Shown: positions 1 to 36,898 of the stretch, in pieces
Layout of the letters: each line of letters begins with the position of its first letter
Numbering within the stretch: position 1 is the stretch's first letter
NCBI GenBank assembly: GCA_016867035.1
Contig: VGKO01000005.1
Location: 1-36,898, forward strand
Source: Candidatus Pacearchaeota archaeon
GTDB lineage: Archaea > Nanobdellota > Nanobdellia > Pacearchaeales > GW2011-AR1
Length of the DNA: 36,898 nt
Direction: 5' to 3'
Translations under genes and position numbers: made by a program
Notes under the pieces: generated by a model
Database searches by the model: none
Told to the model about the DNA's origin: nothing
Seen by the model: only the letters and a program-made list of their open reading frames with translations

Positions 1-74
1 GGAGGATTATCGAAAAGAATTCTGTAAAGAGAATGCGGTTTATAGCAGAATGTTTCAACATATACTTTTTTCAT
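1..74 (-). CDS. Partial CDS, N-terminus only (unknown)
   Basis: An ATG on the minus strand at 72-74 overlaps the stop of the upstream glycosyltransferase gene as ATGA. An open frame then runs off the left edge of the window. Only 24 residues are visible, beginning MKKVYVETFCYKPHSLYRIL. The four-base overlap and shared strand suggest translational coupling in the same operon, so it is probably another surface-glycan gene. The visible stretch is too short to assign a family. Confidence 0.6.
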   Translation of the reverse strand, partial: MKKVYVETFCYKPHSLYRILFDNP

Positions 75-937
75 TTCCAAACCTTCCCAAGATAAACCGC
101 TCTTGTTATTCCTATAAGATATCCTGCAAATTTATAGGAGTAGAATCTTATTAAGTCTGCTAAAGTATAAGAAAATTTACTTTTAGCCTTGATAGATTTA
201 AGAATTATTAAAAAAGGCAGGAGCACAAACAAGGCAAGCACTATAAGATATTTTAAAATTGGAATAGTGAATATCTTAAATCTTTCTTTCCAACTTGCAC
301 CAATCCATCTAGCTTGTTTATATGTCCCCTTTAGTGTGTCTGGGTTTTTATGATAGCAAGTTGTGTTTTTGGCTACAATTGGTTTAATTTTGTGTTTAAA
401 CCAGAATGTTTGATCGTCTGCATAGCCATATTTCTGATCAAATCCACCCAATTGAAAGAATTTATCTTTTTTTATTGCCCTAAAGATTTTTACCTGGTTT
501 GCATGTTCTTTCGAAACCCTAATTTTTCCCCATAAATTACTATATTTCTTTGAAGTATTTACTGCAACTTCATAATCGTGTGTTGTTCCAATAACCTTGC
601 CTGTTTTGTCTGAGATTATTGGTTCAATAAGATTTTTTACATAATCTTTTTCGAAGGTCATATCTGAATCAACAAAAGCAAGAATTTCTCCTCTGCTTTT
701 TTTAGCACCCAAATTTCTAGCTCTTCCGGGGCCCTGATGATTCTGTTTTAATAAAATTAGCTTTAATTTTGCTTTTTTGGCTGTTTGTTTTGCAACATCC
801 AGAGTATTATCGCTAGAACCATCATCTACCAGAATTACTTCTATATTCTTATAGGATTGTTTTTTTAGGGATTCCAAACAAGCACCTATGTCTTTTTCTT
901 CATTATAACTTGGAATTACTACAGATACTTTAGCCAT
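71..937 (-). CDS. GT2 family glycosyltransferase with C-terminal membrane segment
   Basis: This is a GT-A fold family 2 glycosyltransferase that transfers a sugar from a nucleotide or lipid-phosphate donor. The N-terminus has the family signature VSVVIPSYNEE, then the nucleotide-binding DDGSSDNT (about residues 38-45). The metal-binding DxD is DSD at 90-92, and an acceptor-loop acidic motif GYADDQTF lies near 171-178. A hydrophobic stretch near residues 228-247 probably anchors the protein to the inner face of the membrane. The gene is divergent from the GT4 gene at 988, and the two share one palindromic TATA box. Its stop overlaps the start of the next minus-strand gene. The start is supported by the TATA box centred 24.5 nt upstream. 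Donor and acceptor cannot be told from sequence. Confidence 0.9.
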   Translation of the reverse strand: MAKVSVVIPSYNEEKDIGACLESLKKQSYKNIEVILVDDGSSDNTLDVAKQTAKKAKLKLILLKQNHQGPGRARNLGAKKSRGEILAFVDSDMTFEKDYVKNLIEPIISDKTGKVIGTTHDYEVAVNTSKKYSNLWGKIRVSKEHANQVKIFRAIKKDKFFQLGGFDQKYGYADDQTFWFKHKIKPIVAKNTTCYHKNPDTLKGTYKQARWIGASWKERFKIFTIPILKYLIVLALFVLLPFLIILKSIKAKSKFSYTLADLIRFYSYKFAGYLIGITRAVYLGKVWK

Positions 938-956
938 GCTTAATTTAATTGGATAT

Positions 957-966
957 TATTTAAATA
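957..966. promoter_or_regulatory. Shared palindromic TATA box, divergent promoter
   Basis: TATTTAAATA is a perfect palindrome lying between two divergent glycosyltransferase genes. Its centre (961.5) is 26.5 nt from the plus-strand ATG at 988 and 24.5 nt from the minus-strand ATG at 937. Both distances fit archaeal TATA boxes of leaderless mRNAs, so one TBP site may serve both directions. Confidence 0.7.
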
Positions 967-987
967 CCTTGATATCCTCCTATATTT

Positions 988-2109
988 ATGACCGAAAAGC
1001 TAAAAATATTAGAAATCTGTCCATTTTCAGCCGGTGCTTGCGGGGTTTGGGCTAGGGTAAGGCAAGAAAGCCTAGAATTTAAGAAGCTAGGCTATCGAGT
1101 CAGGGTTTTCTCTTCAAATATTGAAAAAGGTACTAATCAAATTGCTGAAAATAAGTCAAATATTGCTGGTATAGAGGTTATTAGATTTAAATCAAGTAAT
1201 TCTTTCTCTGAAAATGTTAAAAAGTTTAATTTTAAAAAAGAGTTTAAAGAATATAATCCGGATATTGTCATAACCCATTTACTACATCCTCATTCTTTTT
1301 TAGCTCTAACTCTATGTAAGAAAAAAAATATACCTTGCTATTTAGTAACTCACGCCCCATTCAATGTAAAAAGAAGATTCCCACTCAATCTTTTAACCTC
1401 CATATATAATCAAATAAAAGTAAAACCCCAACTTCAGCATTTCACTAAGATAATCGCAATAACCAAATGGGAGGTTCCTTACTTGCTTAAACTTGGAGTC
1501 AAAAAAGAAAAAATAGTTTATATCCCAAATGGAATTCCAGATGAATTTTTCAATCAGAAAAAATTAAAGGAATCAAAAAAAGTTTTATTTTTAGGAAGAA
1601 TATCTCCTGTAAAAAACTTAGAGTATGTGTTGTTGGCAGCTGAAAAATTCCCAAATATTAAATTTACTATTGTTGGAAGCGCAGAAGAACATTATTTAAG
1701 TAAGCTTAAAGGTGTAATTAAAAATAAGAAAATTGAGAATATTAGTCTTTTAGAGCCAATTTATGATTTGAAAGATAAAATTAGAATAATTGATACCCAT
1801 CAAATATTTATTCTTCCCTCAAAAAGAGAAGCAATGCCCCAAGTATTATTGGAAGCAATGGCTCGTGGAAAAACTATTATTGCTTCAAAAACAGACGGAA
1901 GCCAAGAACTAATAAGTCATAATGAAAATGGATTTATTTTCCCAATAGAAGACAAACAAGAGTTTTTCAACTTGATAAAAATGAATCTCATAAAAAATCC
2001 CAAAATAAAAAGACAAGCAGAAATAGAATCTAAAAAATACTCCTGGGGCAAATTAATTAAATCCTACTTAATACTTTTTAAAAAGGAGCAAAACACGAGA
2101 ATAAAATGA
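988..2109 (+). CDS. GT4 family glycosyltransferase (group 1)
   Basis: This is a GT-B fold glycosyltransferase of family 4, probably acting at the cytoplasmic face on a lipid-linked glycan. The N-terminal acceptor domain runs to about residue 185. The donor domain starts at KVLFLGRISPVKN (198-210) with the Arg and Lys typical of diphosphate binding. The EX7E signature is E281 and E289 in the segment SKREAMPQVLLEAMARG. The length of 373 residues is normal for the family. It is probably leaderless, from the TATA box at 957-966. Its stop overlaps the start of the next GT2 gene as ATGA, so the two are translationally coupled. Sugar specificity is unknown. Confidence 0.92.
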   Translation: MTEKLKILEICPFSAGACGVWARVRQESLEFKKLGYRVRVFSSNIEKGTNQIAENKSNIAGIEVIRFKSSNSFSENVKKFNFKKEFKEYNPDIVITHLLHPHSFLALTLCKKKNIPCYLVTHAPFNVKRRFPLNLLTSIYNQIKVKPQLQHFTKIIAITKWEVPYLLKLGVKKEKIVYIPNGIPDEFFNQKKLKESKKVLFLGRISPVKNLEYVLLAAEKFPNIKFTIVGSAEEHYLSKLKGVIKNKKIENISLLEPIYDLKDKIRIIDTHQIFILPSKREAMPQVLLEAMARGKTIIASKTDGSQELISHNENGFIFPIEDKQEFFNLIKMNLIKNPKIKRQAEIESKKYSWGKLIKSYLILFKKEQNTRIK

Positions 2110-2978
2110 TAACCGTAATAATCACAGCATATAAAGAACCGCAAACAATAGGGAAAGCAATAACTCAAGTTATTAAAAATAAAATAAAAGAAAAGTATGA
2201 GGTTTTGGTTTTTGCTCCAGATATAGAAACCATTGATGCAGCTAAAAAGTTCGCCAAGCAAAATAAAAATGTAAGAGTAATACAAGATAAAGGCAAGGGC
2301 AAACCGGCAGCCCTAAATATTGCTTTAAAAAAAGCAAAGGGAGAAATTTTAGTTTTAACTGACGGGGATGTTTATACTAATGAGAATTCAATTAATAAAT
2401 TAATTTCCTTTTTTAAGGATTCTAAAATAGGGGCAGTATCTGGTCATCCTATTTCTTTGGAATCAAGAAAAAATAAGTTTGGCTATTGGTCTCATTTATT
2501 AACTGATATGGTTGATTTATGGAGGAGAAAGTCCAAATTTATTTCTTGTTCAGGTTACTTATACGCAGTAAGAAAAAATGTTTTATCTAAAATGCCTGAA
2601 GAAACTCTTTCCGATGATGCATATAATTCCCATATAGTTGCTGAAAAAGGATATAAAATAGCTTATTCCCCAGACTCTTTTGTTTACATTAAATACCCTA
2701 CTAATTTCTCTGATTGGATTAAGCAAAAAAAGAGAAGCGCCGGCGGTTATAATCAACTTAAGTATCTTTTAAGCAAGAAGAGCAATGATAGAAATATTTT
2801 CCGAGAGTCTTCCGGTATATTTCAAGTATTAAACTATCCTAAAAATTTTAAAGAATTTTTTTGGACAATTCAGCTTATTTTAGCCAGAATTTACTTATGG
2901 GCGATTATATTTATCGATATTAATGTAAAAAAGAAAGATTTTAGGAAAATTTGGGTAAGAATAGAGAGTACTAAGTGA
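2106..2978 (+). CDS. GT2 family glycosyltransferase (cellulose-synthase-like group)
   Basis: This is a family 2 glycosyltransferase. The start MITVIITAYKE and the donor-site segment DKGKGKPAALNIAL (about 61-74) are followed by the metal site DGD (86-88). A later acidic pair SDDAYNS (about 169-175) is the likely catalytic-base region. KQKKRSAGG near 206-214 occupies the place of the Q/RxxRW-type motif of processive synthases. A hydrophobic segment near the C-terminus (about 255-275) suggests membrane association. It overlaps the preceding GT4 by four bases. Product unknown; processivity is only a suggestion. Confidence 0.88.
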   Translation: MITVIITAYKEPQTIGKAITQVIKNKIKEKYEVLVFAPDIETIDAAKKFAKQNKNVRVIQDKGKGKPAALNIALKKAKGEILVLTDGDVYTNENSINKLISFFKDSKIGAVSGHPISLESRKNKFGYWSHLLTDMVDLWRRKSKFISCSGYLYAVRKNVLSKMPEETLSDDAYNSHIVAEKGYKIAYSPDSFVYIKYPTNFSDWIKQKKRSAGGYNQLKYLLSKKSNDRNIFRESSGIFQVLNYPKNFKEFFWTIQLILARIYLWAIIFIDINVKKKDFRKIWVRIESTK

Positions 2979-2994
2979 AAATAATTTTTCCGAA

Positions 2995-3725
2995 TTATTT
3001 TTTCATTCCTATAAAAACTATCCCTGAGCCAAAGAAGTTATCTAAAAAGCTCGTGGAGTTATCTCCTCTTCTTTTTATTTTCAAACCACATATTTTTAGG
3101 GGTTTTCTTACAACTAAATCATAAAAGGAGCTATAAAACCCGCCCATTATGAATTTGTACCCTAAATTATTTTTTTTAGCAAATTCTCTGAATTCTTTTT
3201 TTGTAAATGCAATTTCTTGCCCGAAGTTCCACAAACCCAATATTTTAGATATAAATTTAGATAATTGGTAGAAGATTCCGTTTTTGTAGGGTGCTGAAAT
3301 TACTATTATGCCTCTTTTTTTTAAAAGCGCCAAATGTTTTGTTAAAACTGCTTTTCTTTGCTTACCTGAAAAGTGTTCACATAATCCAAATGAAAGTGTA
3401 ACATCAAATTTTCTTTTTTTATACTTAAATAAATCTTCTAAAACATAAGTATATTTTTCCCCTTCCACCAAATAGCAGCCATTTTTTTTGCATTTATGGA
3501 ATTATCTACAAGAGTTGTCTTGAAGCCTTTTTCATTTAAAAAATATGAGCAAAGCCCAACACCAGCCCCTAATTCAACAGATTCTAGTTTTCTTTCAGAA
3601 TTATTTTCTTTTCTAAAATATTCCTTTATATTTTCTAATATTCTATGAAAAATCATAGACCGAGCAATATCTTCTTTATCCCATTCTAACTCTTTGTGCC
3701 AAACTTTTTCCCAGGTTTTTTTCAT
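2995..3725 (-). pseudogene. Class I SAM-dependent methyltransferase, split by a single-base frameshift
   Basis: Two adjacent frames read as one methyltransferase of about 240 residues. The 5' part has the SAM-binding glycine motif ELGAGVGLC and the acidic strand end LVDNS. The 3' part continues with DVTLSFGLCEHF (motif IV region) and the C-terminal half. The frame changes at a run of eight T (A8 on the coding strand) at 3482-3489. One extra A would give NAKKNGCYLVEGEKYTYV and join the parts smoothly. A TTTAAA box at 3747-3752 is 24.5 nt from the ATG at 3725, so that start is preferred over the longer ATG at 3758. It could be a real inactivated gene, a homopolymer sequencing error, or slippage-dependent expression. 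Its place in the glycan locus suggests sugar or lipid methylation. Confidence 0.75.
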
Positions 3726-3746
3726 AAGTATTAAAAGGATTAGTCG

Positions 3747-3752
3747 TTTAAA
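3747..3752 (-). promoter_or_regulatory. TATA box for the methyltransferase gene
   Basis: TTTAAA within GTTTTTAAACG on the minus strand is centred 24.5 nt before the ATG at 3725. This supports a leaderless start there rather than at 3758. Confidence 0.55.
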
Positions 3753-3780
3753 AACCATTCTAGTTGATAGAACAAAAAGG

Positions 3781-3789
3781 TTTTTTAAC
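3781..3789 (+). promoter_or_regulatory. TATA box for the GT-C gene
   Basis: TTTTTTAAC lies about 24 nt before the ATG at 3810, the distance seen for leaderless genes elsewhere in this window. Confidence 0.5.
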
Positions 3790-3809
3790 TCACTCTGTGT
3801 CCAAAATAT

Positions 3810-5531
3810 ATGGATAAAGATGATTTTAAAGAGGGAACAGAAAGGGCAGAAAAAGTAAAGAGATGGCTAAAGAATCAGCATAATTTTCTTTTTTTCTTAC
3901 TAATAGCATTTACTATAGCAATTAAATTGTATTATTTTTTCCTTGCTTCAGGCCAGCCTCTTTGGTGGGACGAAGGAGATTATCTTGCAATGGCAACCCA
4001 CTTTGCCCAGCCTTTTCCAGAAACACCTGAATGGTGGGGTCATTTTGCAGGGATGCGCCCCCCACTCATGCCTTTGGTTTGGGCTTTATTAATAAAACTT
4101 AATTTTTCAGAACCATTAATGCGTTTTATAACTGAAGTTATTCCTTCTATACTTCTTGTTCTTTTCACATACCTTTTTGCTTCAAGTCTATTTAATAAAA
4201 GAATAGGATTGGTCGCAGGATATTCTATGGCAATCTATTGGGTAATTCAATTTTATGGCTTGAGATTCCTAACTGATATTCCTGTTTTATTATTTAGTCT
4301 AATGTGTCTCTATTACTTCTGGGAGTTTTATATAAACCGGGGGCAGAGCAAAGGATTATATTTGGGGGTTTTGTTCGGGGTACTTGCATTTTTGACAAGA
4401 TTTCCTGCAGCATTAGTAATCTTAAGTATAGTATTATTTTTATTAATAACAAAAAAACAGGAAATAATAAAAGAAAAATTGACTTGGAAAGCAATTATCC
4501 TAGGTTTAGTGCTTTTAATTCCATTTTTTATATATAATAAAATAATGCTAGGCGGATGGTTTCCTGCAGGAACTTTCTATTTAACTGATAATACCATAAC
4601 TTACTCTTCTTTTGCATGGTATTTAATAGGATACATTTCTTCTTTCCTAAAACTTGTTCCAACATTAATTCTTTCCTTGGGTTTCTTACTTAGTTTATTT
4701 AAATTAGTCTTGGGATGGGATATAGTACTTAAGCAAAAAAGTAAACATTTGAATAATCATTTATTTTTGTTTCTGCTTATAATTGTTCAAATAATCTTTT
4801 ATGTATTTATATTTAAAACAGGTAATGATAGATGGATTTTAATGTGGATGCCACTTGTTTTTATATACTTAGGTTTAGGAATTGAAGCAATAGCTCAGCC
4901 AATAAAAAAATATTTTAAGTTTGCTCCAATTGTATTAATTATTCTTGTTCTTGGTTTGTTATCCTTTACTTTCATGCCTCATGCAGATCAATTAATTAAA
5001 GTTAAAGTAACAAGTTATTCGGATGTAAAGGATACAAGTCTTTGGCTTAAATACAATTCTCCTGAAGATGCGAAAATATTATGTGCTTCAATAGTTCAAA
5101 CAGCATACTATGCGCAAAGAAGAACTTATGATTTTTACACAGGTACTGAATTAAGGGTGCAAGTGAATAATACAATGGTGGATGCGGAGGGAAAAATAAT
5201 GAGTACCGCAATTCAATCTTTGAGAAATGAAACCGAACTAGAATGCAAAATTGCTCGAATAAAACCCGATTATATGGTTTTGCATGTTTGGGAACCCGAA
5301 TTCACACCACAATTTATGTATGACTATGCTCAAAGAAATCCTTTGTTATTGCAACCTGTTCAAGCCTTTCAAACTAACGGACAAACAACAGCAGTTGTCT
5401 ATAAATTTAATTCTTATCCTGAAATAGACGCAAAAAAGGTAAATTGTAGTTGGGTTTATGAAAGACCAGACACAATAAACAGAAGGACTTTGGCTCAAAC
5501 AGCCCCCGAAAGATTAATTATTCCTAAATAA
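3810..5531 (+). CDS. GT-C membrane glycosyltransferase, PMT/ArnT-like (GT39/GT83)
   Basis: This is a polytopic membrane glycosyltransferase that would use a polyprenyl-phosphate sugar donor on the outer face of the membrane. After the first membrane span comes LWWDEGDYLA (about 51-60). Its Asp54-Glu55 pair lies in the first external loop, as in ArnT and PMT enzymes. About ten to twelve hydrophobic segments follow to residue 395, then a soluble external C-terminal domain of about 180 residues. The segment GNDRWILMWMPL is typical of the last membrane loops of the superfamily. It could add a terminal sugar to the glycan or glycosylate protein directly. Its 3' end overlaps the convergent GT2 gene by 18 bases. 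Confidence 0.85.
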   Translation: MDKDDFKEGTERAEKVKRWLKNQHNFLFFLLIAFTIAIKLYYFFLASGQPLWWDEGDYLAMATHFAQPFPETPEWWGHFAGMRPPLMPLVWALLIKLNFSEPLMRFITEVIPSILLVLFTYLFASSLFNKRIGLVAGYSMAIYWVIQFYGLRFLTDIPVLLFSLMCLYYFWEFYINRGQSKGLYLGVLFGVLAFLTRFPAALVILSIVLFLLITKKQEIIKEKLTWKAIILGLVLLIPFFIYNKIMLGGWFPAGTFYLTDNTITYSSFAWYLIGYISSFLKLVPTLILSLGFLLSLFKLVLGWDIVLKQKSKHLNNHLFLFLLIIVQIIFYVFIFKTGNDRWILMWMPLVFIYLGLGIEAIAQPIKKYFKFAPIVLIILVLGLLSFTFMPHADQLIKVKVTSYSDVKDTSLWLKYNSPEDAKILCASIVQTAYYAQRRTYDFYTGTELRVQVNNTMVDAEGKIMSTAIQSLRNETELECKIARIKPDYMVLHVWEPEFTPQFMYDYAQRNPLLLQPVQAFQTNGQTTAVVYKFNSYPEIDAKKVNCSWVYERPDTINRRTLAQTAPERLIIPK

Positions 5532-6479
5532 CTTTACTATTTTATATTTTAAGGGGATATAAGCATGAATAAAAAGCTCTCCAAAGCAAGCGACAGGGTG
5601 AAAAAACCATGCTAAAGAAGGTTTTCTAAAAAAACCTTTCAAAGTATCAAACAAAACCGGCAGAATAACCGCAATATATAAGGCTGTCTTCAATGTATCT
5701 TTATTACCCACCCCATAATTATATTTTATAGCGACTTCTTTGTTTAATCTTCTAATGATTCTTCGTATTTTATTTGGAAAAAACCTTGGTTGGTTATGCA
5801 CTATTCCAACTTTAACTTTAGCAAAGCAATTATAACCTTTGTTAACTAAATCATAAATTATGTCTGAATGTATAAAACTATTTTTAACAAATTTTCTTAA
5901 AATCTTGGTTCGTATAAGAAAACCATTAGAACCCATTGGTGGAACTCTGTTAAGATCTAATAATTTTGTTTTATAATATTTTCCTTGATCTTTATCTTCA
6001 TGAGGGCAATCAGTCCAGCTTTTATTTAAATAAGACCATCTTGAATGTATCCCAAGATAAGCCGCAAGGGGGTCGTCTCCACCTATAAGTGCTTGATATC
6101 TTACTCTTATTTTATCTTTTTTTCTATAAGTGTAATACAAAGTATCTGCAAAAGCTATATCCTTATCTTTAAAGACGTTTAGCATTTCACTTATCCAATT
6201 TTTCTCAGTTATTACATTATCTGCGTCGATAAAACCGATAATTTCGCCTTTTGCAAGATTTATTCCCATTATTCTGGCATTTTCTTCATTTCTTTTAGGA
6301 TTATTAACTAGCTTTACCGGATATTTTTTTACTATCTCTAAGGTTTTATCCTGGCTTCCCCCATCTAAAAGCAGAACTTCGAATTGATTTTTTGGGAAAT
6401 CTTGTGCAAATATGCTTCTAAGACATTCTTCTATGGTTTTTTCATTATTATAAGTTGGTAATATTATTGTTAGTTTCAT
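5514..6479 (-). CDS. GT2 family glycosyltransferase
   Basis: This is a GT-A family 2 glycosyltransferase with MKLTIILPTYNNE at the N-terminus, LLLDGGSQDKT (about 36-46) as the nucleotide site and IDADN (84-88) as the metal-binding DxD. An acceptor-region motif with conserved His appears in the segment NSFIHSDIIYDLV. The C-terminal 60 residues are hydrophobic in patches and may bind the membrane. The ATG overlaps the stop of the upstream GT2 (6476) as ATGA, so it is translationally coupled. It is the last gene of the minus-strand operon starting at 10454, and its end overlaps the convergent GT-C gene. Confidence 0.9.
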   Translation of the reverse strand: MKLTIILPTYNNEKTIEECLRSIFAQDFPKNQFEVLLLDGGSQDKTLEIVKKYPVKLVNNPKRNEENARIMGINLAKGEIIGFIDADNVITEKNWISEMLNVFKDKDIAFADTLYYTYRKKDKIRVRYQALIGGDDPLAAYLGIHSRWSYLNKSWTDCPHEDKDQGKYYKTKLLDLNRVPPMGSNGFLIRTKILRKFVKNSFIHSDIIYDLVNKGYNCFAKVKVGIVHNQPRFFPNKIRRIIRRLNKEVAIKYNYGVGNKDTLKTALYIAVILPVLFDTLKGFFRKPSLAWFFHPVACFGELFIHAYIPLKYKIVKLFRNN

Positions 6480-7465
6480 CTTAGTTGACTCTTAATCCTT
6501 TTAGAAAGTATTCCTTTTAAAAAATTATAACCGTAAAACAAATGGCTCAAAAAAGTTATAGCTACAGTAAAAACTATCAATCTAATTTTTCTAGTTAATA
6601 GCAAGGTATCTAATAATATTAGGATAAAATAAATTATTATAAGATATACCCATAAAGAGAATACAAGAAAGGAGAATATAGAAGCTAAGAGTAAAATTAG
6701 ATTACCAATTAAGAATAAGGAAGGTGCAAAATAGGTTAGTTTAAAAGAAGTTTCTGGGAATTTCTTAGCAAAATAACCTCGGTGCTTACCATAATTTCCT
6801 ATTTGCTTTAGGTGTGCTCTTAAATTCTCTCTTCTATGGTGATATACTATTAAATCTTTTGAATAAAGTATTTTATGCCCTTTTTTAGTTAAGTCCAAGC
6901 AAAATTTAGTGTCTTCGCCAGGCCAATATTCGTTATCAAAACCGCCTACGTCTTGAAAATCCTTTTTAGATACAATGAGATTTACAGTAGGGTAATCTTG
7001 TACATAAAAATCTCTTTTTCCTGGCTTGTACCTATAACTCATGCCCCCTCCCCCAAATATTGTTTCAAAAAATAAACCAGAAGCTTTTTGAAAAGAAGTA
7101 TTATTTTTTGGAGTAAGAGCAGGGCCCCCGATAGCACTAACTTTTTTCTCTCTAAATATTTTTTCTGCAATCTTCAACCAATTTTTCTCAGGGTAAGCAT
7201 CATCGTCTATAAAAGCCAAATATTTTCCCTTGCTTTCTTTAGCTCCAAGGTCTCTTTTAATAGCAGGACTTACTTTTCCACTGGCAACAACTCTTATTTT
7301 TTTATTTCGAGCGTAAGGGGGTGTTTTGCAGGGAGTATTCGGAAGAATTATTATCTCATAATTGCTATAATCCATGGCTAAAAGCTTAGGAATGGATTCT
7401 TTAAGATAGTCATTAAACTCTTTTACAGGAATAATAATAGAAAATAATATTTTATTTTTTTCCAT
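6476..7465 (-). CDS. GT2 family glycosyltransferase with C-terminal membrane spans
   Basis: This is a family 2 glycosyltransferase (WbbL/rhamnosyltransferase-like architecture) with FSIIIPVKEFNDYL at the start. Its metal motif is IDDDAYPE, with acidic residues at 87-89. WPGEDTKFC (about 181-189) carries the ED pair expected for the catalytic base. After residue 245 there are two or three strongly hydrophobic helices, so it is membrane anchored. It lies 6 nt after the dolichyl-P-sugar synthase-like gene and overlaps the next GT2 by four bases. Probably one step in assembling the lipid-linked glycan; sugar unknown. Confidence 0.9.
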   Translation of the reverse strand: MEKNKILFSIIIPVKEFNDYLKESIPKLLAMDYSNYEIIILPNTPCKTPPYARNKKIRVVASGKVSPAIKRDLGAKESKGKYLAFIDDDAYPEKNWLKIAEKIFREKKVSAIGGPALTPKNNTSFQKASGLFFETIFGGGGMSYRYKPGKRDFYVQDYPTVNLIVSKKDFQDVGGFDNEYWPGEDTKFCLDLTKKGHKILYSKDLIVYHHRRENLRAHLKQIGNYGKHRGYFAKKFPETSFKLTYFAPSLFLIGNLILLLASIFSFLVFSLWVYLIIIYFILILLDTLLLTRKIRLIVFTVAITFLSHLFYGYNFLKGILSKRIKSQLR

Positions 7466-7471
7466 ATTAAA

Positions 7472-8194
7472 TTAATGACGGTCGTACCATTTTAATATCT
7501 TTAGCCTATAGAATATCGCTGCAGTATCCCAAAGTATCCAGAAAACAGAGCGAATATTTATTGTACTTTTAAATTTGTATTCGAGGATTATTGGAGCTTC
7601 AACAATTTTAAAGCCATATTTATTAGCTAGCACTAGTAGTTCTAAATCGAAAGCAAACCTTTTTATTACAATTTTTGGCATTATTTTATCTAGGGCTTTC
7701 TTTTTGAATAATTTTATTCCTACTTGTGTATCTCTTACGTTTAAATTGAATAATAGTTTATTTAATATTTGATAAACCCCGCTCATTATTCTTCTAGAAA
7801 TAGGATAAAAAACTTTTGATTCTTTATGCTTCTTGCTTCCTATTACAATATCTGCTTTTTCTTCTTCCATAATTTTAAAGAATTTTCTTAATTGATTTGG
7901 ATCTAAATCTCTGCCACTATCTAAAAATGCAACATAATCTCCTTTTACAAAATTAAAACCATATTTTATTGCATTGCCCTTTCCTTGATTTTTTTTATAG
8001 CCGTAGATTTTTATTTTTTTATTTTTTATTTTTTTAGCTTCTTGAAAACAATCGTTTTTGCTACCATCATTTATCACTATTATTTCATAATTTGGAGTTA
8101 TTTTTTTTATAATGCTTGAAACTTCTCTTAAATCCTGAATTATATCCACCGAATTATACATCGGAACTATGATAGAAAGTTTAACTTTTCCCAT
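7472..8194 (-). CDS. Dolichyl-phosphate sugar synthase-like GT2 (ALG5/DPM1 type)
   Basis: This probably makes a dolichyl-phosphate hexose, the donor for GT-C enzymes such as the one at 3810. The N-terminus LSIIVPMYNSVDII is followed by VINDGSKND (about 40-48) and KNQGKGNAIKYGF, the loop typical of polyprenyl-P sugar synthases. RDTQVGIKLFKKKAL corresponds to the conserved RDxxxGFK-like motif of ALG5/DPM1. At the expected DxD position it reads LDSGRDLD (91-98), so the second Asp of the usual DAD is replaced by Gly and another Asp comes later. The length of 240 residues fits a soluble catalytic domain without extra spans. It overlaps the flippase gene by 14 bases. Confidence 0.85.
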   Translation of the reverse strand: MGKVKLSIIVPMYNSVDIIQDLREVSSIIKKITPNYEIIVINDGSKNDCFQEAKKIKNKKIKIYGYKKNQGKGNAIKYGFNFVKGDYVAFLDSGRDLDPNQLRKFFKIMEEEKADIVIGSKKHKESKVFYPISRRIMSGVYQILNKLLFNLNVRDTQVGIKLFKKKALDKIMPKIVIKRFAFDLELLVLANKYGFKIVEAPIILEYKFKSTINIRSVFWILWDTAAIFYRLKILKWYDRH

Positions 8195-9431
8195 TTTTGA
8201 ATATTATATATCCTCCAAAATAAGAGATAATGGCAGAAATCATAAAACCAAAAGCAAATGTTTCTATATTAGCAGAACTTATTTTAAAAGCAATACATTC
8301 TATAAGCAAGCAAGCAAGCAGGATTATTATACTTTTAATTTTTATTTTATTTGTTGCTATAGCCTGAAATAAATAAATATTTAGAAGTGCAAGGAAGCTG
8401 AAGGCCAATCCCACCAAAACAAGTATAGGATAAATAGATAAGTACTTTGCACCGAATAAAAGACCAACTATCATCTTTGGAAAAAAAGCGAAGACTAATA
8501 CTGCACCAAGGCAAACAATTAAGGATAGCATTAGAGTTTTGTTAAGAATGCCTTTAGAATCTTTACCCTTAGCATGTTTTTCAGAACTAACTGGCAACAT
8601 TACTGTTCCTATGGAGGATACTACAAATATAATTATTTTTCCGATTAAAGAAGCAACAGAGTATTGTCCTGCTAGCTCTGCGTCAAAAAATATTTTAGCG
8701 AAGATTACATCCAAATTAAATAAAAGAACAAAGAGAAGCATTGCAATTAAGGGATATAAATTTGTTTGTGAGAAAAGATTTAAGCTATAACTTTCTGTTT
8801 TATTCTTGAATATTTTCCTAAGGCTGTATAAAAGTAATAGGAAAGCCAGGAACATTCCGGCTAAAAACCCGGTTATTGCTCCATAAACCCTAAGTCCGAG
8901 GACAATTAATCCAATACCAACAACAAATTTTATAAAACAATTTATAAAAAAGTTAAAGCCAAGAGAACTAAATTTTTTTAAGCCTTGAACAATTCCTGTT
9001 GTAACGGGATATAAAAATGCAGCGAATATAAAAAATCCAGTATAAAACAAATAGGCATATTTTATTTTAAGAATATTTGAAAAAGGAATAGCTAAAATAG
9101 AATATATGATAAATAATATTAATGCCGCTAAGATAACTTTTTTTATAGAAGAGTACATCAACCCCTTTATTTTATTAGTTTTTCCCTTTACTTTTAATGT
9201 AGTGGTTTCTTTAGCTATAACTGTTTGAATTGCAGAAGAAGGTATAGAAAATATCGCTATTAAACTTGTGATTATAGCGACTATTCCGTAATCAATTGGT
9301 CCTAAAAGTCTTGCACCCAAAAACTGAAATAAATAACTAAAGAGATTTCCCAAAAAAGTTAATCCAACAATAATCAAACTTCCAATAAAAAGTTCATTGT
9401 TGAGGTAAGTACCTATCTTTTTTTTAATCAT
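8181..9431 (-). CDS. Oligosaccharide flippase, Wzx/MATE-like (polysaccharide biosynthesis family)
   Basis: This is a polytopic membrane protein of 416 residues with about twelve hydrophobic helices. It starts with a short basic N-terminus and the segment FLGNLFSYLFQFLGARLLGP, typical of the polysaccharide-export branch of the MOP superfamily (Wzx, RfbX, AglR-like). Such proteins move lipid-linked oligosaccharides from the inner to the outer membrane face. Position supports this: it lies between the phosphoglycosyl transferase gene (6 nt upstream) and four glycosyltransferase genes, and the oligosaccharyltransferase gene is just upstream on the same strand. Transport direction and substrate are inferred from the family. 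Confidence 0.88.
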   Translation of the reverse strand: MIKKKIGTYLNNELFIGSLIIVGLTFLGNLFSYLFQFLGARLLGPIDYGIVAIITSLIAIFSIPSSAIQTVIAKETTTLKVKGKTNKIKGLMYSSIKKVILAALILFIIYSILAIPFSNILKIKYAYLFYTGFFIFAAFLYPVTTGIVQGLKKFSSLGFNFFINCFIKFVVGIGLIVLGLRVYGAITGFLAGMFLAFLLLLYSLRKIFKNKTESYSLNLFSQTNLYPLIAMLLFVLLFNLDVIFAKIFFDAELAGQYSVASLIGKIIIFVVSSIGTVMLPVSSEKHAKGKDSKGILNKTLMLSLIVCLGAVLVFAFFPKMIVGLLFGAKYLSIYPILVLVGLAFSFLALLNIYLFQAIATNKIKIKSIIILLACLLIECIAFKISSANIETFAFGFMISAIISYFGGYIIFKNGKS

Positions 9432-9437
9432 TTTTAA

Positions 9438-10454
9438 TTAAAAGAGGTAAGACAAAAATAAGATTAAAGACAATAAACATAAAATAATTTGTATGGCAAA
9501 AATAAAGTGAACAACATCTTTTTCGTAAACCTTTTTTTTAAATTTATTTAGGATTAGTATTGCAAAATGCGTTAAACCATAGACTTTTTCATAGGGCAAT
9601 CGTAAACTATTATCCTTATTCGGTATTCCGAATGAATATTTTTTAAGCTTACCTCTTCCGGCTTTTAAGATAGTTTCAAATAAGTATGGAATAAATACAA
9701 ACAAAGCTATTTTTTCGAAGTTTCCAAGTATAGCCATAATTCCTATAAGTGCACCCACTGAATAAGTTAATATATCTCCTGGGAAGACTTTAGCAGGATA
9801 TCGATTGTAAGCGTAAAACACTATTAAACTTGCCACCATTGTTAACCCTACTATTGTTAACCAAGGCGAACCAGTTATATAGGCTATAAAAGATAAAAAG
9901 GAGAGGATTATTATTCCTTGCCCCGCTTCAAGACCATTAAAACCAGCTAAGAAATTATAAGTGGTTGTTGTCCCTGCAATCGCAAGAGGTACTAGTATTA
10001 CTGGATAAATCCAACCCAAATTTATTTGACCAATTAAAGGGAAACTCATGGTGTGTTCTCCAACATTGATTACTACTAAAGGTATGGAAGCAATCAAAGC
10101 TAAAAAAACTCTGAATCTAGGGGATAATCCACCATGTTTCCACCCCAGCAAATCATCGACCAAACCTACCAATCCTAAAATTAATATTGTGCTTATTAAG
10201 GCAAATATTTGTAATCTTATTAATCCGGTTTCGTTAAGGAAAAAGGTTTGAAGTGCAATATAAGTTAATAATCCAAATATAAACGCAAAAACAACAACTA
10301 TTCCCCCAGACCCGGCTACATTTTTAGGATGAAGATACTTGTTCATATCCTCCCATAATAATCCGATAATTTTACATTTCTTTATCCAATAGGGAAGTGC
10401 TAAAGCTGTAGCAATTAGGCTTACTAGCAATCCCAAGAATAGTAGGAGATTCAT
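9438..10454 (-). CDS. UDP-GlcNAc:polyprenyl-phosphate GlcNAc-1-phosphate transferase (AglH/ALG7/MraY family)
   Basis: This enzyme would start lipid-linked glycan assembly by moving a HexNAc-1-phosphate from UDP to dolichyl phosphate. It is a ten-helix membrane protein of 338 residues. Key family motifs are visible: HPKNVAGSGG (about 42-51), the Mg-binding GLVDDLLG (Asp100-Asp101), NFLAGFNGLEAGQG (167-180) and VFPGDILT (Asp227). It is the first gene of the minus-strand run 10454-5514. A TATA box at 10478-10483 lies 26.5 nt upstream, so the transcript is probably leaderless. The exact sugar nucleotide is not determined by sequence. Confidence 0.92.
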   Translation of the reverse strand: MNLLLFLGLLVSLIATALALPYWIKKCKIIGLLWEDMNKYLHPKNVAGSGGIVVVFAFIFGLLTYIALQTFFLNETGLIRLQIFALISTILILGLVGLVDDLLGWKHGGLSPRFRVFLALIASIPLVVINVGEHTMSFPLIGQINLGWIYPVILVPLAIAGTTTTYNFLAGFNGLEAGQGIIILSFLSFIAYITGSPWLTIVGLTMVASLIVFYAYNRYPAKVFPGDILTYSVGALIGIMAILGNFEKIALFVFIPYLFETILKAGRGKLKKYSFGIPNKDNSLRLPYEKVYGLTHFAILILNKFKKKVYEKDVVHFIFAIQIILCLLSLILFLSYLF

Positions 10455-10477
10455 ATTTTATCAATGTAATTCTCACT

Positions 10478-10483
10478 TTTAAA
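10478..10483 (-). promoter_or_regulatory. TATA box for the glycan-assembly operon
   Basis: TTTAAA in the 38-bp gap after aglB is centred 26.5 nt before the ATG at 10454. It suggests a separate promoter for the GPT-flippase-glycosyltransferase run. Confidence 0.55.
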
Positions 10484-10492
10484 TCTTATTAA

Positions 10493-13228
10493 TTAGAATT
10501 TCCAGGTAATATATTCTGGTACTGTTTTCTGAACAAATTCTAAATTTTCTTTCTCTTGTCCAGTATACTCTATCTTCCAAATTTTTATTGGTCCTTGTAA
10601 TCCGCCATAGTTTTCGTAATAAACAAACTCCTCTAATCCCTGATAGTTTTGACTAAAGCTTCTTGTTATTATGTCTTTTTCAATGTGAGCTATTTTGAAA
10701 TTAGGAAAATTTCCAAGACTATTATTTAATATATAGACTTGGCCTAATAATCCACGTAATACTCTAGGGGAAAGATAAATTATAGAGCCCAGATTATCTA
10801 CCGATAATTGATTATTAGAAACTCCTACTTTTTGTATTACTTTAACTGCAGCATTAATTCCTGTTTTAAAATCATAAAGTTCGTTTCCTGCTTGTAGATA
10901 TCTTATTGGCAAGTCTACTCTTTTATTATTATTGATAAAAAGAGCATGAGGTTGTTTAAAAACTGCCTGTCCTTGTTGTTCGCCGTATTCAAGTAAAATT
11001 CCACCAATTCCTGAGTTCTCTTGGAATAGATCATATTTAGTATTGTTAAGAGTATAGCTTATATCTTCATCAAGAGAGTATACTCCTGCATTAATTGTGT
11101 ACATTCGTTGTACACCGGTTTTAGTTTCAATCATATTCGAAGGATAAGAAACAAAAGTTAGAGGTCCCTGAGAAAGTCTATCATAATTTTCATTGCTACC
11201 AATTTGGGAAAAAGCACCATATTTTCCAATATCGCTAGAATCAATTAACAGATAATCGACATTATGATTCCATAAAAATTCGAGGGCCTGATTTTGATTG
11301 TCTCCTGTTAGAACATATCGTCCTGTGAGGTAGTTCCACCAGACAATTACATTCCCCCCATCAGTAACTGTTGCACGATTACCCATAGACTGAACCCAAT
11401 ATCCATAGTCCCACCAGTGAGCAAAAACAGAATTCTCTAAAGTATTCTCTCTAACCCAAGCCATAGCATTTTGCCATTGATTGGTGTAGTAATAAGGAAT
11501 ATATCCGTAAGAAGTATTTTTTACAGTTTTATAATAATCTACTGCAGAGAATATTGTTATAAAAAGAAGTATAAAGAAGATAGCTATGTAAATCACTTTA
11601 TTTTTATTATTAGATTTTATTTTAAATCCAGAATCAACTAAGAAATAGGAAAGGAATATTGGAGCTAGAGGAACCAGAACCATAATAAGTCTAACCGCAC
11701 TTCTTGCTGTAAACAGAGTAAGTATGAAAAGAGAGAATAATAATAGATATTCATACTCCGTGTTATCAAAGGCAGGATCTTTTTGTTTATGATAATTATT
11801 GTAATAATAAATTATTGTAGCTAAAAATATCAAGGCAGAACCATAATACATAAACTTACTAAAGAACCCCTCTCCGTCGAGAATAGAAGGATGCGAAGCA
11901 TATCTTGAGAAGATCAATCCAAATAAAAAGATTACATAGCTTAAAGTCAAAATAATATTATCTTTTCTCTTTAGTTTTTTAAATATATTACTGAAAAGAA
12001 CAATAGAACCAATTATAAAAGCCCAGAAAAGAGTTTTACCAAAACTAGAGAACCATTCTGTAAAATATGGTTGTTTGTTTTCAGCAACCGTAGTGTTCCA
12101 TCTTCCGGTTACAGGTTTAATTAATCTATCATTTACTCTTTGAAATAGTTCAAATATAGAACCAGGAGAAATTATTAATCCAATTATAATTGCAACAACC
12201 AAGAAGAGAATTATCGTTTTGATATTATCCGGAAGATTGATTTTATCTAATCTAATTATTTTATTTAGATTGGTTTTCCATAATATTAAATGAAAAATTA
12301 GTATTCCTAAACAAGCAGTAGCTAAACCCGTGTCTAATCCAAGTATAAAACCCTTTAAACTAAATCTATTAGTTAAACTCAATAAAACTAAGAGAGAGGA
12401 AACAAGCCATAAACCATACACGAATGTCTCTTTTTTATTTACTTTATTAATAATAAACGCCGCAAGAGTAGCCAAGCTAATTGCTATATAAATATAAGTA
12501 ACTCCACCCCAAGTCAAACCCATAAGTGCTGTAGAGATTCCGGCAAGTATCGCAATAATGGAAGATGGTAATAGTTTCTCGGTTTTCCAAGCCTTTAAGA
12601 ATAAAAAGAAAGAAAGGAACATAAAAAAGAAAGCAACGGATTCTTTTTCAGGAATTCCAGCAACTGTTCTGGATAAAAATCCAGGGATAATAATCATAAA
12701 TAAAGTTGAAACAAGTGAAATTAAATTGGCTTTTAATTCGGTTTCTTTTTCATTTTTTCTTATAAAAATTTCTCGAACAAAAAAGAAAAATGCAATTATT
12801 GTTAAAGCAAACATCCAAACAGGCATAAAAGCGCCGGCATAATTTATGCTATAGGTTCCAAATATATTTAGGACTCTGTAGGTAAGAACAATCATGTAAG
12901 AAACCATCTGCAACTCGGTTGTTGTATCAAAACCTAGGGGGACATTACGCATATTATCTATTTGAGAGAGCTCGCCTGTTTCTATTATTTCTCTCGCATA
13001 TCTCAAGAAAAGAAAAGGGTCTAAATCAGGCCCTAAAGTATAGTCATTTTGTGTAGCATCCCACAATCCAGGATTCCCGTTATGGTCTGTTAGGGGCTGA
13101 TACCTGATATAAATTCCAAGTATAACTAAAAGTAAAAGAACAACATAAATCCACAATTTATTGTTTTCTTTAAAATAACCAATAATTTTCTTTTTTCTTT
13201 GTTCAATAATTCTTTCTTCGCTTTCCAT
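10493..13228 (-). CDS. aglB: Oligosaccharyltransferase AglB (STT3 family)
   Basis: This is the catalytic enzyme of N-glycosylation: it moves the lipid-linked glycan to Asn in N-X-S/T on the outer membrane face. About thirteen membrane helices run to residue 560, then a soluble C-terminal domain. Catalytic signatures in order are GPDLDPF (Asp68 and Asp70, first DxD), GIPEKES (about 191-197, ExE metal site), TVAENK (380-385, the SVSE-like loop with Glu383) and the acceptor-binding WWDYGYW at 605-611. The length of 911 residues matches archaeal AglB. The ATG directly follows the stop of a small zinc-ribbon gene. The glycan-building genes lie just downstream. Confidence 0.97.
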   Translation of the reverse strand: MESEERIIEQRKKKIIGYFKENNKLWIYVVLLLLVILGIYIRYQPLTDHNGNPGLWDATQNDYTLGPDLDPFLFLRYAREIIETGELSQIDNMRNVPLGFDTTTELQMVSYMIVLTYRVLNIFGTYSINYAGAFMPVWMFALTIIAFFFFVREIFIRKNEKETELKANLISLVSTLFMIIIPGFLSRTVAGIPEKESVAFFFMFLSFFLFLKAWKTEKLLPSSIIAILAGISTALMGLTWGGVTYIYIAISLATLAAFIINKVNKKETFVYGLWLVSSLLVLLSLTNRFSLKGFILGLDTGLATACLGILIFHLILWKTNLNKIIRLDKINLPDNIKTIILFLVVAIIIGLIISPGSIFELFQRVNDRLIKPVTGRWNTTVAENKQPYFTEWFSSFGKTLFWAFIIGSIVLFSNIFKKLKRKDNIILTLSYVIFLFGLIFSRYASHPSILDGEGFFSKFMYYGSALIFLATIIYYYNNYHKQKDPAFDNTEYEYLLLFSLFILTLFTARSAVRLIMVLVPLAPIFLSYFLVDSGFKIKSNNKNKVIYIAIFFILLFITIFSAVDYYKTVKNTSYGYIPYYYTNQWQNAMAWVRENTLENSVFAHWWDYGYWVQSMGNRATVTDGGNVIVWWNYLTGRYVLTGDNQNQALEFLWNHNVDYLLIDSSDIGKYGAFSQIGSNENYDRLSQGPLTFVSYPSNMIETKTGVQRMYTINAGVYSLDEDISYTLNNTKYDLFQENSGIGGILLEYGEQQGQAVFKQPHALFINNNKRVDLPIRYLQAGNELYDFKTGINAAVKVIQKVGVSNNQLSVDNLGSIIYLSPRVLRGLLGQVYILNNSLGNFPNFKIAHIEKDIITRSFSQNYQGLEEFVYYENYGGLQGPIKIWKIEYTGQEKENLEFVQKTVPEYITWKF

Positions 13229-13369
13229 TTATTCTATATCTAAATCACCAAGTAAATCTTCTGCAGAAGGTTCTTTTTGTACTGCACTTTTATTACAATA
13301 CGGACAAGTTTTCTGAGGTTTGTCTGCTTGGAATTTGTAGTTACAATTCATACATCTATAATTTGTCAT
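13229..13369 (-). CDS. Small zinc-ribbon protein (46 aa)
   Basis: This is a 46-residue frame starting MTNYRCMNCNYKFQADK. It has two Cys pairs, CMNC (6-9) and CPYC (22-25), separated by 12 residues, which is a rubredoxin/zinc-ribbon-like knuckle pair. The tail is acidic (AEDLLGDLDIE). An AAGGT sequence about 8 nt upstream of the ATG could act as a ribosome-binding site. It lies between the SpoIIM-like gene and aglB; its stop codon touches the aglB ATG with no gap, so the two are likely co-translated. It could be a regulator or a small partner protein; function unknown. Confidence 0.75.
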   Translation of the reverse strand: MTNYRCMNCNYKFQADKPQKTCPYCNKSAVQKEPSAEDLLGDLDIE

Positions 13370-13394
13370 TTTGTTTTACCTTTTTACTTATTTT

Positions 13395-14255
13395 TTAGAA
13401 CAATTTAGGGGTTATAAATACTTCTATTAGGGCGGCCAGGACTAAAATAATTATAGCTATAATAATTAAATATAAAGAATCTTGTAAAATATTCCATAAC
13501 TTATCTGCTTTTAAGTCTCTTCTAATTACTGCCAAACTTAGAATTTTTCCAGCAAGAGCACCGACAAAATAAGAAGTTATTTCTGGAATTCCGTGGAATA
13601 ACATGTACCTCGCGAATCCAATAGGAAGTTGAGCTAAACTTGACTTGATAAAAATAGCTATGGCAGCCGCAATTACGCTTGCATTCCAAGCTAGAATAAA
13701 TATGGCTCCTGCTCCAAAGAGTAGCGATAATATCACAGTAAATATCAAAACCGCCATATTATTTGAGAATATAGAAAAGAATCTTTCTTTTACAGTTACA
13801 TTACCAGTTATTCCTCCGAATGAAGAACTGTATTGCTTAACACACTCCTGATAGTTATTACCTCGGTTAATCTGACAGAAGGTTTCAACTTGAGCCTTTA
13901 AAAGATTTTGGCTGTCTGGAACCACAACATAGTATATTGTAAAAGCCAGGACAAATCCAACAAATAACCAAATTAAAGCAAGAATTGCCTTACTATGTTC
14001 CTTCAAGAGCTTTCTCTCATTATCTATAGTAACATCTTTTCTTTCTTCATACTTTATAGTATAATAGACATAGGGTAAAGTTAGAATAACACTAAAAAGT
14101 ATAACAAATATAGCAGAATATTGCGAAAGAACAGGATCGTTAGAGAATATGTTGTCTGCCGCAAGCATAGCAATAACTCCAAAAATAAACCCTATAATCC
14201 CCATTTGCCAGGGTCGTTTTTCCGCTCTTTTTGGACTAATTAGTAATTCAAGCAT
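13395..14255 (-). CDS. SpoIIM-like (DUF95) integral membrane protein
   Basis: This is a member of the stage II sporulation protein M family, widespread in archaea with no settled role. It has about six hydrophobic helices. The family core is recognisable in LILAWNASVIAAAI-like text (FILAWNASVIAAA) and in FHGIPEITSYFVGALAGKIL, where HGxxE is the conserved signature. A loop of about 45 residues between the second and third helix pairs contains two Cys and probably faces outward. The TATA box at 14279-14284 lies 26.5 nt upstream, making this the first gene of an operon with the zinc-ribbon protein and aglB. A link to protein export or the envelope is inference. Confidence 0.85.
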   Translation of the reverse strand: MLELLISPKRAEKRPWQMGIIGFIFGVIAMLAADNIFSNDPVLSQYSAIFVILFSVILTLPYVYYTIKYEERKDVTIDNERKLLKEHSKAILALIWLFVGFVLAFTIYYVVVPDSQNLLKAQVETFCQINRGNNYQECVKQYSSSFGGITGNVTVKERFFSIFSNNMAVLIFTVILSLLFGAGAIFILAWNASVIAAAIAIFIKSSLAQLPIGFARYMLFHGIPEITSYFVGALAGKILSLAVIRRDLKADKLWNILQDSLYLIIIAIIILVLAALIEVFITPKLF

Positions 14256-14278
14256 AACACCTATTGGGCTTATTTGTT

Positions 14279-14284
14279 TTTAAA
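14279..14284 (-). promoter_or_regulatory. TATA box for spoIIM-like/zinc-ribbon/aglB operon
   Basis: TTTAAA in ATATTTAAAAACA on the minus strand is centred 26.5 nt before the ATG at 14255, consistent with a leaderless mRNA. Confidence 0.55.
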
Positions 14285-14308
14285 TATTGTTAGTCAAGTT
14301 TATTAAGG

Positions 14309-14317
14309 TTTAAATAA
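14309..14317 (+). promoter_or_regulatory. TATA box for the R15P isomerase gene
   Basis: TTTAAATAA around 14309-14317 predicts a start of transcription near 14338, leaving a short leader with a GGGGAG Shine-Dalgarno-like sequence (14344-14349) one base before the ATG at 14351. Confidence 0.4.
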
Positions 14318-14350
14318 TCCTTTTGTGTTGTATATAGGAAAAAGGGGAGC

Positions 14351-15157
14351 ATGTTAGGCAAAATTAAAAAATATAGGTTTGAAAAGATTTGTAGAGATAT
14401 TAAGGACATAAAAATCCAGGGAGCTACTAATGTAGCTAAAGCAGCCATACGTGCTTATTATCTTATTCCTGGAGAAGAAAGCAAGAAAAAATTATTGAGC
14501 TTGAGACCAACAGAACCCATGCTTTCTAATGTGCTTAATCTTGTTGATAAGTGGTCTGAGAAAAAAATTTTAAGCCATTTTTCTGAAGCACAAGAAAAAA
14601 TTAATCATAGTGTTTTTAATTTAATAAGACAGGATTCAGTTATTTTTACACACTGCCATTCAACAAATGTAATCAAAGCATTGATTTATGCTAAAAAAAA
14701 TGGAAAACATTTTAGCGTTTTTAATACAGAAACAAGGCCATTATTCCAAGGTAGAAAAACAGCAAAAGAACTTACTAAAGCAGGAATAAAAGTTACGACC
14801 TTTGTTGATTCCGCAGCTTCTATCGCTCTTGATCAATGTGATATAGTTTTATTTGGAGCAGATGCTTTATTATGGAATTCTGTAATAAATAAGGTTGGAA
14901 GTGGGATGTTTTCTCAAATAGCCCAAGATAAGAAAGTCCCAGTTTACATTATAGCCGATTCTTGGAAATACTCTCCAAAAAATGTATCCATCGAAGAGCG
15001 AGACTTTAAAGAGGTTTGGGGCTCCAAGCTAGTTCATATAGAAAATCCAGCATTTGAACCTATTAAAGCCACCAATATTTCAAGAATAGTCACAGAAATG
15101 GGAGTAATGGATTATAAGGAATTTATAGATGAAGTAAGGTTCAGAAAAATAGAATAA
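14351..15157 (+). CDS. Ribose-1,5-bisphosphate isomerase (eIF2B-like/MtnA superfamily)
   Basis: It probably converts ribose-1,5-bisphosphate to ribulose-1,5-bisphosphate in the archaeal AMP pathway, between AMP phosphorylase and type III RuBisCO. The fold is that of eIF2B-alpha and MtnA. Residues supporting an enzyme rather than a translation factor are FTHCHST, with Cys102, and LFGADALLWN, with Asp171; this Cys/Asp pair is the catalytic pair of archaeal R15P isomerases. NTETRPLFQGRKTA (125-138) is the substrate-binding loop, and IQGATNVAKAA near 22-32 is the N-terminal motif. At 268 residues it is shorter than the usual 310-325, mainly at the N-terminus. AMP phosphorylase is encoded at 31349; no RuBisCO gene lies in the window. 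Confidence 0.85.
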   Translation: MLGKIKKYRFEKICRDIKDIKIQGATNVAKAAIRAYYLIPGEESKKKLLSLRPTEPMLSNVLNLVDKWSEKKILSHFSEAQEKINHSVFNLIRQDSVIFTHCHSTNVIKALIYAKKNGKHFSVFNTETRPLFQGRKTAKELTKAGIKVTTFVDSAASIALDQCDIVLFGADALLWNSVINKVGSGMFSQIAQDKKVPVYIIADSWKYSPKNVSIEERDFKEVWGSKLVHIENPAFEPIKATNISRIVTEMGVMDYKEFIDEVRFRKIE

Positions 15158-15160
15158 TTT

Positions 15161-15643
15161 TTAATGTTTATGCCCGCAGGAGCATTCATGACCTTCACTT
15201 TCACAATCGCAATCATCCTTGCATTCGCATTCATCTTCTTCACAACAGTTACAATCTTTATCCGAAGATTTTGATTGAGATAAGATTTCTCTTACGTGTT
15301 TTTGAATATCTTGAATTCTTGCAATAAGCTCTTCTTTGCCTTCTCCGAGTCTTAAAAGTTGATTATCTAAAATAGCTATTGTTTGTTCTGGAGTTTTCTT
15401 TACTACTACATCTTTACCAATATTAACGAATAGTTCTTTATTTTTTACTTCAGTTTTTATTAAAATGCCCTTACCTAAGTTAGAAAGAATTTCTTGTTTT
15501 TCAGGAGCATTTTTTATTTCTTCAAGACTCTTTCGTATTTCTTGTAATTCATTAGTTTGTTGATCCATTAACTGCACGTGTTCTTCTATTTTTTGGGCTT
15601 CTTCACTAAGCATTTGTATCTGCATCATAATTTCTTGTTCCAT
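15161..15643 (-). CDS. pfdA: Prefoldin alpha subunit with Cys/His-rich C-terminal tail
   Basis: This is a subunit of the hexameric chaperone prefoldin, which holds unfolded proteins for the thermosome. The N-terminal coiled coil (1-50), the central beta-hairpin region GKGILIKTEVKNKELFVNIG (58-77) and the C-terminal coiled coil (85-125) match the alpha class. Unusually, residues 131-160 form a tail with nine Cys (131, 133, 134, 139, 141, 145, 147, 154, 156) and three His (152, 158, 160) among acidic residues. The tail is placed to extend from the coiled-coil tip, where clients bind. The start is supported by a TATA box at 15667-15672, 26.5 nt upstream. It ends tail to tail with the R15P isomerase gene. 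Confidence 0.93.
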   Translation of the reverse strand: MEQEIMMQIQMLSEEAQKIEEHVQLMDQQTNELQEIRKSLEEIKNAPEKQEILSNLGKGILIKTEVKNKELFVNIGKDVVVKKTPEQTIAILDNQLLRLGEGKEELIARIQDIQKHVREILSQSKSSDKDCNCCEEDECECKDDCDCESEGHECSCGHKH

Positions 15644-15666
15644 ATTAGTTTCAGAATTGGGGTATT

Positions 15667-15672
15667 TTTAAA
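15667..15672 (-). promoter_or_regulatory. TATA box for prefoldin alpha
   Basis: TTTAAA within GCTTTAAAAATACC on the minus strand is centred 26.5 nt before the prefoldin ATG. It separates this gene from the ribosomal operon upstream. Confidence 0.55.
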
Positions 15673-15685
15673 GCTATGGTTTGAT

Positions 15686-16090
15686 TTAATCTATCTTAAA
15701 TACTTTTCTTAAGACTATACTAAAGACTATCGAGGAAATAATATACCACCAAACCCAGCTATCTGCAAGAGTGGTTGTGGAAAGAACATTTCTAAGCCAA
15801 TTAAAAAATACTAAAACAGGCAAAAGAGTTATAATCATTATTTTAAAAGATTGTTTCATTTGAACTGGGAAATCTTCCATCATCTTTTTATTAATTTCCA
15901 TCATCTTCTGAGCATCATCTCGATATAATTTCATTTCTTCTCTAAGTTTTTTTTGTTTTTCTTTTATGGACTTCATTAAGTTTCTATCTGTAAAAAAGTA
16001 AGTTATTACTGTTAAAACTACTGTAGCAATTAAAGAAAGAACTAAAATTCCAAGTTTAGGATTAGATTGAATAAAAGTTGTTATTTCCAT
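15686..16090 (-). CDS. DUF106 / EMC3-TMCO1 (archaeal YidC-like) membrane insertase
   Basis: This is a member of the Oxa1 superfamily found in archaea (Ylp1 type), thought to help insert membrane proteins next to SecY. Three hydrophobic segments are visible, near residues 13-33, 83-102 and 112-128. Between the first and second is a charged, Met-rich cytoplasmic coiled coil (about 38-75, with KKLREEMKLYRDDAQKMMEI). The length of 134 residues is at the short end for the family. It starts 1 nt after the secY stop, so the insertase and translocon are coupled, as in many archaea. Confidence 0.85.
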   Translation of the reverse strand: MEITTFIQSNPKLGILVLSLIATVVLTVITYFFTDRNLMKSIKEKQKKLREEMKLYRDDAQKMMEINKKMMEDFPVQMKQSFKIMIITLLPVLVFFNWLRNVLSTTTLADSWVWWYIISSIVFSIVLRKVFKID

Positions 16091-16091
16091 T

Positions 16092-17453
16092 TTACATCAT
16101 TTTCCTCATTGCAGGATGCATATCCATTGCATGTTGTTGTGCTATATTTTGATAGAACTGGTAGATAATCATGGTTCCAAGTAACAATGCGGTTCCGCCA
16201 GTTATTGTTCCAGTAATATCAGATATTGAGGCTAATAATCCTACTGCAATACCGCCCATAATTGTTAAAGGCATAACATATCTATTTAAAATTGATTCAA
16301 GAATTCTTTCATCTTTTCTAAATCCTGGTATTTGTAATCCTGAGCGAATTATATTTCTTGCTTGAGCTGCAGCATCCATTCCAGAGGTTTTTACCCAGAA
16401 TACCGAGAATATCGCTGAAAATATAACAAATATAATTATATGTGTTGCTGCTTGTCCGAGGAACACCCATCTAAAGCTCTTATCAATTAAAGCTCCAACA
16501 ATATCTGTGCTTCCTAGCCAATAAGCTAATCCCGATACTGCTTGCCCATTAGAGAAATTTCCAAGCCAAGTAGCATGTCCTAACCAATTCTGGAATAAAC
16601 TTCCAAACAATTGTAAGTTAGCAATAAATGCACCAGTTAAAATAACAGGGATATTGCTAGCATAGAAAAATGCAAGAGGCCACTTAACATTATATCCTCT
16701 TAATCTATCATAAGACAATGGAATTTCTATTTTAAGGGATTGTGCCCAAACAATTATTAAGAAAATTATAACTGTTGAAAGAACAGTAGCAAAAGATTTC
16801 AAGGCTCCTATTGTATCTGTAACAACAAATAAGTTATAGAAGAAGCTAGGTATTGCTCCAACTGCTCCTATTGTTCCTTCTGCGCCTATAAATCCAAATA
16901 ATCCTGTTACTAATCTCCAACCAACACCAGCTGCGATGAATAATGATACTCCTGAACCAAAACCCCATTTGTGAGAAACTTCATCCATTAATAATATCAA
17001 GAAACCACCCACCATTAATTGAATAATTACTATTAATTCAAATCCCGGTATTGCAGGAGTTCCACCCATTAAAACATAAATTATTGCTTCAAAAATTATA
17101 AACCCGAAGACCAAAAGTTTCTGCAGTCCCTGAAAATATCTCTTTCCTTCTGGACTTGAGGTATCAATATTTAATATTTTACTTCCAACCAACAGTTGTA
17201 AAATAATAGAAGCCATAACAATAGGACCAATACCTAACGATATTATAGAACCAAAATCAGTTCCCAAAAGGATTGCAATATACTCAAATCTCATTAAGGC
17301 TTCTGTTCTTAATCCATAAAGCTGGATATTAGCTAGGATAAAAAATGCAGCCAGTACAATTATTGTCCATCTAAGTTTTATATTAAAAGAAAGTTTCTTT
17401 TCAGTAGGGCCGATTACTTCAGGTAAATTATGAAGGATATCTTTAAATGACAT
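16092..17453 (-). CDS. secY: Preprotein translocase subunit SecY (Sec61 alpha)
   Basis: This is the channel subunit of the Sec translocon, with ten membrane helices and 453 residues. The plug and first-helix region appears in FEYIAILLGTDFGSIISLGIGPIVMASIILQ, quoted here in part only. The cytoplasmic loop with PLSYDRLRGYNVKWPL is the ribosome-docking loop, and helices TM7-TM10 follow. It sits downstream of uL15, the canonical spc order. A TTTATAAA box at 17480-17487 lies about 30 nt before the ATG, so secY may also be transcribed from its own promoter. SecE and SecG/Sec61-beta genes are not in the window. Confidence 0.97.
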   Translation of the reverse strand: MSFKDILHNLPEVIGPTEKKLSFNIKLRWTIIVLAAFFILANIQLYGLRTEALMRFEYIAILLGTDFGSIISLGIGPIVMASIILQLLVGSKILNIDTSSPEGKRYFQGLQKLLVFGFIIFEAIIYVLMGGTPAIPGFELIVIIQLMVGGFLILLMDEVSHKWGFGSGVSLFIAAGVGWRLVTGLFGFIGAEGTIGAVGAIPSFFYNLFVVTDTIGALKSFATVLSTVIIFLIIVWAQSLKIEIPLSYDRLRGYNVKWPLAFFYASNIPVILTGAFIANLQLFGSLFQNWLGHATWLGNFSNGQAVSGLAYWLGSTDIVGALIDKSFRWVFLGQAATHIIIFVIFSAIFSVFWVKTSGMDAAAQARNIIRSGLQIPGFRKDERILESILNRYVMPLTIMGGIAVGLLASISDITGTITGGTALLLGTMIIYQFYQNIAQQHAMDMHPAMRKMM

Positions 17454-17479
17454 TTTATATCATATCCTATCTTTTTTAG

Positions 17480-17487
17480 TTTATAAA
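17480..17487 (-). promoter_or_regulatory. Internal TATA box upstream of secY
   Basis: TTTATAAA is centred about 30.5 nt before the secY ATG in the 50-bp gap after uL15. This is one of the larger gaps in the operon and could give secY extra transcription. Confidence 0.45.
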
Positions 17488-17503
17488 CCTCTCTAATTTA
17501 TTT

Positions 17504-17983
17504 TTATTCTTTACTATCTTCCTCAGATTTTTCAGAATTTTCTAGAATTAATTTTCCGCCAGTTTTTTCAATCTTCTCTTTAGCTGATTTAGAAGCTGCT
17601 TTGGCTTTGATAGTAATTTTTGTTTTTATTTCCCCTTCTCCAAGAATTTTATAATCGCTCAAGTCTAAAATTTCTTCTTTCCCTTCTTTTTTCAAGAATT
17701 TTGCTTTTAAGGATTCAATATTTTTTTCAATTAATTCTAAATTGATTACTCTATTTTGTTTTCTTTTTGAACCTCTGCTTGTTACTCCTTGTTTTCCAAA
17801 GTAATCATGTCCATAAAGTTTGTGAACTAGGGTTTTTCTACTTCCACCTTTTTTTCCGCTTCCGCCCATTCCTCTTCCGCCTTGGTGTCCACTGCTAACA
17901 TGTTTTTTTCTAGCGCCCCAGCCATGTGTTCCCATATGTCTGCCACGCATTCTTACTGATTTCTTTTTCTTTTTAAGTTTCAT
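17504..17983 (-). CDS. rpl15: Ribosomal protein uL15
   Basis: This is a large-subunit protein, archaeal/eukaryotic type. The N-terminal third is Gly, Lys and His rich (RGRHMGTHGWGARKKH, then GHQGGRGMGGSGKKGG) and threads into 23S rRNA; the C-terminal part is globular. The C-terminus has an acidic Glu/Ser tail (SEKSEEDSKE). It follows uL30 by 2 nt and is the last ribosomal protein before secY. Confidence 0.96.
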   Translation of the reverse strand: MKLKKKKKSVRMRGRHMGTHGWGARKKHVSSGHQGGRGMGGSGKKGGSRKTLVHKLYGHDYFGKQGVTSRGSKRKQNRVINLELIEKNIESLKAKFLKKEGKEEILDLSDYKILGEGEIKTKITIKAKAASKSAKEKIEKTGGKLILENSEKSEEDSKE

Positions 17984-17985
17984 TT

Positions 17986-18408
17986 TTAAAGCATCTTTTC
18001 GATTAATTTATTTATATTTTCCTTATGGTCTCCCAAAACTCCTCGAGGATATTGAAGTTTGCTTTTGATTCCGCCTCTTGGTGGATGTAATCTGAAGAAA
18101 GGTTTTATTCCTAATTCTTCCAAACCTTTTCCAGCCATAACTTCTTTAGCAATTTTATCAGAGCCAGTTATTTTTGCTTTAGAGTCCCCAATTTTTTCAG
18201 CTCTAGCTTCTATTAGTTTTGCTAATGTTGCTTCATTAATTTTTCCAAAAGCAACAAAGTTTCTTACTTTTTGAAGCATTCCTAAATTTTCAGGAGTTTC
18301 TTTTATTACTACGCATGAAAATTTTCTTCTCAATCTTAATCTTGAAAGAGTTTCTTCTACTCTTAAATTCATATTTACTAGTCCTGTTATTCTTATAAGT
18401 ACAATCAT
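17986..18408 (-). CDS. rpl30: Ribosomal protein uL30
   Basis: This is a large-subunit protein of the archaeal uL30 class, longer (140 residues) than bacterial L30. It begins VLIRITGLVNMNLRVEETLSR, quoted in part. The C-terminal FRLHPPRGGIKSK segment is typical of the archaeal/eukaryotic L7/L30 family. Its ATG overlaps the uS5 stop by four bases. Confidence 0.96.
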   Translation of the reverse strand: MIVLIRITGLVNMNLRVEETLSRLRLRRKFSCVVIKETPENLGMLQKVRNFVAFGKINEATLAKLIEARAEKIGDSKAKITGSDKIAKEVMAGKGLEELGIKPFFRLHPPRGGIKSKLQYPRGVLGDHKENINKLIEKML

Positions 18409-19127
18409 TTTTTAATCTCCTTATTTGTTTTTTTAAGGGCTTCTATGCAAGCTTTTCCTAAGTTTATTGTTGAACGTGTTTGTCCAAATGTTTTGCTATA
18501 AATATCTTTTATTCCAGCAAGTTTTAATATTTTTTTACATTCATCGCCTATAACTAATCCTGTTCCTTGTGGGGCTGGAATTAATCTAACCACAGAACTT
18601 CCACATTTTCCTTCTACAATAAATGGAACTGTGTGTGGTTCTGAACATAAACAATCAAAACTGGCACATCCTCTTGTAACTTTTATGACATTTAGTTTAG
18701 CTCTTCTTAGCGCTTTTTCTCTCGCAGGCAAGGTTTCTTTTGCTTTTCCGAATCCTAATCCTACGTGTCCATTTTTATCACCAACAATTACACCACAACT
18801 AAAGCTAGGCACATTTCCATCAATAGTTTTTCTTTGAGTCTGTTTCCAAGCTCTTCTCTTTCCGCCACCAAATTTACCTTTTGATTGTCCTACCAATAAT
18901 AAATCTGAAGTTGTAGGTAATAGTAAGTCAACTATTTGTTCTTCAAGGATAGGTAATTCTAAGATTTCATCTACATTTTTTACTTTGCCTTCTCTTATTT
19001 TTCTTCCTAGGGCTGTTTTAGGTTTCCAATTATCCAGGGCATTTTGTCTTTCTTGTTCTTGAATTTCCTCTCTAGTCTTGAATTTTCTTTCAGTTACAAT
19101 TCCTGTTGTTTCTTTTATTTCTTCCAT
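18405..19127 (-). CDS. rps5: Ribosomal protein uS5
   Basis: This is a small-subunit protein that shapes the mRNA entry channel and decoding fidelity. The S5 double-stranded-RNA-binding-like domain covers VGQSKGKFGGGKRRAWKQTQ (about 78-97) and GDKNGHVGLGFGKAKETLPA. The C-terminal domain has RLIPAPQGTGLVIGDECKKI. The archaeal N-terminal extension is about 60 residues. Its ATG is 2 nt after the uL18 stop, and its stop overlaps uL30. Confidence 0.97.
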   Translation of the reverse strand: MEEIKETTGIVTERKFKTREEIQEQERQNALDNWKPKTALGRKIREGKVKNVDEILELPILEEQIVDLLLPTTSDLLLVGQSKGKFGGGKRRAWKQTQRKTIDGNVPSFSCGVIVGDKNGHVGLGFGKAKETLPAREKALRRAKLNVIKVTRGCASFDCLCSEPHTVPFIVEGKCGSSVVRLIPAPQGTGLVIGDECKKILKLAGIKDIYSKTFGQTRSTINLGKACIEALKKTNKEIKK

Positions 19128-19129
19128 TT

Positions 19130-19603
19130 TTATTTATTTTCTATTGCCTTTTTTACTTTTTCGAAAAAATCAGCATCTTTAGTTATTCTTTCTTGTGCCG
19201 GGAAAACTTTTTCTCCGCAAGGCATATTTAATCCTGAATCTTTTATTCCCTTAACGGCAGCATAGATTCTAGAGCCATTTGTACTTCTTATTAGCCCGCT
19301 ATCTAAGATTCCTGGTTTAAGTTTACTGGCTTCTTTTCCGAATAATAATCCTGTTAAGTAAGCTGCACCCAAGGATTTTAAGCTTCCGGCTTTGCTTTCA
19401 GGCCAACCTTTACTTAAAAGTTCTTTTGATGTAACTGTAAGCTTTACGCTGTCCTGAGCTGCTTTGCTTTCAACATATTGGATTATTATATATCTGTTTG
19501 TCTTTCTTATTACTATTCTAGGTTTTCTACCTTCAAGTAATCTTTTTCTCTTAGTATAATTTGTTTTCGCTTCCAATCTTCTTCTTCGTGGTATTAATTT
19601 CAT
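19130..19603 (-). CDS. rpl18: Ribosomal protein uL18
   Basis: This large-subunit protein binds 5S rRNA. The archaeal N-terminal segment RRRRLEAKTNYTKRKRLLEG and the RIVIRKTNRYIIIQ strand are characteristic. Later AAYLTGLLFGKEA and LDSGLIRSTNGSRIYAAVKG match the archaeal family. The length of 157 residues is shorter than in many archaea (about 190). Its ATG overlaps the eL19 stop by four bases. Confidence 0.96.
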   Translation of the reverse strand: MKLIPRRRRLEAKTNYTKRKRLLEGRKPRIVIRKTNRYIIIQYVESKAAQDSVKLTVTSKELLSKGWPESKAGSLKSLGAAYLTGLLFGKEASKLKPGILDSGLIRSTNGSRIYAAVKGIKDSGLNMPCGEKVFPAQERITKDADFFEKVKKAIENK

Positions 19604-20022
19604 TTTTCTTTTACTCCTTCATATTCCTTTAGATGTTCTTTCAGATGAGCCTTGTTCTTAAATGTTTTTGCTCGTATTTTTTTTCTTAAATCTTCAAAAA
19701 CATTTTGATTTATTTTTCCCTGTAATTTTAATTCTTTTACATGTCTTCTTAATTTTCTTACTAATATCATATAATCTCTCTTTCTATTATTTACTTTTCT
19801 TTTTATTTTCCCAGGGCCTCGCTTTGTAGTTCTTTTTATAATTTTCTTTTTGCCCCTTACTTCTTTTATGGAAATTATTCCTGCACTAAATAAGTCTCGG
19901 ATATCTTGTTTTGTAATAGCTTCCTTAATCTCTGGAAGTTTAGAACTATCAAAAACTATTTTATTCATTCCAACCCCTAAAACTTTTGAGGCCAATACTT
20001 TTCTTTTTCTTAATTCTTGCAT
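19600..20022 (-). CDS. rpl19e: Ribosomal protein eL19
   Basis: This is an archaeal/eukaryotic-specific large-subunit protein. The N-terminal RKRKVLASKVLGVGMNKIVF and central KRTTKRGPGKIKRKVNNRKR fit the family. It ends after the two-helix region (140 residues), without the long extra helix seen in eukaryotes. Its ATG overlaps the eL32 stop by one base. Confidence 0.96.
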   Translation of the reverse strand: MQELRKRKVLASKVLGVGMNKIVFDSSKLPEIKEAITKQDIRDLFSAGIISIKEVRGKKKIIKRTTKRGPGKIKRKVNNRKRDYMILVRKLRRHVKELKLQGKINQNVFEDLRKKIRAKTFKNKAHLKEHLKEYEGVKEK

Positions 20023-20459
20023 TATTTCTTTTCCTCCTTATTTTCTGTCTTTTTTTCTACTTTCTTGTCTGCATTTTTTCTGAAATTCAATTTTCTTTCA
20101 GCATTTTTCAGAAATTTCTTTATATTTAAATTAAAAGCCTCAAGATTCTTTTTTTGTATTTCTTTAGCTAACTCCATTTTTAGTTTCATTCCTATTTTTC
20201 CTAATATGATTATGTTTTCCTTTGTAGCTTTTTCTAAGTCTTTAAGATTATTAACAAAAACCGGCATTTTATTATTTATTAATCCTCGAGTATCGTTTTT
20301 ATTTTTATACCCTACTTCCACCATAGGCGGTCTGCCTCTCCATTTTTGTCTTGTTTTATTATGTCTGCCTTTGGCTCTCTTGTATTTTAGTTTACTTTTC
20401 TGTCCAGAGCCAAGTTTTACATAAGCTCTATATTTTGTTCTTTGAAATTTTGGTGGCAT
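20022..20459 (-). CDS. rpl32e: Ribosomal protein eL32
   Basis: This large-subunit protein has the eL32 signature WRGRPPMVEVGYKNKNDTRG (about 41-60). A KxK-rich N-terminus (FQRTKYRAYVKLGSGQKSK) comes before it. The last 35 residues are a Lys/Glu-rich low-complexity tail (ADKKVEKKTENKEEKK) beyond the usual domain, a feature shared by several ribosomal proteins here. The gap to uL6 is 7 nt. Confidence 0.95.
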   Translation of the reverse strand: MPPKFQRTKYRAYVKLGSGQKSKLKYKRAKGRHNKTRQKWRGRPPMVEVGYKNKNDTRGLINNKMPVFVNNLKDLEKATKENIIILGKIGMKLKMELAKEIQKKNLEAFNLNIKKFLKNAERKLNFRKNADKKVEKKTENKEEKK

Positions 20460-20466
20460 TTTGTGA

Positions 20467-21042
20467 TTAAATTAAATGTTTTCCGGGTTTTTTTGTGATA
20501 AATATCCCGTCTTGAAATTTATTTCTATCTCGATTTCTTATTCTAGCTATTTTTTCTAGGTTTGCTGCATTTTGTCCAGCTGCTTCTAAGTCATAAGATT
20601 TTATTTTTATCATTGGTGCTTTGATTTCTACTTCAATCTTTTCCGGACATGTCGCTTTAATTAATCTTGGAGATCGCTCGCCAAGAAGATTTTTTACTGC
20701 AAATTCAGATTTTGCCTTATCATATGTAACAGTTACTGGAAAATGTACGTGGCATATTTCTAATTCATATTCGTATGCTTTTTCAATGCCTTCAAAGATA
20801 TTTTTTAAGTGGCTTATTACAGTTCCTAATTTTCTTTTTTCTGCTCTTCTCGCTTTTTTTACACCTAAGGTAATACTATTCCCTTCAATTTTTACGTTAA
20901 TTATAGGGTCAATAAATCTTTCTACAACTTTAGAATCTTTTCTAGCAACTATTTTTCTACCTTCTACCTTTAATTCTACTCCAGAAGGAATTGTTAAGGA
21001 TTCTGTGAAGTCTTTTCTTTTTGTTTTTTGTACTTTTGCCAT
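20467..21042 (-). CDS. rpl6: Ribosomal protein uL6
   Basis: This is a large-subunit protein near the sarcin-ricin loop, with two repeated L6 domains. The first contains LTIPSGVELKVEGRKIVA and the second VTVTYDKAKSEFAVKNLLGE. A longer frame reaches 21060, but the ATG at 21042 (MAKVQKTKRKDF) is preferred. It follows the uS8 stop by one base, the same TAA-A-ATG junction found at eS4/uL5, and the longer start would overlap uS8. The length from this start is 191 residues. Confidence 0.95.
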   Translation of the reverse strand: MAKVQKTKRKDFTESLTIPSGVELKVEGRKIVARKDSKVVERFIDPIINVKIEGNSITLGVKKARRAEKRKLGTVISHLKNIFEGIEKAYEYELEICHVHFPVTVTYDKAKSEFAVKNLLGERSPRLIKATCPEKIEVEIKAPMIKIKSYDLEAAGQNAANLEKIARIRNRDRNKFQDGIFITKKPGKHLI

Positions 21043-21043
21043 T

Positions 21044-21415
21044 TTAATAGAAATATGCAATTAAGCTTCCTCCAATTTTACTTTCCTGAGCTTCTTGATG
21101 TGTCATTAATCCTTTACTTGTTGAAATAACTACATAACCAAAATTTCTTGCAGGTAAGAATCTTCTTATATACTTCTCAATATTTCTTTTATTAACACTA
21201 TATCTTGGTTTAATGGCCTTGCATTCATTTAATTGTTTTATATTTATTTTTAATTTATCTTCTTGGGTTTCATATTCAATATAACCATATTGCTTCATAA
21301 TTTCGAATACCTTCATTAGCAATTGAGTAGGGCTAGTTATCACTATGCTTTCTTTTCTTGCTCTTTTAGCATTCATAATTTCATTCAATATATCGGATAT
21401 TCTGTCTTGACTCAT
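21044..21415 (-). CDS. rps8: Ribosomal protein uS8
   Basis: This is a primary 16S rRNA-binding small-subunit protein. The N-terminal DRISDILNEIMNAKRARKES and the C-terminal rRNA-binding signature YVVISTSKGLMTHQEAQE are clear. The length of 123 residues is close to the archaeal norm (about 130). It sits in the expected place between uS14 and uL6. Confidence 0.96.
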   Translation of the reverse strand: MSQDRISDILNEIMNAKRARKESIVITSPTQLLMKVFEIMKQYGYIEYETQEDKLKINIKQLNECKAIKPRYSVNKRNIEKYIRRFLPARNFGYVVISTSKGLMTHQEAQESKIGGSLIAYFY

Positions 21416-21420
21416 TTTGT

Positions 21421-21651
21421 TTAACTATATTTTTTAAATCCTAGTTCCTCCGCCATTTCTCTAAAGCAATGTCTGCATAAATTCAAGCCATACTGGCTAA
21501 CTCTAGCCCCAAATCTTCCGCAATGTTCACATTTATAAGCCGCAATTCCAAATTTTCTTGTCTTTGGCTTATTATGTTTAAGATATTTATTCATTACTGC
21601 CGGTTTTGATTTAAGTTGCTTCATTACTTTGTTCCAATCGCTTGCTGTCAT
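21421..21651 (-). CDS. rps14: Ribosomal protein uS14, zinc-binding, with N-terminal extension
   Basis: This small-subunit protein of the zinc-binding class has Cys41, Cys44, Cys59 and Cys62 (CEHC and CRHC) around the core [18 protein letters not shown]. The usual archaeal protein is about 50-57 residues and would begin near Met20 ([11 protein letters not shown]). Here the frame continues upstream to [10 protein letters not shown], and a Shine-Dalgarno sequence AAGGAG lies 5 nt before that ATG. No such site is seen before Met20. I therefore keep the 76-residue form, with a 19-residue extension. Confidence 0.93.
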
Positions 21652-21656
21652 TTTTT

Positions 21657-21662
21657 CTCCTT
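21657..21662 (-). promoter_or_regulatory. Shine-Dalgarno site deciding the uS14 start
   Basis: AAGGAG on the minus strand overlaps the end of uL5 and ends 5 nt before the ATG at 21651. It supports the extended uS14 start. Confidence 0.55.
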
Positions 21663-22212
21663 ATTCTACATTTATTCCCAATTTAGTTAAGTATTCAATT
21701 ATTTCTTCTTTAGTTACCTCTTGCTTTCGAGGAGCCCGGCTTTGTTTAATCTTTTTGAAAGCTACTCTTTTACCTGCTCTTTTAAAAACAGCAGTTACAT
21801 CTAGTCCCAAGATACCAATGTCTCTTTGATATTCCATATCTGGAATTTCAAGATATTCTTCAATTCCAAATGAAAAATGATTGTTCTGTACCTGTTTTAT
21901 TCTTATCTTATTATTTACTGCTCCGAATAATCTTTTTAATAAAGCTTCTTTTTCTTTTCCTCTAATTGTTACCATGGCTCCGGTCTTTAATCCAGGTCTA
22001 ACTCCGAAGGTAGGTATACGTTTTTGAGATTCAATTTCATTAATTTTTCTTCCAGTCAATATTTTTAATAATTTTAGAGCTTTCTCAAGTTTATCTGCAG
22101 TTCCTCCGCAGTTCAAAACTACCTTTTCTAATCGCGGTTTTCTCATTACATTAGATTCTTGGTTTTTATTTTCTTTCAATTCTGTTTTTATTTTTTTGGT
22201 TTTTTCTGCCAT
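21661..22212 (-). CDS. rpl5: Ribosomal protein uL5 with charged N-terminal extension
   Basis: This large-subunit protein contacts 5S rRNA. The core begins MRKPRLEKVVLNCGGTADKL, where many archaeal uL5 proteins start. Before it are 22 residues rich in Lys and Glu (AEKTKKIKTELKENKNQE). The ATG at 22212 follows the eS4 stop by one base; a longer frame to 22227 would overlap eS4 and is not preferred. The C-terminal part includes GIEEYLEIPDMEYQRDIGIL, a uL5 signature. Confidence 0.94.
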   Translation of the reverse strand: MAEKTKKIKTELKENKNQESNVMRKPRLEKVVLNCGGTADKLEKALKLLKILTGRKINEIESQKRIPTFGVRPGLKTGAMVTIRGKEKEALLKRLFGAVNNKIRIKQVQNNHFSFGIEEYLEIPDMEYQRDIGILGLDVTAVFKRAGKRVAFKKIKQSRAPRKQEVTKEEIIEYLTKLGINVE

Positions 22213-22213
22213 T

Positions 22214-22861
22214 TTAAATTTTTGCATATAGATTGTTTATATTAACTTTTGATTCTTCTTTTCCATGGGAGATTGTAGCAATTGTATTTTCTCCTTCCTT
22301 AAACATTTCTTTAATTTTTCCTTCTTTACCAATGTGTTTTCCTTTAATTGCAATAACTTCTACATCTTTTTTCAGAACAATTATTTTTGATATCTTATTA
22401 TCTGAGCTTATCACTACAAATTCACCAGGATTTATTTTTTCATTAGTTAAAAGATTTTTTCCACCCTCAAGATTTATTTGGATTTTCTTTCCCTGTAAAA
22501 TTCTTTTATTAATTACCTTGTAAACTCTTATAGAATTTTCTTTATCTGAAATTTCTTCAAAGCCTATTCTTTTACCCTTAAGAACAGCACGATAATTCTT
22601 TTTTGCCTCAACCAAAGTTATGGTATCAAATAATTGAATAGGGTAGTTTCCTTCTCTTACAATTTTTGTATTAACTTTTACTTGTTTGTTATATAAAAGT
22701 CCTTTTAGTTCTTTTTTTGTTTTTACTAATTTTAACATGTCTCTAAGTACAACTACTAAAGGTATGGAGTTTCTTTGATTATGGTCGGATACTGCTAAGT
22801 ATTTTGTTCCTGTTCTAGGAAGAGCCCATAATTTTGGAATTGCTTTTCTTTTTTGATGCAT
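22214..22861 (-). CDS. rps4e: Ribosomal protein eS4
   Basis: This archaeal/eukaryotic-specific small-subunit protein has an N-terminal eS4 motif (HQKRKAIPKLWALPRTGTKY), then an S4-like RNA-binding region and a C-terminal KOW-type segment with IKGKHIGKEGKIKEM. At 215 residues it is slightly shorter than many archaeal homologues. The ATG overlaps the uL24 stop as TAATG, and a perfect AGGAGGT ribosome-binding site lies 8 nt upstream. Confidence 0.95.
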   Translation of the reverse strand: MHQKRKAIPKLWALPRTGTKYLAVSDHNQRNSIPLVVVLRDMLKLVKTKKELKGLLYNKQVKVNTKIVREGNYPIQLFDTITLVEAKKNYRAVLKGKRIGFEEISDKENSIRVYKVINKRILQGKKIQINLEGGKNLLTNEKINPGEFVVISSDNKISKIIVLKKDVEVIAIKGKHIGKEGKIKEMFKEGENTIATISHGKEESKVNINNLYAKI

Positions 22862-23292
22862 TATTTTTTACCTCCTGATTTATTTTCTTTTGTAGCTTTA
22901 TTTTTATTATTTCTCTCTTTAGATAATGAAACGATTCTTTTTTTATCATCTAAATTTAACTCGATTATTTGTAGTTTTGAAGGGTGAAAAATAATATTTC
23001 TTTTAGTTCCATCTTTCTTTGTTTCTTGAACGCCTTCAAGTGTTACTTTCATGTTTTTTATATCAATTAAATTTACTTTGCCTTCCTTACCAGACATTTC
23101 TCCTCGCATTACTTTAACTTTATCGCCTTTTCTTAGGGTAAAGCTTCTTCTTGCATATTTTTTTCTTAAGTCTTCAGATAAGTTAGAGGAAAGCATTTTA
23201 TGTCTTAAGCTAAGTGAAGCATTTGCTAGATATTTTCTCTGCTTTCTTGTTTGTTTGCTTGCCTTCCATTTATTCGAAAATTGTTTTTTCAT
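22861..23292 (-). CDS. rpl24: Ribosomal protein uL24
   Basis: This is a large-subunit assembly-initiator protein. The archaeal N-terminal helix region (NASLSLRHKMLSSNLSEDLR) is followed by the KOW motif KGDKVKVMRGEMSGKEGKVN. A frame opens back to 23334, but that start overlaps uL14. The ATG at 23292 (MKKQFSNKWKASKQ) matches the usual archaeal N-terminus and is chosen. The C-terminus has a Lys/Asn-rich tail. Confidence 0.93.
   Translation of the reverse strand: MKKQFSNKWKASKQTRKQRKYLANASLSLRHKMLSSNLSEDLRKKYARRSFTLRKGDKVKVMRGEMSGKEGKVNLIDIKNMKVTLEGVQETKKDGTKRNIIFHPSKLQIIELNLDDKKRIVSLSKERNNKNKATKENKSGGKK
22870..22876 (-). promoter_or_regulatory. Strong Shine-Dalgarno site for eS4
   Basis: AGGAGGT on the minus strand is a full match to the archaeal anti-Shine-Dalgarno sequence and lies 8 nt before the eS4 ATG. 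It is the best such site seen in the operon. Confidence 0.7.
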
Positions 23293-23323
23293 TTTTTGTT
23301 TTGTTGTTTGTTTTTTATTTAGT

Positions 23324-23725
23324 TTATAATACAAATTTAGCTATTTTAGAGACATTTGGCCATCTTTCATGAACTTCTCTAGCTACGGGCCCCTTAACTT
23401 GAGTTCCTTTTGGATTTCCTTTTTCGTCTTTTAATAATACTGCCGCATTATCTACAAAAGATATTCTTTCTCCAGTATATCTTCTATAAGGTCTTTTTTG
23501 TCTTACTATGACTGCATCAAATACCTTTCCCTTCATATCAGGTAATCCTTTTACAACAGATACTTTTACATGGTCTGCCATTTTTGCATATTGTTGTCTT
23601 CCTCTAACAACCTTACCATGTTTTACTCCAACGATTTTAACAAGTAATGCTCCACTATTATCTGCCGCTACAATTATGCTTCCCAAGTTTAGTGCTCTTG
23701 TTAGTTGTGCTGCTAGTGCTTTCAT
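23324..23725 (-). CDS. rpl14: Ribosomal protein uL14
   Basis: This large-subunit protein lies at the subunit interface. The signature includes GSIIVAADNSGALLVKIVGV (about 16-35) and VVRGRQQYAKMADHVKVSV. The length of 133 residues is normal for archaea. Its ATG overlaps the uS17 stop by four bases. Confidence 0.97.
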   Translation of the reverse strand: MKALAAQLTRALNLGSIIVAADNSGALLVKIVGVKHGKVVRGRQQYAKMADHVKVSVVKGLPDMKGKVFDAVIVRQKRPYRRYTGERISFVDNAAVLLKDEKGNPKGTQVKGPVAREVHERWPNVSKIAKFVL

Positions 23726-24081
23726 TTTATAGCTCCTGTTTTATCTCTTATTTTTTTAGAAACAACGAATTTGATAATTTTACTTAGGGGTCTGCATTCA
23801 ACTATTTCAATATAGTCTCCAATGTTTATTGATGGTGCCAAACAATCAGATAATCTTGCATGCAGTTTTGTTTTTGATTTAGAGTATCTTTCATATTTTT
23901 CAATATATAATGTTCGTTCGAATTCAATAACTACTCTTTTTGGGAACTTTTTGATAACTGTTCCTCTAAAAGTTCTACCCCTAAATTTTAATGAACCATG
24001 AAATGGACATTTTGGGTCGCTGCAGCTATTATTAGCTTTTTCCATATTTTCATTTTTTTGTTTTGTTATTTTTTCTGCCAT
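23722..24081 (-). CDS. rps17: Ribosomal protein uS17
   Basis: This is a small-subunit 16S rRNA-binding protein with an OB fold. Key segments are DPKCPFHGSLKFRGRTFRG, typical of archaeal uS17, and GDYIEIVECRPLSKIIKFVV near the C-terminus. Many archaea have the RNase P protein Rpp29 gene between aIF1 and uS17; here the 24-nt gap holds no such gene. Confidence 0.96.
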   Translation of the reverse strand: MAEKITKQKNENMEKANNSCSDPKCPFHGSLKFRGRTFRGTVIKKFPKRVVIEFERTLYIEKYERYSKSKTKLHARLSDCLAPSINIGDYIEIVECRPLSKIIKFVVSKKIRDKTGAIK

Positions 24082-24105
24082 TTTTGTTTTGTTTATTTTT
24101 ATTAT

Positions 24106-24402
24106 TTAATCTTCGACGGATTCTTCTGAAAATCCAAGTTTTATTAAAATTGGTTTAATTTTTCCGGAATGGTCTCCCTGTAGTTCGATTAAGCCATTTT
24201 TAATTGTTCCGCCACAAGCGAGAACTTGCTTAAGTTCTTTAAGGATGTTTTTTGTGTCGATGTTTTTAAATCCTTCGACAGTAGTTATTAACTTTCCGTA
24301 TTTTCTTTTTACCAATTCAACTTTTATTTTTTGTTCGCCCTTACCTATTTCTTGGCATACACATGCTTGGATAGGCAATCCGCATTTAGGGCAAATTTCC
24401 AT
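24106..24402 (-). CDS. Translation initiation factor aIF1 (SUI1 family) with zinc-binding N-terminus
   Basis: This factor helps select start codons on the small subunit. The N-terminus EICPKCGLPIQACVC has four Cys (4, 7, 14, 16) for a small zinc knuckle. The SUI1 core follows: YGKLITTVEGF, then VLACGGTIKNGLIELQGDHS. The length of 98 residues is normal. The ATG overlaps the uL29 stop as TAATG, and an AGGAGGG ribosome-binding site is 8 nt upstream. Confidence 0.95.
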   Translation of the reverse strand: MEICPKCGLPIQACVCQEIGKGEQKIKVELVKRKYGKLITTVEGFKNIDTKNILKELKQVLACGGTIKNGLIELQGDHSGKIKPILIKLGFSEESVED

Positions 24403-24614
24403 TACTTATTCCCTCCTGTCTTTGTTTTAATTTCTTCTAATCTTTCTATTGTTAGTAATCTTGCTATTGCCTTTTTTACTTCTTTAAGATTAATTTTTGT
24501 TGTTTTCTTATTTCCAACTCTTGCTTTTATCATTTCTGTCTTCAATTCTTCTATTTTTTCTTTTCTTTCTTTTGCAGTAAGTTTAGCTGCATCTTTTGCT
24601 TTTAATAATGCCAT
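24402..24614 (-). CDS. rpl29: Ribosomal protein uL29
   Basis: This is a short two-helix large-subunit protein near the polypeptide exit. Helix one is LTAKERKEKIEELKTEMIKA and the second includes VKKAIARLLTIERLEEIK, a typical uL29 ending. Its start overlaps the uS3 stop by one base. Confidence 0.93.
   Translation of the reverse strand: MALLKAKDAAKLTAKERKEKIEELKTEMIKARVGNKKTTKINLKEVKKAIARLLTIERLEEIKTKTGGNK
24411..24417 (-). promoter_or_regulatory. Shine-Dalgarno site for aIF1
   Basis: AGGAGGG on the minus strand, inside the end of uL29, lies 8 nt before the aIF1 ATG. Confidence 0.6.
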
Positions 24615-25327
24615 TATTGAGTTTCCTCCATCGGTGTTTCTTTTACTTCTTCATCTGTTTTAGCTTTTTTTGTTCTTTTAGCTTTAACTTTTTTGTCTTC
24701 TTCTACTTCTCCTGTTTTTATCATTCTTTTTAATTCTTCTGTGATTTCAATTTTATCATGTATTAACGCATCCGGAGGCAAAATAGCTACTTTTATTCCA
24801 CTTATTCCTAGTTTTGTTAAAGCAGTCGATTGTGCTTGATTAACTACTTTAGCACTATCTCCTACTTTTTTTAAGTATCCTGCTGCAAATCTCCAAGATT
24901 TTGCTCTATCGCTAGGTAGTTTTCCACCCATTCTTATTTCTACTCCAAGCGCTCCCGCTTTCATTATTCTTGTCATTTCTTTATAAGCGATTGTTTTGAA
25001 TTTTAGGTTTCCAAATCTTTCTAAGTCTAGTGCAATTCTGTCTGCAACAAGTTGAGCATCAAATTCTGGTTTTTTTATTTCATTTATTTCAATATTAGGA
25101 TTTTCTAATTTAAACTTAGACTTAAGGAATCTTGTTAAACTATCTATTTTTTCTCCACGAGAACCGATAATTAATCCAGGTTTATCTGTGGAAACAATTA
25201 TTTTTTCTCCAATAGGTGTATATTCTACTTTAATTGCACTTACTTTGCCTTTTCCTAAAGTATTCCAAACATATCTTTTCATTTCATATTCTTTCTTTTT
25301 GAATTGTACAAATTTTTTCTCATCCAT
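24614..25327 (-). CDS. rps3: Ribosomal protein uS3
   Basis: This is a small-subunit protein at the mRNA entry site. The KH domain holds VSTDKPGLIIGSRGEKIDSL with the GxxG loop, and the C-terminal S3 domain includes GALGVEIRMGGKLPSDRAKS. The last 35 residues are a Lys/Glu-rich tail (EEDKKVKAKRTKKAKTDEE). The start is 1 nt after the uL22 stop. Confidence 0.97.
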   Translation of the reverse strand: MDEKKFVQFKKKEYEMKRYVWNTLGKGKVSAIKVEYTPIGEKIIVSTDKPGLIIGSRGEKIDSLTRFLKSKFKLENPNIEINEIKKPEFDAQLVADRIALDLERFGNLKFKTIAYKEMTRIMKAGALGVEIRMGGKLPSDRAKSWRFAAGYLKKVGDSAKVVNQAQSTALTKLGISGIKVAILPPDALIHDKIEITEELKRMIKTGEVEEDKKVKAKRTKKAKTDEEVKETPMEETQ

Positions 25328-25328
25328 T

Positions 25329-25880
25329 TTATTTCTTCTCCATTATTTTTTTAGTTTTTTTGTTTGTTCCTTCTTTTTTTATTAATTTCAGCATTACATT
25401 TGTTCTTTTGAATCTAGCCCCGCCTCGTCTGTAGGGTCTTGAAGCTTTGTCTGCTTTGCAAAAGATTACTACTTTCTCTAATTCCAATTCATGGTGTAGG
25501 CCGTTAGCTTTAAGATTTTTTAATAATCTCAAAAAGTTTTTACAAGCTTCTATTGGATAACTTGCTCCGGCTATTCCTTTTCCATGTTGGTGTGGATATT
25601 CTCGTGAAGTCATTTTTACTGGTCTTTTGAATACGATTACTTCTTCAACCATTTTTATAGCATCATCAACATTTTTATTACGAATCATGTCGCATATATG
25701 TCCTGATTCTTTTGGAGACATACTTAAATTGAATCCATTTACTAATGCAAATTCTCTTTTAAGATTCTCATTTTTACTAGTTTTAGCTACAGCTGGTTTT
25801 TTTGCTTCTTTATTTTCAGTTTTTACTTCTTGTTTTTGAGCTTCCATTTTTTGTTCTGTTTTTTTATTTTCCTCTGCCAT
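25329..25880 (-). CDS. rpl22: Ribosomal protein uL22 with charged N-terminal extension
   Basis: This large-subunit protein lines the exit tunnel. The conserved part starts near residue 40 (FALVNGFNLSMSPKESGHIC), with the long hairpin tip around HHELELEKVVIFCKADKASR and the ending GARFKRTNVMLKLI. The first 38 residues are a Lys/Glu/Gln-rich extension without predicted fold. At 183 residues it is about 30 longer than usual. Confidence 0.95.
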   Translation of the reverse strand: MAEENKKTEQKMEAQKQEVKTENKEAKKPAVAKTSKNENLKREFALVNGFNLSMSPKESGHICDMIRNKNVDDAIKMVEEVIVFKRPVKMTSREYPHQHGKGIAGASYPIEACKNFLRLLKNLKANGLHHELELEKVVIFCKADKASRPYRRGGARFKRTNVMLKLIKKEGTNKKTKKIMEKK

Positions 25881-25894
25881 TTTATTTACAATTA

Positions 25895-26287
25895 TTATGT
25901 TTTCTTGCTGGCTTTAGCCATGCTTGATTTAGTTGCACCGATACCTGCTGCTCCATGTTTAACTTTTTGTCTTGTAACACAGAACTCTCCAAGTCTATGT
26001 CCAAGCATTTCAAGAGTTATTTCAGTCGGGATATATTGTTTTCCGCTATAAATTCCAATATTATATCCAACCATTCTTGGAACAACCACAAGTTCTCGTG
26101 TTTGGGTTTTTATTGGTTTATTCTTTGAACTATTTTGGATGCATTTTGCTACAAACTTTTCAATTTCAGAAGTTTGTCTTAGGATTGCTCGTCTTGTTCT
26201 TGACTTAACTAATTTAGCGAACTCCCGAGTATCTAATTCTTTTAATTCTTGTATTGTTTTGCCTTTGAATAATACTTCTTTTGCCAT
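25895..26287 (-). CDS. rps19: Ribosomal protein uS19
   Basis: This is a small-subunit head protein. The C-terminal signature LEMLGHRLGEFCVTRQKVKHG (quoted in part here: LEMLGHRLGEFCVTR) and VVVPRMVGYNIGIYSGKQYI identify the archaeal family. The length of 130 residues is normal. The gap to uL22 is 14 nt. Confidence 0.96.
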   Translation of the reverse strand: MAKEVLFKGKTIQELKELDTREFAKLVKSRTRRAILRQTSEIEKFVAKCIQNSSKNKPIKTQTRELVVVPRMVGYNIGIYSGKQYIPTEITLEMLGHRLGEFCVTRQKVKHGAAGIGATKSSMAKASKKT

Positions 26288-26306
26288 TTTTAGTTATCTT
26301 TGAATT

Positions 26307-27008
26307 TTATTTTCTAACTCCTGTTCTGCTAGGTCTTAAATGTCCTACTTTAGCTCCAGCAGGTGCATTTCTCTTAGCAATTTTACTTTTTATTCTTTTA
26401 CCTCTACCGCCTCCGAATGGGTGGTCAACTGCATTGAATTTAATAGCAGATGTTCTAGGCCATAATTTATTTCTAGCTTTCATCATGTAGTGTTTCTTTC
26501 CTGCTTTTACTACTGGTTTTAAAGTTCTTCCGTCGCCAGCAATTATTCCAATAGTAGCTCTGCAATTAGGATCTAAGTCAACTTCTTTTTTACTTGGCAT
26601 TAATAGTGTAACAGATTTTTCATTTCTTTTTACTATACCTGCAGAACTTCCGCTTGTTCTTATCATTTTTCCACCATCGCCTGGTCTGATTTCGATATTG
26701 AATATTCTAGCATCAAATGGAATATCTTTTAGTTGAACTACATTTCCAGTTTCTATCTTATTGCTTCCAAATTCAATTTCTTGTCCTTGGTAAATTCCGT
26801 TTGCAGCAGGAACATAGAATATTTGATTATTAATAGAGATTTTAGCAAGTGGGCTTGTGTGTGCTGGCGAGTTTATCAAATCAATTATTTTTGCTTTGCC
26901 TATTGTTCCAAGATTAGGATATTGTATTCTATAGATGTAAGCTTTAGGTCTAACTCTATAAGTTTTGCTTCCATGCCCTCGTGCTTGTTGTATTATTGTT
27001 TTACCCAT
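26307..27008 (-). CDS. rpl2: Ribosomal protein uL2
   Basis: This large-subunit protein supports peptidyl-transferase activity and subunit joining. The conserved C-terminal core KFNAVDHPFGGGRGKRIKSK contains the functionally important His-Pro segment. The N-terminus GKTIIQQARGHGSKTYRVRP is archaeal type. The length of 233 residues is normal for archaea. Confidence 0.97.
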   Translation of the reverse strand: MGKTIIQQARGHGSKTYRVRPKAYIYRIQYPNLGTIGKAKIIDLINSPAHTSPLAKISINNQIFYVPAANGIYQGQEIEFGSNKIETGNVVQLKDIPFDARIFNIEIRPGDGGKMIRTSGSSAGIVKRNEKSVTLLMPSKKEVDLDPNCRATIGIIAGDGRTLKPVVKAGKKHYMMKARNKLWPRTSAIKFNAVDHPFGGGRGKRIKSKIAKRNAPAGAKVGHLRPSRTGVRK

Positions 27009-27031
27009 ATTATTTTTTCTTTAATTTATTT

Positions 27032-27274
27032 TTAGATTAATCCGAATTTAGTTGCAACATCAATTGCTGGATTCTTTTCATTTAATTTAACATAAGCGAA
27101 TTTTTTATTGTCTTTTATTAAAGTATTTATTCTATCAACTTTAACTCCAAAACGAGTTTCTACTTCTTTTTTTATTGCTGTTTTCTTAGACTTGATATCT
27201 ACTTTTATTACAATAGTATTTTCTGCTTCAATCAATCTTACTGATTTTTCTGTTGTTTTAAATGCGTTTATCAT
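27032..27274 (-). CDS. rpl23: Ribosomal protein uL23
   Basis: This large-subunit protein sits at the exit tunnel and forms a docking site for SRP and the translocon. Features are TEKSVRLIEAENTIVIKVDI at the N-terminus and a short form of 80 residues without the eukaryotic extension, as in archaea. It lies 6 nt after uL4. Confidence 0.95.
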   Translation of the reverse strand: MINAFKTTEKSVRLIEAENTIVIKVDIKSKKTAIKKEVETRFGVKVDRINTLIKDNKKFAYVKLNEKNPAIDVATKFGLI

Positions 27275-27280
27275 TTTTTA

Positions 27281-28090
27281 TTAATTTTTACTCTTATTAG
27301 GATTTATTTTTAATTCTAAATCTTTGATAGCTTGTTCTGTGAAAGCGGTTAATCTTGGTCCGTTTAATGCTAAATCAATTACTCTTAATTCTTTAGTTTT
27401 TACAACATCAATACCTGAAATTTTTCTTTCTTCTGTATTTCCTATAACTAAAAGCATTCCAGCATTGCTTTTGTATCTTCTATTTCTTTTTTTACCTAAT
27501 CCTGCTCTTATTTCTTTCTTTTGGATTGCTATTGAAAAAAGTTCTTGTCCTAGTATTTGTTCTAATGCTTTAAAGAACTCTTTGGCTTTCACTGAAGTTA
27601 TTTTTGAATCGAAAACAACAGGAAGTTTTAAGTTTATTTTTGAATTTTCTAAGCTTGAATATTTTCTTTTAATCATTTCTTCAGAAGAAACCATAGCTAA
27701 TGCTGAAAGTAATCCTCGGATTTTTTCTTTTTGATTTATTTTTATATCTGTCCTAATTACTTTTGGAGGGTGTGCTCTTCTACCTTTTCTTACTCCAGGA
27801 ATAACTGCTGCTACCCAAACAAAACGCTCTCCTTTATCAGACATTCTTTTCTTAGGGTATCTTGCAACTCCTTTTCCTCTGTCGCTTTTCCATACATGTC
27901 TATTGTGCTTGACATTTCCATGAGCTGATGTTTCCATTCCAGCCCATAAATAAGGAGCATAAGGTTGTTTTTCTTTTTCAGTTTCTGCTATTTTTTGTAC
28001 AATATCCTCTCGGATTTCAGAATCAAATATGCTTGTAGCTATTTCTTTTGATTTTTTTCCTTGTGTATCGTATATTTGTAGTTTTGTCAT
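27281..28090 (-). CDS. rpl4: Ribosomal protein uL4
   Basis: This large-subunit protein's long loop reaches the exit tunnel. The loop is visible as METSAHGNVKHNRHVWKSDR and continues with KGVARYPKKRMSDKGERF. The later part has GLGKKRNRRYKSNAGMLLVI, typical of archaeal/eukaryotic uL4. The length of 269 residues is normal. The gap to uL3 is 3 nt. Confidence 0.97.
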   Translation of the reverse strand: MTKLQIYDTQGKKSKEIATSIFDSEIREDIVQKIAETEKEKQPYAPYLWAGMETSAHGNVKHNRHVWKSDRGKGVARYPKKRMSDKGERFVWVAAVIPGVRKGRRAHPPKVIRTDIKINQKEKIRGLLSALAMVSSEEMIKRKYSSLENSKINLKLPVVFDSKITSVKAKEFFKALEQILGQELFSIAIQKKEIRAGLGKKRNRRYKSNAGMLLVIGNTEERKISGIDVVKTKELRVIDLALNGPRLTAFTEQAIKDLELKINPNKSKN

Positions 28091-28093
28091 TTT

Positions 28094-29089
28094 TTATCTT
28101 AGCTCAACAAGCTCGTATTGTTTTTTAGATTGTTTTTTAGTTGGTCTCAAGGGTGCTGATAATAATATCTGTCTTTTACAAGGGCCTTGAACACTTCCAT
28201 TAACTATTACATAATCTCCTTTTATTTTTCCGAAATTATCAAAAACCATATTAGCAAGTGCAGGATTTTCTGCGATTTTTTTTGAAGCAATTATATGGGC
28301 ATTGTAAGTAATTCTCGAGTATAAACCCATTTGTCCTGCTCTAGCGACAGTAAATGGAACTCCGGTAGGGTGCCATGGTCCAATGCTACCAACTCTTCTT
28401 TGTCCTTTTTCTGCTTTATGGGATCTAAATTCAACACCAAATCTTTTAACAGGGCCCTGGAATCCTTTTCCTTTTGTTAATCCTCTTAAATCAACAAGTC
28501 CTTTTTGGAAAAATTCAGTTACCCCAAGGTCTTTGGAAATATTGTTTTTTATTAACTCAAGTTTATCTTGCTTTGAACCACTTAAAGCAATTTCAGCCAA
28601 GTCTGGAGATTTTTTTATTTCTATTTTAGCAACTTCGCTATAGACTACAAGTCTTAAATCATCAATTTCTTCTAAATTTATTTTTGCTAATTCTGCTTTT
28701 GTATCTACTTTTTTCTTTGGCATTTTCATTATTCTCTTCAAGTCTTTGCTTAAATTGTCGTTTATAATCTCGTTTTTTACAATTCCATTTTTATAAACTC
28801 TTACAGAGAATATTTTCATTTGTGGGCATTCAAGAATTGTTACTGGAACAATAATTCTTTTTCCTTTTGTCATAGAATCAGGAGTACTGTCTTTTACAAA
28901 GGCAGATTTCATTCCAACCTTATAGGCGATGAAACCGAGAATAGTAGATTTTTGTGGAGAAGTAGTATTTGAAAGTTTAGAAGAATTAGAAACGATTGGA
29001 GACCAATTGACTCTAGATATGAAATCATTAGATCTCTTTCTAGGCCATACTTGCATACTTCCATGTCTTGGTCCGTTTTTTCTACCCAT
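28094..29089 (-). CDS. rpl3: Ribosomal protein uL3
   Basis: This is the first gene of the large ribosomal operon and an assembly-initiating large-subunit protein. The N-terminus RHGSMQVWPRKRSNDFISRV and the W-finger region QGPVKRFGVEFRSHKAEKGQ followed by GSIGPWHPTGVPFTVARAGQ are archaeal uL3 hallmarks. The length of 331 residues is normal. Upstream are about 90 bases of very AT-rich sequence and then a GC-richer structured segment, described separately. AAGAAG just before the ATG could serve as a weak ribosome-binding site. Confidence 0.97.
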   Translation of the reverse strand: MGRKNGPRHGSMQVWPRKRSNDFISRVNWSPIVSNSSKLSNTTSPQKSTILGFIAYKVGMKSAFVKDSTPDSMTKGKRIIVPVTILECPQMKIFSVRVYKNGIVKNEIINDNLSKDLKRIMKMPKKKVDTKAELAKINLEEIDDLRLVVYSEVAKIEIKKSPDLAEIALSGSKQDKLELIKNNISKDLGVTEFFQKGLVDLRGLTKGKGFQGPVKRFGVEFRSHKAEKGQRRVGSIGPWHPTGVPFTVARAGQMGLYSRITYNAHIIASKKIAENPALANMVFDNFGKIKGDYVIVNGSVQGPCKRQILLSAPLRPTKKQSKKQYELVELR

Positions 29090-29139
29090 TTCTTCTTATT
29101 TTATTTTTATATTTTTATTATTTATATTTATTTTTATTT

Positions 29140-29300
29140 GGTTGTATTTCCAAATTTCTATTTCAATTCCCGACTAAGAAATCCCTTCGTAGCTTTTGGC
29201 TTCGGATTTCTGAACCTTTCCTTTTTCAAGGAATGTTGTCAGAAACTCATCTGGTTGTTAGGTAATTTGTTTTATTAGCTAACTTGTATAAAATACCTAT
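29140..29300 (-). promoter_or_regulatory. Structured leader candidate and promoter region upstream of the ribosomal operon
   Basis: This 252-bp intergenic space holds no credible ORF. It contains inverted repeats: an 8-bp stem 29177-29184 with 29204-29211 (enclosing AGC/GCT at 29191-29193 and 29199-29201), a 6-bp stem TTCCTT/AAGGAA at 29218-29223 and 29228-29233, and a short CAGA/TCTG stem at 29240-29243 and 29250-29253. A TATA-like ATTTTATAC on the minus strand at about 29285-29293 would start a transcript near 29263, just before these stems. That would make them part of a leader of about 175 nt before uL3. A second TTTAAA lies near 29311-29316. An independent small RNA is also possible. Confidence 0.4.
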
Positions 29301-29341
29301 AAAATCAGGGTTTAAAAAGGTTATTATGGGCGTTTTATCAT

Positions 29342-30067
29342 TTAAGCAGCAAAATCTGCCTCTTTAACAATTTTTTTACCATCCACATCAAGCTTGCGAA
29401 CTATCTTGCCTTTTCGCTCTGCCATTTCGCGGATTTTAGCGAAATCCTTTTCTTTCTTTAATTCTGGCGAGATAATTATATCATTTATGATAAAATCATG
29501 CTTTATTTCTACTTTCTTAGCCCCCCTAACTTCTGAATCAAACACAAAACCCTCAATTAAGCTAAAATCACTAGTTTTAAGCTTACAAAAGTCTATTTTA
29601 GCCTCTGCATCCTCTTTCTTGCTTGAACTAGCACCTTTAGCTGATTTTGGAGATTTTGGCTGAATTGATAACTCTGAATCTCCAACTTTAAAAGAGAAGG
29701 CAATAAATGCTTTTGGTTGACTTGCGCTTAATTCGAGTATTTCTTTTCCAGTCATTTCAGTTTCAATCATATATTTTCTTACACCCATTGCCATTTTCCT
29801 TTCTTTATACTTGAATCCCTGCAAGTCTAAAGCAGAAACCAAAGCCCCTGTAACCTGGGTTTTACTATTCCCTAGCTTTTCTGCCAAGGTAATAACAAGC
29901 TCGCGAGCATACTCAGAGGTAGTATCCATAACAAACTTGCCGGCAGAATCTTTTAACCTAATCATAGCCTTATCTTTAAACTCCCCCCTAGAGAACTTTG
30001 TAAATTGCTGATGAGCCAATTCATCACTTTTCTTACCTCCAAATATTTTCTTTAAAAAACAATCCAT
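29342..30067 (-). CDS. Unknown protein, 241 aa, with Ser/Lys-rich linker
   Basis: I do not recognise a family. The protein is soluble and Lys-rich, with no signal peptide or membrane helix. An N-terminal part (1-130) includes FKDKAMIRLKDSAGKFVMDT and LVITLAEKLGNSKTQVTGAL. A low-complexity linker rich in Ser, Lys and Pro (about 135-156, with SPKSAKGASSSKKEDAEAK) joins it to a C-terminal part ending in RKLDVDGKKIVKEADFAA. The two-domain layout with a flexible linker suggests a binding or scaffold role, which is only a guess. A TTTATAAA box 25.5 nt upstream supports the ATG at 30067. It lies between the ribosomal operon and the permease gene. Confidence 0.8.
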   Translation of the reverse strand: MDCFLKKIFGGKKSDELAHQQFTKFSRGEFKDKAMIRLKDSAGKFVMDTTSEYARELVITLAEKLGNSKTQVTGALVSALDLQGFKYKERKMAMGVRKYMIETEMTGKEILELSASQPKAFIAFSFKVGDSELSIQPKSPKSAKGASSSKKEDAEAKIDFCKLKTSDFSLIEGFVFDSEVRGAKKVEIKHDFIINDIIISPELKKEKDFAKIREMAERKGKIVRKLDVDGKKIVKEADFAA

Positions 30068-30088
30068 ATATACTTTTCATTATTTATG

Positions 30089-30096
30089 TTTATAAA
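30089..30096 (-). promoter_or_regulatory. TATA box for the 241-aa unknown gene
   Basis: TTTATAAA is centred 25.5 nt before the ATG at 30067, the leaderless distance. Confidence 0.6.
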
Positions 30097-30152
30097 TCTT
30101 TTTCTTAAATAATATCTCGATAAATACAAATAATATCGAAGGCTTGACAACA

Positions 30153-30160
30153 TTTATAAA
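30153..30160 (+). promoter_or_regulatory. TATA box for the AI-2E-type permease gene
   Basis: TTTATAAA is centred 25.5 nt before the ATG at 30182. The same octamer at the same distance serves the divergent gene at 30067. Confidence 0.65.
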
Positions 30161-30181
30161 GAATATTTACCCTATTTTTCT

Positions 30182-31225
30182 ATGGATGAAACTTTTAAAA
30201 AATTTATTGTACCTGCTTCAATTTTAGTGTTAGCTTTCCTATCTTTTTTGGTAGTAAAACCCCTGTTGCTACCGATAGTATTGGGTTTGTGTTTTTCTTA
30301 TCTTTTTAATCCTGTTTATAAAAGATTGAACAATAAAATCAAATCAAAATATTGGTCTGCTGGCTTGATTATAGTTTTAACTTTAGTTATATTAATTTTA
30401 CCTTTATTAATTACAATGCCTATTTTTACAAAACAAGTATTTGAGACTTACCTTTCAATTAAGGATTTTGATGTTTATACTTTAATAAAAAGCGTATTCC
30501 CTATTCTTTTAAACGACCCGCAATTCTCTGCAGAAGTTTTAGCCGCTTCAAGTAATTTGAAAGCATCTATTTCAGAGTTTTTGGTTAATTTCCTTAAAAA
30601 TACCTTAATGAGTATTCCCGACATAATCTTTGGTTTATTAATTTTCTTTTTTACTTTCTTTTTTGGATTAATTGAAAGTGATAATTTTAGAAAATATTTT
30701 TCCATAATCTTCCCATTTTCAAAGGATCACGAAGAAAAGTTTTTTGACAAATTTGAGAAAGTAACTAACTCGGTTTTATATGGTAATTTCATAATTGGTT
30801 TTGTTCAAGGTATAATTGCCGGAGTGGGTTTTTTTATGCTGGGGGTTCCAAATGCTTTGTTATTAACAGTTATTACAACCATAGTAGGGATTATTCCAGT
30901 AATAGGGCCTTGGATGGTTTGGATACCGGTTGACATTTATCTTTTTGCTATCGGTCTTAAAGAACCTGCTATAGGTCTTTTAATCTATAGTTTGTTTGTA
31001 ACTAATTGGGTTGATACTATCATGCGCCCTTTTATTGTCTCGAGCCATGCTGAGATGAACTCAGCAATAGCTTTGATAGGTATGATAGGCGGAACCATAG
31101 CCTTTGGAATAGTTGGCTTTATCTTAGGTCCTTTGATTTTAGCATATTTAATATTATTAGTCGAGATTTATCAAAACAAAAAAGAGGAGAGTATTATTTT
31201 AAAAGAAAACCCGCAAATTCCTTAA
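30182..31225 (+). CDS. AI-2E family transporter (PerM/UPF0118)
   Basis: This is a polytopic membrane permease with about eight hydrophobic helices in 347 residues. The family core is clear in FIIGFVQGIIAGVGFFMLGV (about 205-224) and VGIIPVIGPWMVWIPVDIYL, then FILGPLILAYLILLVEIY near the C-terminus. Some bacterial members export AI-2, while others are linked to sodium/proton exchange, so the substrate here is not known. It is probably leaderless. AMP phosphorylase follows on the same strand after a 123-bp gap containing its own structured leader. Confidence 0.88.
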   Translation: MDETFKKFIVPASILVLAFLSFLVVKPLLLPIVLGLCFSYLFNPVYKRLNNKIKSKYWSAGLIIVLTLVILILPLLITMPIFTKQVFETYLSIKDFDVYTLIKSVFPILLNDPQFSAEVLAASSNLKASISEFLVNFLKNTLMSIPDIIFGLLIFFFTFFFGLIESDNFRKYFSIIFPFSKDHEEKFFDKFEKVTNSVLYGNFIIGFVQGIIAGVGFFMLGVPNALLLTVITTIVGIIPVIGPWMVWIPVDIYLFAIGLKEPAIGLLIYSLFVTNWVDTIMRPFIVSSHAEMNSAIALIGMIGGTIAFGIVGFILGPLILAYLILLVEIYQNKKEESIILKENPQIP

Positions 31226-31238
31226 AATAAAAAGATAA

Positions 31239-31245
31239 TTATAAA
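31239..31245 (+). promoter_or_regulatory. TATA-like box for the AMP phosphorylase leader
   Basis: TTATAAA centred at 31242 predicts transcription from about 31267, which would give the AMP phosphorylase gene a leader of about 80 nt. This is unusual for a window where first genes are mostly leaderless. Confidence 0.4.
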
Positions 31246-31260
31246 CTTAAAAAAGAGGAT

Positions 31261-31308
31261 ATGAAATTAAATATGAACAAGTTTGTTAAAACGAGTAGCT
31301 TCCCCTAG
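31261..31308 (+). other. Short upstream ORF in the AMP phosphorylase leader
   Basis: A 15-codon frame, MKLNMNKFVKTSSFP then TAG, is preceded by GAGG six bases upstream and has a second in-frame ATG at 31273. Its stop falls inside the first hairpin (CCCTAG). Its first eleven bases repeat the first eleven bases of the AMP phosphorylase gene. Translation is not shown; it could be a leader peptide or a remnant start. Confidence 0.3.
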
Positions 31309-31345
31309 GGAAAAACTCGTGAAGAAAAACCGTTAGGTTTGTCTT
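31291..31345 (+). promoter_or_regulatory. Two-hairpin 5' leader of AMP phosphorylase (cis-regulatory candidate)
   Basis: Hairpin one pairs ACGAGT (31291-31296) with ACTCGT (31315-31320). After a small internal loop it pairs TTCCC (31300-31304) with GGGAA (31308-31312) around a CTA loop. Hairpin two pairs AAACC (31327-31331) with GGTTT (31336-31340) around GTTA, and extends by AAGA/TCTT (31322-31325, 31342-31345) across one mismatch. The start codon at 31349 comes three bases after the second hairpin, leaving no room for a ribosome-binding site. I match it to no known riboswitch class. Confidence 0.45.
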
Positions 31346-31348
31346 ACA

Positions 31349-32824
31349 ATGAAATTAAAAGTTAAAGAGTTAAGATTTATGGCTGGAAGGCCAATAGCGA
31401 TTTTAAATAGTTGGACCGCTAATCATATGAATGTTCATGTTGGCGAGAGAATTAATCTTTCTAAGTATTCGGATGATATTGTTTCTATAGTCGATGTTTC
31501 TCGTGATTTAATTTCTAATAATGAGGTTGCAGTATCGCAAGAGATACTTGAGTCTTTAAACATTCGAGAAGGTGACGAAGTAGACGTAAGCCCAGCCAGC
31601 AAACCCACTAGTGCTTTTTATATAAAGAAAAAAATGGATGGGCTTGTGTTGAATAAAGACGAAATTCATACAATTATTGAAGATATAGTTAATAATGCTT
31701 TAACTGAAGCAGAAATTGCTTATTTTGTTGCAGCAGTTTATAAAAATAAAATGACTGCCCAAGAAACTGAAGCACTTATTTCCTCGATGGTTAGTGTTGG
31801 AAAAAGACTTAGTTTTCCAGGTGTTGTTGCGGATAAGCATAGTATTGGTGGAATAGCCGCCAATAGAACTACCCCAATAGTTGTTTCGATTTGTGTTGCA
31901 GCAGGGCTTACTATGCCAAAAACTTCTTCAAGAGCGATAACAAGTGCAGCAGGAACAGCCGATGTTATTGAAAGCATAGCCCGAGTAGAGTTTACAACAG
32001 AAGAATTAAAAAAAATAATTTCTAAAGTTGGGGGTTGTATGGTTTGGAATGGTGTTTTAGGATTATCTCCTGCTGATGATAAACTTATTCAAACCGAGAG
32101 AATTTTAGGATTAGATCCAGAAGCTCAATTACTTGCAAGTGTTTTATCCAAAAAAATAGCAGTAGGCAGCAAATATGTTTTAATTGATATCCCCTTTGGA
32201 GAATCTGCAAAGGTTGATAAAAAGAGAGCCTTAGATTTAAAAAAGAAATTTGAGTTTTTTGGAAAAAAATTTGGATTAAATCTTAAATGCGTTTTAACTA
32301 ATGGCGAACAGCCAATAGGAAGAGGAATAGGTCCTTTACTTGAGATTCGAGATGTAATCAGAGTTTTGAAGCAAGAGGATTCTCCAAAAGACTTAGAGAA
32401 TAAAGCTCTTTTTTTAGCATCAGAACTTCTCGAGTTGTCGGGTAAATGTAAGAAAGGAAAAGGCTATTCTTTAGCTAAAGAAATCTTAACAAGCGGAAAA
32501 GCTTTTCATAAATTTCAGAGTATTATTGAAGCACAGTCTGGAAAAGTTCCGACTATAAAAGAAATCGAACAGCGTTTAGGCAAACATAAAAAAGATATTT
32601 TAGCTCCAACAAACATGAAAATAAAGAGCATAAACAATAAAAAAATAAATGCTATTGCAAGCTCGGCTGGATGTCCTATGGATAAAGGTTCTGGAATTTA
32701 TTTATATAAACACGTGGGAGATAATGTAAAAAAAGGTGAAAAAATATTAACTATTTACTCAGAATCTAAGAATAGACTTGAAGAAGCTCTAGATCTCTAT
32801 AAGAAGATTAATGCCCTTTCTTAA
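31349..32824 (+). CDS. AMP phosphorylase (deoA-like, archaeal nucleotide salvage)
   Basis: It catalyses phosphorolysis of AMP (and often CMP/UMP) to the base and ribose-1,5-bisphosphate, the first step of the archaeal AMP pathway. The N-terminal domain of about 85 residues (LKVKELRFMAGRPIAILN) separates AMP phosphorylases from ordinary thymidine phosphorylases. The catalytic core has ADKHSIGGIAANRTTP (about 161-176, phosphate site), PKTSSRAITSAAGTAD (190-205) and a C-terminal barrel-sandwich domain. The length of 491 residues is normal. The partner R15P isomerase is encoded at 14351. The ATG lies directly after a two-hairpin leader. Confidence 0.94.
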   Translation: MKLKVKELRFMAGRPIAILNSWTANHMNVHVGERINLSKYSDDIVSIVDVSRDLISNNEVAVSQEILESLNIREGDEVDVSPASKPTSAFYIKKKMDGLVLNKDEIHTIIEDIVNNALTEAEIAYFVAAVYKNKMTAQETEALISSMVSVGKRLSFPGVVADKHSIGGIAANRTTPIVVSICVAAGLTMPKTSSRAITSAAGTADVIESIARVEFTTEELKKIISKVGGCMVWNGVLGLSPADDKLIQTERILGLDPEAQLLASVLSKKIAVGSKYVLIDIPFGESAKVDKKRALDLKKKFEFFGKKFGLNLKCVLTNGEQPIGRGIGPLLEIRDVIRVLKQEDSPKDLENKALFLASELLELSGKCKKGKGYSLAKEILTSGKAFHKFQSIIEAQSGKVPTIKEIEQRLGKHKKDILAPTNMKIKSINNKKINAIASSAGCPMDKGSGIYLYKHVGDNVKKGEKILTIYSESKNRLEEALDLYKKINALS

Positions 32825-32852
32825 TTATTATATTTTAATTAAATTAATTAAA

Positions 32853-34543
32853 CTAGCTAAAACTTGAATTTTTCTTTGCATGATTTAGCTCTTTAAAGTG
32901 TTCACGACCTATATCCTTGTACTTCTCTTTGCTTGTTCTATTTTTCTTAATAAGTTCTGAAGCATACCAACCGCCCAGATGATGTGGTATCAGTACATAA
33001 TCTGCTCCTGCTTTATACAAGTCTAGTGCTTGTCTTGGTTGTTCAGCCGTGGATACAAAAACAGCGTCGGATTTCGATTCTTTTAATACTTCAAGTATTG
33101 TAAGATTAGAAGATTCTTCAGGTATTGTTGAAATAATTATTTTTGCTTTGCCTAAAGGAATATCATAAAGGAAATTTTTATTTTCAGCATCACCATAGAT
33201 TGCATTTATTTTTTGTTTATTTAGAGCAAGGACTACTTGGGGATTATAATCTACTACTAAAAAACTTTCTCCAAGTTCTTTTATTGATTTAAGAAGTTTA
33301 TACCCCATACGATGATATCCAAACAAAATAATATCATAGGTTTTTTCTTTCATATCTTCTTTGTAATCTATTTTACCATCAAAAATATCCAAGAACCTCA
33401 AAAGTTTTCTTGAGATTATATCCGAATAGTTTATGAGATATGTGCTTGCTGCAATTGTTATTAAAGTTACTAAAACAGCAAGGTTCATTACATCTGCACC
33501 AAAGTGTCCTAAGCTGAATCCTAGGAGAACTAAGATAAGCGAAAACTCGCTGATTTGAGCAAGACTTATTGAAGCAAGAAAATTTGTTTTCTTTTTGTAT
33601 CCAAATATTGTAAGTATAATCATTACAATTAAAGGTTTGCCGAACATAACAAAAACCGAGAATATTAATGCATCTCGAATTAGTGTTGGGGTAATGCTTG
33701 TAAGTTGACTTCCAAAAAATACAAAGAATAAGACAATAAAAAAGTCTCTTAGGGGTTTCATTTTTCCGCCCAAGTCTAAGGAATATTTACTCGAAGCTAA
33801 AGACATTCCTGCTATTAATGCCCCTATTTCTAATGAAAATCCCAAATAATTAAATAAAGTAGCTAAAGCAAGCGCCCATGCAATTCCAAATAAAAACAAG
33901 GCTTCTTGATTTTTTGCCAAATAATCCATTAATCTTCTAAAGACAAAACTAGAAATTAAGAATACTAAGAAAATTAATCCAATAGCAATTCCAAATTCCT
34001 TAAGAACTATTTCTCTTGCTTCGCCTAAATTATTAGTTAATGGAAGAATCATAAGTGCAATAGCTGCGAAAATATCTTGAATAATTAAAATACCTAGGGC
34101 TATTCTTCCGTGAAGGGTATCTAATTCCTTTTTATCTGAAAGGATTTTTACTACAACAACAGTGGAAGAAAAAGCCAAAGCCATTCCGATATAAACCGAG
34201 CCTATAACTGAAAAATTCATGGCAATTGCAATAAAATAACCTAGCACCCCAACGATTGCAATTTGAACTATGCCTGCAATTGTAGAAACCTTTCCAATTT
34301 CTTTTAAAAGTCTAAAATCAAGACGAGTCCAACAATAAAAAGAAGAAAAGCCACTCCAATTCTAGCAAAGGTTTGAATTAAATTAGTATTATCTCCAATT
34401 AGATTAAGGGCCAGCGGGCCAACTAAAACTCCCGCAATTAAGTAAGCTATAATTGGCGGTTGTTTTACAATTCTGGCAAAAATAGTTAGTAAAGAAGAGA
34501 GGGCTATAATAATACTAATTCCAACGAGCACCTCTTGAACCAT
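32853..34543 (-). pseudogene. Kef/CPA2-type cation:proton antiporter with RCK domain, split by a single-base frameshift
   Basis: Two frames together make a typical CPA2 antiporter of about 560 residues. The N-terminal part has the first two helices (QPPIIAYLIAGVLVGPLAL, then FLLFIVGL). The second part has the remaining helices and, near its C-terminus, a TrkA-N/RCK nucleotide-binding domain (ILFGYHRMGYKLL with the Gly-rich turn, then VVDYNP). The break lies near 34319-34320: adding one C on the plus strand (G on the coding strand) restores GLVLDFRLLKEIGKVS, with the expected Asp. A TTTAAA box at 34567-34572 is 26.5 nt from the ATG at 34543, so that start is preferred over 34558. It is either a fresh pseudogene or a sequence error. 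Confidence 0.8.
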
Positions 34544-34566
34544 TAGAACTATAGACATCGGATGTT

Positions 34567-34572
34567 TTTAAA
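34567..34572 (-). promoter_or_regulatory. TATA box for the antiporter gene
   Basis: TTTAAA in AAATTTAAAAAC on the minus strand is centred 26.5 nt before the ATG at 34543 but only 11.5 nt before the upstream ATG at 34558. The inner start is therefore favoured. Confidence 0.5.
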
Positions 34573-34647
34573 TTTGTTCTTTAGAAAAAGCCCAAAAAAC
34601 CCCGGAATTTTGTCACTCCAAAATATACATTTTTCTTGAGCAATCTT

Positions 34648-34653
34648 TTTAAA
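34648..34653 (+). promoter_or_regulatory. TATA box for the small unknown gene
   Basis: TTTAAA within CTTTTTAAACACC is centred about 24.5 nt before the ATG at 34675 and excludes the TTG start at 34636, which lies upstream of the box. Confidence 0.55.
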
Positions 34654-34674
34654 CACCCCAAACCTGAGTTTAAT

Positions 34675-34965
34675 ATGTCAAATCCAGAAAATCAAAATCA
34701 AAAACTTGCAGATTATGTAAAAAAGAATATTTCAAAAGGATATACTCTTGATGCTTTAAGATATTCCCTATTACATCAGGGATATTCTAGAACAAGTGTA
34801 GAAAAAGCAATTGAAATTGCTAATAGACAACTAGCTGCTCAAGCTCCAAAGATGTCTGAAAAGCCAGTTATAAAATACGAAACAATTGATGATGAAGAAA
34901 TGGCTGCTAAGATTGCCGCCCAAGATAAGCCTAGTTTCTGGAAAAGACTTTTTGGCAGAAGATAA
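34675..34965 (+). CDS. Small unknown protein, UBA-like helical segment (96 aa)
   Basis: I know no function for it. Residues from about 10 to 50 (LADYVKKNISKGYTLDALRY, then SLLHQGYSRTSVEKAIEIAN) look like a three-helix unit in which Gly-Tyr turns separate helices, similar in pattern to UBA/CUE-type helical bundles. Similar text occurs in DPANN small proteins as I recall them, but this is unchecked. The C-terminus ends in the basic FWKRLFGRR, a possible membrane-surface or ribosome-contact tail. It meets the convergent hydrolase gene end to end with no gap. Confidence 0.7.
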   Translation: MSNPENQNQKLADYVKKNISKGYTLDALRYSLLHQGYSRTSVEKAIEIANRQLAAQAPKMSEKPVIKYETIDDEEMAAKIAAQDKPSFWKRLFGRR

Positions 34966-35538
34966 TTATTTTATTAGCTTATAATAGAAATCAAACATTT
35001 TCTTTGAATTAAAATCTCTATGATTTATATCTCTAAGAATAATATTTTTCACATTATTACCCTTTAAGGTTCTAGAACCGCGACTTAAATTCAGTATAGA
35101 ATTAAGAATAATTCCTCTTCTTTGGATATTATCTTCTTTTGAATAAACATTGATAATCTTGGTTTTTGATAATGGTTTTATTGAGAGATTTGGGCAACCT
35201 ATCTGAACTATTTTCTTTATTAAATTGGTTCTTTTAGAAGCAAGTTGGGCTATAATCCCCCCATTACTCTTTGCAAAAATTATTACAGGTTGTTTTGCCT
35301 TCTTGATTTCTTGCGCGAGTTTATTAGCTTCTTTTTTTATTCTCCAAAGCCAGATATCCCCGCCCCAATAAAATATTCTGCATTTTACTTTATTTTTTAT
35401 AAGGTAGTCCTTTATTTGTTTTGCATAATTAAAATTTGGGTCTGTTCCAATCATTTTTTTGGCTAGTAAATAAGTTAAATTTCTCTTATTGGGTTTGCCA
35501 AAATAGGTTTTAGAACCATGAATGATTATAACTTTCAT
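34966..35538 (-). CDS. Alpha/beta-hydrolase-like protein
   Basis: This is a 190-residue protein with the layout of a small alpha/beta hydrolase. A first strand IIIHGS (3-9) gives the oxyanion turn. The nucleophile elbow is FAKSNGGIIAQLA with Ser91, then KIINVYSKEDNI with Asp136 and RDINHRDF with His173 form the rest of a plausible triad. The elbow KSNGG fits the general Sm-x-Nu-x-Sm pattern loosely. The substrate is unknown; an esterase or lipase acting in lipid or glycan metabolism would fit the adjacent polyprenol kinase-like gene, 1 nt upstream. It has no signal peptide. Confidence 0.65.
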   Translation of the reverse strand: MKVIIIHGSKTYFGKPNKRNLTYLLAKKMIGTDPNFNYAKQIKDYLIKNKVKCRIFYWGGDIWLWRIKKEANKLAQEIKKAKQPVIIFAKSNGGIIAQLASKRTNLIKKIVQIGCPNLSIKPLSKTKIINVYSKEDNIQRRGIILNSILNLSRGSRTLKGNNVKNIILRDINHRDFNSKKMFDFYYKLIK

Positions 35539-35539
35539 T

Positions 35540-36130
35540 TTATATTGCTCTAACTATTACCTGTACAACTTGTCCGAAGAATCCTGTTGTTATTGGCACT
35601 ACTAGATTATCCTCAAGTTTATAGGTAAGTGTTTCGCTGATTGTTGCGGTTAGGCTCATAGCAAGTATTAACCACCAATTATTTAACAAAAGCACAGCAA
35701 TTATGAAATTAATAACAAACTCCGCAATTATTCCCTCAAGAGTTCTATTACGCATTACAAATCTCTTGCCCAAAGTTTTTCCAAATAAGGCTGCAGAAGC
35801 ATCTCCGACTATTATCATCAATAAAGCAGCAGTAGCTATATGAACTTCAAATAAAGAATAGCAAATTATAAACGAAAGGTAAAGAAAAACAGCAGCAGAA
35901 TAATGACTTTCTTCTTTTTTTCTATAGATATCCTTTATAAAATTAATAGGTTTATTTTTCTCAACCCTCAAATAATCATTAAACATTAATATCAATAAAA
36001 CAAGGGTTGTTGCCAATAGGGCAAGCCCTTTTCCAAGATAAAAGTAGATTATAAGAAAAAATAGAATTGCAAAAACCGAAGATAAATGTATTGCCTTTCT
36101 TTTCAGCTCTATTTTCATTTCTTTTTTCAT
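35540..36130 (-). CDS. Dolichol/phytol kinase-like membrane protein (SEC59/VTE5 family)
   Basis: This is a membrane CTP-dependent polyprenol kinase-type protein that would make or recycle dolichyl phosphate, the lipid carrier for the glycosylation genes in the window. Visible features are ELKRKAIHL at the N-terminus with the KRKxxH motif (10-15), the metal/nucleotide motif IVGDASAALFGKTLGKR (Gly109-Asp110) and NRTLEGIIAEF with Glu132. There are six to seven membrane helices in 196 residues. Related CDP-archaeol synthesis enzymes share this fold, so the substrate is inferred. The ATG is 8 nt after the tRNA-Ser 3' end, without a well-placed TATA box, so co-transcription with the tRNA is likely. 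Confidence 0.78.
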   Translation of the reverse strand: MKKEMKIELKRKAIHLSSVFAILFFLIIYFYLGKGLALLATTLVLLILMFNDYLRVEKNKPINFIKDIYRKKEESHYSAAVFLYLSFIICYSLFEVHIATAALLMIIVGDASAALFGKTLGKRFVMRNRTLEGIIAEFVINFIIAVLLLNNWWLILAMSLTATISETLTYKLEDNLVVPITTGFFGQVVQVIVRAI

Positions 36131-36138
36131 GTTTTAAA

Positions 36139-36220
36139 CGCCGACGCCCGGAATCGAACCGGGAAATCCTTGCGGAAACCTGCTCTCAAGGCAGGCGGAG
36201 TACCATTGTCCCACGTCGGC
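36139..36220 (-). tRNA. tRNA-Ser (anticodon TGA)
   Basis: This is a class II tRNA on the minus strand. The acceptor pairs GCCGACG (36214-36220) with CGTCGGC (36140-36146), 7 bp, and position 36139 supplies discriminator G. The anticodon arm CCTGC-CTTGAGA-GCAGG gives anticodon TGA. A long variable arm with TCC/GGA around GCAA follows, then the T arm CCCGG-TTCGATT-CCGGG. No CCA is encoded and no intron is present. A TTTAAA box at 36246-36251 lies 28.5 nt before the 5' end. A second, broken copy of its 5' end lies upstream. Confidence 0.95.
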
Positions 36221-36245
36221 TTAATTTCTTTAATATTTTATTATT

Positions 36246-36251
36246 TTTAAA
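36246..36251 (-). promoter_or_regulatory. TATA box for tRNA-Ser
   Basis: TTTAAA in ACTTTAAAAATAA on the minus strand is centred 28.5 nt before the mature tRNA 5' end, as expected when transcription starts a few bases upstream of it. Confidence 0.6.
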
Positions 36252-36256
36252 GTAAT

Positions 36257-36352
36257 CTGTGGGACAATGTAGAGTACCATTGACTTCAAAATATACTTGT
36301 TTTGAAGGGACAGAAAATAATTGATTTTCTGTATCCCACGTCGGCTTAATTT
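36257..36352 (-). ncRNA. tRNA-Ser 5'-end copy with double-hairpin insert (candidate structured RNA)
   Basis: The 30 bases covering the tRNA 5' half and flank (36198-36227) recur here in two blocks: 36272-36282 and 36334-36352. They are separated by a 51-nt insert made of two perfect hairpins (36284-36291 with 36300-36307, and 36310-36318 with 36324-36332). An inverted copy of eleven tRNA bases at 36259-36269 closes the fold. Together, 36259-36264 pairs with 36334-36339 around three hairpins, with only 0-2 bases between stems, giving a cloverleaf-like four-way junction. A TATA box at 36371-36376 sits 28.5 nt upstream of the copied tRNA 5' end (36345). No complete tRNA can form. Confidence 0.5.
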
Positions 36353-36370
36353 TAAGAGACTTGTGATGTT

Positions 36371-36376
36371 TTTAAA
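36371..36376 (-). promoter_or_regulatory. TATA box for the tRNA-like element
   Basis: TTTAAA in AGTTTAAAAACATC on the minus strand is centred 28.5 nt before the copied tRNA 5' end at 36345, exactly the spacing at the intact tRNA gene. Confidence 0.5.
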
Positions 36377-36416
36377 CTAATCTATATAAGAAATATTAAC
36401 TTATCTATAATCTTCT

Positions 36417-36779
36417 TTATATAATAGAGGCTGCATCGGGCTTAGTCTTTCCTAGGTGGTAAGTTGCCAATATTCGCATTCCTTGCCTTCTATGGATTCT
36501 TATAGGGTCGTAATCGTCTGCTTGGGAGTTATATTCACCCTCTACTATAATATCATCTCCTAGTTTTATATCCATTTGCCTATGATCATTAAGAAAACAA
36601 AGTGATCTTGTCTGTTGAACTCTTTCCCTTCTTCTTTCTGTTGCTTCACTTGGTTCTTTTAATTTATGATGGTAGACTGCATTTAAAATTTTTATAGGTA
36701 TTTCCATAGCTCCTGACTCCAAAAGCGCAGGAGTAAATTCTACTACTGCTTCAAGAACAAGGTCAGATTTTTTTCCCAT
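36417..36779 (-). CDS. Unknown protein with possible OB/SH3-like C-terminal half (120 aa)
   Basis: I cannot assign a family. The N-terminal half (LVLEAVVEFTPALLESGAME) is mixed, with a basic segment TERRRERVQQTRSLCF in the middle. The C-terminal half, MDIKLGDDIIVEGEYNSQAD then IRIHRRQGMRILATYHLGK, has the pattern of a small beta-barrel: a 'GD-x-I-x-V-x-G-E-Y' strand and a later Gly-Lys end. It recalls DUF3465-like proteins, a weak resemblance only. The TATA box at 36801-36806 is 24.5 nt from the ATG, so it is probably leaderless. It lies upstream of the tRNA-like element on the same strand. Confidence 0.7.
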   Translation of the reverse strand: MGKKSDLVLEAVVEFTPALLESGAMEIPIKILNAVYHHKLKEPSEATERRRERVQQTRSLCFLNDHRQMDIKLGDDIIVEGEYNSQADDYDPIRIHRRQGMRILATYHLGKTKPDAASII

Positions 36780-36800
36780 AACATAAAACTCTTTTTATTA

Positions 36801-36806
36801 TTTAAA
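36801..36806 (-). promoter_or_regulatory. TATA box for the 120-aa unknown gene
   Basis: TTTAAA in CTTTTAAATAATA on the minus strand is centred 24.5 nt before the ATG at 36779. Confidence 0.55.
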
Positions 36807-36898
36807 AGCATTATGTTGGTTCAAAATATATTTTTTAATCTTTATAGAATTTTCAATTAAATTTAGGAAGAAGTTAATACGTTCTATGCAATCCAGAA

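What the first reader, a model, noticed from the sequence alone, without database searches (positions are those of the whole stretch)
36257..36376. Promoter-bearing tRNA-Ser 5' copy broken by a double-hairpin insert; folds as a four-way junction
Seen: 30 bases of the neighbouring tRNA-Ser 5' region are repeated but split by 51 nt holding two perfect hairpins (8 and 9 bp). An inverted 11-base copy closes a 6-bp stem around three hairpins with almost no linkers. A TATA box has the same 28.5-nt spacing as at the real tRNA gene. Known: Nanoarchaeota and other archaea have split and permuted tRNAs. Inference: a tRNA-derived small RNA, a relic of a split or duplicated tRNA gene, or the scar of a small structured mobile element.
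Basis: partly seen in the sequence, partly recalled or inferred. Interest (0 to 1): 0.75.

Follow-up and report, generated by a model that had tools for sequence, protein, structure and literature searches.

The report
Tiny hairpin insertions at tRNA ends
The broken tRNA copy beside a serine tRNA gene is one of a previously unnamed family of very small, gene-free inserts that enter many tRNA genes of this archaeal lineage about 12 bases from either end and rebuild the gene as they do so.

Summary
On the minus strand, the first 12 nt of tRNA-Ser(UGA) are followed by a 51-nt double hairpin, then tRNA nt 13-23, an 11-nt inverted copy, a second promoter and the intact tRNA. It is not random debris and not a split tRNA. 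The same arrangement recurs at other tRNAs in this genome and in related genera: at 11 of 42 tRNA genes here, 6 of 30 in a same-genus genome and 17 of 29 in another genus. Across 193 tRNA genes, 57 have a copy of their own 3' end nearby and 14 of their own 5' end, against fewer than one of each in swapped controls. The copies end sharply 12-13 nt from the tRNA end. Related genomes show the empty site: a 97-nt insert between tRNA nt 12 and 13. The two hairpins keep their pairing through compensatory changes, and their order follows the insertion site, not tRNA transcription. Complete copies fold into one four-way junction. I read them as tiny non-autonomous insertion elements whose folded strand mimics the tRNA target. 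The enzyme is unproven; a Xer/integron-type tyrosine recombinase is the best candidate. Expression and movement are untested.

The parts
36139..36220 (-). intact tRNA-Ser(UGA), the target and restored gene
   Evidence: ARAGORN; Rfam RF00005 55 bits
36209..36333 (-). 125-nt insert as inferred: hairpins, nt 13-23 copy, inverted copy, promoter B, restored tRNA nt 1-12
   Evidence: distance between the two copies of tRNA nt 1-12; by analogy with the 97-nt insert seen against an empty site in G205/G216
36334..36345 (-). outer copy of tRNA nt 1-12 (X)
   Evidence: exact copy; copies end 12-14 nt from the tRNA 5' end in the family
36310..36332 (-). hairpin 1, 9-bp stem ACAGAAAAT/ATTTTCTGT
   Evidence: 7 of 9 pairs show changes on both sides in the family
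36284..36307 (-). hairpin 2, 8-bp stem, loop CAAGTATA; identical 24-mer at other tRNAs in other genera
   Evidence: 14 hits in 180 genomes against 0 for the reversed control; tRNA context
36272..36282 (-). copy of tRNA nt 13-23 (Y); its first 5 nt form the 5' side of hairpin 3
36259..36269 (-). inverted copy CATTGTCCCAC of tRNA nt 7-17 (Y'X'), closing hairpin 3 and the 6-bp stem
36369..36376 (-). TATA-like box A (TTTAAAAA), upstream of the outer copy; read as the original tRNA promoter
   Evidence: sequence; 27.5 nt before base 1 of the copy
36244..36251 (-). TATA-like box B (TTTAAAAA), carried inside the insert
   Evidence: sequence; same spacing to the intact tRNA

Best explanation
This is one copy of a family of miniature, gene-free insertion elements (about 60-130 bp per unit, sometimes in tandem) that enter tRNA genes 12-13 nt from the 5' end (D-arm) or the 3' end (T-arm), always on the outer side, and replace the displaced tRNA end with a copy that they carry. 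Each unit reads inward as: tRNA end X, hairpin 1, hairpin 2, the next tRNA segment Y, then (in complete copies) the complement Y'X', a spacer, and X again joined to the intact tRNA. Proposed mechanism (inferred): one strand of the excised element folds so that Y'X' pairs with X and Y, rebuilding the target duplex with two hairpins at the crossover point. This is a single-strand mimic of a Holliday junction between tRNA and element. A tyrosine recombinase of the host (XerA/integron type) exchanges one strand with the tRNA gene, and replication resolves the product, as in CTX phage or integron cassette insertion. Shown: anatomy, recurrence, insertion point, empty site, covariation of the two hairpins, common fold. 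Inferred: mobility as a process, folded-strand integration, the enzyme.
For: Recurrence with each tRNA's own sequence: at least 12 nt exact self-match at 10/42 tRNAs in G000 (swapped pairs 2.0%) and 7/30 in G001 (2.3%); 18/29 with a 3' copy in G009 (swapped 6/802). Fixed border: 57/193 with a 3'-end copy (0.67 expected), peak 12-13 nt; 14/193 with a 5'-end copy (0.45 expected), 12-14 nt. Empty and filled sites: G205 has a 97-nt insert between tRNA nt 12 and 13, and G216 has the same promoter and tRNA without it. The same-genus genome G001 has a clean tRNA-Ser(UGA) at the conserved L12/P1 synteny. Elements track their tRNA: GTGCGA/TCGCAC in G205 against GTGGGA/TCCCAC elsewhere. Covariation: 93% of cells paired, 10 of 16 pairs with changes on both sides, score 0.29 against 0.11 shuffled and at most 0.10 slid. 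Six complete elements at three kinds of tRNA fold alike, with a 6-bp stem and three hairpins. Orientation: 37 of 41 face the tRNA whichever end is hit (after reassigning four copies by hand). Tandem units at Leu, His and Trp. Y-recombinase match in all 8 genomes searched; reverse transcriptase absent from G000 and G009; Y1 transposase only in G024.
Against: No mobility, circle or transcript was observed; these are metagenome assemblies. The 6-bp closing stem is present in only 9 of 39 model-detected elements (3.9% in swapped pairs; at least one of the nine is the tRNA itself), so the full junction is not required for presence, or most copies have decayed. No element carries a recombinase and none was found beside one. 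The most loaded genome, G009, has only a broken 86-aa recombinase match. Duplication of the tRNA end followed by separate insertion of the hairpin pair would leave the same product. Weaker hairpin pairs also occur upstream of protein genes, so these genomes are hairpin-rich in general.
Confidence: 0.55

Rival explanations
1. Insertion element as above, but moved by another route, such as a double-strand transposase giving a 12-nt target duplication at tRNA ends. The inverted tRNA copy would come from fold-back copying rather than from a folded attachment site.
For: A 12-13 nt direct repeat at a fixed position would also fit a target-site duplication; many copies lack the inverted part; casposons are known from general knowledge to target a tRNA 3' end with a duplication of about 14 nt.
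Against: A plain target duplication does not explain the tRNA-specific Y and Y'X' segments inside the insert at several different tRNAs. The insert has no terminal inverted repeats of its own other than the hairpins.
Confidence: 0.2
2. Structured regulatory or small RNA companions of tRNA genes, transcribed with them (5' leader or 3' trailer) and kept by selection on RNA structure.
For: Compensatory changes in both hairpins; a promoter precedes the window copy; in G205 the original promoter lies before the element, so the tRNA may be made from a long leader.
Against: The same oriented hairpin order is sense to the tRNA at 5' sites and antisense at 3' sites. Presence is patchy between close relatives. 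No Rfam family matches except tRNA itself.
Confidence: 0.12
3. Local accidents: replication slippage or template switching at tRNA hairpins produces tRNA-end duplications, and unrelated intergenic hairpins end up inside them.
For: Tandem duplications are common beside tRNAs, and these genomes have many intergenic hairpin pairs.
Against: Identical 24-nt hairpin 2 at different tRNAs in several genera, a sharp 12-13 nt border at both tRNA ends and one shared fold are not expected of accidents.
Confidence: 0.06
4. Relic of a split, permuted or intron-bearing tRNA gene.
For: The copy is a tRNA 5' piece interrupted at position 12/13, and archaea have disrupted tRNAs.
Against: The neighbouring tRNA is complete and contiguous; the partial copies never include an anticodon arm in the cases read; the same structure occurs at 3' ends of many tRNAs.
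Confidence: 0.03

Closest known systems
CTX phage attP(+) (forked hairpin of single-stranded phage DNA recombined by host XerC/XerD; PMC3089051)
   Same: a folded strand with inverted att copies and a forked hairpin that rebuilds a chromosomal target duplex; relies on host Xer-type recombinases; no integrase in the element
   Different: target here is the D- or T-arm of many tRNAs, not dif; elements are about 100 nt without genes; recombinase use is not shown
Integron gene cassettes and attC sites, including archaeal ones (PMC9668308)
   Same: imperfect, structure-conserved single-strand folds; tandem arrays; tyrosine recombinase of the XerA/integron class in the host
   Different: no cassette ORF, no attC R-box pair, insertion into tRNA genes instead of attI
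tRNA-targeting integrative elements (genomic islands that restore the tRNA end)
   Same: site-specific insertion in a tRNA arm with the displaced end restored by the element
   Different: no genes, tiny size, one hairpin design at tRNAs of many specificities, and use of both the 5' and the 3' end
MITEs and palindromic repeat elements (REP/BIME, Rickettsia palindromic elements)
   Same: short, non-coding, hairpin-forming, dispersed
   Different: strict tRNA position, target-derived internal segments, four-way junction; no partner transposase found

Membership tests
Integron attC cassette | R''/R' boxes (RYYYAAC ... GTTRRRY) | tested here: not met
   no element of seven has the pair; two have RYYYAAC alone
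Integron attC cassette | recombination by IntI at attI | not testable with these tools
   host XerA_Arch-type recombinases exist; integron-integrase model hits are below cut-off
CTX-type folded attP | inverted att copies pairing into a mimic of the chromosomal target, with a fork | tested here: met
   same fold in six complete elements, but the closing stem is found in only 9 of 39 model hits
CTX-type folded attP | Xer recombinase catalysis and a single-stranded phage genome | not testable with these tools
   no phage genes in the insert; no match in viral contigs
Split or permuted tRNA | no contiguous gene; halves joined after transcription | tested here: not met
   contiguous tRNA at 36139-36220
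Archaeal tRNA intron | insert must be spliced (BHB motif) to give the tRNA | tested here: not met
   the intact tRNA follows the insert, so no splicing is needed
Known structured RNA families (Rfam 15) | match at gathering score | tested here: not met
   only the tRNA itself matches
MITE of IS200/IS605 or REP/RAYT type | partner Y1 transposase in the same genomes | tested here: not met
   PF01797 absent from 7 of 8 genomes, G000 and G009 included
Retroelement or retron-derived insert | partner reverse transcriptase in the same genomes | tested here: not met
   PF00078 absent from G000 and G009; assemblies are incomplete
tRNA-targeting integrative element | insertion within a tRNA gene with restored end and direct repeat | tested here: met
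   empty and filled site in G216/G205, 97-nt insert, tRNA restored
tRNA-targeting integrative element | integrase gene adjacent to the att site | tested here: not met
   no ORF fits in the insert; recombinase loci lack tRNAs and strong element matches

The most novel reading that the evidence does not exclude
A new class of minimal mobile DNA: about 100-nt gene-free elements that move as folded single strands, carry a built-in copy of their tRNA target on a four-way-junction scaffold, and have colonised up to half of the tRNA genes of some small-genome archaea by hijacking a host Xer-type recombinase.
Probability: 0.35. Interest if true: 0.9.

Novelty: new variant of a known kind. Interest (0 to 1): 0.72.

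Why it matters
If the reading holds, essential tRNA genes are a crowded landing site for elements far smaller than any integrative element I know of, without a gene of their own, and the insertion rule (12 nt in from either tRNA end, end rebuilt) explains how cells survive dozens of hits. It would give a natural, sequence-defined set of folded-strand recombination sites in archaea, testable with short oligonucleotides and one purified recombinase. It also warns that partial tRNA copies in such genomes are not necessarily split-tRNA relics.

Tried and rejected
Viral contigs: no exact match to hairpin 2 or to a T-arm/hairpin-2 pattern. A phylum-wide pattern scan of 371 genomes found the hairpin-2 motif beside known elements only in the same family, plus two likely chance hits. 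The covariance model R1 also picks up hairpin pairs upstream of protein genes below about 45 bits in G043, G119 and G106; I do not count these as family members. I first read contigs C5 and C25 of this genome as two independent insertions of one element; relatives carry kinase - tRNA-Ser - L12/P1 as one locus and the two contigs share another segment near the end of C5, so they may be strain variants of one locus, and I do not use them as proof of movement. Reverse transcriptase and Y1 transposase are not shared by the loaded genomes. Literature searches found no description of such elements, but the library is open-access only.

Full report
Check of the observation. It folds with z = -4.9 as RNA and -6.2 as DNA into a 6-bp stem enclosing three hairpins.

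It is one of a family. The locus occurs a second time in the same assembly (C25), and the double hairpin alone occurs beside tRNA-Lys on C4. A 24-nt hairpin-2 pattern found 14 places in 180 family genomes and none with the reversed control; twelve lie beside a tRNA, each with a partial copy of that tRNA, and the other two look like chance matches inside coding sequence. Taking all tRNA genes of whole genomes without selection, a 10-nt or longer exact copy of the tRNA's own end lies within 320 nt at 11 of 42 (this genome), 6 of 30 (same genus, best 30 loci) and 17 of 29 (G009). Swapped tRNA/flank pairs give about 2% for 12-nt matches and 6/802 for G009.

A fixed insertion point. Over 193 distinct tRNA genes, seeding with only the last or first 8 nt, 57 have a 3'-end copy and 14 a 5'-end copy (expected 0.67 and 0.45 from swapped pairs). 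The copies stop mostly 12-13 nt from the tRNA 3' end and 12-14 nt from the 5' end. Part of this set was fetched because it carries elements, so the frequencies are biased upward; the lengths and the three unselected genomes are not affected by that.

Empty and filled sites. In genus g115, G205 carries a 97-nt insert between tRNA-Ser nt 12 and 13 with a repeat of the tRNA start, while G216 has the same promoter and tRNA directly joined. In the family, tRNA-Ser(UGA) next to ribosomal protein L12/P1 is clean in many genomes, including the same-genus G001. In G205 the insert matches that genome's own tRNA (GTGCGA with TCGCAC), where other genomes have GTGGGA with TCCCAC.

Anatomy. Read toward the tRNA, every unit is: end X (12 nt), hairpin 1, hairpin 2, next segment Y, in complete copies Y'X', a spacer, then X joined to the intact gene. 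This holds for 5' (D-arm) and 3' (T-arm) insertions alike. In 37 of 41 model hits above 35 bits and near a tRNA, the element faces the tRNA (26 + 7 as printed, plus four that I reassigned by hand to the tRNA they copy, because a neighbouring tRNA was nearer). The same hairpin order is therefore sense to tRNA transcription on the 5' side and antisense on the 3' side, which speaks against a conserved RNA function of the tRNA transcript. Tandem units occur at tRNA-Leu, -His and -Trp.

Structure under constraint. On 43 distinct element sequences, 93% of cells in the two hairpins pair, 10 of 16 pairs show changes on both sides, and the covariation score is 0.29 against 0.11 shuffled and at most 0.10 for slid partners. 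The alignment was fitted to the model, so this leans toward the structure. Six complete elements from Ser(UGA), Ser(GCU) and Leu, from five genomes and both sides, fold independently into the same junction: 6-bp stem, hairpin 1 (8-9 bp), hairpin 2, hairpin 3. Only 9 of 39 model hits keep an exact closing stem against 3.9% in swapped pairs, so the full junction is the intact form or a subtype, not universal.

Mechanism (inference). In the folded strand, X/X' and Y/Y' rebuild the tRNA target duplex while the two hairpins stand at the crossover. This is what a Holliday junction between the tRNA site and an element site would look like with the two element arms closed as hairpins. One strand exchange of such a strand with the tRNA gene yields the observed product. 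The closest precedents are the forked-hairpin attP of CTX phage, recombined by host Xer proteins with a single pair of strands exchanged (PMC3089051), and integron cassettes, which have been found in archaea (PMC9668308). All eight genomes tested have a phage_integrase-family match, and the two in this genome best match the XerA/integron-integrase model. None is next to an element, and the most loaded genome shows only a broken fragment. Reverse transcriptases and Y1 transposases are not shared.

What is not shown. No transcript, no excision, no enzyme. A two-step history (tRNA-end duplication, then hairpin insertion) is not excluded. The organism could not be named; the hairpin motif as patterned appears confined to its GTDB family, with one related-looking element in another family of the order (G058).

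Noticed in passing
L279 (G009 C11), tRNA-Trp downstream: Two tandem 275-bp units packed with about eight back-to-back hairpins, one of them carrying the 24-nt hairpin 2 in the opposite orientation to the usual 3' elements.
   Followed up: partly
L190-L195 (G119), L184-L189 (G043), L202 (G106): Pairs of hairpins resembling hairpin 1 and 2, repeated many times upstream of or between protein genes rather than at tRNAs; in G119 they share flanks such as TTCTCTAAGAAGGACTCAG.
   Followed up: no
window 36847-36898 and L061 about 735-800: The end of contig C5 (the window) and contig C25 share a segment (GAATTTTCAATTAAATTTAGGAAGAAGTTAATACGT), suggesting strain variants or a duplication around tRNA-Ser.
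   Followed up: partly
L050 / L064 (G137 C19), tRNA-Leu downstream: A related subtype cut in the T-loop (GTTCG then AATCC), in two tandem 92-bp units, with only two hairpins and a shorter stem.
   Followed up: partly
L206 (G039 C24): Array of tRNA-end fragments (TGCTCCCGCCGA-type) with hairpin pairs and no intact tRNA in the stretch fetched.
   Followed up: no
L092 (G000 C2:9108-9178), tRNA-Val: One tRNA gene with an element at both its 5' end and its 3' end.
   Followed up: yes
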